From: Chloroflexota bacterium
GTDB lineage: Bacteria; Chloroflexota; UBA6077; JACCZL01
Length of the DNA: 64,000 nucleotides
Direction: 5' to 3'
NCBI GenBank assembly: GCA_020850535.1
Contig: JADZEM010000004.1
Location: forward strand, 1 to 64,000
Positions 1 to 64,000 of this stretch are shown in pieces. The notes below the pieces were generated by a model. It was not told the origin of the DNA, did not search any database, and saw only the letters and a program-made list of their open reading frames with translations. Position numbers and translations under genes: made by a program. Positions within the stretch are counted from its first letter, which is position 1, and each line of letters starts with the position of its first letter.

Positions 1-368
1 ATCGCCGTCCTGCCGTTCGCGAACGTGATGGTCCGGGCGTTCGTCAACTGGCGACGGTCCCTACAGCGACCGCAGAATGCCCGCTGGTCGTCGGCCGCTG
101 TTGCCGGCCGAAATGGAGCCCTGCGGTGATAGGCGCGCTTGACCTTCGGGCGGCCTCGACTTCGCTTGTTGGCCGGCGCTGGCGTCGGTTCTGGTGGCCG
201 AAGCCGGCTGCGCCGCTCCGCCTTCGTTGGCCGCCCCGGTCCCCGTCTCGGCTCTTGAGCCTCATCCATGCGGCGAAGGCTCTTCTCCAGCCGCTCCAGA
301 CGCCGTGAGGGATCGAAAGCAGGCAATATCCTGTTCAGGAGAGCATCAGCCCGCTCGGACAGCCTCAC
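1..368 (-). CDS. DUF5679-like zinc-ribbon protein with AT-hook motifs (partial)
   Basis: The reading frame runs off the left edge, so the C-terminus is missing. Translated from a GTG at 368, it has a helical N-terminus, then two basic GRP motifs (RRGPGRPTKAERR and KRSRGRPKVKR) of the AT-hook type. A C-x2-C knuckle (FCGRC) then runs into an NGR-T-A segment. The knuckle plus NGRxA is what I recall of DUF5679 zinc ribbons, whose second Cys pair would lie beyond the edge. An internal ATG at 269 is an alternative start. The gene overlaps the end of the upstream lipoprotein ORF by 23 bases, so it may be translationally coupled. Role unknown; DNA binding is an inference from the AT-hooks. Confidence 0.55.
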   Translation of the reverse strand, partial: MRLSERADALLNRILPAFDPSRRLERLEKSLRRMDEAQEPRRGPGRPTKAERRSRLRPPEPTPAPANKRSRGRPKVKRAYHRRAPFRPATAADDQRAFCGRCRDRRQLTNARTITFANGRTA

Positions 369-537
369 GTCCGGCGCCTGGATATCGCCGCCCCCAGTCG
401 AGGCGCATTAGGCCAAGTCCGCCAGTCTCAACGTCTGCCTCGATACCAGGCTCGGGAAGCTGTTCTACGGCACCCCGGCACGCTAGCGTAGCGAGCACTA
501 CTATGCAGACGAGCAACGCCAGCCGTGGCCGTCTCAC
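346..537 (-). CDS. small putative lipoprotein
   Basis: A 63-residue ORF starts with a basic pair, a hydrophobic stretch and a lipobox ending LATLAC (Cys20), so the mature peptide would be only about 43 residues. Its ATG overlaps the stop of the upstream Asp-box gene by 4 bases, the same coupling seen between the two Asp-box genes, which is the main support for it being real. No domain is recognised in the mature part. The short tail may reflect a frameshift, since a coding-like frame (the DUF5679-like gene) continues directly downstream. Confidence 0.45.
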   Translation of the reverse strand: MRRPRLALLVCIVVLATLACRGAVEQLPEPGIEADVETGGLGLMRLDWGRRYPGAGREAVRAG

Positions 538-1502
538 GGTGACCCTGCCGCCGCCTCAGCAGCCGTGTCTGCCGGCTCGCGGTAGATCCAGAGACCACCG
601 TCCTGACTGATGCCGTACAGGATATGAGGCTCCAAGGGTGGGACGGCGAGATACCGCCAGGAGCCGGCCGGTGGTGACCCCGGAACCTCACTCCACGTAG
701 CTCCCCGGTCCCTGCTGAGATACAGCACATTGCCTACCGTCGCAGCCCAGAGCCGAGTGCCGTCCGCACTCATCGCGACTGCACTCACCTTCTCACGGAA
801 CTCGGCGAGTCGCTCGTAAGTCGTGTTAGCGTCGGACACAACGTTTCGCGAGATGTACCGATCCGAGAAGGCCGAATACACGATGGCAGGATCCGGGTCG
901 ATCACGATCGGCGAGCCAAATGGTCGACGAGCTACTACCTGCCAGGTGAGACCTCCGTCAATCGAACGCGCAGTAACTTGCTCTCCCCGACCTGCGCGAG
1001 TCTTGATCCAAGCGTAGGCCATTCCTGGCACAGTCGGAGCGATTCCAAGAGCTACGCCGTACGGCACGCTGCCTTCAGTGTCCCCGGGGTAGAAAACCCT
1101 TGGCCTCTGCCAACTCAGCCCGCCGTCGTCGCTAATGCCCATCTGCTCGTACGACAGCAGGTAGAGACGCCCTGTCTGGTCAATAGCCACTGTCAGATAG
1201 GGGCCACCGGGGTCATCAGCCGACGCGATGCTCGACCACGTCAGCCCGCAGTCGTCACTGCGAACGAGCCCCCAGTAACCGGACACGAAAATGGCTGGTG
1301 ATTCCTTCCACGAGACCGCGACAGAGGTGGGACTGAACACTTCCTCATCGACTGGACGTACTGGACGATGCGGCGCGGATAGGTAAGTCCATCCGTCTGC
1401 GCTCGGGCAGGCTCCCTCAGCCCGCGAAACCGGCTGCGCCAGCACGACGGCCGCGAGTAGGGGCGAGAAGGAAATGAGCAGAACCAGCACGCGCCGCCTC
1501 AC
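534..1502 (-). CDS. secreted Asp-box (BNR) repeat protein
   Basis: 322 residues with an N-terminal signal peptide (MRRR followed by a hydrophobic core ending near Ala-Glu-Gly). It contains at least four Asp-box motifs of the S-x-D-x-G-x-T/S-W type, for example SDDCGLTWS, SDDGGLSWQ, SIDGGLTWQ and SRDRGATWS. These are turns of a beta-propeller such as sialidase or Vps10/sortilin-like folds. No catalytic residues of a sialidase can be assigned, so it is best viewed as an exported propeller of unknown ligand. It overlaps the upstream Asp-box gene by 4 bases (ATGA), so the two are cotranscribed and probably coupled. Confidence 0.75.
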   Translation of the reverse strand: MRRRVLVLLISFSPLLAAVVLAQPVSRAEGACPSADGWTYLSAPHRPVRPVDEEVFSPTSVAVSWKESPAIFVSGYWGLVRSDDCGLTWSSIASADDPGGPYLTVAIDQTGRLYLLSYEQMGISDDGGLSWQRPRVFYPGDTEGSVPYGVALGIAPTVPGMAYAWIKTRAGRGEQVTARSIDGGLTWQVVARRPFGSPIVIDPDPAIVYSAFSDRYISRNVVSDANTTYERLAEFREKVSAVAMSADGTRLWAATVGNVLYLSRDRGATWSEVPGSPPAGSWRYLAVPPLEPHILYGISQDGGLWIYREPADTAAEAAAGSP

Positions 1503-2956
1503 GGTGACCCACCCCCCGCCGGCCGCGCGCTCGGGCCGAGCGCCCAGACGCCCTGCTGGTTGCCGAAGAACATCGTCCCGTCGTTCGTCACCATGGCCCG
1601 AGGGAACGGGTTTCGCGTTTCGGTCGACCCACTTCTCGAACCCGGCGGAGTAGCGCGTTGCAGGGTCATCCCTGCGTCGGTCGACCAGTTCCAGGATGTC
1701 TCTCCCGACGGACCGTTCTGCAGCCAGGTCGCGGTCAGTCCGTTGTCGCCGCCGATGCGCGGCACGCCGCAGTAGACGCTCTCGCCGTTGGTGCGGCGAA
1801 CGCTCCAGGTCGCCCCTCCATCCCGGGATGCGAGGACGCGGCAGGGCGAACCGTGGGGACCTGCGTTATGACCCTGGGAGGTCATGACCGCCACACCGTT
1901 CGTAGCGAACGCGGGCGACATCGCCAGCGACGCCTGAAACAGCATGTTCCCAGTATCCCGGCTCAGCGGGAATGGCTCCCAGACGAACTCCCACGTGCCG
2001 CCGGAGTTACGGCTCCGAAATAGCACCGACCGAATCTCGCTGGAGGGAGTGAGCCCCGCTGGTGTGAGGCCCCACGCGAAGGCGAAGATGACTCCATCCT
2101 GCGGGTAGGTTGGCGAAACCGCCAGTGACTCGACGTGGCGGAAGGGTTGGCCGTCGAGGACGAGCCCGGCGGCGCGAGAGACCCACGTAATGCCTGCATC
2201 AGTAGAGATCACCAGGTCGGCGTCACCATTCACGGCGTCTCGCTGTGCTTGTCGCCCCTGCGCATCAGCAATGTAGGCGGCGAATGAGCCATTCGTGGCA
2301 GTAGCGAACAACGTCCGGTCCGTGTCAAAGGCAGATGAAATCGCCACGTCACGTACTCGGCGCCCTGACGATGGGTCCAGCGACTCCAACGTGTCGCCCG
2401 CGTCGAATGAGCGGTATAGGCGTCCCTGAATGATCACGAAGATGCCCTCATCGGTGCGGAACGTCGGTGAGAGGCGGATGGCGGAGCGCGCATCCCGCTG
2501 GTCAGTATCGACTGTCACGTCGAGCAATGTCGTCCACGTCATCCCGCCGTCGACCGATCTGATCAGGGCACGCGAGACGAGCTGGCGGTCCGAGAGCTGG
2601 CCCCGATCGGTGAGGGCGAACATGACCCGTCCGAGGCGGTTGGACGCTACGACAATGGGCTGGGAGAGCCCCTCAGGAGCTAACCCGAGCGACTCCCAGG
2701 AAGTGCCACCGTCGATACTGCGGACAGCTTCTGCTGCCTGGTCATCACCAGACTGACGCTGCAGGGCGTACAGGAACGGGTCCGACGGCCAGTCCTCGGA
2801 CACCGCCAGGATAGATATCGAAGGGGCCCCCGGTGGCCCGAGGTTCACCCACTGCTGATCCGGCTGCGTCCCCTGCGCCGCCGCATCCCGCTCGCTGACC
2901 AGCACGACAATCAAGGTGAATGCAATTAGAAGCCTTGAAGAATGGCGGGCTCGCAT
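1499..2956 (-). CDS. secreted Asp-box (BNR) repeat protein, long paralogue
   Basis: About 485 residues from the ATG at 2956. I chose this start because a signal peptide (MRARHSSR, then a hydrophobic core ending at Ala-Ala-Ala-Gln) begins there and AGGAA lies 9 bases upstream. An in-frame start 96 bases earlier would bury the signal. Asp-box-like turns recur through the protein: SIDGGTSWE, SVDGGMTWT, STDAGITWV, SRNSGGTWE and SRDGGATWS. A beta-propeller outside the membrane is expected; substrate or partner is unknown. It is the first gene of a coupled run reading towards the left edge. Confidence 0.75.
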   Translation of the reverse strand: MRARHSSRLLIAFTLIVVLVSERDAAAQGTQPDQQWVNLGPPGAPSISILAVSEDWPSDPFLYALQRQSGDDQAAEAVRSIDGGTSWESLGLAPEGLSQPIVVASNRLGRVMFALTDRGQLSDRQLVSRALIRSVDGGMTWTTLLDVTVDTDQRDARSAIRLSPTFRTDEGIFVIIQGRLYRSFDAGDTLESLDPSSGRRVRDVAISSAFDTDRTLFATATNGSFAAYIADAQGRQAQRDAVNGDADLVISTDAGITWVSRAAGLVLDGQPFRHVESLAVSPTYPQDGVIFAFAWGLTPAGLTPSSEIRSVLFRSRNSGGTWEFVWEPFPLSRDTGNMLFQASLAMSPAFATNGVAVMTSQGHNAGPHGSPCRVLASRDGGATWSVRRTNGESVYCGVPRIGGDNGLTATWLQNGPSGETSWNWSTDAGMTLQRATPPGSRSGSTETRNPFPRAMVTNDGTMFFGNQQGVWALGPSARPAGGGSP

Positions 2957-3268
2957 GATCGATGTTCCTGACACGGACCCCTCCGGACGCGAGCGGGCGT
3001 CGCTGCCAGTATGGCATGGCCCGACGCACGATGACCCGCCTCGGTGGGTCACTCTCCCGGCAGGACTTCCTGGCGAGGCTTGGCGCCCGGCGGATCGCTG
3101 CCGACCGTTCCCATGTCGAGATGGCGACGGAAACCAAATCGCCGCTGGCCCGCCCGTACCGCGAACTCGAGGAGCGCGTCATGAGGGTTCCCGGCCGTCA
3201 TGGGGGTTTCGGCCGTCCAAGGGGGTTCCCGGTGTCCATGGGGGTTCCCGGACTGCCGACCGCCGACC
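2957..3268. other. gene-poor spacer between the Asp-box operon and the zinc-finger genes
   Basis: No convincing gene is visible on either strand. The stretch should carry the promoter of the Asp-box operon and holds a short degenerate tandem repeat at 3181-3258, listed separately. Several open frames cross it but none has a recognisable motif. Confidence 0.5.
3181..3258. repeat. four degenerate copies of a 19-20 bp unit
   Basis: Four successive units share the core GGGTTCCCGG (one copy GGGTTTCGG), each followed by a GTC-type tail and an A(T)GGGG lead-in. The spacing is 18-20 bases with no unique spacer between copies, so it is not a CRISPR. It lies between the zinc-finger genes and the Asp-box operon. 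Confidence 0.6.
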
Positions 3269-3403
3269 TTATTCGGCTCCTCCGGCCACAGCGGGCATCA
3301 GCTCATACACGCTGGCGACGTGGCCGCTCTTCAAGCAGCGCCAGGTTCCGTCCGGACGTTGGCGGAACTCCAGGGCGCGGCAGCCTGGCGCCGTGCAGCG
3401 CAC
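3269..3403 (-). CDS. small putative zinc-binding protein
   Basis: Reading from a GTG gives a 44-residue peptide containing MRCTAPGCRALEF, then GTWRCLKSGHVASVYEL. The arrangement C-x4-C and C-x4-H could bind one zinc. It lies just downstream of the SWIM gene on the same strand and resembles that gene's own C-terminal Cys/His cluster. There is no clear ribosome-binding site, and the overlapping frame from a GTG at 3491 looks less protein-like. A frameshifted remnant is an alternative. Confidence 0.35.
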   Translation of the reverse strand: MRCTAPGCRALEFRQRPDGTWRCLKSGHVASVYELMPAVAGGAE

Positions 3404-3495
3404 CGGCCGGCGGTCGATGCAGGCGGCGACGGGCAGCAGAACGGGCCGGCGAGGTAGCCCGCCGGCCCGACGACGAAGCGAGTTCGGTCACCCGC

Positions 3496-3987
3496 TCAGA
3501 AGGCGTCGACGAGCTGGTGACGGTAGCAATCCAGCGAGCGCGGCTCCGGGTCGTCCTGACAACCCTTGACGCGGCACGTCGGATACAGCTTCGCGTACCG
3601 CGTCGTGGCCGAATCGGTCTGGTCCTTTGCCTCGGCCAGTAGTGCCGCGCCCTCGGGCGTCAGAATGACAAGCTCGTCGCCGATGCCGGCATCGTCAGTC
3701 ACAGCGGGAGTGGCGGGCCGTGGCTTGGGAGCCACGGCGCCGGTCGCGAATGCCGCCATCCAGAGGCGGACGGCTCGCATGTGCTTGCAGACGTTGCGGG
3801 AGCGCTGGCGGTCCTGGCAGGAGCAATCGCGCTGGTCGGTCATGTGGAGCAGGCCCGGGTCGCTGCCGGGAATGGCGAAGAACGCGCGGCCGTCCTTCGT
3901 GTGGCCGGTCTGCCACTCGGCGCAGCGGGCGAACAGGGCGAGTGCCTTGCCATCGCGCTTGTCGGTGGTGCTAATCTCGATCGTCAC
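3496..3987 (-). CDS. SWIM zinc-finger protein
   Basis: 163 residues. Residues 55-69 contain C-x-C-x9-C-x-H (CSC then CKH), the signature of a SWIM zinc finger, a DNA- or protein-binding module. A second Cys/His cluster near the C-terminus (C138, C143, C154, H157) could bind another zinc. It is transcribed away from the excisionase-like and integrase genes, across an AT-rich palindromic region. SWIM proteins are common cargo or accessory proteins of integrated elements. Its specific role here is unknown. Confidence 0.75.
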   Translation of the reverse strand: MTIEISTTDKRDGKALALFARCAEWQTGHTKDGRAFFAIPGSDPGLLHMTDQRDCSCQDRQRSRNVCKHMRAVRLWMAAFATGAVAPKPRPATPAVTDDAGIGDELVILTPEGAALLAEAKDQTDSATTRYAKLYPTCRVKGCQDDPEPRSLDCYRHQLVDAF

Positions 3988-4052
3988 GTCAGTCCTCCAA
4001 CGACTGGTGTGGCTCGGCCGCTCGGGTGTTCCCGCACCTGGGCGGCCTCTTC

Positions 4053-4115
4053 ATACCAGATAATACCATCCCATGCTGGTTTTATCAAGCATTGATTGGT
4101 ATCCTATGGTATTAT
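4053..4115. promoter_or_regulatory. AT-rich divergent control region with nested inverted repeats
   Basis: A perfect 10-base inverted repeat, ATAATACCAT (4060-4069) and ATGGTATTAT (4106-4115), is joined by a second ATACCA (4053-4058)/TGGTAT (4097-4102) pair. At the centre is a palindrome ATCAA-GCA-TTGAT (4084-4096). The region sits between the divergent SWIM and HTH genes and is strikingly AT-rich for this window. This is what an operator bound by the adjacent small HTH protein would look like. The binding protein is inferred, not shown. Confidence 0.6.
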
Positions 4116-4131
4116 GGCGATGGAGGCGGCG

Positions 4132-4329
4132 ATGAGCGATGAGCTGTTCCTGACGGTACCCGAGGTCGCGGAGCGTCTGCGCATGAATCCCGAGACCATT
4201 CGCGTCTGGCTGCGAGATGGTCGGCTGCGCGGCGTGCGGCCCGGCGGCAAGCGTGCCGGCTGGCGCATCCCAGAGTCCGAAGTCCGGCGAATCCTCGGCG
4301 GCCATTCAGTCGCGAGCGATCCGAGCTGA
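4132..4329 (+). CDS. excisionase-like helix-turn-helix protein
   Basis: 65 residues from the ATG at 4132, chosen because GGAGG sits 5 bases upstream; in-frame ATGs at 4114 and 4120 lack this. The sequence LTVPEVAERLRMNPETIRVWLRDGRLRGVRPGGKR, shown here across its core, is a MerR/excisionase-type winged HTH with a basic wing. These bind DNA beside recombinase genes to direct excision or repress the element. It ends 17 bases before the integrase start, and both are probably one transcript. Confidence 0.8.
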   Translation: MSDELFLTVPEVAERLRMNPETIRVWLRDGRLRGVRPGGKRAGWRIPESEVRRILGGHSVASDPS

Positions 4330-4346
4330 TCCCGGGGAGGGGAACG

Positions 4347-5621
4347 ATGCCGAAGAAGCAGACACCGACTGACGTGGACGGTACCGAAGAGTCTCCCAAG
4401 GCCCAGAAGCGCAAGGCTAAGAAGCGCGCTGATCGCGAGGGCACCCTCTATTTCGACGCGAAGCGGAAGCTCTGGGTAGGCGAGGTGATGGTCGGCTACC
4501 GGGCTGACGGCAAGCCAGACATTCGCCGTACGACGGCGCGCCGGCAGGACGACTGCAAGGCCAAACTTGACGGCATCAAGGCCAAGGCCGCCGGCGGACT
4601 ACTCCCTGACGCCGAACGGCGCGGAGAGACGCTTGCAGCGCTTCTGAGCGCGTGGCTGACGAGCGTCCGGCCCGACATTCGGACCAACACCGATCGCCGC
4701 TATGAGCAGTGCGTCCGCTTCCACTTCCTACCAGCGCTCGGGGCAATCAAGTTGTCCGAGTTGAAGGCTGCGCGGATTCAGCAGTTCTTGGCCGTAAAGC
4801 GCACAGCGCCGCGTGAGAAGGCGAGCAGCAAGCGTGAAGACGGTCACCGCCCGCTGACTGCCCGCACCGTGCAACAGCTCTATGTGGTGCTCAACACGGC
4901 CCTTCGGTGGGGTTTGCGCAAAGGCTTCATCTCAGTCAACCCGTGCGATCGCGTGGACCCGCCGCGCGTGGAGCGACGCGAGATTCAGCCGCTGAGTCCC
5001 GAGCAGACCGCGAAACTGCTCAGTACGGCGGCAGAGGCGGGCGACACACTGCTCGGCCTGTGGGAGATGGCGGCGTTCACCGGCGCGCGCCAGGGCGAGC
5101 TTTTGGCGCTCCGCTGGTCAGACGTGGACTTGAACGAAGGTCGTCTCACGATCCGTCGCACGCAAGTAGCCACGAGAAAGGGCGGGGCCGAGTACAACCC
5201 GACAAAGTCGAAGGACGGGTATCGTGTTCTGGACCTGGCCCCCGATGCCGTCGCCGCGCTACGGGCCCACCAGGATCGTCAGAAGTGGGTACAACAGAAG
5301 CTCCGCGAAGCCTATGGAGACCCAGACCTCGTCTTTGCCTCTGCGGTCGGCACGCCCCTCCAGGCGACGAACGTCAGCCGAAGGTTCAAGGCACTCCTCG
5401 CCGTGGCCGGCCTGCCGACTTCGACCCGCTTTCACGACCTGCGGCACGGGGCGGCGACCATGATGCTCGCGGCCGGTGAAGATGCCCCTACCGTGAGCCA
5501 GTACCTCGGTCACAGCACGCCCGCCGTGACGATGTCCATCTACGCGCACGTGGTCCCGGGTGCGAAGCGGCGGGCCGCTACGCGCCTCGCAGATACCATC
5601 CGGCAAGCCCGAACGCCATAG
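4347..5621 (+). CDS. tyrosine recombinase / phage-type integrase
   Basis: 424 residues. It has a basic N-terminal arm (about 1-60), a SAM-like core-binding domain (about 95-200) and a C-terminal catalytic domain. Catalytic residues are visible: Arg248 (TGARQGE), a Lys in the beta-hairpin (K287 or K289), His363-x2-Arg366 (HDLRH), His389 (LGHST) and Tyr399 (SIYAHV). It therefore looks active. A strong GGGGAGGGG site precedes the ATG. Its 3' end lies about 100 bases from the 3' end of a tRNA-Thr gene, the usual layout for an element that integrated into that tRNA. Confidence 0.93.
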   Translation: MPKKQTPTDVDGTEESPKAQKRKAKKRADREGTLYFDAKRKLWVGEVMVGYRADGKPDIRRTTARRQDDCKAKLDGIKAKAAGGLLPDAERRGETLAALLSAWLTSVRPDIRTNTDRRYEQCVRFHFLPALGAIKLSELKAARIQQFLAVKRTAPREKASSKREDGHRPLTARTVQQLYVVLNTALRWGLRKGFISVNPCDRVDPPRVERREIQPLSPEQTAKLLSTAAEAGDTLLGLWEMAAFTGARQGELLALRWSDVDLNEGRLTIRRTQVATRKGGAEYNPTKSKDGYRVLDLAPDAVAALRAHQDRQKWVQQKLREAYGDPDLVFASAVGTPLQATNVSRRFKALLAVAGLPTSTRFHDLRHGAATMMLAAGEDAPTVSQYLGHSTPAVTMSIYAHVVPGAKRRAATRLADTIRQARTP

Positions 5622-5660
5622 TCAGAACTCAGTTCCCCCACCTGTTCCCCCACCGACCAC

Positions 5661-5700
5661 GGAAACGCCCCTCCGGACCGCTGCCCGGAGGGGCGTTTCC
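5661..5700. terminator. strong bidirectional hairpin terminator
   Basis: GGAAACGCCCCTCCGG at 5661-5676 pairs perfectly with 5685-5700 across an 8-base loop. The flanking A/T-rich stem ends mean it can work in both directions. It lies between the integrase and tRNA-Thr genes. Confidence 0.75.
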
Positions 5701-5717
5701 TATCTGGTAGGAGCAGG

Positions 5718-5790
5718 AGCCGACGACAGGAATCGAACCCGCAACCTGCTGTTTACAAAACAGCCGCTCTGCCGATTGAGCTACGTCGGC
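5718..5790 (-). tRNA. tRNA-Thr (TGT)
   Basis: The minus strand folds into a cloverleaf: acceptor GCCGACG/CGTCGGC, D-arm GCTC...GAGC, anticodon stem GCTGT/ACAGC with loop TTTGTAA (anticodon TGT) and T-arm GCGGGTTCGAATCCTGT. The CCA end is not encoded. Its 3' end faces the integrase, so the 3' half is the likely attachment site. Confidence 0.93.
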
Positions 5791-5897
5791 ATGGCACGTG
5801 CCAGACCCGCCGTTCGGCGAGAGAGCACCTCCTGGAGGATAGCAAAGGATTGCCGAGCGCGCCAACACGCTCGGCACTCCGACATTCCTGCATCAGG

Positions 5898-6845
5898 TTA
5901 ACGCGCTGCCGTCCGCAAGTAGGCCGGGATGGTCGTGGTGCCGGACGATGGATAGCCGCCATCCACGTCGTTCAACGCGAACGACTCCCGCAGCAGCCCC
6001 ACCGCGCGCATCGCCCGCTCGCCGCCCGAGCCGTTCGGCAGCTCCGACAGCGCCTGCGAGACCGCCTTCATCCAGGCCTCATGCGTCAGATGGCTCTCGC
6101 GGAACACGTCGGCCACCGTGCCGCCGGTCGCCACCGGGCCGAGGTCGCCGTCTCGCCCCTTGAACGCGTGTCCCATGAAGAGGGTCGTCGCGCCGACGCC
6201 CTCGGCCTTCTTCAAGCTGGACGGGTAGACGGACGGATCTTCGAGGACCGGCATCCCGCCGACTCGACTCCCGCGCGCCTGGATCGAGTCGCCCGTGATC
6301 AGGATGCCGGCCGCCTCCCAGTAGTAGCAGACCGCACCGGGCGTGTGGCCGGGCGTGTGAACGACGGTCAGCTTCAGATCGTTGCCCAGGTCCACCACGT
6401 CGCCATCCTCAAGCTCGCGGTCGCAGCCGACCTCGCGCCCGAGCAGCCGCAGCAGCATCGCCTCACGGGCCGGGAGCCGATCCATCAGGCCAAGCACCGC
6501 GAGACCGTCTGCCGAGCGGTCCACGTGGCCCCGGTTGTTCCTGGTCCGCTCGGCATCCGCCGAATGAATGGCGATCTCCGCGCCAGCATCCTTCATCTCG
6601 GAGTTGCCGCCCAGATGATCCATGTGCCCGTGCGTATTGAGCACATAGTCCACCTGGCCCAGGCCCAGCCCGATCTCCTCGAGGGCCGGCGCGAGATACT
6701 CGGTGGGCGCGCCGAGCACCGCCGTGTCGATCACAGCGGTCTTCGCGCCACGCACCAGGTACATGTTCGTCAGGCCGCCGCCCTCGAACGGCACGCCAAG
6801 CCGATAGACGCGGTCATGGACACGCTCGAAGCTGATCGGTGGCAT
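5898..6845 (-). CDS. MBL-fold metallo-hydrolase
   Basis: 315 residues from the ATG at 6845, selected because GGAGGT lies just upstream; the open frame extends further only through the heptamer repeat. The zinc-binding signature THGHMDH occupies residues 71-77. A later HTPGHTPGAV and TGDS supply the remaining metal ligands typical of the glyoxalase II/SoxH-like branch. It is soluble, with no signal peptide. The substrate is unknown. It is transcribed alone, with tRNA-Thr downstream. Confidence 0.85.
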   Translation of the reverse strand: MPPISFERVHDRVYRLGVPFEGGGLTNMYLVRGAKTAVIDTAVLGAPTEYLAPALEEIGLGLGQVDYVLNTHGHMDHLGGNSEMKDAGAEIAIHSADAERTRNNRGHVDRSADGLAVLGLMDRLPAREAMLLRLLGREVGCDRELEDGDVVDLGNDLKLTVVHTPGHTPGAVCYYWEAAGILITGDSIQARGSRVGGMPVLEDPSVYPSSLKKAEGVGATTLFMGHAFKGRDGDLGPVATGGTVADVFRESHLTHEAWMKAVSQALSELPNGSGGERAMRAVGLLRESFALNDVDGGYPSSGTTTIPAYLRTAAR

Positions 6846-6940
6846 CGTAAGCACCTCCCCGTGCCGGGCCGCCACGCTGACGTCGCCCCGGCCCAACCTG
6901 CCAGCAGAGTCAGCCTCACTTGTAGCAGATCGGGCAGACG

Positions 6941-7024
6941 CGACCCACGACCCACGACCCACGACCCACGACCCACGACCCACGACCCACGACCCACGAC
7001 CCACGACCCACGACCCACGACCCA
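6941..7024. repeat. 12 exact tandem copies of CGACCCA
   Basis: Twelve perfect copies of a 7-base unit fill 84 bases in the divergent spacer between the MBL hydrolase and the dienelactone hydrolase. It is not a CRISPR and lies outside both chosen reading frames. Exact copies suggest recent slippage expansion. Confidence 0.95.
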
Positions 7025-7128
7025 GAAACTCGACACGGCGCGCCCTGCCATCTACCATGCTCTCCAGGCGCGCTGGCCGACGCTCCTGCGCGTCCAATCT
7101 CTCGGCTGGCAACGAGGGGGTTTCTCCG

Positions 7129-7896
7129 ATGTCGTGGAACTCGTTCAGGACCGATTCGCAGCAGGCCATCGTGGCCGGCATCACCACCATCACCGGCGGC
7201 AAGGGCGACCAGATTCACGCCTACGTCGCGCGCCCGGAGGGGCCAGGGCCGTTCCCCGGCGTCCTCCTGATGCACCATCTGCCCGGCTGGGACGAGCTCT
7301 ACATGGAGTTCGCTCGCCGGTTCGCGCAGCACGGCTACACGGCCGTCTGCCCCGACCTGTACTGCCGTGTCGGGCACGGCACGCCCGACGAGGTCGCGGC
7401 GAAGGCCCGCGCCGAAGGCGGCGCCGACGACAACGAGGTAGTCGCCGACGCCGACCAGGCGATCCAGTGGCTGCGGGCCCAGCCCACCAGCAACGGCAAG
7501 GTCGGCGTGGTCGGCACCTGCTCCGGCGGCCGGCATGCCCTGCTCGTCGCCTCGAAGCTGAAGAACGTGGACGCCTGCGTCGATCTTTGGGGCGGCCGCG
7601 TCGTGATGGCCCCTGACGCGCTCACGCCGCGGCTGCCGGTCGCGCCCATCGACCTGACCGCTGACCTGAGCTGCCCGCTGCTCGGCCTCTTCGGCAACGA
7701 TGACGCCGCGCCAACGCCGGCCGAAGTCGATCAACACGAGGCCGAGCTGAAGAAACACGGCAAGAACTACGAGTTCCACCGCTACGACGGCGCCGGGCAC
7801 GCCTTCTGGTACCACGACCGGCCCGTCTTCCGGCCGCAGCAGGCGATGGACGCCTGGGCAAAGACGTTCGACTTCCTCGGCCGCTACCTCTCGTAG
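7129..7896 (+). CDS. dienelactone hydrolase family protein
   Basis: 255 residues from the ATG at 7129, with GAGGGGG 9 bases upstream. An alpha/beta-hydrolase with the dienelactone hydrolase nucleophile: Cys131 in GTCSGGRH, acid at Asp191/192 (GNDD), and His224 in GAGHAFW. Such enzymes hydrolyse lactones or small esters in the cytoplasm. No aromatic degradation genes are nearby, so the physiological substrate is open. It is transcribed divergently from the MBL gene. Confidence 0.88.
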   Translation: MSWNSFRTDSQQAIVAGITTITGGKGDQIHAYVARPEGPGPFPGVLLMHHLPGWDELYMEFARRFAQHGYTAVCPDLYCRVGHGTPDEVAAKARAEGGADDNEVVADADQAIQWLRAQPTSNGKVGVVGTCSGGRHALLVASKLKNVDACVDLWGGRVVMAPDALTPRLPVAPIDLTADLSCPLLGLFGNDDAAPTPAEVDQHEAELKKHGKNYEFHRYDGAGHAFWYHDRPVFRPQQAMDAWAKTFDFLGRYLS

Positions 7897-7994
7897 AGGG
7901 CGCGGCCACGGACCAACAAGGCGGCGCTCAGCCCGTGACCTCGGGGAGGGCCTTCCCGGGCCGCCGAGGCATGCGCCGCTCGCTACGGCCCCGG

Positions 7995-9386
7995 TCAGCG
8001 GCTGCGTCGTTCCGACAGGAACGCCACCAGCGCGTCGAGGTCGTCTGGCGAGAGCATCTGGCCGTAGGCTGGCATATTGTTACCACCGTACAGGATGCGC
8101 CAGATCAGCTGCTCGCGCGTCAGCCGGTCGCCGACGAACGTCAGGTCTGGGCCGCGTTGGCCGCCCGCGCCGCCGACCAGGTGGCAGGCGAGGCAGGCCT
8201 CCGAGGCGAACAGCGCCGAGCCACGGGCGGCGTCGCCACGGAGGTCGCCCGAGACGCTCGCCGGCACCTCGGCGTGCAGCACCGGCGCCCACGGCGAGCG
8301 GTGGCCCTGCCACATCAGCGCACCGGCCGACAACCCGAAAAAGACGACCGTCGCGACAGCCCAGGGTCGCCGTTTCCAGCTCCGCTCGCCGGCCGGCGCG
8401 GTGAACGGCACGATCACCAGCAGGATGCCCAGCAACAGGGGCAACCCTACGATCACCAGACTTTCCAGGGCTGGCGGCGCGTAGCTCAGCAGCGCGAACA
8501 GCCACAGGAAGTACCAGTCCGGCTTCGGGTGCGCTTCGAGATTCGTGGGGTTGGCCTGCGGGCCCAGCTCGGGAGCGCCGAGCACCACGGCCAGCAGCAG
8601 CACCAGCGAGCCGGTCACCAGCGCGAAGACGACATCCTTCCAGGCAAAATCCGGCCAGAACGGGATGCCATCGCGGTGCAGCAGTTCGTCGTACTCCTGG
8701 CGATAGGTCTTCGGGTTGACCGGTCGACCGGGCCTTGGCATCTCGGACACGCCGTGGCGGATCACGAGGTACAGGTGCAAGCCAACCAGCACGAACATCG
8801 CGGCCGGGATCAGGAAGACGTGGGTTGCGTAGAACCGCGTGAGCGTCGCGCCGCCGACCGTCTGCCCGGCGATGATGATGTCAACCAGCAGATCGCCAAC
8901 CAGCGGCACCCGCGAGGCCATCGACGCCATCAGCGAGACCGCCCAGTAGGCATCCTGGTTCCAACGCAGCAACTGGCCGGTGAACGCCATCGCCAACGTC
9001 ATGCCCAGCAGGACCACGCCCGTCAGCCAGTTGACCTCGCGCGGGAACTTGAACGCGCCGATCAGGAAGACGTGCGCGAGGTGGGCGAACGCCAGCACGA
9101 CCATCGCCGACGACCCCCAGTAGTGCAGGCCCCGCACGACGTTGCCGAACACCGCTCGATTGGTGATGAAGTCCAGCGACTCGTAGGCGGCATTGGGGGC
9201 CGGCACGTAGGTGAACGCCAGCGCCACGCCCGTCACCACCTGCACGATGAACGCGATCAGCGTGGCGCTGCCCAGCACGTACCACCAGTTCACCTTCGGA
9301 ACCGGATGCACGACAATCGGCCAGATCGCCGACGACCAGCCGATCCGGTCGTCGAGCCAGGCCCAGGCGCGCTTGAGGAGCTTCAT
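7995..9386 (-). CDS. cytochrome b with fused C-terminal cytochrome c domain
   Basis: 463 residues from the ATG at 9386. The N-terminal part is a four-helix cytochrome b core with haem ligands His88/His102 and His189/His204. The 14 and 15 residue spacings match cytochrome b6 rather than mitochondrial cytochrome b. A PKPDWYF segment and three further helices correspond to subunit IV. The last ~90 residues hold a CLACH haem c site and a NNMPAYG axial Met loop. So b6, subunit IV and a c-type electron acceptor are one polypeptide. It is the last gene of a run with Rieske and cytochrome oxidase genes, 8 bases after the Rieske stop. Confidence 0.9.
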   Translation of the reverse strand: MKLLKRAWAWLDDRIGWSSAIWPIVVHPVPKVNWWYVLGSATLIAFIVQVVTGVALAFTYVPAPNAAYESLDFITNRAVFGNVVRGLHYWGSSAMVVLAFAHLAHVFLIGAFKFPREVNWLTGVVLLGMTLAMAFTGQLLRWNQDAYWAVSLMASMASRVPLVGDLLVDIIIAGQTVGGATLTRFYATHVFLIPAAMFVLVGLHLYLVIRHGVSEMPRPGRPVNPKTYRQEYDELLHRDGIPFWPDFAWKDVVFALVTGSLVLLLAVVLGAPELGPQANPTNLEAHPKPDWYFLWLFALLSYAPPALESLVIVGLPLLLGILLVIVPFTAPAGERSWKRRPWAVATVVFFGLSAGALMWQGHRSPWAPVLHAEVPASVSGDLRGDAARGSALFASEACLACHLVGGAGGQRGPDLTFVGDRLTREQLIWRILYGGNNMPAYGQMLSPDDLDALVAFLSERRSR

Positions 9387-9394
9387 GCCGGGCC

Positions 9395-9910
9395 TCAGTC
9401 TCCGCCGATGGGGACGCGACGCGTCAGCACCTGGACGTTCGCGCCCTGCACCCGCACGTCGTACCGCGGGAGCGGGCGGGGCGGCGGCCCGGCTGCCACC
9501 CGGCCATCGCCGTAGAAGACGCCGCCGTGGCACGGGCAGAGGAAGATCTTCGCCTGCGCCTGCCAGTTCACGGGGCAGGCGAGGTGCGTGCAGTTCACGG
9601 CGAACGCGGTGAAGTCGGTCTGGCCGTCCCGGCGCAGCCAGATGGCCGTCCTGGTGGTCTCGCCGGCCCAGGGCAACGGTGACGGGTCTTCGATGGCGAC
9701 CTGGACCGTCTCGCCGACCTTGAACGTGTCGGTCGTCCCGATGTTCAGCCAGACGCCCGGCGCGCGCCTGAGCAGCGGCGTCAACAGGTAGGCCAGGATC
9801 GGCACGCTCAGCACCAGGCCGATCAGGCCGCTCAGCAGCAGGCTCAGGCGGTTCAGGAAGGCACGTCGGTCGAGCAGGTCGGCGGTCGCCGTCTGCGCGC
9901 GATCAGTCAT
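9395..9910 (-). CDS. Rieske iron-sulfur protein
   Basis: 171 residues. One N-terminal membrane helix (about 20-45) is followed by a soluble domain with the [2Fe-2S] ligands and disulfide cysteines CTHLAC (107-112) and CPCHGG (125-130). It should dock on the cytochrome b encoded directly downstream and pass quinol electrons to a c-type haem. Its start overlaps the preceding small membrane gene by 8 bases. Confidence 0.92.
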   Translation of the reverse strand: MTDRAQTATADLLDRRAFLNRLSLLLSGLIGLVLSVPILAYLLTPLLRRAPGVWLNIGTTDTFKVGETVQVAIEDPSPLPWAGETTRTAIWLRRDGQTDFTAFAVNCTHLACPVNWQAQAKIFLCPCHGGVFYGDGRVAAGPPPRPLPRYDVRVQGANVQVLTRRVPIGGD

Positions 9911-10121
9911 GGCGCATCTCCCCGATCCAGGTCGCCAGCGCCCAGCCCATCGTCGCGATCCCGACGATGCTGAAGATCAGGTTCGTGAGCAGCCCGAAAC
10001 CCAGCAGCCCGATGCCGGCCGCCAGCGCGATCGGCGCGAGCGACTCATGCGGGAGGACGTGCTCAACCGCCCCGCCATGCGCCGCGTCTGGACGGTCGTT
10101 CGCTCGCTGCTCTCCTGCCAT
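9903..10121 (-). CDS. small two-helix membrane protein of the respiratory operon
   Basis: 72 residues from the ATG at 10121. A hydrophilic N-terminus of about 30 residues precedes two hydrophobic segments and a short basic/acidic tail. Its place between the oxidase and the Rieske gene and its size match the small subunit IV-like proteins that accompany caa3 oxidases. That assignment rests on context, since the sequence itself has no diagnostic motif. It overlaps the Rieske start by 8 bases. Confidence 0.65.
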   Translation of the reverse strand: MAGEQRANDRPDAAHGGAVEHVLPHESLAPIALAAGIGLLGFGLLTNLIFSIVGIATMGWALATWIGEMRHD

Positions 10122-10177
10122 CCCCACTCCCTCGCTCAGGACTGCGCTGCTCGCTCGCTCACAGCGCGGATCGGTGC

Positions 10178-12439
10178 CTACATCACCCACGCCAACAGGT
10201 ACACGGTCGAGAAGACGACGACCCACACGCCGTCCACGAAGTGCCAGTACCACGAGACGGATTCGACCGCGCCGAGGTGCCGACCGTCTCGGAACGCGCC
10301 GCGCGCGGACAGCCCGCCGACGATCCCCAGTGCCAGCAGCCCGATCAGCACGTGCAGACCGTGGAATCCGGTCAGCGTGAAGAACGCCGAACTGAACAGG
10401 TTACTGCTCAGTCGGACACCTTCGCGGTAGAGGGTCGCGTACTCCAGGAGCTGACCGCCGACGAACACCGCGCCGAGGGCGACCGTGACCCCGAGCCAGA
10501 TCTGAAACCCGCGATGGTCGCCGTGGTGCAGCCGCCGCTCGGCCATCACGACGGTCGCGCTGCTGGCGAACAGCGCGATGCTGAAAAGGCCAGTGGTCAC
10601 GATATCCAGGTCGTGTGGGCCAAACCCGCCGGCGTCGCGGGTGCGGTAGTACAGGAACGCCGTCAGCAGGCCGCCGAAGAAGAAGCTCTCCGAGGCGATG
10701 AAGATGTACATGCCGAGCAGCGATGCGCGCGTGCGTGCCAGAAAGCTGCCGTCGTCGGTGGCGGCGCGGAGGGCGCTCTCGCCGGGCCGCTTCTCCTCCT
10801 CGCGCTGCTCGTCGGTGGCGTGGGCGAGATCCCAGAGCGGCCGGGCGCCGCGGACCGGCGGCAGACTCTCGAAGTTGTAGGCTGGCGGCGGGGAGGTCGT
10901 GGCCCATTCGAGCGTCCAGGCATCCCACGGGTTGTCGCCAGCCAGCCGGCCGCGCCGTAGGCTGTAGAGGATGTTCACCACGAGCAGCAGCACGCCCGCC
11001 GCCGTCACCAGCGCGCCGATGGTGACCAGGACGTTGATCGGCCCCCACCAGGGCAGATCCGGGTAGGTGTAGACGCGGCGCGGCATCCCCATCAGCCCGA
11101 CGACGTGCATCGGGAAGAACGTCAGGTTGACGCCGACAATCGTGAGCCAGAACTGCCACTTCCCGAGGCGCTCGTCCAGCATGCGGCCGCTCATCTTGGG
11201 GAACCAGTAGTAGAGGCCGCCCAACGATGCGAAGACCGTGCCCGGGAAGAGGACGTAGTGGAAGTGCGCCACCACGTAGTAGGTGTCGGAGGTCTGCCAG
11301 TCGATCGGGACGGTGGCGAAGTGGACGCCCGTCACGCCGCCAATCGGGAACATGATCAAGAGGGCCAGCGCATACATCATCGGGATGGTGAAGCGGATGC
11401 GACCGCCCCAGATCGTCGCCAGCCAGTTGAGGATCTTCACACCGGTCGGGATCGCGATCACCATCGTGGTGGCGCCGAAGAAGGCGTCCGGGATGAACCC
11501 CATGCCCGCCGTGAACATGTGGTGCGCCCAGACGAGCATCGAGTAGAAGGCGATGAACATCCCCGAGCCGACGACGAACGGATAGCCGAAGATGCGCTTG
11601 CCGGCGAACACGGGCACGATCTCGGAGATCATCCCGAAGGCCGGCAGGATCAGGATGTAGACCTCGGGGTGCCCGAAGAACCAGAACAGGTGCTGCCAGA
11701 GCAGCGGGTCCGCTCCGAGCGCCGCGTTGTAGAAGTGCGTCCCGAAGAACCGGTCGAACAGCAGCATGATCTGGGCGGCAGCCAGCGGCGGCAGCGCGTA
11801 CAGGGCGATGATCGAGGTGGCGACGGCCATCCAGGTGAAGATCGGCAGCCGGAACGCCGTCAGGCCGGGCGCGCGCAGTTTGGCGACGGTCACCACGACG
11901 TTGACGGCGGTCGCGATGCTTCCGACGGCCGTCACCAGCAGGCTGATCACCCAGAAATCGACGCCTTGCCCTGTCGAGTACGGTCGGACGGTCAGCGGCG
12001 CGTAGGCGTACCAGCCCATGTCCGGGGCGGCGTTCAGCAGAAAGCTGAAGTGGAGGATCAGCGAGCCGAAGAGGAACGTCCAGTAGCTGAGGGCGTTCAG
12101 CCGGGGGAACGCCATGTCGTGCGCGCCGATCTGCAGTGGCACGATGTAGTTGATGAATCCGAAGAGGATCGGCATGCCGACCAGGAAGACCATGGTCGTG
12201 CCGTGCATCGTGAACAGGACGTTGTAGGCGTGCGGACTGAGGAACTCCAGACGCGGCCAGGTCAGCTGCACCCGCATCAGCAGCGCTTCGAAGCCAGCCA
12301 CGGCCAGGAACAGGACGCCTGTCGCGATGTAGAGGAGGCCGATGCGCTTGTGGTCGGTGGTGGCGAGCCAGGAGAGCAGCCCCTGGAAGCGCTCGGCGGG
12401 GCGGGAGGCCTCGGGGAGAGGATGCGCCACGGCGGCCAT
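10178..12439 (-). CDS. cytochrome c oxidase subunit I-III fusion (CoxA-CoxC)
   Basis: 753 residues. The first ~560 residues are subunit I: MHGTTMVF (low-spin haem ligand), WFFGHPEVY with the CuB His and cross-linking Tyr, WAHHMF with two more CuB His, and HFHYVLF. The remainder, after a charged linker, is a subunit III region with SESFFF and LTGFHGLHV. Fused CoxA-CoxC is known in caa3 oxidases. The enzyme reduces oxygen at the membrane using electrons from the CuA/haem c subunit encoded immediately upstream; its ATG lies 2 bases after the coxB stop. Confidence 0.95.
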   Translation of the reverse strand: MAAVAHPLPEASRPAERFQGLLSWLATTDHKRIGLLYIATGVLFLAVAGFEALLMRVQLTWPRLEFLSPHAYNVLFTMHGTTMVFLVGMPILFGFINYIVPLQIGAHDMAFPRLNALSYWTFLFGSLILHFSFLLNAAPDMGWYAYAPLTVRPYSTGQGVDFWVISLLVTAVGSIATAVNVVVTVAKLRAPGLTAFRLPIFTWMAVATSIIALYALPPLAAAQIMLLFDRFFGTHFYNAALGADPLLWQHLFWFFGHPEVYILILPAFGMISEIVPVFAGKRIFGYPFVVGSGMFIAFYSMLVWAHHMFTAGMGFIPDAFFGATTMVIAIPTGVKILNWLATIWGGRIRFTIPMMYALALLIMFPIGGVTGVHFATVPIDWQTSDTYYVVAHFHYVLFPGTVFASLGGLYYWFPKMSGRMLDERLGKWQFWLTIVGVNLTFFPMHVVGLMGMPRRVYTYPDLPWWGPINVLVTIGALVTAAGVLLLVVNILYSLRRGRLAGDNPWDAWTLEWATTSPPPAYNFESLPPVRGARPLWDLAHATDEQREEEKRPGESALRAATDDGSFLARTRASLLGMYIFIASESFFFGGLLTAFLYYRTRDAGGFGPHDLDIVTTGLFSIALFASSATVVMAERRLHHGDHRGFQIWLGVTVALGAVFVGGQLLEYATLYREGVRLSSNLFSSAFFTLTGFHGLHVLIGLLALGIVGGLSARGAFRDGRHLGAVESVSWYWHFVDGVWVVVFSTVYLLAWVM

Positions 12440-12441
12440 CG

Positions 12442-13437
12442 CTACTTCAGCCCTCCCAGATACTCGACCAGCGCCCGCAGATCGTCCTCCGGCAGGTCGG
12501 GGTAGCCGGGCATCAGTGCGCCCGGCTTGATCCGCCCCGGCTCGACGATCCAGGAGCGCAGCTCGTCGGGCGAGTTGCCCAGCACGCCCGCGCCAAGGGT
12601 CGTGCGCGATCCGACATGCGAGAGGTCGGGACCGACGCGGGCATCGCTCACGCCCTGGATCGCGTGGCAGCTCACGCAGGTGTTCTGCTGGAACACCTGC
12701 TGTCCGCGCGCCGAAGACTGGGCCGGCCGCTGGTTGCGGGTCACCCAGGCCTGAAACTCGGCGGGCGGCGACGCGACTGCTCGAATCCGCATCCAGGCGT
12801 GCTGCGTGCCGCAAAACTCGGTGCACGCCCCGTCGAAGGTGCCGGCCTCGTTGACGACGACGTTCATGTGCGTGGTTCGGTTGGGCGTGTTGTCCTTCTT
12901 CCAACCGAACTGCGGGATCCAGAAGTTGTGGACGACGTCGGCCGACTCCAGCTCCAGCCGAACCGGCTGCCCGACCGGCAGGTGCAGCTCGTTGGCGGTG
13001 ATGATCCCGAGCTCAGGGTACTGGTACTCGAACCACCACTGATGCGCGATGACGCGGACGCGCAGCGAGGTCGCCGCCTCGGCCTCGACGGTCGACATGG
13101 ACCTGACCATCAGGACGAACAACAGCACCAGCAGCAGGGCCGGCGCGCCGGTCCAGGCCAGCTCAAGGCGGGTATTGCCGTGGATCTGAGGCGGATCAGG
13201 GGCGCCAGGGCGGTCGCGGAACTTGAACATGGCATAGACGACGGCACAGCCGACGGCCCCGGCCACCAGGAACGCCAGCCCCAGCTCGAACATGAAGAGC
13301 CAGTGGACAGCGTCGCCCTGCGTCGTGACGGGCGCCAGGCCGTCGATGCGCGTGCAGCCAGCGGCCAGCAGGGCCAGCGCTCCCCCGAGGAGGGTGGCTG
13401 ACGGCAGGGTACGCCGAGTGGAGTGGTGACTGCCCAA
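12442..13437 (-). CDS. cytochrome c oxidase subunit II with cytochrome c domain (CoxB)
   Basis: 331 residues from a TTG at 13437, chosen because GGAGAGGG precedes it and a lipoprotein signal (LALLAAGC, Cys28) follows at the right distance. Two membrane helices are followed by the CuA cupredoxin: His170, Cys205, Cys209, His213 and Met216 (CTEFCGTQHAWM). A C-terminal haem c site, CVSCH at 254-258, makes it a caa3-type subunit. It is the first gene of the oxidase-bc operon. The unusual start codon is not certain. Confidence 0.92.
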   Translation of the reverse strand: MGSHHSTRRTLPSATLLGGALALLAAGCTRIDGLAPVTTQGDAVHWLFMFELGLAFLVAGAVGCAVVYAMFKFRDRPGAPDPPQIHGNTRLELAWTGAPALLLVLLFVLMVRSMSTVEAEAATSLRVRVIAHQWWFEYQYPELGIITANELHLPVGQPVRLELESADVVHNFWIPQFGWKKDNTPNRTTHMNVVVNEAGTFDGACTEFCGTQHAWMRIRAVASPPAEFQAWVTRNQRPAQSSARGQQVFQQNTCVSCHAIQGVSDARVGPDLSHVGSRTTLGAGVLGNSPDELRSWIVEPGRIKPGALMPGYPDLPEDDLRALVEYLGGLK

Positions 13438-13760
13438 GGAGCCCTCTCCGCATCGACCGGGGCCCGGCCGTGCAGGGCAGCCGCTGCTGCACAGAGCGTG
13501 CCACGCAGGGCCGACGCCCGAGCAACCAGCGCACACATCTGACGAGCGGCACGACGCCGAGACGACGACGCCCAGCCACGGTCTCAGGAACAGAACTGAA
13601 GCCCCAGGGACATGGCAACGTCGTCGTGCATGGTGTCGTGAATGGTCGCCTCTCCTTCGCCACGACCATCGCGAGTCAGAATCCGCGCGCGGAGGATGCG
13701 CCGTGCCACGTCGCCGTGCGCGAGGCGGCGGCCTCGGGTAGAATTGTGGGACGCGCCCTC
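13438..13760. other. spacer upstream of the oxidase operon and tRNA-Ser
   Basis: I see no supported gene here. It should hold the promoter of the minus-strand respiratory operon and of the plus-strand tRNA-Ser, but no clear -35/-10 pair can be picked out by eye. Confidence 0.5.
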
Positions 13761-13843
13761 GGAGGGGTGTCAGAGCGGTTTAATGTGGGCGTCTTGAAAA
13801 CGCCTGTGCGCAAGCACCGGGGGTTCGAATCCCTCCCCCTCCG
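13761..13843 (+). tRNA. tRNA-Ser (TGA)
   Basis: Acceptor GGAGGGG pairs with CCCCTCC at 13836-13842 and G follows as discriminator. The anticodon stem GGCGT/ACGCC carries loop CTTGAAA (anticodon TGA). A long variable arm (TGTGCGCAAGCA) and GGGTTCGAATCCC T-arm fit class II tRNA-Ser. CCA is not encoded. Confidence 0.95.
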
Positions 13844-13979
13844 CCTTTCGACCGGCCCTGGCCGCCGCCAGCGAGCTGCCGAGGCCTGACGTCGCCGTGT
13901 CGGTAATCCGCCGGCGAGCCGGCCGACATCCGGTACACTGCCCCGGCCGCCCTCTTCGGGCCTCGGGAGAGTCCGACTC

Positions 13980-15266
13980 GTGCACGTGCATCCGCTGAAC
14001 CGTGCGGTCTCCGTCGTCGCCGCGTTCCTGCTGCTCGGCCTGACGCTGCTCCCGCGCCCGCAGTCCGTCGCGGCGCAGCAGCCCCTCTTCGTCCTCCCAA
14101 TCCTGGACGGCACGGTCACCGAGGCGCGCGTCCGCGACGTCCAGAGCCGGCTTGGGGATGGCAGCGGCGGCGTCAAGGTCGGGTTCAGCGGCGTCTACCG
14201 CTACATGGCCGAGGTCGAAGGGCCTGACGAGCGCGACGAAGACCCCGACATCCACTACAAGCCGAAGATGGATGGGCTGGAGCGCATCGCGAACGCTGCG
14301 AGGGCCGCCAACGCCCCGTTCCTCGTCCACCTCAACGGCGGGCGCTGGGCCGGCGGCGGGCCGCTGGTTGACCGCTTGATGGGCGATCCCCGCCTGATGG
14401 CCTGGGATCAGAACGACGTGGCATGGTCGTATCCGAAGGACGGCGAGTATCACTTCTCGCTGGGCGCATACAACGAGCTGGTGCGCCGCTACAAGAAGCG
14501 GAACCTCCAGATGGCCGCCGCCTGGCTGGCGCAGTTCAAAGCCGGGCCAGACGGGCATCTGCTGGTCGGAGTCTCGACCGACTCCGAGGTTCTGATCAAC
14601 ACCCACCCCTGGTACGACTACAACCCCATCGTCCTCGAGGAGTTCATGCACTGGCTCCAGGGCGGCGAGATCTACGACAGGGGCGGCCGCTGGGAGGGGC
14701 AGGGTCTCAACCTCGGCCTCTCAACCCTGAACCGACGCTGGGGCGCCAACTACGCACGCTGGCGAGACGTCACAGCGCCGCGCACACCGTCTGACTCCCA
14801 GCAGTGGAAGGACTGGCTGACGTTCCGCGCGCTGCTGGTCGATCACAACGTGCAGGAGCAGGTGGACTGGGTCCGCGAGGCCGGGCTGACCAGCGTGACC
14901 ATCTACGCGCATCAGAGTCCCGAGCTGGACGTGGATGTCGCCGCCGACACGCTCGCGTCGGCCCAGGTCACGGGCGGCGGAACGGGCATCACCACCTACG
15001 GCGAGAACGCCGGCAGCGCCGCCCTTTTCGAGAAGGTCCGTGGCTTCGGTGCACCCTGGGGCATCTTCGAGTACAACCCGCGCACCGAAGACGAGGGCAC
15101 GGCGCTGGCTGCCCTGGAGAACGTCCGGGGGTTCGGTGCGTCCATCATCTGCCCGTACCACTGGGACGACCTCGGCGGCGAGAATGAGGTCGGCTACACC
15201 ATCCGGGGGACAGCGTTCGAGCGAGCGCTCAAGACGTTCGTAGCACAGTCAGGGACGGCTCGCTAG
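13980..15266 (+). CDS. secreted putative TIM-barrel protein (glycoside hydrolase-like)
   Basis: 428 residues from a GTG preceded by GGGAGAG. The first ~35 residues form a signal peptide ending near VAAQQP. The mature part has features of a beta/alpha barrel seen in glycosidases: FLVHLNGGRW, AWDQNDV, VGVSTDSEV, FEYNPRTED and IICPYHW. I cannot assign a family or the two catalytic acids with confidence. It stands alone between tRNA-Ser and the convergent folC operon. An extracellular carbohydrate role is an inference. Confidence 0.6.
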   Translation: MHVHPLNRAVSVVAAFLLLGLTLLPRPQSVAAQQPLFVLPILDGTVTEARVRDVQSRLGDGSGGVKVGFSGVYRYMAEVEGPDERDEDPDIHYKPKMDGLERIANAARAANAPFLVHLNGGRWAGGGPLVDRLMGDPRLMAWDQNDVAWSYPKDGEYHFSLGAYNELVRRYKKRNLQMAAAWLAQFKAGPDGHLLVGVSTDSEVLINTHPWYDYNPIVLEEFMHWLQGGEIYDRGGRWEGQGLNLGLSTLNRRWGANYARWRDVTAPRTPSDSQQWKDWLTFRALLVDHNVQEQVDWVREAGLTSVTIYAHQSPELDVDVAADTLASAQVTGGGTGITTYGENAGSAALFEKVRGFGAPWGIFEYNPRTEDEGTALAALENVRGFGASIICPYHWDDLGGENEVGYTIRGTAFERALKTFVAQSGTAR

Positions 15267-15351
15267 CCCGAGTCCAGGCCGACCGAGCCGTGCGGCTGCG
15301 GCCTGTCCCGGCCCCGTAGCACCTGGAAACGGACGGGAGGCGTGCCCCGCC

Positions 15352-16794
15352 CTACGGTTCGGATTCCAGGCCGCCGGCTCGCAGCCACGCCTGCCGGGCG
15401 GCGCCGGTCACCACGCCAGCCAGCCCGAGCGACGCCCGCGCCTCGCTGGCCGTCGCGAACGATCCCGTCACCACCACCGCCCCATCCGGTCCGGCGAGCT
15501 TGCGGGCCTGCGCGATGCCGGCCGCCACGGACGACGACCGCTTCACGGGCAGGTCGCCGATCAACGCGCAGGCCGCGCCCAGGTGCTCGGCCGGCAGCGC
15601 GCGCGGGCTTGTCGGCGTCACGACGATAACGCCGTCCGCCAGCGGCAGCAGCTCGCGCAGGATGGGCGGGGCGTCCTTGTCCCGGAGGATCCCGAGCACC
15701 AACCAGACCGGCCTCGTCTGCCAGTGCCCAAGCTCCTCGGCGAGGGCACGTGCCGAGTCGATGTTGTGGGCTGCATCGATCAGCACGCGCGGTCGGAGCC
15801 GCACCAGCTCCAGGCGGGCCGGCAGCCAGGCGGCGGCCAATCCCTGTTCCACGGCCCGCGCCGTGAGCGGCAGGCCACGATCAGTCAGCGCATCCGCCGC
15901 GGCCACCGCCAGCGCCGCATTCTGACGCTGGTGCTCGCCGATTCCTTCGAGCAATTGCGCCAGTCCGGGACGAGTGCGGAACCGCTTGCCCGACGCGAGC
16001 CGACCGACAACCTGCTCGGAGCCGTCGTCTGCCAGCACGATCCGCAATGGCGAGACCGTTCGCAGATGCGCGCCGACCCGCTCGCACTGTCGTTCGACCA
16101 CCGCCTGGGCTGATGGACGCTGGCGGACCGAGAGTACGGGCTGGCCCGGCCGCACGATGGCCGACTTCTCGCCTGCGATCTCAGCCAGGGTGCGACCCAG
16201 GATCTGGCGATGGTCCAGTCCGATGCGGGCGATGACCGCCACGTCGGTGTCGAGGGCGTTCGTGGCGTCGAGCCGGCCGCCCAGCCCGACTTCGGCGATC
16301 ATCAGGTCAACGCCGGCCTCGGCCCCCAGCAACGCCGCCAGGACCGTTGTCAGCTCGAAGGTGGTCGGCGCGCCGGCCTCCGGGTGCAGCGCTGCGAACC
16401 GGCCGACCAGCACGCGGAGCCGGTCAACGCCATCGGCGAAACGCTCTGGGTCCACCGGCTGTCCGTCGATCCGGATGCGCTCGCGGTACTCGTGCAGGTG
16501 CGGCTGGGTGTAGACCGCCGTCCGCCAGCCGGCCGCCAGCACGACAGCTTCGAGGTAGGCAACCGTCGATCCCTTGCCCTTGGTGCCCGCCACGTGGACG
16601 ATGCGCAGCGCCCGATCCGGCGCCCCGGCCAGGTCGAGCAGTCCACGCGTCCGGCCGAGCTTCCAGACCTCCTCCGGGGCGGCATCGCGGCTCCAGCCGA
16701 CGCCGCGCTCCCAATCCGAGAAGCGGAACAGCCAGGCGAGCGCCTCGCGCTCGCGGGGCGAGATCGACGGGCTCCCAGTCTCATGCGCCGTCAT
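15352..16794 (-). CDS. folC: folylpolyglutamate synthase / dihydrofolate synthase
   Basis: 480 residues, usual or slightly long for FolC. The Mur-ligase P-loop GTKGKGST is near residue 70 and TQPHLHEYRERI follows, as in FolC. IAEVGLGGRLDATN and the DAAHN of the C-terminal domain are also present. It adds glutamate to dihydropteroate or folate in the cytoplasm. Its start overlaps the stop of the HAD phosphatase gene by 4 bases (ATGA). Confidence 0.93.
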   Translation of the reverse strand: MTAHETGSPSISPREREALAWLFRFSDWERGVGWSRDAAPEEVWKLGRTRGLLDLAGAPDRALRIVHVAGTKGKGSTVAYLEAVVLAAGWRTAVYTQPHLHEYRERIRIDGQPVDPERFADGVDRLRVLVGRFAALHPEAGAPTTFELTTVLAALLGAEAGVDLMIAEVGLGGRLDATNALDTDVAVIARIGLDHRQILGRTLAEIAGEKSAIVRPGQPVLSVRQRPSAQAVVERQCERVGAHLRTVSPLRIVLADDGSEQVVGRLASGKRFRTRPGLAQLLEGIGEHQRQNAALAVAAADALTDRGLPLTARAVEQGLAAAWLPARLELVRLRPRVLIDAAHNIDSARALAEELGHWQTRPVWLVLGILRDKDAPPILRELLPLADGVIVVTPTSPRALPAEHLGAACALIGDLPVKRSSSVAAGIAQARKLAGPDGAVVVTGSFATASEARASLGLAGVVTGAARQAWLRAGGLESEP

Positions 16795-17465
16795 GAAGCG
16801 CCGCCTGCCGCCTCTGTGGGCCAGGGGCCAGTCAGCAACGGCATCAGGTCCGTCAGGTGCTCCACCACCGCCCAGTAGGCCACGCCGCGCTCGGCCAGCA
16901 CCGTCGGGCGGGCCTGAAATCCGACGTACTGCACGCCGGCTCGCGCCGCCGCCGCGCCGTCCATCCAGGAGTCGCCGACCATCACCGTGCGATCCCTGCC
17001 GACGGCCAGCCGCTCCATCGCGATCCGGATGCCGGCCGGATCCGGCTTCATGGCGGCCTCATCGCGCGTCAGCACCAGATCGAACGCTGAGGACATTGCG
17101 AAGAGATCGAGGGCGGCCAGGGTGGCCGGCCGAGCGTTGTTCGTCAGCACCGTGAGGCTGAAACCGTGATCGCGCAGGGCGTGCAGCGTCTCGACGGCGT
17201 TCGGCTCGATGGTGGCGGCGATCATCCCCGCCGTCTCGTACTCCACGACGATGCGCCACGCCTCGTCGTGGATGTCTGGGGCGTGCGCGGTCCCAGACGC
17301 GATGATCTGCCCGATGGACAGGCGCATCAGCCCCTCGGCCTCGCCATAGGCCTCCGGGTGGCCGGCCTGCCGCAACAGCTCCAGCAGCTCGCGCCGGATC
17401 CCCAGAAAGTCGATCTTGGAGTGAACCAGCGTATTGTCGAAATCGAAGACGATCAGTCCGCTCAA
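16791..17465 (-). CDS. HAD-superfamily hydrolase
   Basis: 224 residues. Motif I FDFDNTLV (nucleophile Asp8, Asp10), motif II near LTNN, a Lys in MKPDPAG, and motif IV MVGDSWMD match HAD subfamily IA phosphatases with an alpha-helical cap. Phosphoglycolate phosphatase or a nucleotide/sugar phosphatase are possible; the sequence does not decide. It is coupled to folC by a 4-base overlap. Confidence 0.88.
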   Translation of the reverse strand: MSGLIVFDFDNTLVHSKIDFLGIRRELLELLRQAGHPEAYGEAEGLMRLSIGQIIASGTAHAPDIHDEAWRIVVEYETAGMIAATIEPNAVETLHALRDHGFSLTVLTNNARPATLAALDLFAMSSAFDLVLTRDEAAMKPDPAGIRIAMERLAVGRDRTVMVGDSWMDGAAAARAGVQYVGFQARPTVLAERGVAYWAVVEHLTDLMPLLTGPWPTEAAGGAS

Positions 17466-17539
17466 GCTCAGTCCTTCCGCGGTCGGGTTCGGCTGCGAGG
17501 ATACGTGCGGCCAGTATGGCGCACCACTCCGAGCCGGCG

Positions 17540-18421
17540 TCAGACGCGCGGCGGCTGCTCGCCGTCAGCGTAGTGGTAGAAGCCGCGCCCGCTCTTGCGC
17601 CCCAGGTAGCCGGCCGCCACCAGCTGCTTGAGGAGCGGCGGCGGCGCATAGCGCGGCTCGTGCAGCTCCTCGAACAGGACGTTGGCGATGAAGTAGACGG
17701 TGTCCAGCCCGATGTAGTCGGCCAGCGTGAGCGGCCCCATCGGATGATTGGTCCCGAGGAGCATCCCCAGGTCGATGTCCTCGCGCGAGGCGAACCCGTG
17801 CTCCAGCATCGTGATGGCGTCCACGAGGTACGGCACCAGCAGCATGTTGACGATGAAGCCGGCCCGATCCTTGGATACGATGACCCGCTTCCCGAGCGCC
17901 TCCCCGAACGCTCGCGCCGTTGCCAGCGTCTCGTCAGACGTGGTGATGGCCCGTACCAGCTCGATCAGCCGCATGATCGGGACCGGGTTCATGAAGTGGA
18001 TGCCGAGCACCCGATCCGGGCGGCTCGTCACACTGGCGAGATCGACAATCGGGATCGACGAGGTGTTGCTGGCGAGAATCGTCTCGGCCTTGCAGGCGGC
18101 GTCGAGCGTCTGGAACACGGCCTGCTTGGCCGCCCGGTTCTCCGTGACGGCTTCGACGACCAGATCGCAGCCGGCCAGGGCGCTGAGGCTGGTGACCCCG
18201 CTGAGCCGTCCGATAGCCGCCGCACGATCCTCCTCGGACAGACGCCCGCGCATGAACGCCGTGTCCAACGAGCGGTGAGTCCGCGCCAGTCCGCGCCGCA
18301 GCGCCGCGTCGTCGACCTCGTGAACGATGGTCGTGTGACCGGCCCGCGCGCAGACCTCCGCGATGCCGGACCCCATCAGCCCGCAGCCCACCACGCCGAC
18401 CGTACGTATCTCGCCTGCCAC
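17540..18421 (-). CDS. 3-hydroxyacyl-CoA dehydrogenase
   Basis: 293 residues from a GTG at 18421; this gives the usual family length and places the NAD-binding GCGLMGSG at residues 12-19. In-frame ATGs at 18508/18511 would add about 30 residues. Other signatures are NTSSIP, the catalytic His of GIHFMNPVP with Glu in LIELV, and the C-terminal domain with NHPMGPLTLADYIGLD. It oxidises 3-hydroxybutyryl-CoA or related thioesters. It lies 74 bases upstream of the HAD-folC pair and may share their transcript. Confidence 0.9.
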   Translation of the reverse strand: MAGEIRTVGVVGCGLMGSGIAEVCARAGHTTIVHEVDDAALRRGLARTHRSLDTAFMRGRLSEEDRAAAIGRLSGVTSLSALAGCDLVVEAVTENRAAKQAVFQTLDAACKAETILASNTSSIPIVDLASVTSRPDRVLGIHFMNPVPIMRLIELVRAITTSDETLATARAFGEALGKRVIVSKDRAGFIVNMLLVPYLVDAITMLEHGFASREDIDLGMLLGTNHPMGPLTLADYIGLDTVYFIANVLFEELHEPRYAPPPLLKQLVAAGYLGRKSGRGFYHYADGEQPPRV

Positions 18422-18523
18422 AGCCTGCCCTGCCCACTCCCTCAAGATACCGCGACGCACGGCCAGGCCGGCCGCCTCGCGCCCGCTTGACAGCGGGCTG
18501 GCTGTCATCATACCGTTCGGCCG

Positions 18524-19075
18524 ATGCCGCTCGCCTTCGCCCGCACCCTGGATGCCCGCACGCTGGCCGCCGCGACGGCCCTGCTCGGCCGCTCGCGTCG
18601 CGCGGACCGTGCGGCAGCGTTCACGGCGCGCCATCTGGCGAAGCTGCACGTCCTGTTGCTTGGCATCCTGTTCGTCGGAGGACGCGGCGCAGCCGGCTGG
18701 CGGCGACGGGAAACGGGCCTGCGGATCGCCGTCGCGTTGCCGCTGACCATCGCCGCCGTGAGCGTCGTCGGCCGCTTTGTCGAGCGGCAGCGCCCCTTCG
18801 CCGAGGCCCAGTTCGGCGCGCGGCTGGTGGAGCACGCGCCGCACCGGTCCTTTCCATCACGCCACAGCGCCTGTGCCGCCGCCATGACCACCGTGGCCCT
18901 GCCGGACGCCCCCGTCATCGGCGCGGCGATGGGCCTGGGGGCGCTCGGACTGGCCATCAGCCGGATCTACACGGGCCTGCACTATCCCACGGACGTGCTG
19001 GCCGGCTGGCTGATCGGCGCTGGCATCGGTATCATCGCGCGGCAGAAGGAGCTACCCCGTGCGCCCTGGACCTGA
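18524..19075 (+). CDS. PAP2-type membrane phosphatase
   Basis: 183 residues with about four or five membrane segments. The three PAP2 motifs are visible: VERQRPF, PSRHSA with the catalytic His context, and SRIYTGLHYPTDVLAG. Such enzymes dephosphorylate undecaprenyl pyrophosphate or phosphatidate at the membrane. It is divergent from the dehydrogenase gene and overlaps the next gene by 17 bases. Confidence 0.85.
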   Translation: MPLAFARTLDARTLAAATALLGRSRRADRAAAFTARHLAKLHVLLLGILFVGGRGAAGWRRRETGLRIAVALPLTIAAVSVVGRFVERQRPFAEAQFGARLVEHAPHRSFPSRHSACAAAMTTVALPDAPVIGAAMGLGALGLAISRIYTGLHYPTDVLAGWLIGAGIGIIARQKELPRAPWT

Positions 19076-19631
19076 TCTGCCCCCTCGACCTCATCGACGG
19101 CTGCTCGTGTCCCTGCTCGTATTCGCCGCGACGCTCGTCGCCTGTACGACCGCCCCGGCGACCCCCACCCCCGCCGCCAAGGAGCCAGCCGCCGCGAAGC
19201 CGGCCGCATCTCCTTCGCCGCTGGCCGCCAGCAGCCCCGCTCCGGCGGCGAAGCCGCAGGCGCCCGTCGGCGGCGGCGCAGCTCAGCCACGGGCGGCGGC
19301 CACGTTTGCGCCTATCGGCGGCAGCGCGGCGCTGATCGTCCCAACGCCGAACTTCGCCAGTCAGGCGACGGCGGTCCCGGCCGCCCTCGCGCCGACGGTG
19401 GCTATCGGGACGGTCCAGCCGGCCGGCGTGGTGCAGGTCACGGGCACACTCTCGCGCATCCCAACGGCGGTGCCCGGACCCGCCGGCGCCAGCGCGGCCA
19501 ACGCCATCGCGACGGCGCAGGCGGGGGGCGCGAACGTGAACCTTGTCACCATCGGCGCGATCCTGACCTCGACGCCGCTGGTCCGGATCCAGCAGCAGCC
19601 ACAGCCGACCATCGCATTCCCGCCGCGTTAG
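19059..19631 (+). CDS. Ala/Pro-rich putative lipoprotein
   Basis: 190 residues from a GTG that overlaps the PAP2 stop. A basic N-terminus (PPRPHRRLLVSL) is followed by a hydrophobic core and a lipobox ending TLVAC. The mature chain is low-complexity Ala/Pro/Thr, without a domain I recognise. It is probably a surface-anchored, disordered protein. The biased composition comes with ordinary codon use, so it is likely real. Confidence 0.65.
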   Translation: MRPGPDLPPRPHRRLLVSLLVFAATLVACTTAPATPTPAAKEPAAAKPAASPSPLAASSPAPAAKPQAPVGGGAAQPRAAATFAPIGGSAALIVPTPNFASQATAVPAALAPTVAIGTVQPAGVVQVTGTLSRIPTAVPGPAGASAANAIATAQAGGANVNLVTIGAILTSTPLVRIQQQPQPTIAFPPR

Positions 19632-19645
19632 CAGGGACGCCCGGG

Positions 19646-20557
19646 CTACATCCCGAGGTCGAGATCCTTCAGGAACTGCTCGATCTCGGGAGAGAGTTTG
19701 GCCGGCTCGTCCGACGCCTCTTCTTCTGGCGGCGGCGACTGCCCGGGGATCTGGTACGTCACGTCGTAGTGCGACTCCAGGCGGGCCACCAACGACTTGA
19801 CGGCTGGCTGCCGGTCCATCGCAACGTCGAGCTCGGCGTACTGGAGCCGGCCCCGATGCACCGGCGCAAGCGTGGCCGGGAAGTCGTAGAAGGCTGCCAG
19901 CACTTCGAGCATCCTGGCCGTCCCGGCGAAGTCCTCGTCGAGCTGCGCGTAGTGCGGCAGGTGAGCCATGAAGCTCATGATGCCGATGTCCATGGCCACG
20001 GCGGCATCGTTGAGCCGGTTCATGATGGTGGTCGGCCCTTCGTACTGGCTCTGGCGCTGCTGGACGAGCGGCGGCATGGCGCCAGCCCGGGGCTCGATGG
20101 GTCCAGGATTGCCCGTCACCACCAGCGGGCGCGTATGTGGCACCGAGTCGTACATCGCGCCGATGCGGCAGTACACCGACACCTTGAAGTACTCGAGCAG
20201 CGCCACAATCGAGTCGATGTAGTCCTCGGCCATGGCGTGAGGCTCGAGCAAGTGCAGGAAGAGCAGGTCCGGCTCCGACTCGTCGTCGGCGGGCGCGAAA
20301 TTGACGAAACTATTCGGGTAGGTCATCTCGCGCTGCCCGTTGACCATCTTCACCGAGGGACGGTAGCGCGTAAAGTCGAAGAACGTGCCCGGCCGCGCCA
20401 GCGCTCCGAGCTTCTGCGCCTGGAAGTGGCGCTCAAGCTGGCGCAGCGTCAGGCTGCCGACGCTGCCCACGTCCACCCAGGGCCGAATCATGACCAGGGC
20501 GTGTGTGTTGCGCGGCTCGCGGAGCGGCTCCAGAACCTCGAATGCGCCAATCCTCAT
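19646..20557 (-). CDS. PAC2-family protein
   Basis: 303 residues. The layout fits the PAC2 (proteasome assembly chaperone-like) family found in actinobacteria and Chloroflexi: an N-terminal LVMIRPWVDVGSVGSLTLRQLERHF region, a central VSVYCRIGAMYDSVPHTRP, and GIMSFMAHLPHYAQ. The last ~40 residues are acidic and Pro-rich (PPPEEEASDEPAK) followed by a short helix. Function in bacteria is unsettled. It is transcribed alone behind a strong terminator. Confidence 0.8.
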   Translation of the reverse strand: MRIGAFEVLEPLREPRNTHALVMIRPWVDVGSVGSLTLRQLERHFQAQKLGALARPGTFFDFTRYRPSVKMVNGQREMTYPNSFVNFAPADDESEPDLLFLHLLEPHAMAEDYIDSIVALLEYFKVSVYCRIGAMYDSVPHTRPLVVTGNPGPIEPRAGAMPPLVQQRQSQYEGPTTIMNRLNDAAVAMDIGIMSFMAHLPHYAQLDEDFAGTARMLEVLAAFYDFPATLAPVHRGRLQYAELDVAMDRQPAVKSLVARLESHYDVTYQIPGQSPPPEEEASDEPAKLSPEIEQFLKDLDLGM

Positions 20558-20654
20558 GGTAGAGACATGCTACCCTGCCGAACGCCTGTCCGTCACGCCG
20601 GGTGCACCGGGGCTGACGCTGCCCGGCCCTCGCTGGCAGCGCAGCCGGAAAGCC

Positions 20655-20684
20655 GAAGGCCCGACGATTGCTCGTCGGGCCTTC
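20655..20684. terminator. 13-bp stem tetraloop terminator
   Basis: GAAGGCCCGACGA pairs perfectly with 20672-20684 across the loop TTGC. It lies 24 bases past the end of the ferredoxin gene and upstream of the PAC2 gene, so it ends ferredoxin transcription. Confidence 0.75.
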
Positions 20685-20707
20685 TGGTCCAGTGCGTAGA
20701 GGCGTCG

Positions 20708-21001
20708 TCAGGCGGGCGGGCTGAGCTCGTTGATGCGCGCGCGAACGGCGTCGGCATCCTGGAACCACTGCGCGTTGAGCGTAGTGAACTCGGACCACTC
20801 CGCCGGCACCGCCGAGTCGTGGAAGATCGCGGTGACGGGGCACTCTGGCTCGCACGCGCCACACTCGATGCACTCATCCGGGTTGATGTAGAGGGTGCGG
20901 TCAGCAGCCTCATCCCCGATGTAGATGCAGGACACGGGGCAGACATCCACGCAGCTCTGGTTCTTGACGTCGATGCACGGCTCGGCGATCACATACGTCA
21001 T
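20708..21001 (-). CDS. fdxA: 7Fe ferredoxin
   Basis: 97 residues from the ATG at 21001, with GGAG at a good distance; an upstream in-frame start would add 7 residues. The cysteines Cys9, Cys17 and Cys54 would bind a [3Fe-4S] cluster, and Cys21, Cys44, Cys47 and Cys50 a [4Fe-4S] cluster, the classic FdxA pattern. A C-terminal tail with AEWSEF and a helix completes it. It is a soluble electron carrier and is monocistronic. Confidence 0.93.
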   Translation of the reverse strand: MTYVIAEPCIDVKNQSCVDVCPVSCIYIGDEAADRTLYINPDECIECGACEPECPVTAIFHDSAVPAEWSEFTTLNAQWFQDADAVRARINELSPPA

Positions 21002-21059
21002 GAAGGTACTCCTTGCGGACACGTCGGACGTGCCGTTGAAACCACTCTAGGCCAGCACC

Positions 21060-21100
21060 GTAAACATCGGTCGTAAACGTCAGTAAACGTCTGGTAAACG
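21060..21100. promoter_or_regulatory. four GTAAAC direct repeats, candidate response-regulator site
   Basis: GTAAACA (21060), GTAAACG (21073), GTAAACG (21083) and GTAAACG (21094) repeat in the same orientation at 13, 10 and 11 bases. They lie between the divergent ferredoxin and histidine kinase/OmpR-regulator genes. Direct repeats about one helical turn apart are the usual targets of OmpR/PhoB-type regulators, so autoregulation by the neighbouring regulator is plausible. Confidence 0.6.
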
Positions 21101-21260
21101 CCGAATCGCAATGAAGCCTATGCTAAGCCTGGAGTCCGGCCCAGGCTCACAGGCGCCGATAGCCTTGCAATACCCTCGCCGTGACGTGGCCTTGACGGCG
21201 TCACGCTAGGCAAAGGTCAGTGCTGCGAGGTATACCGATGAGCGTGTCGGAGGGAGGTCT

Positions 21261-22937
21261 GTGAGCACCGCCCCGCTGGTCAGCGAGCATCCACGCGCCG
21301 CCGCCCGCCTCCTCGGGCGGATGCCCCGACTCATCGCCTCGGCCGACGATCTCGAAGAGGGGCTGCGTCGGTCGGCTGAGCTGGTCGCAGAATCTGCGCG
21401 CGCGGATGTCGCGTCGATCCGCATCGGGAGCGTCGGACGGCCGGCCATCGTGCACTGGCGGCAGCGCGGCCAACACGGCAGCAGCCTCGATGGGCTGCCG
21501 GTGCGGCTCGACGTGCCGCTGATGCTGCGTGGCCGGCGTCTCGGGATGTTGACGGTCGCCCGTCAGCGGCGGCGGCCCTTTTCGCCGGCTGCCACAGTGC
21601 TGGTCGAGTCGTTCGCCGGCCCCATCGCCCTGGCCATCGACAACACCCGCCTGTTCGACGCCCTCCAGGACCGGCTGGCGGAGCTGTCGCGGCTTGGCGA
21701 TGCCAGCGAGGCCGTGGCGGCGCTGGGCGACGTCGAAGAGGTGGCGGCGCAGATCGCGTTGCGCGCCGCCGACCTCGTCCAGGCCGAACGTGCCGCCGTG
21801 CTGATGCTCGATCAGCTTGGCGAGTCGCTGGTGGCGCTGCCGCCGGGGTACGGCATCCCGCCATCTCACCTCTGGCGGCTGCGCTTCCGTCTCCGTGATG
21901 GCGGCTCCAACGTCCGCGTGTTCGAGTCCGGCCGGCCGTACATCAACAACGACGCCAGCGGAGACCAGCACGATCCCTGTCGCTCGCCGCGCGCCCTCGA
22001 AGAGCGCTCGGTCTTGATCGTGCCGCTGCGGTCGGTGCGGACGCTCGGCGTGCTGCGCGTCTCCAACAAGCAGCACAAGCTGTTCAACCGGAACGACGCC
22101 CGCCTGCTGGGCGTGTTCGCGGCGCAGGCCGCCGTGGCGCTGAGCAACGCCACGCGCTATCAGCAGGCCGTCTTCGAGCGCGAGCAGCTGAAGGAGTTGG
22201 AGCGCCTGAAATCCCAGTTCCTCTCGCTCGTCTCACACGAGCTGCGGACGCCGTTGTCGTCGATCAAGGCCTCGGCGGAGGTGCTGCTGTCAACCGCGCC
22301 GCCCGACGCGTCCGAGGCTCAGATGCGCCTGCTCCGCAACATCGACCGTTCGAGCGACCGCCTGGGAACGCTGATCACGGATCTGCTCGATCTGACGCGG
22401 CTGGAGGGCGGGCGGCTGGAGCTGCGCCGCGAGCTGCTCGATCTGCGCGATGTCGTGGTCGAGGCTATCGCCACCGTTCGGCCCCTGGCCGACGCGCGCC
22501 GGCAGCAGCTGTCTGTCGATCTGGATGCGCTGCCTTGCCCGATCCTCGGCGACCGCCGCCGCCTGGAACAGGTCGCCCTAAACCTGCTGACCAACGCCGT
22601 CAAGTACGGGCGCATCGGCGGGCGAGTCTGGCTGTCGGTGCGGCGGGCAACGGACGGGGCCATGCGCCTCGAAGTCCGCGACGATGGGCCGGGCATCCGC
22701 GAGAGTGATCAGCGGCTCGTCTTCGAGCGCTTCTACCGCCCGGACAACGACGAGACGCGCAGCGCCCAGGGGACGGGCCTTGGACTGCCCATCGCGCGGG
22801 CGCTGGCCGAGCTGCACGGCGGCCGCATCGAGCTGCTGAGTGAGCCAGGGCGTGGCACGACATTCGTCGTCAGCTTGCCAGAGGCGCACCAGGCCGATCT
22901 CGACGAGGCCGATCTCGGCGCGGGGGCCGCCAGATGA
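21261..22937 (+). CDS. GAF-domain sensor histidine kinase
   Basis: 558 residues from a GTG preceded by GGAGGGAGG. Two GAF-like regions (about 20-135 and 150-300) precede a HisKA domain with SHELRTPL (phospho-acceptor His326) and a HATPase domain with NLLTNAVKYG, DDGPGI and GTGLGL. No membrane segment is present, so it senses a cytoplasmic signal. It overlaps the response regulator start by 4 bases, and the pair is one operon downstream of the GTAAAC repeats. Confidence 0.93.
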   Translation: MSTAPLVSEHPRAAARLLGRMPRLIASADDLEEGLRRSAELVAESARADVASIRIGSVGRPAIVHWRQRGQHGSSLDGLPVRLDVPLMLRGRRLGMLTVARQRRRPFSPAATVLVESFAGPIALAIDNTRLFDALQDRLAELSRLGDASEAVAALGDVEEVAAQIALRAADLVQAERAAVLMLDQLGESLVALPPGYGIPPSHLWRLRFRLRDGGSNVRVFESGRPYINNDASGDQHDPCRSPRALEERSVLIVPLRSVRTLGVLRVSNKQHKLFNRNDARLLGVFAAQAAVALSNATRYQQAVFEREQLKELERLKSQFLSLVSHELRTPLSSIKASAEVLLSTAPPDASEAQMRLLRNIDRSSDRLGTLITDLLDLTRLEGGRLELRRELLDLRDVVVEAIATVRPLADARRQQLSVDLDALPCPILGDRRRLEQVALNLLTNAVKYGRIGGRVWLSVRRATDGAMRLEVRDDGPGIRESDQRLVFERFYRPDNDETRSAQGTGLGLPIARALAELHGGRIELLSEPGRGTTFVVSLPEAHQADLDEADLGAGAAR

Positions 22938-23659
22938 AGATGCTGATCGTAGACGACGATCACGATCTGCTCGAAGCGCTCGGCCTCGGGCTGCAGTTGC
23001 AGTGGCCGGGCATCGACGTGCTCACCGCCCGCGACGGCGAGGAAGCGCTCACCCGCTTCTTCGACGATCTTCCGGACGTGGTCGTGCTGGACGTGGGCCT
23101 GCCCCGCCTGGACGGCTTCGAGGTGCTGCGGCGCATCCGCCAGGTCTCGGACACGCCGGTCCTGATGCTGACGGCGCGCGGGGAGGAGCTGGACAAGGTC
23201 CGTGGGCTGGAGATCGGCGCGGACGACTACGTCACCAAGCCGTTCAGCCCGCTGGAGCTGCTGGCGCGCATCAAGGCGGTGCTCCGCCGCACCGACTTGA
23301 TCCCGCAGGCGCGGGGCGGCGCGACGTTTCGGGCAGCCGATCTTTCCGTCGACTTCGACTCGCACGAGGTTCAGAAGGCCGGCCAGCCGGTCTCGCTCAG
23401 CGCTACGGAGTACCGGCTGCTGTTCCATCTGGTCCGCAACGCCGGTCACATCGTCCCGCGAGCCACCTTGCTGGCCCGCGTCTGGGGCGACGAGTACCGC
23501 GATCAGACGGACTACCTGAAGGTCTACATCAACCGCCTGCGAGCCAAGATCGAGGATGACCCTGAGCGGCCACGGTTCATCCACACCGAGCGCGGCCTGG
23601 GCTATCGCTTCACCCGCCCGAGCGGCCAGCCGGGGACGGCGCCCCCAGCGCCGACTTGA
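22934..23659 (+). CDS. OmpR/PhoB-family response regulator
   Basis: 241 residues. A receiver domain with acidic DDD (7-9), phospho-acceptor Asp53 (VLDVGLP) and the conserved Lys in TKPF is followed by a winged-helix DNA-binding domain. The latter has LSATEYRLLFHLVRN, RVWGDEYRD and HTERGLGYRF. It is partner of the kinase directly upstream. Its last 50 bases overlap the 3' end of the convergent hybrid kinase gene, an unusually long coding overlap. Confidence 0.94.
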   Translation: MKMLIVDDDHDLLEALGLGLQLQWPGIDVLTARDGEEALTRFFDDLPDVVVLDVGLPRLDGFEVLRRIRQVSDTPVLMLTARGEELDKVRGLEIGADDYVTKPFSPLELLARIKAVLRRTDLIPQARGGATFRAADLSVDFDSHEVQKAGQPVSLSATEYRLLFHLVRNAGHIVPRATLLARVWGDEYRDQTDYLKVYINRLRAKIEDDPERPRFIHTERGLGYRFTRPSGQPGTAPPAPT

Positions 23660-26075
23660 CGGCTTCGACCAGCGCCGCCAGCCTGAACGGCTTGCCGATG
23701 ACGGCGGCGATCCCCGGCGGCGGCGAACTCGAGTCGAGGTCGCTGCCCCAGCCGGTCACCAGCAGGATCGGCACGCCGGGCGCCCGCCGCTTGATGGCGG
23801 CGGCAACCTGGACGCCCGTGAGGTCAGGCATGCCGTAGTCGGTCACTACCAGATCGTGCTGCTCGGGATCGAAGGTGGCGACGGCCTCTTCGCCGCCGGA
23901 GCAGACCGTCACGTCAAACCCTTCGAGCAGCATCAGGCGCTGCACGATGGCGGCAAGTCCCGGCTCGTCGTCCACAAAGAGGATGTGGCGGCGACGGTCG
24001 GGGGCCGGTGCAACCTGCACCGGCGGCTCATCGACGCTGACATCCGCAAACGGCAGCTCAATGGTGAAGGTCGTGCCGCCGTGCGGGACGCTCGAGACAC
24101 TCAAGTGCCCGCCGCGTCGGCGGATGATGCCGTAGGACACGGCCAGCCCGAGGCCAGTTCCGCCCTCCGCCTTGGTGGTGAAGAACGGCTCGAACACGCG
24201 CCGCGCCACGGACCGCGACATCCCGACGCCGGTGTCTGAGACGTGCAGCCTGACCGTCTCGCCGTCACGCACACCCCGAACCCGCAGGCTGCCGCCGTGA
24301 GGCATCGCATCGACGGCGTTCAGGATCAGGTTGGTCACCACCTCGCGCAGCTCGAGCGGCTCGGCCGCCACCAGCAGACCGCCCTGCACGTCCACATCGA
24401 CGTTGACGGTGACGCCACGCGCCTGGGCCGCGTCCCGCCAGCTCGGTCGCGTCAACTCGACCGTGTCGCGGGCCAGCTTGGCGAGGTCGACAATGGAGAC
24501 GTTGGCGTCGGTGCGGACCCGAGCGAACTCCTGGATGCGTCGAACGGTCCGCGCTCCGTCTTCGGCTGCACGCTCGATCTGGCTCAGCGCCTCCAGCAGG
24601 CGCGCCGCGTCGATGTTGCCGCGTTCAACCTCCAGGCGGGCCAGCTCGGCGCGGCCCAGCACTGCCGCCAGCAGGTTGTTGACGTCATGGGCAACGCCCG
24701 TCGAGAGCTGGCCGAGGGCGCGCAGCTTTTCGGCTTCGGCAGCGCGTTCCTCCGCGTGACGGCGATCGGTCACGTCGCGCAGCACGACCACCGTGCCGGT
24801 GCCAGCCGGGCCAAACTGATGCCCTCGCAGCGTCAGCACGCGCTCGTCGCCGTCGATCTCACCGACGATCTCGCGCTCGGACTGCTCGCCGCGCAAGGCC
24901 CGCAACAGCTCAGCACTGACCGGCTGCCTGGCATCCGCACCACGGTCAGAGGAGCGCAGCAGCGGCAGCGCCGCCGAGAGCGGCTGTCCGACCAGCTGGC
25001 CGGGGCGCTTCCCGAGGATCGTGGCCGCGCTGCTGTTCGCCGAGGTGACGGCCCCGCTCTCGTCGACCAGCAGCACACCCTCGGAGAGCGCTTCGAGCAG
25101 GGCTTGCAGCTCGGCTGCCTGCCGGCTGGAGCGAACCGCCGACTCGCGCTGATAGGCGTAGGCGCGGGCGTTGGCGACGGCCACCACCGCGTGCGTCGCG
25201 AGGAGACCCAGCACCTGGGCGTCCTCCTCGTCGAACGTCGCGCCCTCGGCGACCTTGCGGGCCAGGAGCACGCCAAGGCGCTCATCGCCGAGCACCAGCG
25301 GCGCGGCGACGGCAGCCTGGACCCCGGCCTCCACTCCATCGGGCATCGCGCCAGACCAGGCGCGGTACCGGTTGATCCACATCGGCGCACGGGTCTCGAA
25401 CGCCATCCCCACCAGGCCCTCACCGGGGCGGCGCACCAGCATCGCCCGCTGCCGCTCCGGTGGGAAGCGCCGATGCGCCTGAAGCTCGCCGCTGGTCTCG
25501 TTCCACAGGTAGAGCGTCACGCCGTTCGCTTCGAGGAGACGGCGTGCTTCGGTGAGCACGAGGTCGAGGATCTCGTTCTCGTCGAGGCGGGAGATCACCG
25601 CTGTCGAGATCCGTTGCAAACTCAGCAGTCGCTCGGCCCGGCGGATCGCGGCGACTTCAAGCTCGCGCGCCCGCAGCAGCGTCCTGACGCGCGCCTCCAG
25701 CTCGAGGACGTCGAACGGCTTGGAGAGGTAGTCGTCGGCGCCGGCCGTCAGACAGTCGATCACTCCGGATTGGCCGCGAGCGGACACCATCAGGATCGCC
25801 ACGCTGCGACCGAGCTTTGCGCGGATCTGGTGGCAAGCCTGGATACCGTCCGTACCGGGCAGCATCAGATCCAGCACGATGAGATCGGGCGGGAGCGCGT
25901 CGATCGCGGTCAGCGCGGTGACCGCATCCGAGGTCGAATCAACTAGGAACCCGGAGGCGCCGAGGATAGTCGCAACCAGTCCGCTGACGTTCGGATCGTC
26001 GTCGACGACCAGGATGCGCGCAGGGCGACGCTGCCCTGGCGTCGGTGTGGTCCCAGGCACCTGTGCAGTCATCAC
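23610..26075 (-). CDS. hybrid sensor kinase REC-GAF-PAS-HisKA-HATPase-REC
   Basis: 821 residues. Receiver 1 carries DDD and Asp69 (VLDLMLPG). A GAF domain (about 150-310) and a PAS domain (about 325-440) follow. A HisKA core with GVAHDVNN (His463) and HATPase motifs NLILNAVDA and GTGLGLAVSYG come next, and a C-terminal receiver has TDYGMPD (Asp near 745). The HDxNN histidine box belongs to the group often linked to phosphorelay hybrids. It is soluble. No dedicated output gene lies beside it; the convergent OmpR regulator is the nearest. Confidence 0.92.
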   Translation of the reverse strand: MMTAQVPGTTPTPGQRRPARILVVDDDPNVSGLVATILGASGFLVDSTSDAVTALTAIDALPPDLIVLDLMLPGTDGIQACHQIRAKLGRSVAILMVSARGQSGVIDCLTAGADDYLSKPFDVLELEARVRTLLRARELEVAAIRRAERLLSLQRISTAVISRLDENEILDLVLTEARRLLEANGVTLYLWNETSGELQAHRRFPPERQRAMLVRRPGEGLVGMAFETRAPMWINRYRAWSGAMPDGVEAGVQAAVAAPLVLGDERLGVLLARKVAEGATFDEEDAQVLGLLATHAVVAVANARAYAYQRESAVRSSRQAAELQALLEALSEGVLLVDESGAVTSANSSAATILGKRPGQLVGQPLSAALPLLRSSDRGADARQPVSAELLRALRGEQSEREIVGEIDGDERVLTLRGHQFGPAGTGTVVVLRDVTDRRHAEERAAEAEKLRALGQLSTGVAHDVNNLLAAVLGRAELARLEVERGNIDAARLLEALSQIERAAEDGARTVRRIQEFARVRTDANVSIVDLAKLARDTVELTRPSWRDAAQARGVTVNVDVDVQGGLLVAAEPLELREVVTNLILNAVDAMPHGGSLRVRGVRDGETVRLHVSDTGVGMSRSVARRVFEPFFTTKAEGGTGLGLAVSYGIIRRRGGHLSVSSVPHGGTTFTIELPFADVSVDEPPVQVAPAPDRRRHILFVDDEPGLAAIVQRLMLLEGFDVTVCSGGEEAVATFDPEQHDLVVTDYGMPDLTGVQVAAAIKRRAPGVPILLVTGWGSDLDSSSPPPGIAAVIGKPFRLAALVEAVKSALGAPSPAGRSGG

Positions 26076-26283
26076 CAGTCGATGGTACCGCGTCGGTCAC
26101 GTTGCATCGAGATTGCACACCCCGTGAAATCATACTGCAATTCGATTGGCGAACAGAGCCGTCGCAGGTTTGTCGGTGGCATGGGTGTTCCTGGGCGCCA
26201 AGGCCGCGGGGATCGTACTCCTGTGACGTGTGCAGGGGCGCGCTGGTTCCGTAGCCTGCCGGGTCCGACCTTCGCCGAAGCGA

Positions 26284-26688
26284 TCAGCGCGGAAGCAGTG
26301 ACCGCCCGATCAGCCCCAGGCCGCCGACCAGCAGCACCAGGATCATCAGGGTCTGGAAGAGGCTCGTCGGCTGGAAGAAAATGTCGAGGCTCATCAGAAT
26401 GCCGGCCCCGATGATCGCCAGCCCGGCCACCACCAGCAGCCAGCCCAGGATGCCCTTCCCGTTGTAGAACAGCAGGAGGATCCCCAGCAGCAACGGGACG
26501 AGGCTCAGGCCGAAGGCGTTGTAGCCGAACAGGGACCAGTAGCTCGTTCGGACGGTGACTTTCTCCAGGAACAGGTAGCCGCCGCCGACGGCCATCACCA
26601 GGCCCAGCAGGAACGTGCCGAGGCCCCCCGATGTACCGCCCACGTCGCGAAGGTTGCGGCTGCTTCGACCCGTCAGTTGCTCTTCCAT
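26284..26688 (-). CDS. conserved membrane protein, four helices
   Basis: 134 residues with a short hydrophilic N-terminus rich in Gly/Arg and about four hydrophobic segments separated by short loops (for example TVRTSYWSLFGYNAFGLS). No motif I recognise. It is divergent from the DCC protein gene. A membrane location is clear, the role is not. Confidence 0.65.
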   Translation of the reverse strand: MEEQLTGRSSRNLRDVGGTSGGLGTFLLGLVMAVGGGYLFLEKVTVRTSYWSLFGYNAFGLSLVPLLLGILLLFYNGKGILGWLLVVAGLAIIGAGILMSLDIFFQPTSLFQTLMILVLLVGGLGLIGRSLLPR

Positions 26689-26818
26689 CCGGTGGCCCCA
26701 TTCCCCAATCGAAGGTCGCTGGCGGCGCTCCGAACACCCTGGACGCGTCCCGTTGACCGAGTACGCCCGTCATGGTACCGTGCCGGCATCCTGGGCAGTG
26801 TGTTCGCGAGGTCACGCA

Positions 26819-27244
26819 GTGGGTCAGCTTGCAGACACCAACGAACGGGCCTGGGTCTTCTGGGATGGGGACTGCGGGTTTTGCCGGCGATCCGTGGCCT
26901 GGGCCGTCCGCCACGATGCCACCGGACACCTGCGACCGTGTCCGTACCAGCGCGCGCCGTCGCCCCCGATGACGCCACGACTGGCCCATGCGTGCCGACG
27001 GGCTGTCCACGTCGTCGCGCCGGACGGCACAGTGCTGCGCGCTGGCCGGGCGGCGCTGTACCTGTTGCGGACGGCCGGCCTGCCCGCGCCGCTGATCGGA
27101 CTACTGGGGTTGCCGCCGCTGGTCTGGCTGGTGGAGATCGGCTACCGCATCGTGGCGGACAACCGTCCGTTCTTCGCCCGGTTCATGGTGCGCGAAGAAC
27201 CAGACTCCCCGGGGATGGTCGGCGAAGGTCCGAACGGCCCTTGA
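26819..27244 (+). CDS. DCC-family thiol-disulfide oxidoreductase-like protein
   Basis: 141 residues from a GTG at 26819 with GAGG upstream; the open frame extends further but loses coding character. The signature VFWDGDCGFCRRSV (DxxCxxC) near residue 15-25 defines the DCC (DUF393) family. A DGTVLRAGRAAL stretch and a membrane-associated helix follow. A redox role is presumed from the CxxC pair. Its end faces the Ldh2-type dehydrogenase gene, 6 bases away. Confidence 0.85.
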   Translation: MGQLADTNERAWVFWDGDCGFCRRSVAWAVRHDATGHLRPCPYQRAPSPPMTPRLAHACRRAVHVVAPDGTVLRAGRAALYLLRTAGLPAPLIGLLGLPPLVWLVEIGYRIVADNRPFFARFMVREEPDSPGMVGEGPNGP

Positions 27245-27250
27245 TCGTCC

Positions 27251-28336
27251 TCAGCGGCCAGCGAGCCTGTCCAGCACAGACGCGACGCCAAGCTCCCCCG
27301 CCGTCTGCTCCAGATCGCGAATCGTCTCGGCGTTGAGCGGGATGCCAGCGGCGCGGTACGCCCGCTCCGTCTCGGCCTCAAGCTCGCCCGGCGCATAGAT
27401 CCGCGTCACTCCGGGCGCCCGACGGCTCGCGTGGATCTCGCGGATGGCGGCGTCCACCCGACGGCGGAAGCGGTCGGCATCCGTGAACGCGGCCACGTTG
27501 AACGCGACGAACAGGTGACCGTCCAGGCCAGGGCGCGGCCCGTCCACCATGTTGCCAAGCTCCGTGCCGTAGGCGGCATCCGACAACAGGCTGGACAGCA
27601 GGCCAAACACCAGCGCCAGCCCGATCCCCTTGAATCCGCCGACCGGCTGCAGCAGGCCATCCAGCGCGGCGGCGGCGTCCGTGGTCGGGCTTCCCGAGGC
27701 GTCGAACGCCCAGGAGTCCGGGATCGGCAGGCCCTTCTGCGCGAAGACGCGGATCTTGCCGTGCGCCGACCCGCTGAAAGCACCGTCGAAGACCATCGGC
27801 GCTTCCGCATGGGCGGGGATCGCCACGCCGAGCGGATTGATGCCGATGATCTTGTCAAGGCCGCCCCAGGCCGCCATCGTCGGGAGTGCGTTGGTGGTTG
27901 CCAGCCCGATCATCCCGGCCTCGGCGGCCATGAGCGCGTAGTAGGCCATTGCGCCGCAGTGGTTGCTCCCGCGCACGGCAGCCGCCGCGACGCCCGTCGT
28001 CCTGGCTCGCTCGATCGCCGCGCGCATGGCGAAAGCGCTGCCGATCTGCCCTATGCTGTTGCGGCCATCCACCACCAGCGCCGCGCCAGCATCCCGCACA
28101 ACGGCTGGTCTCCCGCAGGGGTCAACACCGTCGTGTCGCAGCTTCTTCACGTACTCTGGCACTCGCAGCACGCCGTGGGAGTGCACGCCGCGCAGGTCAG
28201 CCTGCACCAGCGAATCGGCGAGCAGGCCGGCGTCGTCCTCCGCCATGCCACAGGCCGCGAACACCGCCGCCACCACGGCGAGCAGGCTGCCCGGCCCGAC
28301 GCGCTGGTCACCCTCTGCCGACGGATACCCGGTCAC
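27251..28336 (-). CDS. malate/L-lactate (Ldh2-type) dehydrogenase
   Basis: 361 residues from a GTG at 28336 preceded by GGAGGGG; this is the normal length for the family. Typical segments are DLRGVHSHGVLRVPEYV, VRGSNHCGAMAYYALMAAE, GLATTNALPTMAAWGG with INPLGVAIPA, and GGFKGIGLALVFGLLS. These NAD(P)-dependent enzymes oxidise 2-hydroxy acids such as malate, lactate or sulfolactate. The neighbouring sugar-acid dehydratase suggests a catabolic pair for sugar acids, which is an inference. Confidence 0.88.
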   Translation of the reverse strand: MTGYPSAEGDQRVGPGSLLAVVAAVFAACGMAEDDAGLLADSLVQADLRGVHSHGVLRVPEYVKKLRHDGVDPCGRPAVVRDAGAALVVDGRNSIGQIGSAFAMRAAIERARTTGVAAAAVRGSNHCGAMAYYALMAAEAGMIGLATTNALPTMAAWGGLDKIIGINPLGVAIPAHAEAPMVFDGAFSGSAHGKIRVFAQKGLPIPDSWAFDASGSPTTDAAAALDGLLQPVGGFKGIGLALVFGLLSSLLSDAAYGTELGNMVDGPRPGLDGHLFVAFNVAAFTDADRFRRRVDAAIREIHASRRAPGVTRIYAPGELEAETERAYRAAGIPLNAETIRDLEQTAGELGVASVLDRLAGR

Positions 28337-28357
28337 CGTGCCCCTCCGCCGTCTGAC

Positions 28358-28385
28358 GGGAGCGACCGGCGGGCCGGCCGCTCCC
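28358..28385. terminator. intercistronic hairpin
   Basis: GGGAGCG (28358-28364) pairs with CGCTCCC (28379-28385), and an inner CCGGC/GCCGG pair continues the stem around a GG loop. It lies between the dehydratase and Ldh2-type genes and could attenuate readthrough. Confidence 0.4.
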
Positions 28386-28470
28386 AGACTCACTGCCAGG
28401 GAGGCCGCCTGGCCGCTCCCTGTCTACCGTCTCCCGCTGTTCCCGTCCCACGAGCGGACGAACCTCGCGG

Positions 28471-29613
28471 CTACTGATCCATCACCGAGCCGTCGGCGTG
28501 TAGCCGCGTCCCGACCCAGCGCATCTTGTACGGATGCTTCTCGGCAGCGTCAGGGGCCAGCTCGATGCCGATACCGGGCGCGTCGGGGATGATCAGATAC
28601 CCGTTGCCGTCGTGCACCATCCGCGACTTCACGATCTCGCTCTTGGGCGGCACATCCTCACCGATGGGGTACTCCTGCAACGCGAAGTTCGGCACCGACG
28701 CGGCGATCTGGATGCAGGCCGCCGTGCTGACCGGACTGAGCGGGTTGTGCGGCACCACGCCGACATGCCGGGCCTCGGCCAGCGCCGCGATCTTCTTCGC
28801 CCCGGTGATACCGCCGCACATGCACACGTCCGGCCGGACGTACTGGACGGCGTTGCGGGCCAGCAGCATCTCGAACTCGTAGATAGTGTGCAGCCGCTCG
28901 CCCGTGGCGATCGGAATGTGGATGTTCTCGGCCACCAGCCCCATCATGTCGAAGTTGTCCGGCAGGATCGGGTCTTCGTAGAAGAACGGGTGGTACTGCT
29001 CGATGCCACGCGCCAGCACGATGGCCTCGTGTGGCGTCAGCCGGCGGTGGATCTCGATACAGAGATCGACATCATCTCCGACGGCCTCGCGGTACATCCG
29101 GACGGTGTCGATGGCGTCCCGCATCTTCTGGACGTGGGTCTTCTCATACGGCACGGCACGGTCTTCGTCCAGGAACGGCGTCAGGTGCCCGACCGCCGTG
29201 AACCCCTGGTTCTTGGCATCGACGATGCCCTGCACCAGCTTCTCGGTGGTGTTGCCGAAGACGTGGTAGTAGACGCGCGCCTTGTCGCGGACCTTGCCGC
29301 CGAGCAACTGGTAGACCGGCACGCCGAAGTGCTTGCCGGCGATGTCCCAGAGCGCTATATCGATTGCGCTGAGCGCGCCCATGATCGCCGCGCCACGGAA
29401 ATGGCTGCTGCGGTACATGTACTGCCAGTGGTGCTCGATGCGGAGCGGGTCCTCGCCGACAAGGTACGAGGCAAACTTGTTCACGACCGCTGCCGACGCT
29501 TCGAGATAGCCCCAGGCCCCAGACTCGCCCAGGCCGGTGATTCCGGCGTCGGTGTGCACCTGGACGAACATGTAGCGGTCGATCAGTAGCGGTTCGACTG
29601 CCGTGATCTTCAC
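28471..29613 (-). CDS. enolase-superfamily sugar-acid dehydratase (mandelate racemase type)
   Basis: 380 residues. The capping domain starts MKITAVEPLLIDR. The barrel shows VDLCIEIHRRLTP, FFYEDPILP, TGERL and a catalytic VVPHNPLSPV, the order of metal ligands and His of galactonate dehydratase-like enzymes. The first ligand segment has Glu (EIH) where galactonate dehydratase DgoD has Asp (DFH). It probably dehydrates an aldonate to the 2-keto-3-deoxy acid. Substrate is unassigned. The Ldh2-type gene lies 134 bases downstream on the same strand. Confidence 0.85.
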   Translation of the reverse strand: MKITAVEPLLIDRYMFVQVHTDAGITGLGESGAWGYLEASAAVVNKFASYLVGEDPLRIEHHWQYMYRSSHFRGAAIMGALSAIDIALWDIAGKHFGVPVYQLLGGKVRDKARVYYHVFGNTTEKLVQGIVDAKNQGFTAVGHLTPFLDEDRAVPYEKTHVQKMRDAIDTVRMYREAVGDDVDLCIEIHRRLTPHEAIVLARGIEQYHPFFYEDPILPDNFDMMGLVAENIHIPIATGERLHTIYEFEMLLARNAVQYVRPDVCMCGGITGAKKIAALAEARHVGVVPHNPLSPVSTAACIQIAASVPNFALQEYPIGEDVPPKSEIVKSRMVHDGNGYLIIPDAPGIGIELAPDAAEKHPYKMRWVGTRLHADGSVMDQ

Positions 29614-29703
29614 GGTACTCCCCTCCCTCGCTGGCGAGGATCAGCCGGCACGGCCGGCCGCTGGCAGGGTAAACCGTTTCAGGCGCGGGAGTCCAGTCCG
29701 CGC

Positions 29704-29940
29704 GTCGGTTGCACAGGGCGATTGCATGTTGATGTCGTCGTGCCGCCTCGTCGGGGCCTGAAAGCCCCGCCTACGATCCTGCAGTCGCTGCGCGACGCGC
29801 CAGTCGCACCAGTGCCGGCCGTTCCCGACGAGCGTCGCGCAGCGACTGAATGCGTGTAGGCGGGGGTTTCAACCCCCGACCGCCCGTTCCGTGATGCTTC
29901 GGGTACACCAACGAACATGCAATCGCCCTGGTCGGTTGCA
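29704..29940. mobile_element. MITE-like palindromic element with 10-bp flanking repeats
   Basis: The 217-base unit 29714-29930 begins CAGGGCGATTGCATGTT and ends with its exact inverse. It is flanked on both sides by GTCGGTTGCA (29704-29713 and 29931-29940), as a target-site duplication would be. Internally CAGTCGCTGCGCGACG (29782-29797) has its inverse at 29833-29848, and GTCGGGG...CCCCGCCTAC is mirrored by GTAGGCGGGG...CCCGAC. The whole unit can fold into one long hairpin. It encodes no protein. It sits 5 bases from the stop codon of the neighbouring glycosyltransferase. Confidence 0.8.
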
Positions 29941-29945
29941 GAGCG

Positions 29946-32900
29946 TCAGCGGCCCGGCAGGGCGTAGCGGCGCACGTTCTGGCTGTCGACGTCCACGACG
30001 TACACGCCTTCCGCGCCCGTCGCGATGCCTGTCGACTTCTTCATGCCGCCGAGCGTCCAGAGCACCGCCGGGCCGCCGCCGGCGGGCCGAGCCATGATCG
30101 CCCGCTCCTCCGGCAGCGTCGCCAGCCAGCCGCCGTCCGGCAACACGCCGATGTGCGGCCCGTTGACCGTCAACGAAGGCGGCATGGCCCAGGTCATCAG
30201 GCGCACGCCATCCGGCTCCTGATGCACGATCCGGTTCGCGCCGCCCTCGGCCGCCAGGATCGTGCCATCCGGCAGCAGCGCGCCGCTCGTCGGTTGCGAC
30301 AGGCCCGGCACGACGCGGATGGCTCCATCCACGGCGCGGATCAGCAGCCGGTCGTTGCCGGTGTCGGCGACAACAAGGTCGCCAGCGGCCGTCGTCAGGA
30401 GGCCGCGCGGGCTGTACATCGGGTACTCCGCGAACAGGCGCGCACCGACGGCCCCCTGGTAGCTCATCTCGACCACTGAGCCGGCGCCGGCGTCAGCTAC
30501 GGCCAGCCCGCTCTGGTACACCGCCACGGCGCTCGGCTCCTTGAGCGCCCCTTCCCCGAGCAGCGCTGTGGAGCCGTCCCGGCCGATCCGCACAATCGCC
30601 TTCTTCACGCCATCCGCCACGTAGAGCGTGCCATCGGGTCCGACGGCGATGCCGCGCGGCTGTCCGAGCGCCCCGGCCGGCGACACCACCTGTCCCTCGC
30701 CGAGGTCGACCTTGTCCTGTACCGTCTCGGGCGGCGCGATCGGCGCCACGGCCACCGAGACGCCGTCCGCCGGCGCCGTCGTGGGAGCGGGCAGGTCGGC
30801 GTCCTCAGGCCGCGCCGCGACGGTCCGGTACGCCGGCCACGGCCGGAGCGCCGTCGTCGGGATGACGGCACGTGCACCGCCGGGCGGCTGCCAGAAGGCG
30901 TTGACGAAGGAGAAGCCCAGCGTGTCCAGGAACCGGATACGGACGTCGTGCCAGCCGACGCTCAGTTGCACCTCGCCATCGGCTGAGCCGCCGTTGGCCG
31001 TATTCACCGCCACCTGCTCGCCGTCCACCCAGATCGCGGACGTGCCCAGGCTGTTCACTCCCAGCCGGTAGCGTCCCTCCCGTTCGATCCGCAGCGCGCC
31101 GCTCCACTCCATCGTATAGGGGCGCGCGGTGGGCAGCGTGTGCACGGTCAGATCCACCGTCGGATCGACTTGCTCCTGGATCGGCTCGGCCTTCATGTCC
31201 TCGCCACGGTAGATGCGCGCCAGCAGGCCCGTCGTGCGGACCGGAGCCGCGTTCAACAGGTTGCCGGGGATCGGACGAAACGCCTCGGTCCCGGGCGCCC
31301 ACAGCAGCCGCACCGGCTCCTGCCCCAGCGCGCTGCCGGCCAGCCGCAGCGCGTGATTGCCGCGCGCAAGCTTGACCGCGACCTCGTTGCCGCCCTTCAC
31401 CAGCTCGATGCCGTCGAGCGTCAGCACCGCCGCCGACGGAGCCTCCAGGCGGAAGCGATAGGTGTTGTAGGTCTGAACCGTGAGCGTCGTGCTCCACGAC
31501 GCCTCGAAGGGCGGGGGGATCGGCACGCCCCGGGGCCACTCGTGCACCAGGCCCGACTCGCGCCGCTCGGCGCTGCCCGCCGGCCCCTGGTAGCGCGCGG
31601 CAACGCCCCGCGTCTCCTGCACGATGGCCTGCGGCAGCACGAACCCGTAGCCGACCGTCCCGCCATCGGGCGTCCGCGTGTAGGAGCGCAGCGCCCCAGG
31701 GTACAGCGCCGCGATCCGCTCGGCCACGGCCGGGCGGTCCCCGATGAAGATCGCCGCCTGCGCATCGACAATCGGCAACTGGGTGGCCGTCTCGAACGCC
31801 GCGAACTCGCGCCGCGAAGGATCGGTCCAGCGCACGCTCGGATGCCCGAGCCAGGACGGCTCCAGATACACCTTCATATCTGGCGGCAGTTGGGCGGCCT
31901 GCCGGCCGGCCTCCGTCTGCGGCGACGCGAACTCCAGCCAGGTACGGGTGTCGCGCATCTGCCGCCCGAAGAAGCGGTCGGCGTTGGCGTAGTCGGTGGC
32001 CCCGAGGATCAGCACGACGAGGCTCGCGGTGAGCACCGGCCCCAGGCGGGCCACTGTAAACCCGCCGCGCCCGCTCGGGAGTCGCCGCGACACGTCGTCC
32101 AGCCGCTCCCACAACAGCGCCAGCGGCAGTGATGCCAGCAGCACGGCGGGGACGATCGCACCGATAGCCCGGTGGCTCTGTGGCGCTTCCCAGGTGATCG
32201 AGAAGATGCCGCCGGCCAGCGCGGCCGGAATCCAGGAGAGGACAATCGCCTGTTCCAGCCGCCAGAACCGCGACAGCGACATCGCCAGCCCCAGCACGAC
32301 GAGGCCGCCGGTGACGGCGTCGAGCATGGGACGCCCCGACCAGTTGTGGCGGCCATTCGGATCGCCACGGACGTGGAACATCATCAGGTGTGCGCGCACG
32401 TTGTCGATCAGCGGGGCATAGCTCCCGGCTGAGGCGACCTCGTTGAAGACGCTGACCGTGCCCGCCCGCGCGCTGAACTGGCCCCAGTTGGTGACGGCGT
32501 AGAATCCGAACGGGCCGGCCGCCAGCAGGAACCCGAGCGCGAACAGCGCCATCACGGCGATGGTTCGTCGTAGCTCTCGGAAGCGCGTGGCCAGCACGAA
32601 CTGACCCGCGCCAACGGCCAGCACGAACGGCATCAACTGGCTGGTGTAGTAGAAGTACAGGCCGGCTCCCCCGACGACGCCCGCCAGGGCCAGCAGGTAG
32701 CCGCTCCGACGCCGCACCCCGACCACGAAGACGGCGGCGGCGAGCGTGTCGCAGGTCAGTGAGAGAACGGCGGGCAGCGCGACGCGGCTGAAGTTCAGGT
32801 GCCAGACCAGCGCCACGAGCAGCCCGGCCGCGACCACGCCAGCACGACGCCCGTACAACACCCGTCCCAACAGGTACACGGCAGCGATGCCGAGCGCGCC

Positions 32901-33755
32901 GCCAACCGCCACCGGCAGCCGCAGCGTGAGCGGATCGCGGCCGAAGATGGGGATCAGCGTCATGATGAAGTACCAAAGGCCAGTCGGCTCCTGGAGGATG
33001 CCCGCGGCGAAGATCGGGCGATAGCCCGGCTCGGCGATCATCCGCAGCGCCTCGATGCCGCGCTGCGTTTCGTCGAACCAGAGTCCCCGCGGGATGGCGT
33101 CGATGTGCCAGAGGCGCAGGAACAGGCCGACCGCTGTCAGCCCGACAACCCAGCGCGTATCGGCCAGATCCCAGTCAGGGACGATCCGGCGCAGTGAGGG
33201 CCGCGTGAGCCGCCACAGCCCGACCAGGAAGACGGCGCACGCCGCGATGTGCAGCAGCCACGCGACCGTCAACAGCCGCCCGACCCAGAACAGCCCGAGG
33301 CAGGCGACTTCGAGCGCCAGCCCGACGACGACCGTCAATACCGCCGCGCGGGCCGGCCCTGGCCGGCCGCTTTCGGCCGGGTCGGAGTCGGCGTCCGCCG
33401 TGGCCGGCGCGGCTGTCCACCCCAGGCCCGCCAGCGAGAGCAGTCCGAACGCCGCCCCGACCGCCAGCAGCCACCAGAGCGCGGCCAGGTCGGTTGACTC
33501 GGTCCAGAGGCGGCCGGCGAGGTAGATGCTGCCGCCGGCCAGGACGCTCCCCAGCAGCAGGATGGCGGACGGCAGCGCGCCAGCCGACACTGGGCCAGCC
33601 AACCTGTCACGAGCCGACATCTGGCCGACCGACGGTCCCGCGCTCGCAGGACCGCTGGTGCGTCTCGGGCGCTCGCGCAGGTACAGGGCAGCGATCAGCA
33701 ACGCCACGGCGCCGCCAGCCGCCAGGTACCCGCCGATGCCTACGATCTCGTTCAT
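29946..33755 (-). CDS. GT-C (PMT/ArnT-like) membrane protein fused to PA14-like and NHL regions
   Basis: 1269 residues. The N-terminal ~620 residues hold about a dozen helices. The first large loop carries [10 protein letters not shown] (Asp228-Glu229), the acidic pair used for catalysis in PMT/ArnT-type glycosyltransferases. Residues ~700-990 contain two beta-rich PA14-like units ([40 protein letters not shown]). The last ~230 residues repeat [15 protein letters not shown]-type NHL propeller blades. It probably moves a sugar from a polyprenyl-phosphate donor outside the membrane. The extracellular modules may bind glycans. Confidence 0.8.
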
Positions 33756-33887
33756 GCTAACAGGGACGTTAGGGTAGACCTGTCCTCAGGTCCGCGGCAA
33801 TCCTTGACGACCAGTGTGAACGTCATTCGTTTCAGCTATGCGTCTCCGAACATCGGGGCCGGGCGCAGGTGCGGGGAGAGCTGCTCG

Positions 33888-34628
33888 ATGATCCATGGCA
33901 AGCGAGTAGTGGTGGTGCTGCCAGCCTACAACGCAGCACTGACACTCGAAAGGACGGTCTCGGACCTGCCTGGGGACGTGGTCGACGAGATTCTGCTCGT
34001 GGACGACGCCAGCCGTGATGATACGGTGGAGGTGGCGCGGCGGCTCGGCCTGCGAACCGTCGTTCACCCGAAGAACCTGGGCTACGGCGGCAACCAGAAG
34101 ACCTGCTACCGCGAGGCCCTGGCGCTCGGCGCAGACATCGTCGTGATGGTGCACCCGGACTACCAGTACGATCCGCGCCTCGTCACGCCGATGGCCTCGA
34201 TGATCGCCGCCGACGTCTACGACGTGGTGCTGGGCAGCCGGATCATCGGGAACGGGGCGCTCCAGGGTGGCATGCCGGTCTACAAGTACGTCTCGAACCG
34301 CGTGCTGACGGCGGTCCAGAACCTGCTGATGGGCGAAAAGCTCTCGGAGTACCACACCGGCTACCGCGCATTCTCCCGCAGGGTGCTGGAGACGCTCCCG
34401 TTGCACCGGAGCTCCAACGATTTCCTCTTCGACAACCAGTTCCTGGCTCAGGTCTTCTGGTTCGGGTTCCGCGTCGGCGAGGTCTCGTGTCCCACGCGCT
34501 ACCTGCCCGAGTCGTCGTCGATCAACTTCAAGCGGTCGTGCACGTATGGCCTCGGCGTGCTCAAGACGAGCCTCGACTACCGGCTGGCGAAGGCCGGCGT
34601 GAAGAAGTCCCGCATCTTCTCACAGTAG
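33888..34628 (+). CDS. family 2 glycosyltransferase
   Basis: 246 residues from the ATG at 33888 (GGGGAGAG upstream; the earlier in-frame start lacks it). [29 protein letters not shown] with the nucleotide-binding Asp, and the DXD-like HPDYQYDPR fit the GT2 fold. No C-terminal membrane helix is seen, so it is a peripheral transferase, possibly of the dolichyl/polyprenyl-phosphate sugar type. It is divergent from the 1269-residue gene and leads a plus-strand run of three membrane proteins. Confidence 0.88.
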
Positions 34629-34720
34629 GCGCGGCCCCAGGCGGACGCTCCCGCACAATATAGGCCTCCAGCGGGCGTGATGCTGATAATCAACGTGCTG
34701 GAACGGGAGTACACCGCCGC

Positions 34721-37700
34721 GTGCCGATCTTCAGGCGACCATCCCTGCGTCTCGACGTATCGCGACGGCTGCTCCCTTTGCCGATTCTCGCGCTTGGCGC
34801 GAGCCTCGCCGGCCAACTGGCGCTCGATCAGCGCGCCTGGCTCGGTGGGGCGATCCTGCTGCTGTCGGCGGCCCTGCTCATCGGATCGGCGGCGCTCGGC
34901 CGTGACGACCAGCCAGACGACAGCGCGGACGAGGACGCGGAGGCCCGATTCAGCGAGGACGCGGAGGCCCACGCCGACAGGCATCCCGACCCCGGCACGC
35001 TGATCGGCGGCTGGCGCGGACTGCTCTCGCTGCTGGTGGTCGGAGTCGGCGCGGCGGCCTGTCGCCTGGTGCTGCTCGGTGCGCTGCCGCCCGGACTGGC
35101 GCCCGCCGAAGCGGTGGTCGGCCTGGATGCGGCGCACGTCCTCTCGAGCGGGTTCGACGGCGGAACCTGGGACGGCTGGCCGATCTTCCACTTGCTGACC
35201 GTCTGGTCGGTCGGCGCGCTCGGACACACGCCGGTGGCGGTCCGGCTGCCGGCGGCCCTTGGCGGCACGCTGATGGCGCTCGCGCTGTTCCTCCTGGGCC
35301 GACAACTGGGCGGCACCCTCCTGGGGGCGCTGGCCGGCATGCTGGCAGCGCTGCTGTTCTGGCCCGTCGAGCTGACACGGGCCGCCTTCGGGTATGTCGG
35401 CTGGGGCGTGGCAGCCCAGGCTCTCGGCGTCGCGCTGCTGATGCGCGCGGCCCAGCGAGGTCACGGTGGGCTGGCCGGCGCGGCCGGCGTGGCCATCGGG
35501 CTCGGAATACAGGTGTCGTGGTCCGGGCTGATGGCGCTCGTCGCGGCGCTGATCCTGGCCTGTCGCCCGCGCGCTGGCTCGACGCGCTGGCAGCCACCCC
35601 AGCCGCCCGTCCTCGCGCCGTTCCTGGTCTACGGGCTGATCGCGGCCGGTCCGGTCATCGCGGGGGTGTCGATCCCGGACCGTCACCTGGCCGTGGAGCG
35701 TGCGACCAACGCGAACCCGTCGGAGGCTGCCGCCCCGCTGCTGGAGCGGCTCCGCGCGACGGCGCTGATGTTCAACGTCAGCGGCGATCCGGACCCGGTC
35801 CACAACGCTCAGGGGCAGAAGCACCTCGACAGCGTCATGGCCGCGCTGCTGATCCTGGGGATCGCCGTGGCGGTGGCGCGCCCGGCCAGCCGTCGCGGGG
35901 GCATCCTGCTGCTCTGGCTGGCGGTGACGCTGGCGCTGGCCGCTCGGGCCTCGCGCGACAGCGGGCCAGACAGCCTTGCAGCGTTCCCGATGCTGGCGCC
36001 AGTTGCGCTGCTGGCAGCATCAGGGCTGGTGGCGGTGGCCGGCCAGTTGCCGGGGCGGATGTGGACGGCGCCGATGTGGCGGCTCGACCTGCTGGTAGTG
36101 CTGCTGGGCTTCAGCGTGGTGACCAACGGCTACACGACGTTCATCGCTCGCCGGACGGATCAGGCCGCCTGGACCGGCTACGCATCCGCCGAGGCGCTCA
36201 CAGCCGAGCAGATCAATCGGCTGCTGCCAACCCACGCGATCTACCTTGCCGATGTCTGGCTCGACCACCCAACGATCCGCTTCCTCGCGCCTGGCCTGGG
36301 CGAGCCGCGCCCCCTTGACGCAGCCGTTGGCGTCCCGCTGCGCCGCGACGAGACGTTCGCCTACTTCGCGCCTGGGCGGCAGGAGGTGGTTGCCGAAGAT
36401 CTCGAACGGGTCTACGAAGATGGGGAGATCGACCGCTACCGCTCGCCGCTCGACGACACGCAGGTGGTGCTGCGGACCTTCCGCGCGCCGTCGAAGGTTG
36501 TGGCGTCGGCCCGTGGCGTCACGCTGCGCGTCACCTCGCAGGACCGCTCGCGCACCAGCCGTCAGACGCTCGGCGACCTTCGCCTGAGCTGGCCGATCCC
36601 CGGCGAGAGCGCGCAGGGGGCCGCCATCGAGCTGTTCGCCGCGTTGGCCATCGACACGCCGGGGTGGTACCGCTTCATGCTGGACGGCCCGCCCGGCTCG
36701 ACCGTCGAGATCAACGGCGTCTCAGTCGGACGGGCCGGCGAGGAGCTGACAACCGAGCTGCCGGCCGGCAACCAGCGACTTCGCGTGCTGGCAGCGCCGA
36801 GCGGTCCGGCCCAGATTCAGCTTCGCTGGCAGCCGCCGGGCACATCCGAACTGACGGCCATCCCAGGCGCGCGGCTCAGCCGCGAGCAGCGCACGGCGAC
36901 CGGCCTGCTGGCCGTCTATCGTAGCGGCACGGACCCTGAAGCAAAGCCGGACGTTCTGCGGTTCGAACGGTACGTTCAGCGCGAGGCGACGCTTCCACCC
37001 CTGGCCGGCCCGTACGTCCTGGACCTGATCGGCGTGGTGGACGCGCCGAAGGCCGGCACCTACCGCTTCCGTGTCCAGGGCAGCGGAAACGTCGGGCTGT
37101 GGCTGGACGACCTGCCGGTGCCGCTCGGCCAGTCGCCCGGCGACGAGCCGGCCAGCGTCGTGCTGCCGGACGGCGACCACTCGATTCGGGTGCGCCTCAC
37201 CAATCCCGGATCGGACACGACCTTGAACCTGCTCTGGGCGCCGCCCGGCGAGGACTGGGGCGCGATCCCGACCTCGCGGTTCACGCCGGTCTCGAATCCG
37301 ACCGAGGCGGCGATCCACCCCGCCATCCCGCCAGACCCGGCTATCCGCGCGCTCGGGGCGACGCGCGTCGCGTCGTTGGTGTCGCTGGAGAGCGAGCCGC
37401 GCGCCGTGGCCGTTGGGCCGGACGGCGCCGTCTACGTGACGAACGCGTCCACCAGAGACACGCTGCGGATCGACTCGCCGAGCAGCGTCCCGACGCCGAT
37501 CCCCAACGCCGAGGCTGGCGTGCCGGCCGACGTCGAGGTCGGGCCAGACGGGGTCGTCTGGGTGCTCGACGCACTGGATGGACAGCTACGGCGCATCGAG
37601 CCAGCCACGGGCGAGGTCCGCACGGTCGGCAGCCGTGACCTCGGGCTGTACCGGCCCCGCGGCTTCGGGCTCGCGCCGGACGGCACGCTGCTGGTGGCGG

Positions 37701-38155
37701 ACACCGGCGGGAGCCGGCTGGTGCACCTGGCTCCGGACGGCAGCATGCTCGGGAAGATCGGACCGGCCGTTGGCGGGCCGGTCGAGCTGCGCCAGCCGAC
37801 CGACGTGGTCGTCGCGCCGAACGGCGACATCTACGCGGTCAACGGCGAGGGCGGCAGCGTGCTGCACCTCTCCCCGACCGGCGCGTACCTGCACCACTGG
37901 GCCGTGCTGCCAGCCGACACCGAGCGCGGCCCCCACATGGCCATCGCGCCAGACGGCGCGGTCTGGATCAGCGAGCCCGACGGCCGTCGAATCAGCCGAT
38001 TCACGCCTGCGGGCGTGCCGGCCGGGGTTGTCGATCAGACCCGCGAGGGGCGGCTGTTGCGCGCGCCGGTCGGCATCGCCATCGGCCCCAACGGCCTGCT
38101 CTACGTGACGGATGTGTCGCTGCGGGCGGTGCTGGCCCTGCGCTTCGGCCCGTAG
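34721..38155 (+). CDS. GT-C-like membrane protein with PA14-like and NHL regions, catalytic Asp missing
   Basis: 1144 residues from a GTG. The architecture copies the 1269-residue protein: membrane domain (about 1-490), two PA14-like units (about 590-850) and NHL-like blades (VAVGPDGAVYVTN, FGLAPDGTLLVADTG). In the first extracytoplasmic loop the paralogue has [15 protein letters not shown] and this one PPGLAPAEAVVGLDA, so the Asp of the acidic pair is Ala129 while Glu130 remains. It may be inactive as a transferase and serve as a binding or scaffold partner. Confidence 0.75.
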   Translation: MPIFRRPSLRLDVSRRLLPLPILALGASLAGQLALDQRAWLGGAILLLSAALLIGSAALGRDDQPDDSADEDAEARFSEDAEAHADRHPDPGTLIGGWRGLLSLLVVGVGAAACRLVLLGALPPGLAPAEAVVGLDAAHVLSSGFDGGTWDGWPIFHLLTVWSVGALGHTPVAVRLPAALGGTLMALALFLLGRQLGGTLLGALAGMLAALLFWPVELTRAAFGYVGWGVAAQALGVALLMRAAQRGHGGLAGAAGVAIGLGIQVSWSGLMALVAALILACRPRAGSTRWQPPQPPVLAPFLVYGLIAAGPVIAGVSIPDRHLAVERATNANPSEAAAPLLERLRATALMFNVSGDPDPVHNAQGQKHLDSVMAALLILGIAVAVARPASRRGGILLLWLAVTLALAARASRDSGPDSLAAFPMLAPVALLAASGLVAVAGQLPGRMWTAPMWRLDLLVVLLGFSVVTNGYTTFIARRTDQAAWTGYASAEALTAEQINRLLPTHAIYLADVWLDHPTIRFLAPGLGEPRPLDAAVGVPLRRDETFAYFAPGRQEVVAEDLERVYEDGEIDRYRSPLDDTQVVLRTFRAPSKVVASARGVTLRVTSQDRSRTSRQTLGDLRLSWPIPGESAQGAAIELFAALAIDTPGWYRFMLDGPPGSTVEINGVSVGRAGEELTTELPAGNQRLRVLAAPSGPAQIQLRWQPPGTSELTAIPGARLSREQRTATGLLAVYRSGTDPEAKPDVLRFERYVQREATLPPLAGPYVLDLIGVVDAPKAGTYRFRVQGSGNVGLWLDDLPVPLGQSPGDEPASVVLPDGDHSIRVRLTNPGSDTTLNLLWAPPGEDWGAIPTSRFTPVSNPTEAAIHPAIPPDPAIRALGATRVASLVSLESEPRAVAVGPDGAVYVTNASTRDTLRIDSPSSVPTPIPNAEAGVPADVEVGPDGVVWVLDALDGQLRRIEPATGEVRTVGSRDLGLYRPRGFGLAPDGTLLVADTGGSRLVHLAPDGSMLGKIGPAVGGPVELRQPTDVVVAPNGDIYAVNGEGGSVLHLSPTGAYLHHWAVLPADTERGPHMAIAPDGAVWISEPDGRRISRFTPAGVPAGVVDQTREGRLLRAPVGIAIGPNGLLYVTDVSLRAVLALRFGP

Positions 38156-38374
38156 CGCAGTGACAGCGCAGTCGGTGCCTCGTGGCCTGTCCCCGCCCGT
38201 TGATTCGTTAGTTGATTCGTTAGGCGGGCAGAAGACAGACCCTGGCACGGCGAACGTCAAAGCGCTGGAGATCGGCGCTTACGGACCTGTCACAGGTAGC
38301 ATCCGAGCAAGGCCACCCTCATTGCCACACGGGTACAACCCTTCGTAGCCCGTTCACCCACGCTGGAGCCACCG

Positions 38375-40381
38375 GTGCGTTTCCGCCTGCTGTTCCTCGG
38401 TCTGGCCGCCTGCACGGCGTTCGCCGCGCTGCTGACCGCGCAGGCCGGACTGCTGCTCGCCGCTGTGGGCCTGGCGGGGCTGGGCTTCGCGGGCCTGGAC
38501 GATTCCGGCGACTCGGCAGCCTGGCTCGAACGCTGGTGGCGACGCTGGCTCACGGTCGATCCGCAGGGCATCTCGGCACTGCTGGTCGTCGGGTCGGTCT
38601 GCTTCACGGGAGTCGCAGTCGTGCTCTCGCGGACGACGCGCTTCAGCGTGCTCCCCTGGCTGCTCGCCCTCGGCCTGCTGTTGGCGGCCGCCACGCGGCT
38701 GGACGGCATCCGGCGGACCCACCTCCGTCACATCTGCACAGCGCCGCGGCGTCGGAGCATGCGCCTGGAGCTGGCGACCGTCGCTGCCATCTCGCTGGTG
38801 GCGCTCGTCCTGCGCGCCTACCAGCTCGAAGCGTACCCGCCCGCCTTCCACGGCGACGAGGGCGAGCTGGCGCTGATCGCTCGTGAGATCCTGAAGGGAC
38901 AGCGGTTCTCCCTGTTCGGCACCTCCAGCTTCTCGTCGATCCCGTTCATGTTCAGCTATCTCCAGGCCGCCTCGATGCTGGTCTTCGGGCAGGGCATCGT
39001 CGGGGCGCGGATGGTCTCGGTGCTGTTCGGCGTGGCCTGCGTCCCGGCCGTCTACGTGCTGGCGCGCATCGCCTGGGGACCGCTCGCGGCGGCCGTGGCG
39101 GCATGGCTGCTGGCCGTGTCGCATCTGCACATCCAGTACAGCCGGATGGCGATCAGCAACGTCGAAGCGACGTTGACGATGATCCTGATGATGCTGCTGC
39201 TGGCGTTCGCCTACGAGCATGGGAGACGGGCGAATCGGGGCGACGATAGCGCGTCGTCGTCGTCCGATCCGCTGGTCGGCAGGCCCGGCGTCTGGACGGC
39301 CCTGGTGCTGGCCGGCATGGCGATCGGCTTCGCGCAGTATCTGTACTACGCGGCCAGGGTGATGCCCATCGTGGCCGCCCCGCTCCTGATCGTGCTGTGG
39401 CGGCGGCGCTGCGTCTCATTGGTGCAGATCGGCGGGCTGGCGCTCGGCGGGCTGGCCGTGTTCGCACCGCTCGGGCTGCACTACGTCACCTACCCGGACA
39501 CATTCTTCGCGCGCGTCCAGATGGTCAGCATCTTCCAGGCATCGTTCGTCCAGCAGATCGTCGGCCCGAGCGCGACGTTGCCCTCGGCGCTGCCGGCCCT
39601 GCTCACGGAGCAGCTGCGGCGCGTCCTGAGCATGTTCATCCTGGCGGGAGACGGTGGCGGGTTCTACTTCTACAACATCCCTAGCTTCGACACGCTCACC
39701 GTCGTGCTGCTCTGGCTTGGGATGGGCGCGACGATTGCCCAGTGGCGTCGTTTCCACGAGCTGACGCTGCTGCTCTGGTTCTGGCTCGGCGTTCTGTTCG
39801 GCGGCGTGCTGACCATCGATGCGCCGTCCGGGCAGCGGCTGCTGATCATGACGCCGACGGTGTTCCTGCTCGGCGCGATGCTGGTGGCAAGAGTCGCGCG
39901 GATGGTTGGCGGCACGCGGTTCGGAGCGACGCGCTGGCTGCTCGCGCCGGTCGGCACGAGCGCAGCGCTCCTGCTGCTGGCGATGAACGTCGGGATCTAC
40001 TTCTTCCAGTACGCGCCGCGCGTCCTCGGGCGCGAGGCCACGGCTATCGGCCAGGAATTGGCGCAGGAGCCATCTCGCTACCACGCCTTCATGCTGACTG
40101 GTCCGGTCCTCTACGAGAATCACGGGACGATTCGGTTTCTGGCGCGAGACGTGCCGATCATCCACCTGAACAACCGATCCGAGTTCCGGCCGCCCACGGA
40201 TGGCAAGGGCGTCGTCGTGGTGGCGCTGGAGCACCGCATCGAGGATCTGCGTGCCATCGAGGCCCAGATCCCGGGCGGGACGGAGACGCGGAACGTTGAC
40301 CCGTCCGGTCGTCTGATCTACATTGCCTATCGGACGCCGCCGACCGGACAGACGCCAGCCCGACCACCTCAGGGCCGGTAG
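38375..40381 (+). CDS. GT-C (PMT/ArnT-like) membrane glycosyltransferase
   Basis: 668 residues from a GTG, with about 12 membrane helices. After the first helices comes YPPAFHGDEGELALIAREIL, containing the catalytic-type Asp-Glu pair, then LLAVSHLHIQYSRMAISN, typical of ArnT/PMT-like glycosyltransferase family 39 proteins. A C-terminal soluble domain of about 130 residues follows. It lacks the PA14/NHL additions of its neighbours. It is third in the plus-strand run. Confidence 0.82.
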   Translation: MRFRLLFLGLAACTAFAALLTAQAGLLLAAVGLAGLGFAGLDDSGDSAAWLERWWRRWLTVDPQGISALLVVGSVCFTGVAVVLSRTTRFSVLPWLLALGLLLAAATRLDGIRRTHLRHICTAPRRRSMRLELATVAAISLVALVLRAYQLEAYPPAFHGDEGELALIAREILKGQRFSLFGTSSFSSIPFMFSYLQAASMLVFGQGIVGARMVSVLFGVACVPAVYVLARIAWGPLAAAVAAWLLAVSHLHIQYSRMAISNVEATLTMILMMLLLAFAYEHGRRANRGDDSASSSSDPLVGRPGVWTALVLAGMAIGFAQYLYYAARVMPIVAAPLLIVLWRRRCVSLVQIGGLALGGLAVFAPLGLHYVTYPDTFFARVQMVSIFQASFVQQIVGPSATLPSALPALLTEQLRRVLSMFILAGDGGGFYFYNIPSFDTLTVVLLWLGMGATIAQWRRFHELTLLLWFWLGVLFGGVLTIDAPSGQRLLIMTPTVFLLGAMLVARVARMVGGTRFGATRWLLAPVGTSAALLLLAMNVGIYFFQYAPRVLGREATAIGQELAQEPSRYHAFMLTGPVLYENHGTIRFLARDVPIIHLNNRSEFRPPTDGKGVVVVALEHRIEDLRAIEAQIPGGTETRNVDPSGRLIYIAYRTPPTGQTPARPPQGR

Positions 40382-40436
40382 CTGCCGGACGGTCGCCGTC
40401 GTGACCGAGACGCACCCTGGCTGCGAGGGTCTGTGA

Positions 40437-42026
40437 GTGATGCGTCCTGACGGCGCACCTGGCGAATCTGGAGCCGAGGCGGAGGCCTGGCTGCGCCAAC
40501 TGCGCGACGGCGCGCCGCCGCAAAAGGCCGAGGCGCGCTGGCAGCTCGCGGCGATCTTCGCGCGGCGCGGCCTGACCGAGCAGGCCGTCGAACTGCTGGT
40601 GACGAACGCCCAGGCTGGCTATCGCAGCCCCAAGCTGTTCGAGACGCTGGCCCGCCACTATCGCACACTGGGGAACGAGTACCTCGCGGCCTCGGCGTCG
40701 CTGGAAGCTGCGCGTCTGCGGGAGCGTGGCGGACAGCCGGCCGGGCAGGCCAGTGGTGGCAGAGCTGGGGCCGGAGGCGCGGCCGGAGACGGGGATCAGG
40801 CCCGTGCGGGGCCGGGCAGCGGCTCCGGCCACGAGGCGTACGCACGACAGGGGCGGCAGCCATCGGGCGGGACGGGACGCCGCGCGGACACACCGGCGAG
40901 CGGGATCGCCGGCGGCGAACTACCTGGAAACGGTCTGTCCTGGGAGCGTCCGCTCCGCGTCGCCGGCTGGGTCGCCTGCGTCGGGCTGTTCCTGGCCGCG
41001 ATGGCCGTCGGGCAGCGCAGTCCAGCGAGCGCGGTGGTCTACATGCTGGCTGCCGCCGCGCTCGGCCTGCTGCTAGCGGGCGCGCCGGGACTACGCCGGC
41101 TGCTGCACGTGCCGTCCGGCGCGCTCGGCAACGGCCTACTCTTGTTCGTCGGGGCGCTGCTCTTTCTGACGGGCGGCGCGCTGCTCCCGCGCGAGTCCAC
41201 GCCGTTTGTCTCGCCGTCCGCGCCGGCGTCTGGCCCGACACCGCGCATCCCGCCAACACCGACCGATCCGCCGCTGGTCCCGACCGCCCGCCCGAGCATC
41301 GCGCCGACGGCCGGGCCGGCCGCGTCGCCATCGCCGGCTGCGCAGGCGGCGCCGGCCGGCAGCGACCGGAGCGCCGCCAGTGGGGCGCCGGCCGCGTTGG
41401 CGACATCTGGGCCCCAGGAAGTCGTTGTACCGGCCTCGCCGCCGCCTGCGCCACCTGCGCCGGCAGCGGTGGCAGCCGTCGATCGTGGGGAGGCAACGCA
41501 CGATCTCGCCGCTGGCGCGCACGTGCAGGTGGTTGGGGCCGGGTCGGAAGGCGTCCGCCTGCGGCCGGAGCCGGGCAGCGAGACGGTGATCCGGGTGCTG
41601 GCCGACGGCATGCATCTCGAAGCGCTGGGCGAGCGTCACCAGGATGGCGGCCGGCTCTGGCAGCAGGTCCGCCTGCCGAACGGCGACGAAGGATGGATCG
41701 CCGCCAACTTCCTGATGGTGGTAACCGCCACGCCACGAGTGGCGTCGGCCCCCGCGCCGGCACCGACGCGCGCGGCCACGCCGACGGTCACGGTCCTCGC
41801 CCGCGCGCCGACGACGGCCGCCGCGCCCCGCTCACAGGCTCCACGCGGTGCGCCGCTCGGCATGGACTGCCCGGCTGGCCTCCCGATCAAGGGCAACCAC
41901 AGCTCGTCGGGCGAGTGGATCTACCATCGGCCGGGCGGCCAGTTCTACCGCCAGACCCGGCCCGAGCAGTGTTTCGCTACCGAGGCGGACGCCCGGGCCG
42001 CCGGCTACCGCGCCAGCTTGCGGTAG
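40437..42026 (+). CDS. membrane protein with SH3b and sunset domains
   Basis: About 529 residues; a GTG at 40437 or ATG at 40440 follows GAGGG. A helical, TPR-like N-terminus (1-90) and a low-complexity linker precede three hydrophobic segments (about 178-250). A Pro/Ala-rich stalk, an SH3b domain (about 360-425, GVRLRPEPGSETVIRVL to DEGWIAANF) and a second linker follow. The C-terminal MDCPAGLPIKGNHS...YHRPGGQFY...CFATEADARAAGYR is a sunset domain. The cell-surface part may bind wall polymers. It follows the glycosyltransferase genes by 55 bases. Confidence 0.8.
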   Translation: MMRPDGAPGESGAEAEAWLRQLRDGAPPQKAEARWQLAAIFARRGLTEQAVELLVTNAQAGYRSPKLFETLARHYRTLGNEYLAASASLEAARLRERGGQPAGQASGGRAGAGGAAGDGDQARAGPGSGSGHEAYARQGRQPSGGTGRRADTPASGIAGGELPGNGLSWERPLRVAGWVACVGLFLAAMAVGQRSPASAVVYMLAAAALGLLLAGAPGLRRLLHVPSGALGNGLLLFVGALLFLTGGALLPRESTPFVSPSAPASGPTPRIPPTPTDPPLVPTARPSIAPTAGPAASPSPAAQAAPAGSDRSAASGAPAALATSGPQEVVVPASPPPAPPAPAAVAAVDRGEATHDLAAGAHVQVVGAGSEGVRLRPEPGSETVIRVLADGMHLEALGERHQDGGRLWQQVRLPNGDEGWIAANFLMVVTATPRVASAPAPAPTRAATPTVTVLARAPTTAAAPRSQAPRGAPLGMDCPAGLPIKGNHSSSGEWIYHRPGGQFYRQTRPEQCFATEADARAAGYRASLR

Positions 42027-42077
42027 CGACGGCGATCCTCACGGGCCGCGGCTCACCAGGGGACCGTGCACGACGGC

Positions 42078-43037
42078 CTACACGCGCCGCTCCACCACGT
42101 AGTGCGTCAGCGCTTCGAGCGAGTCGCGGGCCGGGCAGGCCGGCACGTCGAGCAGCGCCACGCGGGCCTCGGCCAGCAACTGGTCGGCCTCGGCCTGCGC
42201 TGCCAGGACGGCCGGCGAGGTGCGGATGGCCTGCACGACGACATCGGTGTCGTCGGCATTGAAAAGGGCGCGGAACTCGGCGTCTGGAAGCTGCTCGCGC
42301 AGGCAGATGACGGGCAACGTGATCGTGCCCTGGCGCAGGTCGCCGCCAACCGGCTTCCCAAGCTGGGCCTCGTCGCCGGTGAAGTCGAGGATGTCGTCCA
42401 CGACCTGGAACGCCAGCCCGAGACGGTCGCCGTACCGCCGCATCGCCAGGATCTGCGGCTCGGCGAGTCCGGCGAGGATCGCGCTGCCCTCGCACGCCAG
42501 CACGAACAGCGAGGCTGTCTTGCCCCAGATCGTCTGGTAGTACCCCTCGCGGGTGAGCTTGAGGTGCGGCGAGCTGCCGCGCGAGGCCTCTTCGATCTGC
42601 CCCTGGCACATGCTGGCGAGCGTCTGGGCGAACAGGCCGATCACCCGAACGTCGCCGGTCGCGACGCAGCGCGTAGCCGACTGAGCGAAGAGATAGTCGC
42701 CGACGAGAACGGCCAGCGCGTTGCCGACCCGCGTGAACAGCGTCTGCGCGCCGCGCCGCCGGTCAGACTCGTCCACCACGTCGTCGTGCACGAGGCTCGC
42801 GCCGTGCAGCAGCTCGACGCCGGTCGCCATGTGCAGCAGCCGTTCGGCGTCGTAGGTGCCGAGGTGGCCGGTCAACAGCGCCAGCGCGGGACGAAGTCGC
42901 TTGCCGCTTCCGGGCAGAACCATCGAGAGCATCGGGCCAAGCAGCGGATGGTCAGGCTGGGCGGTCTCGGCCAGCGCGCGCTCGACCGCCGCCAGACCGT
43001 CCTGTACCAGGGCGAACGACGAGACCGTGCTGATCAC
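42078..43037 (-). CDS. polyprenyl synthetase
   Basis: 319 residues. First aspartate-rich motif DDVVD at 85-89, GSGKRLRP near residue 43-50 and a second DDILD near 216 mark a trans-isoprenyl diphosphate synthase. It condenses IPP with allylic diphosphates to make a long prenyl chain for quinones or carriers. Chain length cannot be read with certainty. Its start overlaps the TatD gene by 4 bases. Confidence 0.92.
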   Translation of the reverse strand: MISTVSSFALVQDGLAAVERALAETAQPDHPLLGPMLSMVLPGSGKRLRPALALLTGHLGTYDAERLLHMATGVELLHGASLVHDDVVDESDRRRGAQTLFTRVGNALAVLVGDYLFAQSATRCVATGDVRVIGLFAQTLASMCQGQIEEASRGSSPHLKLTREGYYQTIWGKTASLFVLACEGSAILAGLAEPQILAMRRYGDRLGLAFQVVDDILDFTGDEAQLGKPVGGDLRQGTITLPVICLREQLPDAEFRALFNADDTDVVVQAIRTSPAVLAAQAEADQLLAEARVALLDVPACPARDSLEALTHYVVERRV

Positions 43038-43849
43038 ACCACTCCTCTTTCACTGGTGACGGTATCGGGAACTAGTGTCGCTAACAGGGGAAAGAGTCGC
43101 ACAGCGTTTCGGGTGCTGGCATCCTCGAACGTCTCGACCGGCACACCGTGCAGGCCGGCCAGCCGCGAGGCCGTCAGCCGGATGTGGGCCGGCTCGTTCC
43201 GCTGCCCACGATGGGGATGCGGTGGCAGGTATGGGCAGTCCGTCTCGACAACGATGCGGTCGAGCGGCACACGGGCGGCTCGAGCAGGTGCGTCGCCGGC
43301 GTTCTTGTACGTAATCGGACCGGCAATCGAGACGGTGAAGCCGGCATCCAGGCCAGCCACCAGCATCGCGTCGTCGCCGGAGAAGCAGTGCAGGACGCCG
43401 CGACCGCCCGTCGCCTGCGCCCACTCGGCGATGATCGGAGCAACGTCGTCGTCGGCGTCGCGGTTGTGAACGATCACCGGCAGGTCAAGCTCGGCGGCGA
43501 GGTCGAGGTGCCGACGAAACCACTCCTGCTGGATCGCGGGCGCGGTCCGCTTGCGGAAGTTGTCGAGGCCGGTCTCGCCAATGCCGACCACGCGCGGATG
43601 TCGTGCCAGCTTCGCCAGTCGCTCGAAGGCGCCCGGCGCCGCCGCGCCGGAAGCGTTGGGGTGCACCCCGACGGCCGCCACCAGCTGAGGATACTGCTCG
43701 GCCAGCTCGACGGCGGCGAAGCTCGACGGTTCGTCGTAGCCCACGCAGACCAATGCCACCACTCCAGCCTTCGCCGCTCGTTCGAGCACGGCGGGCAGAT
43801 CGTTTGCGAAGGCTGTATCCATCAGGTGGGCGTGCGTATCGATCAGCAT
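43034..43849 (-). CDS. TatD-family metal-dependent DNase
   Basis: 271 residues from the ATG at 43849. IDTHAHLMD supplies the first metal-binding His pair. GIGETGLDNF, VIVHNRDADDD, VLHCFSG and VETDCPYLPP complete the TatD amidohydrolase-fold set. It is a cytoplasmic 3'-5' exonuclease-type enzyme. The ribosome-binding site is weak. It sits between rsmI and the prenyl synthase in one operon. Confidence 0.93.
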   Translation of the reverse strand: MLIDTHAHLMDTAFANDLPAVLERAAKAGVVALVCVGYDEPSSFAAVELAEQYPQLVAAVGVHPNASGAAAPGAFERLAKLARHPRVVGIGETGLDNFRKRTAPAIQQEWFRRHLDLAAELDLPVIVHNRDADDDVAPIIAEWAQATGGRGVLHCFSGDDAMLVAGLDAGFTVSIAGPITYKNAGDAPARAARVPLDRIVVETDCPYLPPHPHRGQRNEPAHIRLTASRLAGLHGVPVETFEDASTRNAVRLFPLLATLVPDTVTSERGVV

Positions 43850-43880
43850 ACGATTCTGGAGAATGATACCATCCGCGCCG

Positions 43881-44609
43881 TCAGGTTCGCTGATGCACAT
43901 CGTCACCCATCGGCGCATCTTCTGCACGCCGCCGGCGGGTCTCTCGCGGCCCGATCACGAGGGTAATCTCGCCACGCGGGGCCTGCCGGGCGAACCGCGC
44001 CGCGACCTCAGCGGCCGTCCCCCGCGCGAACTCTTCGAACTTCTTGGTCAGCTCCCGGCCAACGGCGATCTGCCGCTCCGGTCCCAGAACGGCCACCACG
44101 TCGCCGAGCGCCGCCGCCAGCCGGTGCGGCGACTCGAACACGACGTGCGAGTGCTCGGCATCCGCCAGAGCCTGGAGGAAGCGCCGCCGTTCGCCGGACT
44201 TGCGCGGCAGAAACCCGTGAAAGGTGAACGCGTGCATCGGCAGGCCCGACCCGACCAGCGCCGAGAGGATCGCGGAGGGGCCGGGGATCGGCACGACCGT
44301 CACACCTGCATCGATAGCCGCCCGAATCAGCGGGTAGCCCGGATCGCTGAGGCCCGGCATACCGGCATCGGAGACGAGCGCCACGTCGTCTGATGCCAGG
44401 CGGTCCACCAGCCGACGGACCCGCTCCGTGCCGCTGAACTCGTGGAAGCTGACCAGCGGCGTCGCGATCTCGTGCGCCCGCAACAGCGTACGGGTGACGC
44501 GCGTGTCCTCGGCAGCGATCAGGCTGACCTCGCGCAGGATGCGAATCGCCCGCAGGGTGATGTCCTCAAGGTTGCCGATGGGGGTTCCGACCACATAGAG
44601 CGTGCCCAT
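43881..44609 (-). CDS. rsmI: 16S rRNA (cytidine-2'-O)-methyltransferase RsmI
   Basis: 242 residues from the ATG at 44609. LYVVGTPIGNLEDITLRA at the N-terminus, AAEDTRVTR, SDAGMPGLSDPG and a PGPSA loop are the RsmI/tetrapyrrole methylase fold with a knotless SAM site. It methylates C1402 of 16S rRNA. The short C-terminal basic tail (RRRRAED) is expected. It begins an operon with tatD and the prenyl synthase; a divergent small gene starts 56 bases away. Confidence 0.94.
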   Translation of the reverse strand: MGTLYVVGTPIGNLEDITLRAIRILREVSLIAAEDTRVTRTLLRAHEIATPLVSFHEFSGTERVRRLVDRLASDDVALVSDAGMPGLSDPGYPLIRAAIDAGVTVVPIPGPSAILSALVGSGLPMHAFTFHGFLPRKSGERRRFLQALADAEHSHVVFESPHRLAAALGDVVAVLGPERQIAVGRELTKKFEEFARGTAAEVAARFARQAPRGEITLVIGPRETRRRRAEDAPMGDDVHQRT

Positions 44610-44664
44610 GCGGGGATTATGGCGTCCGGCGGCGGGCGGAATCCGGTACGATCTGCCTGTGTTC

Positions 44665-44904
44665 ATGTACGATCCGGCGCTGCAGCCCGTCGTGCTGGCC
44701 AAGCTCGCGAAGTGGGACCGCCTGACCGAGAGCGATCTCAACGCGATGCTGCCGCCAGAGGATCGCCTGCGCCTCCGCCTCGATCTGCTCGCAGACATGG
44801 CCCACCAGGGGCTGATTACGATGCGCGTGGTGGGTGACGAGCCGGTCTTCGCGATCACCGACGCCGGCCGCGAATGGCTCGGACGCCAGGGTGAATCGCG
44901 ATAG
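44665..44904 (+). CDS. small winged-helix-like protein
   Basis: 79 residues from the ATG at 44665; a GTG two codons earlier is an alternative. LAKLAKWDRLTESDLNAML, then LRLDLLADMAHQGLI and a beta-wing TMRVVGDEPVFAITDAGREWL, read as a winged helix. No Cys or catalytic pattern is seen. It is divergent from rsmI and followed by another small gene 47 bases on. Role unknown; DNA binding is an inference. Confidence 0.6.
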   Translation: MYDPALQPVVLAKLAKWDRLTESDLNAMLPPEDRLRLRLDLLADMAHQGLITMRVVGDEPVFAITDAGREWLGRQGESR

Positions 44905-44951
44905 GATCGCGCCTGCGCCAGCGCACCGCCTTGCGGATCCCGGAGTGACCG

Positions 44952-45263
44952 ATGTCCGACGTTCCCGCTGATCAGACGCCGCAGGCCGGGGCGGCCCCGG
45001 CCGATGCCCAGGCCGTGGTCGACGGGTTGATCCGCGACCTGCTGGCCGGCCTCAGGCCGGACCAGGCAGCCTACCTGGCGTCCGTCCTGACCGCACGCTC
45101 GGCGGCTGAGCTGCACAAGCTGGCCAGGGCGCAGGCGACTGCGAGCAAGGGTGAAGCCGACTGGGGCGCCTGGGCGGCGCTGCAGAACGGCGCGCGGCGG
45201 CTGGTGCTGGACGCCGCGCCGGCCCGCGAGGCCGCCGCCCGGCTGGCCGGCCGGCCGCGCTAA
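44952..45263 (+). CDS. small helical protein of unknown function
   Basis: 103 residues with GGAG-TG upstream of the ATG. An Ala/Pro-rich N-terminus leads into predicted helices (VVDGLIRDLLAGL, DQAAYLASVLTARSAAELHKLARAQ). No motif is recognised. It sits between the winged-helix gene and nfuA on the same strand. Not tied to a pathway. Confidence 0.5.
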   Translation: MSDVPADQTPQAGAAPADAQAVVDGLIRDLLAGLRPDQAAYLASVLTARSAAELHKLARAQATASKGEADWGAWAALQNGARRLVLDAAPAREAAARLAGRPR

Positions 45264-45374
45264 GCTGGCCCAGCTCGCCGCACGTTTGCGCGACGATCGG
45301 GCCAGACTGTCGCTCTGCCCGATACAATGTGACACGGCGAGCGCGCAGTGCCCGCGTCTTGGAGCAAGAACATC

Positions 45375-46046
45375 ATGAGCGACACCGAGCAGACCTTGGG
45401 CGCGGGGAAGATCGTCATCGTCACCGACGCGGCGCGTGAGAAGATCCGCGAGATCATGGAGATGCAGAACATCTCCGGTCGCGGCGCGATCCGTGTCGGC
45501 ATCAACGGGCGCGGTCCGGCCGGGTTCGCCTACTCGATGGCCCTCGAAGAGGACGCCGTTCCCGAGCCGGGCGAGGCGGTGCAGGACGAAGGCGACTTCA
45601 AGGTGCTGGTGGACGGTCCGAGCATCGCCAAGCTCACGGGCGCGAGTATCGACTTTGTCGGGCAGCTCGTCGGCGGCGGCTTCAAAATCGACAACCCGAA
45701 CTCCGTCTGGGACGATCCGCTGGCCGCCGAGATCCAGGCGATCCTCGACTCGCAGATCAATCCTGGCGTGGCGAGCCACGGCGGCTTCGTCGAACTGCTG
45801 GACGTGCAGGAAAACCGCGTGTTCGTGAAGATGGGCGGTGGCTGTCAAGGCTGTGGCATGGCCAGTGTGACCCTCAAGCAGGGCGTCGAGGTCATGCTGC
45901 GCGAGAAGTTCCCGCAAATCGTCGAGGTGGTGGACTCAACAGACCACGCCGGCGGGTCGAACCCGTACTACCAGCCAGCCAAGGGTGCCGGCGGGCACGG
46001 CGGCCACGGCGCGCAGAGTCCGTTCCACGCGCCCGCGAAGGGCTGA
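45375..46046 (+). CDS. nfuA: NfuA-type iron-sulfur carrier protein
   Basis: 223 residues from the ATG at 45375 with GGAG upstream. Residues ~12-115 are an A-type (IscA-like) fold that lacks the three cluster cysteines. Residues ~118-195 are a NifU domain with GGGCQGCG (Cys157, Cys160). This degenerate A-domain plus NifU layout is NfuA, which hands [4Fe-4S] clusters to apoproteins. The last ~25 residues are Gly/His-rich. Confidence 0.88.
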   Translation: MSDTEQTLGAGKIVIVTDAAREKIREIMEMQNISGRGAIRVGINGRGPAGFAYSMALEEDAVPEPGEAVQDEGDFKVLVDGPSIAKLTGASIDFVGQLVGGGFKIDNPNSVWDDPLAAEIQAILDSQINPGVASHGGFVELLDVQENRVFVKMGGGCQGCGMASVTLKQGVEVMLREKFPQIVEVVDSTDHAGGSNPYYQPAKGAGGHGGHGAQSPFHAPAKG

Positions 46047-46078
46047 GAGCAGCCACGATCCATTCGCCGCTCTGCGCC

Positions 46079-47476
46079 TTACGCCTTCCGCCCGCGTTTC
46101 GGCGGCGCGGACGGCGCCAGCGGCAGCAGGATCGAACGCGGAGACGCCGTCAGGCATGGCGCGTCGTCGTCGGCCTCGTCTGGCCCCACGATCTGGAACG
46201 TCAGCCGCCGGTGCGCCTCCCGCAGGGCGGCCTCGACGGCGGCAGGGGTCTCGCCGCTGGCAAACAGGAAGCCGAGGTAGCGGTCGCCCTCCGGCAGCGG
46301 GACGACCGGCTGGCCGACTGGTATCGTGATCTCCAGATTGTCGATGCCCGGCGTCGCCAGCGCCTCCTCCTGACCGGCGACGCGCCGCAGGATGCCCCCG
46401 CGCGGGATCGGCAGCATCATCGCGCCGGAGGCCCGCGCCTCGCGCTCATAGGTCGGGATCTCCAGTCCGGCCGCGTGGCGCAGCGTCAGCTCTTCCAGCG
46501 ACATATCCACGCCGAAGCGCAGCGCCTGCCCACAGAGGCCGCCAATCGAGCGGGCCGCCACTTCGAGGATCACCGGTCCGTCTGGGCCCAGCCGCAGCTC
46601 GGCGTGAATCGGTCCGTGGCGCAGCCCAAACGCCGCCGACGCCCGCTCGACCGTCTCGACAATCGCCCGCTGGGCAGCGTCGTCGTGGCGCGAGGGGGTG
46701 ACGTAGATCGTCTCTTCGAAGAACGGGCCGTCAAGTGGATCAGGCTTGTCGAAGAGGGCCAGGACGTGGAGCGTGCCACGGTCCAGCAGCCCTTCAAGGG
46801 CGACCTCCGCGCCGGGCACGAACGCTTCGACCATGATCTGTCGCTGCGCCGCCCCGTCCGCGTCGAGCATCGCCCTGATCCGCGCGAAGGCGACGCCGAA
46901 CTCCGCCGGGTCGTTGGCGCGGATGACGCCTCGACTGGCTGACTGCGAGACCGGCTTCAGCACGCACGGATACGGCGCGCGCTTCGCCTCACGAACGGGA
47001 TCGGCGTCCACGGTGGTGCGCCTGAAGGCGGGCGTCGGCAGGTCGGCGCGCTGCAAGGCGCGGCGAGCGAGGTACTTGTCGCGGGTGATGCGGGCGGCGT
47101 CCACGGAGTTCGAGGCCAGCCCGAGGCGCGTCGCCGTCTGCGCCGCGACGACCGTCGTGGCGTCGTCCACGTTGACGATGCCGTCAAACGGGCGCTCCTC
47201 GGCCACGTCCGCCAGCCGTGCCGCCGCGCGTACGGGGCGCGTGAGATCCAGGCCGATCTGCGCCGCTCGCGCGCCGGCCGACCGTCGCGAGAGCGGCCCC
47301 CGCTCATCCGACCCGACGACGACCTCCACTCCGAGGCGGCGGGCCGCCGTCAAGAACGCCTTCGCGCGGTAGGTCTTCGCGGCCATCAGCAGCAGCACCC
47401 GGCGCGGCGCTTCGGTCAGGAGACTGCGCTGCCGACGCTCCACACCCGCCATCGGTCGCTCAAGCCGGGACACCAT
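46079..47476 (-). CDS. ATP-grasp ligase
   Basis: 465 residues from the start at 47476; an internal ATG 24 bases later is possible. The ATP-grasp layout is visible: an N-terminal RVLLLMAAKTYRAKAFL fold, DKYLARRALQRADLPTPAF, CVLKPVSQSASRGV with the nucleotide-binding Lys, MVEAFVPGAEVALEG, and HAELRLGPDGPVILEVAARSIGG supplying metal-binding Glu/Asn-type positions. These enzymes join a carboxylate to an amine or similar using ATP. Substrate is unknown. It is last of three genes with DUF169 and a radical SAM protein. Confidence 0.82.
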   Translation of the reverse strand: MVSRLERPMAGVERRQRSLLTEAPRRVLLLMAAKTYRAKAFLTAARRLGVEVVVGSDERGPLSRRSAGARAAQIGLDLTRPVRAAARLADVAEERPFDGIVNVDDATTVVAAQTATRLGLASNSVDAARITRDKYLARRALQRADLPTPAFRRTTVDADPVREAKRAPYPCVLKPVSQSASRGVIRANDPAEFGVAFARIRAMLDADGAAQRQIMVEAFVPGAEVALEGLLDRGTLHVLALFDKPDPLDGPFFEETIYVTPSRHDDAAQRAIVETVERASAAFGLRHGPIHAELRLGPDGPVILEVAARSIGGLCGQALRFGVDMSLEELTLRHAAGLEIPTYEREARASGAMMLPIPRGGILRRVAGQEEALATPGIDNLEITIPVGQPVVPLPEGDRYLGFLFASGETPAAVEAALREAHRRLTFQIVGPDEADDDAPCLTASPRSILLPLAPSAPPKRGRKA

Positions 47477-47537
47477 CGGACTACACCACCCGTTCCGTCG
47501 GGGCCGTCGGACCGAACTGGTCCGTCGTCGGCTCCGC

Positions 47538-48968
47538 TCAACAGAACCATGTTTCGGTGAGGCGTGGCACGAACGCCGCCCTCACAAGTGTGCCAGGATC
47601 GTCCTCGACGCCGCGCGATGACCCCCCACCACTGAGCCGCTGCGCCAGCCGCTCGATCTGGACGAACGTCTGCGCCGGCGGGTCGCCGGCGCACCCGGCC
47701 GCTTCGACCGCCGCCGCGACCTCTTCCTGGAGGCTGTCCATGCGCGGGTCTGGATGCGCCCAGCGGTACGAGAACGTCTCGGCGTCGAACGGGCCAACAT
47801 GGGGCGCGAGGGCCGCCGTCCCCAGCAGGCTCGATCCGCGTGGCACCAGCATACGGATGGCGAACTGAACCGGATCGATGTTCCCGATCAGCCGCTGGCG
47901 GCGCACCCACGCCAGCAGCGCCAGGTACCCGTCCAGGCTGAGCCAGGGTGTGAACGGCATGAAGGTCGGGCGGATGGGCAGGCCGGCCGCGCGGGTGAGT
48001 ATCAGGGCCGTTTCGACGTCTGCCGCCGTGTGCCCCTTGTCCAGGTATCGCAGCACGCGGTCGTCTACCGCCTCCACGGCTGAGACGACGAACAGGCAGC
48101 CGGTGCGCGCCAGCGTCTCCAGGTGTTGTCGATGCTCCAGCAGGTGCTCGACCTTGATCGTGGCGTCGTAGGTCAGCGACGGGAATGCCGCGTGCAGCTC
48201 CTCGACGATCCGCAGCGAGTGTTTGATGCCGTTGAAGAAGTCTGGATCGCCGAAGGTGATGTGCTCGGCGCCCAGACGGACCAGCTGGGCCACGTCTTCC
48301 AGCACGACGTCCTGCTGCACCACGCGCAGCCGTCCACCGTAGACGGGTGCGATCGGGCAGTGCAGGCAGCGATGGGCGCAGCCTCGGCTGGCCTCGACGT
48401 AGCCGGTCAGCTTTCGGCGGTCGCCCAGGTCGACCTGCGCATAGCCTTCGAGGGGCGGGAGCCGATCGCGGCGCGGCAGCGAGAACTGCTGCCGCCCCAG
48501 GGCCACGCCGCCATCATGGTGGGCCGTGCGAACGCCGAGAATCGGCTCGACTCGGGATGCGTGCCGCGCACCACCGTCCGGATCACGAGCAGCCAGCGCG
48601 GCGACGGCCAGGGCGTCTGCCAGCGCGACCAGCGGCCCCTCGAACTCGCCGCCGATGGCGCTGTCGCCGTGGTCCGGCACGAGCACGTCGGCATGCAGTG
48701 ACGCGTACAGCCCGTAGAACGTCAGGTGGGCCTGCGGGTTGAGCGCCCGCACGCGCGCCGCAAGCCGCACGCCGAGCCGGGTAGCGGTGTGCATCGGCGT
48801 CGAGACGCCTATCAGCCCGGCCCAGTGCACGGCGTCCTCGTCCAGGGGCTGCACGGCGAGATCGAGGCAGCGAACCTCGTGGCCGGCCGCCAGCAGGTCA
48901 GCCGCCGGCCGTGCCAGCCCGAGCGGCTGGTGGCCGAGCTCGTAGGTTGACAGCAGGAGAACGCGCAT
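47538..48968 (-). CDS. radical SAM protein with B12-binding-like N-terminus
   Basis: 476 residues from the ATG at 48968 with GGAG upstream. The N-terminus (MRVLLLSTYELGHQPLG, PMHTATRLGVRLAARV) is a flavodoxin-like fold of the cobalamin-binding kind, but no clear DxHxxG is present. The radical SAM domain has GCAHRCLHCP (C-x3-C-x2-C) followed by HITFGDPDFFNG. The C-terminal ~100 residues are unassigned. It lies between DUF169 and ATP-grasp genes and probably modifies a small molecule or peptide. Confidence 0.82.
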   Translation of the reverse strand: MRVLLLSTYELGHQPLGLARPAADLLAAGHEVRCLDLAVQPLDEDAVHWAGLIGVSTPMHTATRLGVRLAARVRALNPQAHLTFYGLYASLHADVLVPDHGDSAIGGEFEGPLVALADALAVAALAARDPDGGARHASRVEPILGVRTAHHDGGVALGRQQFSLPRRDRLPPLEGYAQVDLGDRRKLTGYVEASRGCAHRCLHCPIAPVYGGRLRVVQQDVVLEDVAQLVRLGAEHITFGDPDFFNGIKHSLRIVEELHAAFPSLTYDATIKVEHLLEHRQHLETLARTGCLFVVSAVEAVDDRVLRYLDKGHTAADVETALILTRAAGLPIRPTFMPFTPWLSLDGYLALLAWVRRQRLIGNIDPVQFAIRMLVPRGSSLLGTAALAPHVGPFDAETFSYRWAHPDPRMDSLQEEVAAAVEAAGCAGDPPAQTFVQIERLAQRLSGGGSSRGVEDDPGTLVRAAFVPRLTETWFC

Positions 48969-49008
48969 CGCCTGCTCCGGTGTCCCACGCACCATCGCGC
49001 AGCTAGCG

Positions 49009-49734
49009 TCAGCGGGCCGGCTGTGCCGCTGCATAGGCAGACTTCCGCCCCTGGTGGAAGGCCGCAAGGTCGCGGTTCGCCTTGGCCAGCCCGCCGATCT
49101 TCGCGGCGACGCCGTCGAGCGCCGCCCCGGGAATGACGACGATGGCGCGGTCGTCGGGCACTTCCACGTAGGTCCGCGCGCCGATGCACCCCAGACTGAG
49201 CGTCACGTCGCCCTCGTTGGCCGACCACGCGACCGCCGCGCAGGCCGGCCGTCCCAGCGTCGGCAGGCCCGGCCGCTCGCGCAGGGTCACGGCGTCGCTC
49301 GCCTCGGCCAGCACCATGCCTTGTGTGGGCGTGACGATGGCCAGCGCCACGTCGGGCTCGACCGGGAACGACGCCAGCGGTCCGTACAGAATGCCCTGAT
49401 GCGCCGCCCCGACCATCGGCAGGTGCGCCGTCTCGGCGCTGTCCAGGTAGCCCATCTCGACCATCATGCCAACCAGCTCCATGGCGGCCGGCTGACGCTC
49501 GGCGGGCATCTCGAATCCCATCGTCATCGTCCCGACGCCGCACTCAAGGTGGCGGTCAGCGGCGGCGTAGAACAGCGACTGCTCGGCGAGCCGCCAGAAT
49601 GTGCATGCCGAAGGCTCGACGGCCGTGCTCACCGTGACGCCTGGGGGTGGTTCATCCACGAAAGCCAACGCCACTGGCGTTCGATCCAGGTGAAGCTCGT
49701 CGGTCAGCACGCGCGCACGGGACGAGTTGTCCAT
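49009..49734 (-). CDS. DUF169-family protein
   Basis: 241 residues from the ATG at 49734, placed 6 bases after GGAGAGG. DRTPVALAFVDEPPPGV, ACTFWRLAEQSLFYAA and HLECGVGTMTMGF, with two conserved cysteines and a later ARPACAAVAW, fit my recollection of DUF169. That family is uncharacterised and often found beside redox or corrinoid-related genes. It begins the operon with the radical SAM and ATP-grasp genes, 40 bases before the former. Confidence 0.75.
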   Translation of the reverse strand: MDNSSRARVLTDELHLDRTPVALAFVDEPPPGVTVSTAVEPSACTFWRLAEQSLFYAAADRHLECGVGTMTMGFEMPAERQPAAMELVGMMVEMGYLDSAETAHLPMVGAAHQGILYGPLASFPVEPDVALAIVTPTQGMVLAEASDAVTLRERPGLPTLGRPACAAVAWSANEGDVTLSLGCIGARTYVEVPDDRAIVVIPGAALDGVAAKIGGLAKANRDLAAFHQGRKSAYAAAQPAR

Positions 49735-49949
49735 CCGCATCCTCTCCAACCCGCGCCATCCGACGCTCGCGCGGCTACACGCGCTGACCGATCGTTGGCG
49801 CCCACTCCATTGAGTGTACCGCTCGACGCCTGCATGAGACTCAGGATCGACTGGCACCGCCAGGGCGACTACATTGATCGTCGGCGTCCCCAGAACATGG
49901 TAGGGCGCGCAGAGAGAGGAGTCAGCCCGGATGCCAACTGTCAACGACA

Positions 49950-51461
49950 TTACTCATCTGCAGAGGCATGCGCGAACTCTGACGTGGGCGCCTTCAAGAT
50001 ACCGTCGAGGAGGCGGCGTACCGTGAAGCATGCTGCAACGATGGCAATGACCCCGCCACACCACCGTAGCATCGGGGTCGCCATCGCCGCCCCGTACCAA
50101 CGAAGGTAGGCTGGAAGCCAGCCGGCCAGGTCGAAGTTGCTCTCGCCGGCGCTCCGATCTTTCCAGCTGCTGGGCACTTCGTCCACCCTGTAGCCGAGAC
50201 GATGCGCCTTGGTCGTCAACTCAAGAGCGACCTCGAACCCGCGGTCGCTCTCGATGGGCACGGCCTGCACGAAGCGGCGACTGTAGGCACGAAAATTGGT
50301 CGTCGCATCGTGGGTGGGGAGACCGGTGGCATAGTGCAGGCTCAGCCCGGTCGCACGGGACATCATGCGCTTGATTCGGGGCCCACCGATCTGCGAGCCT
50401 CCCCGCATGTAGCGCGACCCGCTGACGACATCTGCACCGTGCTCGCGAACCTTCTCCACCATCGCCTGGATCACTGACGGCGGGTCCGAGAGATCTGCCA
50501 TCGACGTGACGATCACATCGCCGCGCGCCGCCGCGAAACCGGCGACCATCGCATTGGCGACACCCTTTCCGAGCTTGTTCCTGATCAGTCGGATCGTGGG
50601 CGGTCGATCCGGCATCGCATCCAGCGCCGCGAGGGTACTGTCCTCGTCGTAGTCGTAGCACACGAGCAGTTCATGCGGGATTCCCTGCAATGCACTCGAG
50701 AGGCCCCGCACGCATGGTTGGATGTTCTCACGCTCGTTGTAGACAGGCAGCACCACACTGACGAGATCGTCGGCGGTTCCCTCCCCACCCACCGCGGGCT
50801 TTCGAGCCTTAATCAGGAACTGCTTGCCGAGGATGCGCCAGGCTAACGGGACTCGCAGATAGAGCCGTACGAGTGCCGGCGTCTTCGGCAGAGCTGAGCG
50901 CGCCGTGAAAGGCAAGAAGCGCTCGCGGACATCGACGACCTCGAATCGGCTGACCTCCAGGAGCTCGCAGAGCGATTGGTCGCTGATGGGGATCCGGTGG
51001 TCCCAGAAGCTCCAGTAGTCGCCGGCCACAAACCGTATGTTCGGCCCGAGGGCGATGAAGTGGCCGCCCGGCTTGAGGACGCGCCGCGCTTCGATGATGG
51101 TTCGCTCGACCGTCGCCCGGTCCGGCAAGTGTTCGAGGAGATTGCTGGTGAAGACGACGTCCACCGTATGATCTGAGAGGAAACTGAGGTCGTCCACGAC
51201 GCCGTGATGGAACTCGATGTCCGCATCCAGCATGCTAGCGCTGTCTGGATTGAGGTCCACACCGATGCGACGAGCGCACCGAACGTGATTCAGGAACTCG
51301 CCGTAGCCACACCCCAGGTCGAGCACGGTATCGCTGCGCTTGATCGACGCCTGGAAGAAGTCGCGCACGAGCACGCGCCAGATCTCAGCACGTGCGTTAC
51401 GGTGCTCCCCAAAGCGGTTTCGGTAGATCTGCTGGAGATCGTTCACGGCAGTCCCGGTCAT
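49950..51461 (-). CDS. class I methyltransferase fused to family 2 glycosyltransferase
   Basis: 503 residues. The first ~220 residues are a SAM methyltransferase (VLDLGCGYGEF near 46-56, VVFTSNLLEHLPD, RVLKPGGHFI). From ~233 a GT2 domain follows (VSVVLPVYNERENIQP, SMADLSDPP as acid site, SGSRYMRGGSQ), close to dolichyl-phosphate mannosyltransferases, ending with a membrane helix. The fusion may modify and charge one carrier lipid. It follows the epimerase gene on the same strand. Confidence 0.82.
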   Translation of the reverse strand: MTGTAVNDLQQIYRNRFGEHRNARAEIWRVLVRDFFQASIKRSDTVLDLGCGYGEFLNHVRCARRIGVDLNPDSASMLDADIEFHHGVVDDLSFLSDHTVDVVFTSNLLEHLPDRATVERTIIEARRVLKPGGHFIALGPNIRFVAGDYWSFWDHRIPISDQSLCELLEVSRFEVVDVRERFLPFTARSALPKTPALVRLYLRVPLAWRILGKQFLIKARKPAVGGEGTADDLVSVVLPVYNERENIQPCVRGLSSALQGIPHELLVCYDYDEDSTLAALDAMPDRPPTIRLIRNKLGKGVANAMVAGFAAARGDVIVTSMADLSDPPSVIQAMVEKVREHGADVVSGSRYMRGGSQIGGPRIKRMMSRATGLSLHYATGLPTHDATTNFRAYSRRFVQAVPIESDRGFEVALELTTKAHRLGYRVDEVPSSWKDRSAGESNFDLAGWLPAYLRWYGAAMATPMLRWCGGVIAIVAACFTVRRLLDGILKAPTSEFAHASADE

Positions 51462-51493
51462 ATCGCTCCTGCGGGAGTGCGGGCCATCGCCGG

Positions 51494-52513
51494 CTAGATC
51501 GTCCCGGCCGCGACCGCGTTAGTGATCCAGGGAATGACCTCGTCGAGCATGGTATCGAGCGAGGTGGTTGCCCGGAAGCCCAGTATCCGCTCCGCCTTCC
51601 GAACATCTGGAGTCCGAAGCTGGACATCGTGCTGAAACGGGTCGTCACTGACGTACTCGAACGGGGTGCCCGATCGCATTTTGCCCCAGATGGCGCGTGC
51701 CAGTTCGAGGACGGTGGTGCGCTCGGTGGTGGACAGGTTGAAGTCCTCGTTGAGCGCAGACGGGTGCTCCATGCAGATCCGGATGCCGCGCGCCAGGTCG
51801 CCACCGTAGGTGTAGTGCCGTACCTGCGAGCCGTCTCCCAGAATGTGCAGCGGGTGCTGCCCACGGGCCACCTTCTGGATCAGATCCGGCACGACATGGC
51901 TCATGGCGAGCTTGACATTGCCGCTCGGGATCTCGCAACCGCCCAGTGCGCGCTGCTCGCCGGTGCCCACACAGTTGAACGGCCGAATGATGGTATACGG
52001 CAGGCCGTATTGCTCGAAGGCACCGCGTGCGAAATACTCGCAGGCGAGCTTCTGGAAGCCGTAGGTGCTGGTGGGTGGCGGGCACTCGAAGATGTGCGAT
52101 TCAGGCGTTGGGAAGACGGTGGCGTTCTCGAAAACCATCGACGAGCTGATCACGTTGATCTTCTTGAGCGTGCCCTTCTTGAATCCGTACAGGGCAGCAT
52201 CGAAGTGCGCAGCGGTGATCCGTTCGTTCTCGGCAATCAGATCGTATGCATACTCGTGGAAGTAGCTGATGCCGCCGATCCGGGCGGCGCTGGCGACCAT
52301 CTGGTCACAGCCCTCGACCAACCGACACAACAGATCGACATCCTTGACGTCGCCCCGGACGCATGAATAGTTGGGATGGTCGTCGTAGCTCTTCTTCACG
52401 CGACCGTACTTCGAAAAATTGTCGATACCGACGACGCGGTGACCCGCTCGGAGAAGCTCGTGGACGACGTAGCCGTTAGTGAACCCGGCACTCCCGGTGA
52501 CCAGTACCTTCAT
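51494..52513 (-). CDS. NAD-dependent nucleotide-sugar epimerase/dehydratase
   Basis: 339 residues of the extended short-chain dehydrogenase type: GSAGFTNG (7-14) binds NAD, SSSMVFE supplies the Ser, and YGFQK is the catalytic Tyr-x3-Lys. The HYTYGGDLARG segment is as in UDP-sugar epimerases. It probably interconverts or dehydrates a UDP-hexose for the cell-surface polymer. Its start overlaps the dehydrogenase stop by 4 bases. Confidence 0.88.
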   Translation of the reverse strand: MKVLVTGSAGFTNGYVVHELLRAGHRVVGIDNFSKYGRVKKSYDDHPNYSCVRGDVKDVDLLCRLVEGCDQMVASAARIGGISYFHEYAYDLIAENERITAAHFDAALYGFKKGTLKKINVISSSMVFENATVFPTPESHIFECPPPTSTYGFQKLACEYFARGAFEQYGLPYTIIRPFNCVGTGEQRALGGCEIPSGNVKLAMSHVVPDLIQKVARGQHPLHILGDGSQVRHYTYGGDLARGIRICMEHPSALNEDFNLSTTERTTVLELARAIWGKMRSGTPFEYVSDDPFQHDVQLRTPDVRKAERILGFRATTSLDTMLDEVIPWITNAVAAGTI

Positions 52514-53841
52514 GATGCCAGCTTCTGCATCCAGCCAGGACTCATCGTCCCGGCCGCAGCGTCTTCACGAGCCGCACTCTGATCAAGGCAGCCCCACATG
52601 TCCTCAACCACGATGTGGGGTGGTACCCGCAGGCCACGATACTCGCGGTGTGGCACGCCGACAATCACGATGTCGGCTCGCGAGAGCGCGTCGTCGAGCG
52701 AAGCGAAATCCGGTCCGTCGAGATACGGATCGTTCAGAATCACTTCCTTCGCTTCCAGCAGCATGATCTTCCGTAGCTTGAAGCTCAGCGAGTCACGCGT
52801 GTCGTCACAATCGGCTTTGAACGTCATGCCAAGGATCGCAACTCGCTTGTCACGGAGGTTGAGCCGGCTCTTCAGCGTGTTCACAATGAATTGCGGCTGT
52901 CCTTCGTTGACCAGCATGGCGGCGTGACCCAGGAAGAAGCTGTTGTTGCTGAACGCCGCCAGTTGCATCGTATCCTTGAGCAAGCACGGTCCCGCCGCGA
53001 AACCGGCGCCGGGCAGGCTGTCCACGCGCGGGTTGCCGGCAGTCGCGGCGTGGTGGACCCGCGAGAAATCGACCCCAGCCTCGCGGCTGAGAAGGTAGAA
53101 CTGGTTCGCTACGGCGAACTGGATGTACCGATAGCAGTTGCAGAAGAGCTTGGCGAGTTCCGCTTCCTGCGGCTCGACTTCGATGATTTCGCTCGTGATG
53201 CGCGAGAAGAGATCTCGGACCACCTGCAATCCGACGCTGTCGAAGCCACTGATGATCTGCGGAATCGTGCGCAACTCGCGAAGCGAGTGCCCTTGCGCAA
53301 TCCGCTCGGGGCAGAAGGTGACGTGGACCCCAAGGTTCCGCTGCTGAAGCATGGCATGGACGCGCTCGCTCAGCCCAGGGTACACGGTACTTCGAAGAAC
53401 CAACGTCTGGCCGTGCCTGAAGTGCGGGCTCAGCTGCTCGATCACCCGGTAGAACTCGTGGGCCTGGGGAGTCAAGAACTCATCGACCGGAGTGCCGATG
53501 ACGCAGATCACGATGTCGGCATCGGCAACGGTAGATGCGTCGGTTGACGCTGTCAGCCGGCCCGTCGGCAGCAGTTGCGCCAGTAGCTCGTCCGCGCCGT
53601 TTTCGAGGAATGGCATGCGGCCCGCCATCACCGACGCCAACGCGTCAGCATCGATGTCGAGCAGCTCGACGGCGAACCCCTCGCTGGCGAGCACGAGTCC
53701 GAGTGGAAGACCGACGTGTCCGGCGCCGCCGACGATGCAGATCCGTTCCGTTGGCGGAGGTAGCACTCGTGTCATGCTACCCGGAGCGAGGCCAGGCAAC
53801 GTCGAGGGCACAGCGCCGGTCGGGTTCGATTCATGCGACAT
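52510..53841 (-). CDS. UDP-sugar 6-dehydrogenase (WecC/Ugd family)
   Basis: 443 residues with GGAGG ahead of the ATG. A Rossmann motif GGAGHVGLPLG near residue 38, VICVIGTPVDE, the catalytic GAGFAAGPCLLKDT (Cys286) and FKADCDDTRDS match UDP-N-acetylmannosamine/UDP-glucose dehydrogenases. It makes a UDP-uronic acid using two NAD. It heads the dehydrogenase-epimerase-MT/GT2 operon. Confidence 0.9.
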   Translation of the reverse strand: MSHESNPTGAVPSTLPGLAPGSMTRVLPPPTERICIVGGAGHVGLPLGLVLASEGFAVELLDIDADALASVMAGRMPFLENGADELLAQLLPTGRLTASTDASTVADADIVICVIGTPVDEFLTPQAHEFYRVIEQLSPHFRHGQTLVLRSTVYPGLSERVHAMLQQRNLGVHVTFCPERIAQGHSLRELRTIPQIISGFDSVGLQVVRDLFSRITSEIIEVEPQEAELAKLFCNCYRYIQFAVANQFYLLSREAGVDFSRVHHAATAGNPRVDSLPGAGFAAGPCLLKDTMQLAAFSNNSFFLGHAAMLVNEGQPQFIVNTLKSRLNLRDKRVAILGMTFKADCDDTRDSLSFKLRKIMLLEAKEVILNDPYLDGPDFASLDDALSRADIVIVGVPHREYRGLRVPPHIVVEDMWGCLDQSAAREDAAAGTMSPGWMQKLAS

Positions 53842-54044
53842 GAGGCGCCCTCCTTCGTCTGTTCTCGTGAGCGAACCGCGCCGCCGAAGATTGCTCGTGG
53901 TCCTCTGGCGCTTCTGGAGTCGTCTGAAAACGACGGACGCGCGCGGTTCGTTGCGCCACCTGGACTTACAAACGGGATTGGCCTGTCAAAGGGGCCGGCC
54001 TTGGCCTGGGTCTGAGCACCGCCCGCGATGTCGCCGGCTCGCGG

Positions 54045-55823
54045 TCAAGTGCGTTCCCAGATGGCGTATGTGCCGAACTGGGCTGCCAGCCGATAGTTCG
54101 TATGGATGTAGTGGTCGAGAAGCGGCGATCCGACCGGGATCGTGGCGTACAACTCGTCAAATCCGCTGTACAGGACGAGATGCGTGACGTCTCGCCGCTT
54201 CAGCTCGCCGATGATCTCCGCCTGTACGGGCGGCGTCGTCGCGACACCTGGCTCGAACTGGTGGTATTTCGTGGCGCTCGGACGGTCCGCCAGGAAGTAG
54301 AAGAGGATCGGGTTGCCGATGGTCTGGTCGTTTCGACGACTCCCTACGAAGATCGCACGGTCCGGCGCGACATGCTCGCGTATGTAGCGCACGGCGTCAT
54401 ACAGCTCCGTCGAGATCTCGGCGCAGCCCGAGGTGTCGATGGTCCAGGGGCAAGGGCCGGTCCAGAGTGGGCGTGACCTAACCGCCCAATAGATCATTGG
54501 ACCCTGAATATATGGTATCGTCGCGACCAGAAAGAGCATGAACGCTAAGCGATGTAGCCACGCGCTACGTCGAACTGCGAAGAACCTCGGCAGGACGGCA
54601 TTCAGGAGGATCACGGCGATGATGCTGGTGGGTATCTCGTGTGCCCAGTCCTTGATGATGCGCGTCTGCCCGAGCAGCGCAAGCCCGAAGCACCAGAGGA
54701 GTACCGTGCCCCAGAACACCGTACGATCGACCGTTACCGTCCTGTACCGGGCCAACATGCAGGCTCCGACAGCGATCATTCCAACATAGATCGCCACCGG
54801 CGCATAGAACCGAATCCACTGCACGACGAGCGTGATGGACTCACCCGGCTTGCCCTGAAGTACTGCCCACGGATTGAGCAGGAGTGGCGGATTGGGCTGA
54901 CCCCGCACCAGCGGTGCAATCTGCACCGGGTAGACGAAGAGCTGCGCCCAGAGTTGATCCGGCGGGACTTTCAACAGCAGGTCAGTGAAGATCGGAACGG
55001 TGGGAATCGCGACGGCGGTCAGAAGCATGCCCAGGTTCAGCGCTGCTTCGCGGCAGGGCCCTCGCAGACCATCAGACCGTATCCTGGTCCATCCGAGCGG
55101 GCTCAAGACCGTGACGAGTGCAGTCGACGCGGCGGCGTAGATGCCGATATCGTGGCGATACACCGTGGTGAGCCCGACACAGATTCCGGCCATGAACAAC
55201 CAACGCCGTCTGCCATCGGAGATGTGCCAGCACACGGCCTGCACAGCGAGCAGTGAGAAGAGCAGCGCGGGGTAGATCGGATAGTTTGGAAACGCCACCG
55301 AACCGAGCCAGATCAGCACCAGCACCGGTGCCGCCAGCGTCTTAATGCCGGACACGAACTGCCGCGTGACCCTGAACACGGCGACGACGAGCGCGGCTTG
55401 AATCGCGATATCCCAGACGCGAGCCGTGAGCAGCGTGGCTCCGAAGAGATCGAACAGCAAGGCCAAGGTGTAAAACTGGCCAGGGGCATAGAGCGACCAG
55501 AAATCGCGGTACGGAACCTCGCCGCGCGCTACGCGGAGCCCGGCGACATTGACGAGGCCCTCGTCGAACAAGGTTGGCGGCTTCGCCAGGCCGGGGAGCA
55601 GGTAGGCAACGGCGACGATGGCGAGCACGATGCCTATGCGATAAAGCACCGACTGAGGTTGCGGCGCAGACGCCACTTGGCCTGGATCGGGCCGCAGCGT
55701 TGGAGCAGATACGGGCTCCATCCGCTCGGCCAGCAGCGGAGGTATACCCTCAAACCTACCGAGCTCATCACATCGGATCTTCTTTGCCGTCATGCCCGCC
55801 TCAGACTTCTCGTCAGTCGTCAT
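54045..55823 (-). CDS. GT-C-like membrane glycosyltransferase
   Basis: 592 residues. A ~60-residue cytoplasmic tail precedes about ten helices. The first external loop holds PPTLFDEGLVNVAG (Asp87-Glu88), the catalytic-type pair, and VPYRDFWSLYAPGQF follows, as in GT39-like proteins of bacterial surface clusters. The C-terminal ~130 residues are soluble. It lies upstream of the sugar-dehydrogenase operon with a 203-base gap. Confidence 0.8.
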   Translation of the reverse strand: MTTDEKSEAGMTAKKIRCDELGRFEGIPPLLAERMEPVSAPTLRPDPGQVASAPQPQSVLYRIGIVLAIVAVAYLLPGLAKPPTLFDEGLVNVAGLRVARGEVPYRDFWSLYAPGQFYTLALLFDLFGATLLTARVWDIAIQAALVVAVFRVTRQFVSGIKTLAAPVLVLIWLGSVAFPNYPIYPALLFSLLAVQAVCWHISDGRRRWLFMAGICVGLTTVYRHDIGIYAAASTALVTVLSPLGWTRIRSDGLRGPCREAALNLGMLLTAVAIPTVPIFTDLLLKVPPDQLWAQLFVYPVQIAPLVRGQPNPPLLLNPWAVLQGKPGESITLVVQWIRFYAPVAIYVGMIAVGACMLARYRTVTVDRTVFWGTVLLWCFGLALLGQTRIIKDWAHEIPTSIIAVILLNAVLPRFFAVRRSAWLHRLAFMLFLVATIPYIQGPMIYWAVRSRPLWTGPCPWTIDTSGCAEISTELYDAVRYIREHVAPDRAIFVGSRRNDQTIGNPILFYFLADRPSATKYHQFEPGVATTPPVQAEIIGELKRRDVTHLVLYSGFDELYATIPVGSPLLDHYIHTNYRLAAQFGTYAIWERT

Positions 55824-55947
55824 TCACTCAGCCTAACGACGACGTGGGCGACGAAGAGGACGAGAGCCCGGTAACCCACGCGTACGAGGAAGATGCGAGG
55901 CGTGCACCGCGGCCTGACCCATCGAGCACGACGGCTGCGCGGCGGAC

Positions 55948-57510
55948 CTAGTCCAGGGCGCCGGCCCCAAGCCCGGCCGTTGGGTGAGCGTCCTTTGGGA
56001 CATAGAACAACCGTGTCGGGGACTGGTCGGCGAGCACATAGTGCTCTCGGATTCGCGCTTCGGTGCCGGCCGGCCACCATGGGAATCCGTCGAATGTGGC
56101 GGTCCGTTCGAGGGGGGTGGCCAGGACGATCAGCGAGAACTCTTGCCGCTCGATCATGGTGTTGAGCGCCATCGGGTTCCAGTGACCACCCTGAGACAGC
56201 AGTGCGACGCCAAATGGATCAGCGAACACGGCAGTCTTGCCGGCGCGCACAACGGCCAGTGAGTCCCGTTCCGTGAGCACCTCTCCAGGCGCCTCGGCAA
56301 TGGCCCGCACTAGGGCGGTCTCGTCCGGCGCGTAGAGGACGTGATCCAGCAAGGCGGCGCCAGGGAGGCAGGCACTCGCGACGATCCAGGCCGCCAGTGG
56401 GATGGCTAGGAGACGCGCACGCGACGACGACGTCGCGGCGACGGGTGACAGGTCATGGCGACTCAGTCGCCAGAGGTGCTCCACACCACGTCCGCCGAAG
56501 ACCGCTAACATCACCGCCAGTTCGAGAAACTGGTTGTAGCTGGCGCCGATCTTGGCGGTGGCAAAGAGTCCCGCCCCGGCGGCCAGGAGCGTGTACCAGC
56601 GCAGCACCGTCAGGGACCCTGTCGACGTCTTCTCGCCGCACCAGCCGATGAGGCCGAGCAGCAAGAGTGGCCCACCGAGGATCAGGAACAGCCTGACCTG
56701 TTGCAGGACGAGGTCGAGGCGCATCGGGAGCACGTTCGGCGTGATCGTGCTCGCGGCAAACAGCCCCGCCGTCAGCACATGCTCCAGCATCAATCCGGCA
56801 CCGACACTGGCGCTCCAGACCGTGGCGAATACGATGGCGCGACGCCATTGCCGCAAATGCATGGTCCCGAGGATGAAGGCGCCGGCTGCTGCGACGTAGG
56901 ACTGCTTCGTATGGAAAGCCAGCGTGAGCAGGAGCGCCGCCAGCACCGCTCCGCGCAGGCCCGGCCAGCGCAGTCCGGCCCAGAGTCCTCCGAGGCAGCA
57001 GACGAGCGCGAGGGCGTCCGGCCGGGCGACGTAGAGCCACGGATGGACGATGTAGGCCGAGATGAACAGCCCCGTTGCCACGGTAGCGCCATAACGCGAG
57101 ACGCCACACTGGCGTGCAATTGCGAACAGCAGCCCCACCGAGCCGAGGGTCGCAACGGCGGAAGTCGCGCGGGCCAGCATCACCGTCGCATTGGCATCGC
57201 TCGACAGGATCCGGGCCAGCGTGCCCACCACTTCATAGTAGAGCGGCGTGTACAGAGCCAGGTTGAACGGGTAGGCATGATAGTCCGGATAGAGTGGAGC
57301 ACCATCGCGCACCTGCAAGATGCTGAACACCATCCACCCTTCGTGATGGAAGGCTTGGCCACTCGCGGCGATGCCGCGCACTGCCGCTGCCAGTCCGAGC
57401 AGCGTGCCGACGCCGATGAGGACGACGATCAGCCGCGTGAGGATCCACAGCCATCTGGCCGCAGCCGGTCCCTCCACTCGGGCAATCCGAGGAAAGTCGA
57501 GTTGGAACAT
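55948..57510 (-). CDS. GT-C-like membrane protein, tandem paralogue A
   Basis: 520 residues with about ten helices. It resembles the adjacent upstream protein throughout: RPDALAL, a TKQSYV/AKQSFV helix end, DPFG near the C-terminus and ERQEF-SLIVL versus ERREF-ALIVL. In the first loop it reads FHHEGW where active relatives usually have DEGW, so the Asp is replaced by His56 with Glu57 kept. Likely a polysaccharide-cluster membrane transferase or partner. Confidence 0.75.
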   Translation of the reverse strand: MFQLDFPRIARVEGPAAARWLWILTRLIVVLIGVGTLLGLAAAVRGIAASGQAFHHEGWMVFSILQVRDGAPLYPDYHAYPFNLALYTPLYYEVVGTLARILSSDANATVMLARATSAVATLGSVGLLFAIARQCGVSRYGATVATGLFISAYIVHPWLYVARPDALALVCCLGGLWAGLRWPGLRGAVLAALLLTLAFHTKQSYVAAAGAFILGTMHLRQWRRAIVFATVWSASVGAGLMLEHVLTAGLFAASTITPNVLPMRLDLVLQQVRLFLILGGPLLLLGLIGWCGEKTSTGSLTVLRWYTLLAAGAGLFATAKIGASYNQFLELAVMLAVFGGRGVEHLWRLSRHDLSPVAATSSSRARLLAIPLAAWIVASACLPGAALLDHVLYAPDETALVRAIAEAPGEVLTERDSLAVVRAGKTAVFADPFGVALLSQGGHWNPMALNTMIERQEFSLIVLATPLERTATFDGFPWWPAGTEARIREHYVLADQSPTRLFYVPKDAHPTAGLGAGALD

Positions 57511-57532
57511 AGATCGCTCCTCAGTGCGCGTG

Positions 57533-59065
57533 CTAAGGCGTGTACAGATACTGCGCGCCTAGCCGGCCAACGGGGTGATACCGCTGCTCGATCCCTTCCC
57601 GTACGCCGGGCGGCCACCAGGCGACGCCGTCATAGATGACGGCGTCTTCAACCGGATGGTCAAGCACGATGAGCGCAAACTCGCGCCGTTCGATCATGGC
57701 GTTGATCCGGCTTGCATCCCAACGCCCGCCCGTTGCGACCAGGCCGATGCCGAACGGGTCGGCCAGGACCGGGGTCTTCCCTGCCAGCACCACCGCCAAG
57801 GAATCATGCTGGGTCAGGACGGGACCTGGCGCGAGCTTGATGGCCTCGACAAGCTCCGTGGCGTCCCGCGGGACAGAGCCATATGCCGCGAGGGTACGCA
57901 GCGGCAAGACAAAGCTGGCAGTCAGGCAGGTAAGCCCCGCCAGCAGCAAGAGTGAGCCTCTGGCTGGCGCAGTCGGCACAGCCGGTAAGTTTGCGTTGGA
58001 GGAGGTCAGGGACGTCAGGCCGTGTGCACCGAGCACGGCGAGCGCCGCGACCGTTTCCAACAGATAGTTGTAGTTGGAGCCGATCTTGGCGATTGAGACG
58101 CTCGCGATGCCCGCCGCGAGGACTACATACCAGCCAAGGACGCGCCGCGTATCGGGACTGAGGCTCGATGATCGCCAGCCGAGCGCGGCGAGCCCGATGA
58201 GCGGCAAAGACAGTTGGGCGAATGCAGAAAGTCGCTGGTAGGCGAGCCGTGGATCCAACGGGAGCGCGTTTGGCGCAAAGGCGTTGCTCAAGAAGAACCC
58301 CGACGAGGACCATTCGAGCCAAGCTACACCGACGACGACCACTCCACTCCATGTCACGATTAGCAGAGCGGAGCGGTCCCACTGCCGGCGCTGCAAGGCC
58401 GCCAGGGTTAGCGCTGCGACACCCACCACGAAAGATTGTTTGGCGAAGAACGCCATGGCGAGCAGCACTGCCGCGACAACCACTGTAGTGCGACGCTGCG
58501 CCGCTACTCCCACAGCAAGTCCGACCAACGTTAGTGCCAACGCCAATGCGTCGGGGCGCGTGGCATAGGCCCACGGATACACGACATACGACGACAGAAA
58601 CAGGCTGCCGGCACTCAGGGCTGCGACACGGCGGAGCCCCCCACGGTGCGCGATCCATGTGACGGTGGCCGCCGCTGCCAGAGTCGCGAAGACCGACACG
58701 GAGCGTGCCAGCACGAGCGTCTCCATCGTATCAAGGTGCGCGATGCGCGAGCCCGCAGCGACGGTCCAGTAGTAGAGTGGCGTATACAACGCGATGATGA
58801 ACGGCTCGTAGCTGTACTCGGTGTAGAGTGAGTGCCCATCGCGTAGACGAAGGATGCTGTACAGCAACCATCCTTCCGGGTACATCGTCTCAGCGGTCCC
58901 GCCAAGTGCTCGACTAACCGCGACACTGGCCATCACGAGCGCGACCAGCATGGCCCCCCAGATGAGCCGACCAAAGAAGCGGCGTCGATCCTTGGTGGGC
59001 ACGACCGGCGCTGGGACAGCGAGCGGCCATCCAACGCTTGGGGGGACGGCCTCTGACGGATTCAT
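57533..59065 (-). CDS. GT-C-like membrane protein, tandem paralogue B
   Basis: 510 residues, paralogous along its length to the protein encoded 22 bases downstream. The first-loop motif is MYPEGWLLYS: Pro63 where an Asp is expected, Glu64 kept. About ten helices follow and a short soluble C-terminus. The two probably arose by tandem duplication. Donor and acceptor are unknown. Confidence 0.75.
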   Translation of the reverse strand: MNPSEAVPPSVGWPLAVPAPVVPTKDRRRFFGRLIWGAMLVALVMASVAVSRALGGTAETMYPEGWLLYSILRLRDGHSLYTEYSYEPFIIALYTPLYYWTVAAGSRIAHLDTMETLVLARSVSVFATLAAAATVTWIAHRGGLRRVAALSAGSLFLSSYVVYPWAYATRPDALALALTLVGLAVGVAAQRRTTVVVAAVLLAMAFFAKQSFVVGVAALTLAALQRRQWDRSALLIVTWSGVVVVGVAWLEWSSSGFFLSNAFAPNALPLDPRLAYQRLSAFAQLSLPLIGLAALGWRSSSLSPDTRRVLGWYVVLAAGIASVSIAKIGSNYNYLLETVAALAVLGAHGLTSLTSSNANLPAVPTAPARGSLLLLAGLTCLTASFVLPLRTLAAYGSVPRDATELVEAIKLAPGPVLTQHDSLAVVLAGKTPVLADPFGIGLVATGGRWDASRINAMIERREFALIVLDHPVEDAVIYDGVAWWPPGVREGIEQRYHPVGRLGAQYLYTP

Positions 59066-59240
59066 GCCACGTTCCCATCTCGTGAGCGCAACCGCACAAC
59101 GGCGTGCGCAGTGGAACTGTCACTCGTCACGGCGCCGTGATCCTGTCTCGTGCTTACAACGAGCCGGATCCCCTCGATGGGGATGGTCACGTGAAGCTGT
59201 TGAGTGACCTTCGATTGAAAGCCTGCAAAGGATTCAGTGG
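59066..59240. other. start of a 543-base spacer without an intact gene
   Basis: Between paralogue B and the bc operon lie a gene remnant, a palindrome and a terminator, each listed separately. In this first part I see only the presumed promoter region of the polysaccharide genes. Confidence 0.5.
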
Positions 59241-59381
59241 TCAGCCTTGACGAACCGCGCCAGGTCGCTCGATGGGGAGTTCGCTCGGCTTGGCACCCTT
59301 GAGGATCCTGTCAACGTAGGACGCAGATCGCCGGTACCGGTCCTCGAAGTTTGTTCCATAGCCGAGTAGTATTGGCGGCCC
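59241..59381 (-). pseudogene. remnant of an ABC transporter substrate-binding protein
   Basis: An open stretch of 46 codons without a usable start reads [20 protein letters not shown], then [17 protein letters not shown] before a stop. This closely resembles the C-terminal part of PF04392-type substrate-binding proteins (YGTN...[25 protein letters not shown]). Both the first ~250 residues and the last ~30 are missing, so it is a decayed fragment. Confidence 0.6.
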
Positions 59382-59428
59382 TCACTCCCACTGGCGTTCA
59401 GTGTGTCACGCGTCGCGCTTCCGTACCA

Positions 59429-59481
59429 CGAGCGTCAGCGAGTGGACCCGAATGGTTGTAGGTCCGGCTCGCTGACGCTCG
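59429..59481. repeat. 14-bp inverted repeat, hairpin element
   Basis: CGAGCGTCAGCGAG (59429-59442) is inverted at 59468-59481, with an inner GGACC/GGTCC pair and weak pairing outside. Downstream, GGGTTTCAACCTCCGAC (59515-59531) nearly matches GGGTTTCAACCCCCGAC of the MITE-like element at 29864-29880, so the two may be related. Confidence 0.6.
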
Positions 59482-59551
59482 CGGTGCGGATGGCGTCCTA
59501 TCTGAACGGCATGCGGGTTTCAACCTCCGACGACCCCGCACAGTACGACAA

Positions 59552-59580
59552 GGGCCGAGCGGCGAATCGCCGCTCGGCCC
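59552..59580. terminator. hairpin terminator of the second bc operon
   Basis: GGGCCGAGCGGC pairs with GCCGCTCGGCCC across a GAATC loop. It lies 29 bases past the cytochrome c stop codon on the minus strand. Confidence 0.7.
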
Positions 59581-59608
59581 CGGGCGAGGACCTCTGGAGA
59601 GAGGAAAG

Positions 59609-60562
59609 CTACTTGCGGGTCAGGAGGTACGCCTCGACCTGCTTGATCTCGGCGTCGGTCAGCAGGCCCTGGAAGGCGGGCATCAGGCCGGCCGCGTACC
59701 CCTGCACGACGAACGCGCCCGGATTCCGAATCGACTCTTCGATGTACGCGGCAGCGTCCGTCCCCGGCTTGCGGGTTTCAGCCACCGTCGCGATGGTCGT
59801 GAGGGCCGGCCCAGTCACGCCGCCCTGCGACCCGATCTGGTGGCAGCCGATGCAGCCCGCCTTGCCGGTGAAGATCGCGAGACCAGCCTTGGCGTCTTCC
59901 GAGAGGCCAGCGTCGTCCACCTTCGGCAGCGTCGGCTCGGGAGAGCCGTGCGCGATCTTCTCCTTGGACTTCTCGCGCGCCACGTCCCAGGCCGTCTGCG
60001 TCCCGTGCATGACCATGTCGCCGCGTGTGATGAGCATCGCGACCTCGTGGATCTGCTCGTCCAGCAGCTGACCGCCGTCCTCGCGGCCCCAGGCCGGCAT
60101 CACCAGCCCCTTGCCACGATGGACCGTCCGCACGACGTACTCGTAGCGGGCCTTCAACCCCTCAGCATCCTTCGGGTGCATGTCCGCGCGGTTGAGGGCC
60201 GGCGCGACCACCGAATCGTTCGGCGGCGGCACCTGCGCCCCCTGCCCGTCGATGCCGTGGCAGGAGTAGCACAGCGACGTGTACGTTTCGATACCGCGCT
60301 CGATGGCGATCTTGTCCTGTCGCTCGGTCGCCTTCACCTGCCGAATCGGCTCGTAGTAGGCGTACCCCGTCAGCAGCAGCCCCGAGAGGATGAGCATCGC
60401 GAGCGTCGCGACGACCTTCCGCTCCATAGACGGATTGCCGGTCGGAACCTCTGGAATCGGCTCGTGCGAGCGTCGCCCCACGCCGCTCGCATAGGCCACC
60501 AGGGCCAGCAGCAAGACAAGCATGCCGACGAAGAGGACCAGTGCCCCCGCGCTCAGTTGCAT
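59609..60562 (-). CDS. membrane-anchored dihaem cytochrome c of the bc complex
   Basis: 317 residues. Two N-terminal membrane helices (about 5-26 and 48-66) are followed by two cytochrome c domains with CYSCH (near residue 97) and CIGCH (near residue 236). Axial Met loops GLVMPAWG and GLMPAFQG follow. It would take electrons from the Rieske protein encoded just upstream, in the place of cytochrome c1 or f. Last gene of the operon. Confidence 0.9.
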   Translation of the reverse strand: MQLSAGALVLFVGMLVLLLALVAYASGVGRRSHEPIPEVPTGNPSMERKVVATLAMLILSGLLLTGYAYYEPIRQVKATERQDKIAIERGIETYTSLCYSCHGIDGQGAQVPPPNDSVVAPALNRADMHPKDAEGLKARYEYVVRTVHRGKGLVMPAWGREDGGQLLDEQIHEVAMLITRGDMVMHGTQTAWDVAREKSKEKIAHGSPEPTLPKVDDAGLSEDAKAGLAIFTGKAGCIGCHQIGSQGGVTGPALTTIATVAETRKPGTDAAAYIEESIRNPGAFVVQGYAAGLMPAFQGLLTDAEIKQVEAYLLTRK

Positions 60563-60586
60563 GCCAGGAATCCTCCTCCGACCAGC

Positions 60587-61207
60587 CTAGACTGGGGTCG
60601 GGTCTGACTTACGGTCAACGCCCGCCCGGACCTTGACACGCGTCGGGTTCGTGTCGATGTAGATCTTGCCGTCGCGGATCTGCACGCCGAACAGGTCCAT
60701 CGGGCGCGGCGCGGGGCCAGCCACGATGTTGCCGTAGCGGTCGTAGATCGAGCCGTGGCAGGGGCAGTTGAAGCGCCCCTTCGCGGCCAGATCGTCCTCA
60801 GTCTGGTCGTCGGGCTTCCAGGGGACGGTGCAACCCAGGTGCGGGCACTTCCACCAGAGCGCCAGGACGCCCTCGGGAACCCGCGACACGTAGCACTTGC
60901 CGTTCTGGATCAGCTTCACGTCGCCGACGTTCAACGCGGCGACCTCGCCGGCGTTGATCTCGCCGCCGAACGCACCCACCTTCTTCGGCCAGAAGAAGAT
61001 GCCGAAGCCGGCCAGCCACTGCCCGACGAGGCCCAGGATCGTGCCCCAGCCCGCGAATCGGAGCAGTGTGCGTCGGCTCCAGAAGCCGCGACGCACCTCG
61101 ACGGGGACATCCGCGCCGGGATTCGGCGAGGAGGACCGTCGCTCCGCCTCGGCCGCCGCATCAGAGCCCGGGAAAAACAGCCCTTGCTGAGGAGCTTCTC
61201 TCGCCAT
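60587..61207 (-). CDS. Rieske iron-sulfur protein, second copy
   Basis: 206 residues. A membrane segment at about 45-72 is followed by a soluble domain with CPHLGC and CPCHGSIYD as the [2Fe-2S] site. The first motif is CPH rather than CTH of the oxidase-operon copy, and the insert between motifs is longer. It is fitted to the split cytochrome b genes upstream. Confidence 0.92.
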   Translation of the reverse strand: MAREAPQQGLFFPGSDAAAEAERRSSSPNPGADVPVEVRRGFWSRRTLLRFAGWGTILGLVGQWLAGFGIFFWPKKVGAFGGEINAGEVAALNVGDVKLIQNGKCYVSRVPEGVLALWWKCPHLGCTVPWKPDDQTEDDLAAKGRFNCPCHGSIYDRYGNIVAGPAPRPMDLFGVQIRDGKIYIDTNPTRVKVRAGVDRKSDPTPV

Positions 61208-61301
61208 TCAAGACCTCCACTCGCCCCGGGCGGGGCGGAGGGCGCAACGACCCTGTACGGATCGCTGCGCCATGACTGCTGAGATAAGCATGAGCAGATA
61301 G

Positions 61302-62333
61302 CTACTCGACGCGGATCATCTTCGGATCCCACGGCCACATCAAGTGCATACCCTGACCACGCATGAACGTGCCCACAATGGTCAGCACGACGTAGGCGAC
61401 GAAGAATCCGGTGAAGAGAGCGATCATCCAGTCCCGTGCGTTGTCTGGCTTGTAGTACTTCTTCAAGAGCCAGACCAGCACCGCGATGGGACCATTCATC
61501 AGGATCATCGGCACAACGATGTCCACCATGACGGGGGCATTCAGAAACGAAAGGCCCGTATTCCGCGCCAGGTTGTTCATCAACGGCTTCTGACCCACGA
61601 ACTCGTCGAAGAACACCAGCCCGATCAGCACCACCGTGGAGAACCACGAAGTGAACCAGGCGATCGACAGCGCCTTCGGCGTGCCGAACCACTTGCCGAC
61701 GTCCTTCGGGTCGCGGTCGAAGTAGGGGATGATGGCGATCAGACCGAGCGCCACAGCCGGCACGATCACGCCAGCGAGGGCCGGGTGCATGTGGAGCAGC
61801 AGCTCCTGAAGATTCAGGAAGTACCAGGGCGCCTTCGACGGGTTCGGCGTTTTGTCGGCGTTGGCGTGCCCTTCGAGCGGCGACTGAATGACGATGGCGA
61901 TGACGATCATCGAGACCAGCAGCAGCACGGCGGCCATGAACTCGATGGTCACCAGGTGCGGCCAGACGTAGACCAGCCGCTGCGACTGCGCCTCGGCAGC
62001 CGAGTTGCCCGCCTTCGCGGCCGCGGCCGGGGCAGCAGCCGCGGCCGCTGGACGCTCGGCCGGCCCACGCTGCACGGCAGCCGCCAGCCGCTGACGCTGA
62101 TCGGGCGAGAGGCCAGCCGCGCCACCACCGGCGGCCGCAGGCGCGGCCGGCTTCGGGGCGGGAGGCGGGGGAGGAGCAGCAGCGGCGGCTGCGTCTCCAT
62201 CCTGGCCAGCAGCCGGCGGACGACCGATCCCCGCAGCCGCCGCGCGCTCCTTGTACATGCGCGCGCGCTCTGCAGGCGAAAGGTTCGCCATGTCCGGCGT
62301 TTTCTCGAGCGGATTCGAGCCGTCAGGGGGCAT
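61302..62333 (-). CDS. cytochrome b C-terminal subunit (subunit IV-like) with Ala/Pro-rich extension
   Basis: 343 residues from the ATG at 62333 with GGAG 7 bases upstream; a GTG directly before it is an alternative. The first ~115 residues are Ala/Pro-rich with a charged stretch (MANLSPAERARMYKERAAAAG) and repeated PAAAAAA-like runs. The remainder holds four helices with KAPWYFLNLQE in place of the PEWYF of subunit IV. With the next gene upstream it makes a split, b6f-type cytochrome b. Confidence 0.88.
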   Translation of the reverse strand: MPPDGSNPLEKTPDMANLSPAERARMYKERAAAAGIGRPPAAGQDGDAAAAAAPPPPPAPKPAAPAAAGGGAAGLSPDQRQRLAAAVQRGPAERPAAAAAAPAAAAKAGNSAAEAQSQRLVYVWPHLVTIEFMAAVLLLVSMIVIAIVIQSPLEGHANADKTPNPSKAPWYFLNLQELLLHMHPALAGVIVPAVALGLIAIIPYFDRDPKDVGKWFGTPKALSIAWFTSWFSTVVLIGLVFFDEFVGQKPLMNNLARNTGLSFLNAPVMVDIVVPMILMNGPIAVLVWLLKKYYKPDNARDWMIALFTGFFVAYVVLTIVGTFMRGQGMHLMWPWDPKMIRVE

Positions 62334-62391
62334 CACCGAGCTCCGTTTCTCGTTCCCAGATAGCGGATGCGAGCGTCACCACGGCGAACGA

Positions 62392-63147
62392 TCACAGCGG
62401 GCCGGCGATGCCGCCGTCCTTCCGGATGCGCCAGAAGTGAACCGTCATGAAGAGCGCCGTCAGCAGCGGCAGCGCGATGACGTGCAGGACGTACCAGCGG
62501 ATCAGCGTGTTGTCGCCGATCTCGTAGCCGCCGACGACCGCGAACTTGACCGCGTCGCCAACAATCGGCGTCGCGCCAGCCATGTTCGTGCCCACGGTGA
62601 CGGCCCACATCGCCAACTGGTCCCACGGCAGCAGATAGCCGGTGAAGCTCAGCAGGAAGGTCAGCGTCAGCAGGATCACACCGACGATCCAGTTGAACTC
62701 ACGCGGCGCCTTGTACGCGCCCGTGTAGAACACGCGGACCATGTGTAAGAACACGGTGATCACCATGCCGTGCGCCGAGTAGCGGTGCAGGTTGCGCAAC
62801 AGCAGGCCGAACGTCACCACCGTCTCGAGATCCTTCATGTCCTGATAGGCCACCGCCGTCGCGGGGCGGTAGTAGAACATGAGCAAGACGCCAGTCACCG
62901 TCAGCAGCAGGAAGAGGAAGAACGAGAGGCCGCCCAGGCAGAACGTGTAGGTGATCTTCAGGCTCTCACGTCGGATCCGCACCGGGTGCAGGTGCAGGAA
63001 GACGTTGTTGAACATGATCAGCGCCTGGTTCCGAGGCGTACTCGGGTAGCCAGTGCGGAAAATGCTCTTGAAGACCCGGTTCTCAGTCAGCGCCCGACGA
63101 AAGTTCCCTGTACGGAGGTCGTCGAGAAAGGGACGCATCTCTTGCAT
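62392..63147 (-). CDS. cytochrome b N-terminal subunit (b6-type)
   Basis: 251 residues from the ATG at 63147. Haem ligands His121/His135 and His222/His237 have the 14 and 15 spacings of cytochrome b6. [19 protein letters not shown] is the quinol-site helix. It is the first gene of the four-gene operon b6, subunit IV, Rieske, dihaem cytochrome c. The longer open frame upstream is not protein-like. Confidence 0.92.
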
Positions 63148-63556
63148 GTCGGTGCGGCACCTCGAAGTGTCGGAGGATCGGCGGCGAGTGCGCGGAGGAC
63201 GGGCAATCCTGAAACCGACCGGGTTGAGGCGCCCGGCACGGCCCAGTGTGAGGATACAGATGAGGGGATGAGACGAAGAGCGATAGCGGCAAAACAGCCA
63301 GTCAGCGGCTTTCGCCAACGGAACTGCGCCAGTGGAGGATAGCGTAGCGCCCGGCAACGGCCAGGGGCAAGCCCCGGGCACGGCAGGCTCGCAGGATCGT
63401 ACCATCGGCCCGGGAGCCTGTCAACGCGATGCCTGAGGCCCGTCGGCCTTCCGCGAGCGCGAGAAACAGGCACAGTCGCCAGATGTCGTCGCCAGACGGC
63501 GCGACACGCGGCTCGCTCGACAGCGGCGCTCCCGAAGCACCAGCTGGGGGTACCTG
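63148..63556. other. divergent spacer between the bc operon and the SDR gene
   Basis: 409 bases with no supported gene. It must carry promoters in both directions. I could not pick out convincing promoter hexamers or an operator by eye. Confidence 0.5.
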
Positions 63557-64000
63557 ATGACGGTTCACGATCTCTTTCGCCTCGACGGACGGGTGGCCGT
63601 CATCACCGGAGGCTCGCGCGGGCTCGGGTTGGAGATCGCGCATGGCCTGGGCGAGGCCGGCGCGCGCGTGGTGGTCACCGCCCGGCGCAACGAGTGGCTG
63701 GGGCCGGCCGAAGCCGAGCTGCGGGCAGCCGGGATCGAGGCGAGTGCGTTCGCCTGTGACGTCTCTGACGAAGACGCCGTGAGACAGCTCGCGGCCACGG
63801 TACAGGAAAGGTTCGGCCCGGCCGACATCCTGGTCAACGCGGCCGGCATCAGCTGGGGCGCACCCTCGCTGGAGATGCCGGCCGAGCGCTGGCGCGCGGT
63901 GCTGGACGTGAACGCTACCGGCTCGTTCTTGTGTGCACAGGCGTTCGGCCGCCAGATGGCGGCGTCGGCGGGCGGCGCCATCGTCAACGTGGCCTCGGTG
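63557..64000 (+). CDS. short-chain dehydrogenase/reductase (partial)
   Basis: The frame is open to the right edge, giving 148 residues; the ATG at 63557 follows GGGGG. MTVHDLFRLDGRVAVITGG is followed by the cofactor loop GGSRGLGL. CDVSDEDAV and NAAGISWG are also typical of classical SDRs. The Ser-Tyr-Lys catalytic part lies beyond the edge, just after IVNVASV. Substrate unknown. Confidence 0.92.
   Translation, partial: MTVHDLFRLDGRVAVITGGSRGLGLEIAHGLGEAGARVVVTARRNEWLGPAEAELRAAGIEASAFACDVSDEDAVRQLAATVQERFGPADILVNAAGISWGAPSLEMPAERWRAVLDVNATGSFLCAQAFGRQMAASAGGAIVNVASV

Follow-up and report, generated by a model that had tools for sequence, protein, structure and literature searches.

The window, the whole 64-kb stretch of DNA that was analysed, contains a 217-bp element at positions 29714-29930. 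The element lies between two minus-strand open reading frames (ORFs), beginning 15 bp past the stop of one (33755-29946) and leaving 100 bp to the start of the next. As the initial annotation had described, it is a palindrome directly after a stop codon, with perfect 17-bp terminal inverted repeats (TIRs; 17/17): positions 29714-29730 read CAGGGCGATTGCATGTT, and 29914-29930 is the exact reverse complement of this sequence. The mirrored internal arms (29750-29798 and 29832-29880) are 84% complementary. The identical flanks that had also been noticed are GTCGGTTGCA at both 29704-29713 and 29931-29940 (10/10 match). No ORF of at least 100 aa was found within the element. The arms were the first-listed inverted pair across the entire window, and the TIR occurred just twice in the 64 kb, both times at this element. 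In a different part of the window, the 7-bp unit CGACCCA is repeated in tandem at positions 6927-7038. The features of the locus are as follows.

28471-29613, minus strand: neighbouring ORF of 380 aa that by eye resembles an enolase-superfamily dehydratase and starts 100 bp from the element
29704-29713, no strand: left copy of the target duplication, GTCGGTTGCA (flank comparison)
29714-29930, plus strand: full-length non-coding MITE of 217 bp (TIRs, no ORF of at least 100 aa)
29714-29730, plus strand: left TIR, CAGGGCGATTGCATGTT, whose core CAGGGCGATTGCAT is common to ISAs1-family IS
29750-29774, minus strand: REP-like hairpin 1, read on the minus strand as GTAGGCGGGGCTTTCAGGCCCCGAC, GTAG tag inward
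29783-29797, plus strand: conserved inner stem around GTCGCTGCGCGACG (base-frequency profile of the copies)
29832-29846, plus strand: conserved inner stem, mirror partner, around CGTCGCGCAGCGAC (base-frequency profile of the copies)
29856-29880, plus strand: REP-like hairpin 2, GTAGGCGGGGGTTTCAACCCCCGAC, GTAG tag inward
29914-29930, minus strand: right TIR, exact reverse complement of the left TIR
29931-29940, no strand: right copy of the target duplication, GTCGGTTGCA (flank comparison)
29946-33755, minus strand: neighbouring ORF of 1269 aa, membrane/glycosyltransferase-like (by eye), stop 15 bp from the element

The draft genome surveyed comprises 7.65 Mb in 227 contigs and is 96% complete. 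The 17-bp end was found 684 times genome-wide with at most 2 mismatches (347 forward and 337 reverse), against 0 matches for a reversed control pattern, thereby indicating that the palindrome in the window is far beyond chance. Together with 388 + 384 genome-wide matches to the REP-like core hairpin, the 684 ends give an estimate of about 350 copies. In addition, we examined a 1.48-Mb sample, part of which was picked for known copies and in which contigs C187, C135, C13, C143, and C4 were covered essentially whole. A profile from full-length copies showed 175 full or partial matches at 119 loci in this sample. Copies occurred singly (monomers), as 108-bp forms with a collapsed core, and as head-to-tail dimers or trimers. 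Full-length copies showed a median identity of 93% to the consensus. The duplications flanking the copies (TSDs) showed a mismatch of about 5.6% per pair of sites, whereas the divergence of copies from the consensus amounted to 13%; the divergence of the family is therefore mostly older than insertion. The insertion in the window had been called recent; its TSD is intact, but the copy is 91.2% identical to the family consensus. Many contigs start or finish inside the element, often in a tandem array (for example C15, C18, C19, C20, C25, C27, C39, C41, C42, and C43), and the family therefore probably limits the draft assembly.

Perfect 10-bp TSDs of varied sequence were present at 28 loci. When the flanks of copies were joined at one TSD copy and sought in the 1.48-Mb sample, paralogous sites that lack the element and hold a single target copy were found for other members of the family, at 59410-59510 of the window for the single copy C3:17323 and at C135:4939-5111 for both the dimer C142:33828-34271 and the single copy C143:92248. 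Such sites could be found because some copies had inserted into other dispersed repeats. These landing sites (window 59410-59510 and C135:4939-5111) belong to other dispersed repeat families, for example those with GTCATCCCGAGCGGAACGAGC motifs, and the dimer and the single copy were inserted at an identical position of one dispersed repeat of the C135:4939-5111 type. No copies were found in 60 genomes of relatives beyond one 24-bp match at E=9e-4, and a search of 300 phylum genomes for the core pattern gave only three 2-mismatch matches, at chance level. Judged by its sequence, the element is a MITE: it is short and non-coding, with TIRs, a TSD of constant length, dispersed copies, and empty paralogous sites. 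The proposal of a nonautonomous mobile insertion, and the searches for other copies and empty sites suggested along with it, were thus borne out by the 684 TIRs, the 119 loci, the locus-specific 10-bp TSDs, and the paralogous sites of other members.

All of the TSD-supported copies (37/37) were intergenic, although a crude codon-usage gene caller marked about 82% of the sequence as coding. The initial annotation had also allowed that the element acts as a terminator or structured RNA. A non-mobile regulatory feature that arose or was kept at this gene end, be it a transcription terminator, an attenuator, or a structured RNA, would suit the position 15 bp past a stop codon, the low minor-base frequency in the stems (1-4%, against 15-24% in the subterminal regions and loop around them), and the covariation of the local REP-like hairpins. 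However, this explanation is very improbable in view of about 350 copies with locus-specific TSDs and empty paralogous sites. The gaps that hold copies were convergent in 9 cases, divergent in 13, and co-directional in 15, and this lack of a convergent excess gives no support from placement, although conserved local hairpins exist. An Rfam search showed no family near threshold, and the core was lacking in the 300 phylum relatives save the three chance-level matches. A terminator or RNA role is not supported as the primary nature of the element, and a secondary regulatory effect could still occur at some sites.

The 17-bp end was scanned through the genome collection, which led to a Chloroflexota contig (L067). 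The 1256-bp IS at L067/L196 has an identical 17-bp left end and encodes an ISAs1 transposase (NCBIfam NF033564, E=4e-119). This near-intact IS lies in a genome that is related to that of the window at the family level (G001:C70), and it showed no visible TSD. In the window's own genome, a decayed ISAs1 was found at C136:21107-27873 (L081 608-7373), with ends CAGGGCGATTGCAT and CAGGGGGATTGCAT and an interruption by an insert of about 5.5 kb, and a second trace was an N-terminal fragment at C187:34933-35247. In the C136 insert, a reverse transcriptase of the group II intron type was recognised by eye, as was a serine recombinase. Only decayed copies were seen in the 96%-complete draft, with no intact ISAs1 transposase; an intact copy may be absent from this assembly of 227 contigs. 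Two other candidates were rejected. The matches to DDE_Tnp_1 (PF01609) in the own genome, the C136 copies excepted, lack matching ends, and a 1.26-kb TIR pair of Salinivenus (L042) showed no transposase between its ends and was regarded as a chance pairing.

The 10-bp length of the TSD was tested independently on plasmid ISAs1 elements. Those of Thiodictyon, Pseudomonas fulva (ISPa60), and Sinorhizobium showed CAGGG-type ends with ATCGCAT and perfect 10-bp TSDs, as in the window family. For ISKpn31, ISKpn9, ISAs12, and Nostoc, no ISAs1-type ends were found by the script within its search span, and the Gloeothece ISAs1 showed 18/18 matching ends (CAGGGCAAACGCATCTAA) but no duplication. Small elements with ISAs1-like ends and 10-11-bp TSDs were found in Salinivenus and on other Bacteroidetes contigs (L059 2040-2244 and 2955-3199, L063 42-219, L065 3215-3387, and L066 5602-5848), indicating that ISAs1-type MITEs occur beyond this genome. 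ISAs1 is most likely the mobilising family, which is consistent with the earlier suggestions that an IS with the same ends should be sought and that a 10-bp duplication would point to the transposase. For this exact genome, whose own ISAs1 copies were found decayed, we infer the identity of the transposase. As measured here, ISAs1-family IS (ISPa60 and related plasmid copies) have the same type of end, CAGGGC(G/A)AT(T/C)GCAT, and a 10-bp TSD. In contrast to them, the window MITE has a length of 217 bp and lacks a transposase gene, and it shares only the terminal 14-17 bp with the IS examined.

Inside these ends, two GTAG-tagged REP-like stem-loops (hairpins 1 and 2) form the core as an inverted doublet. 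The stems of hairpin 1 and of the inner hairpins showed a minor-base frequency of 1-4%, whether all copies or only the TSD-bearing singles were counted, and the subterminal regions, the central loop, and the 134-141 segment showed 11-24%. The TSD mismatch of 5.6% per pair of sites corresponds to about 2.8% per lineage since insertion. The variation of the stems is similar to this value, thereby indicating that the source copies hardly differed in their stems. Hairpin 2 varied more (8-9%) because it occurs in two main forms, GGGGACTTCAGTCCCC and GGGGGTTTCAACCCCC, each of which keeps both variable pairs. The local REP-like hairpins covary, with covariation counts that reflect few ancestral events. 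A conserved long-range pairing of the two arms was rejected, as its covariation was not above that of shuffles and only the local hairpins covaried. The conservation of hairpins where only the ends should be needed raises the question of whether they aid transposition or spare the host.

REP sequences and REPINs are GTAG-tagged stem-loops in inverted pairs, with stems better conserved than spacers (PMC3116915, PMC3733652). The core matches them in its inverted GTAG-tagged pair and its conserved stems; however, it lies inside ISAs1-type TIRs with TSDs, no RAYT gene was found, and free-standing copies are almost lacking. If the core were a genuine REPIN mobilised by a RAYT (Y1) transposase, with the ISAs1-like ends being incidental, this would account for the conserved doublet and for the two standalone cores bounded at REP ends in the 1.48 Mb (C13:119276-119411 and C43:15558-15689). 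These two full cores stand against about 100 full-length copies inside TIRs, which does not amount to independent dispersal of the core. In addition, a loose REP pattern showed 234 matches in elements and 5 outside, the latter mostly due to chance, and the 10-bp TSDs border the TIRs rather than the REPs. Some 108-bp forms without the doublet also bear TSDs with one or two mismatches. A Y1 transposase (PF01797) showed no match in the own genome, whereas 5 of 14 control genomes were positive, and on this account the core was not filed as a REPIN. A RAYT-driven origin is thus very unlikely. The 108-bp forms are either an ancestor without the doublet or the result of a collapse between its two hairpins, and at least one of them, in C25, resembles a recent collapse of a consensus-like copy.

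At many loci, two or three copies were arranged head to tail with a spacer of usually exactly 10 bp (217+10+217). About a dozen dimers showed outer 10-bp TSDs with 0-1 mismatch that were different at each locus. The dimer spacer ATGCTGCTAC or a close variant was found again at many loci, and rarer spacers (AGTCACGAAC, CGGTCACG.G, AGCGAGGGGG, and GAGGGCAGCGT) occurred at few loci each. The outer TSDs vary while the spacer recurs, indicating that dimers transposed as units. On the most parsimonious reading, the spacer is a fossil of the founding copy's target duplication, and the pair later moved as one. A fused dimer of 412 bp, in which the spacer and the initial 22 bp of the second copy are missing, is bounded by the perfect TSD TCTGCCATCA (C38:7841-8252), indicating that this form also moved. 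Among 39 dimer junctions, the terminal CAGGG/CCCTG was intact at 9 inner left ends and at 38 inner right ends, although these junctions are not independent and represent about five founder types with a damaged inner left end and about four to five intact types. The damaged forms were CAGTG, CGGAG, CAGGA, a 22-bp deletion, and a 26-bp deletion. At the outer ends of the dimers, the same motif was intact in 25/29 cases on the left and in 25/28 on the right.

Dimers could originate when a new copy inserts flush beside an existing one, in which case the 10 bp between them would be the TSD of the older copy. We infer this mode of formation from the arrangement of the copies. Once the inner left end was mutated or deleted, the pair would be used as a single transposon via its outer ends. 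Local duplication by slippage or unequal exchange between the 10-bp TSDs, instead of neighbour insertion, is a less probable origin of the dimers, though one to be kept in mind. The usual spacer length equals that of the TSD, as expected from slippage, and with the inner left end set aside, the consensus sequences of copies A and B in the ATGCTGCTAC dimers differed at no more than two polymorphic sites. However, left-end bases of copy B in these dimers (positions 7, 10, and 20-22) recur in other copies of the family, which argues that the two copies differed, and no dimer with a spacer matching its own outer TSD was found in the 1.48-Mb sample. The later spread of the dimers as a unit holds under neighbour insertion and local duplication alike.

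Tandem copies with a fixed short spacer are known from IS30, in which head-to-tail copies with a 2-bp spacer arise from joining or from insertion beside an existing end, and in which intact abutted junctions are reactive and the dimers dissolve (PMC9333248). The dimers of the window family have a similarly fixed spacer, of 10 bp instead of 2 bp; in contrast to those of IS30, they are non-autonomous and occur at many loci, mostly with one abutted end disabled. By analogy with the reactive abutted ends of IS30, a dimer that has lost one of these ends should be more stable. The literature cited here contained nothing on the chemistry of ISAs1 junctions. That it is mainly the inner left end which is lost offers a testable sign of reactive abutted ends in ISAs1. 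Tn3-derived TIMEs have Tn3-family ends of 38 bp, a TSD of 5-6 bp, and cargo between copies (PMC4133298). They are likewise miniature, with ends able to mobilise larger composite units, whereas the composite here consists of two abutting copies of one element. MITEAba12 is a short non-coding MITE whose similarity to its parent ISAba12 is confined to the TIRs and which has the TSD length of the parent (PMC6382973). The window family is alike in its TIR-only similarity to an IS and in its TSD length, but it has a far higher copy number within a single genome, a REP-like core, and dimers that transpose as units. The word 'tandem' does not occur in the MITEAba12 paper, and none of 'tandem', 'dimer', or 'ISAs1' appears in a review of prokaryotic MITEs from 2024 (PMC10969869).

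As far as sequence comparison can tell, the element is of a known kind, a MITE, though of unusual architecture, and its mobilising family has been identified as ISAs1. The 217-bp unit consists of short ISAs1-type ends surrounding the inverted doublet of GTAG-tagged REP-like hairpins. An ISAs1-family DDE transposase would bind the CAGGGCGATTGCAT ends in trans and cut with a 10-bp stagger, yielding the 10-bp TSD, and the unit would thereby have multiplied to its about 350 copies in the intergenic DNA of this Chloroflexota genome. This account of a MITE with a hairpin core, moved in trans and forming dimers via flush insertion, is very probably correct. A further proposal, which we offer tentatively and consider somewhat short of an even chance, is that a REP doublet whose own transposase was lost became the captured core of an ISAs1 MITE and now spreads with it. 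By inserting next to itself again and again, with the inner left end then disabled, this MITE would form larger transposons, and the dimers would be new stable mobile units carrying a 10-bp fossil of the founding event. The dimers that moved as units, the decay of their inner left ends, and the hairpin-doublet core go beyond the initial annotation. The 10-bp spacers could serve as barcodes of single tandem-forming events, by which the birth and spread of a composite may be traced in one genome. In one copy of the family, at C143:84791-85109, another long palindrome with abundant CCCTCACCCCCCGGCC motifs takes the place of the core.
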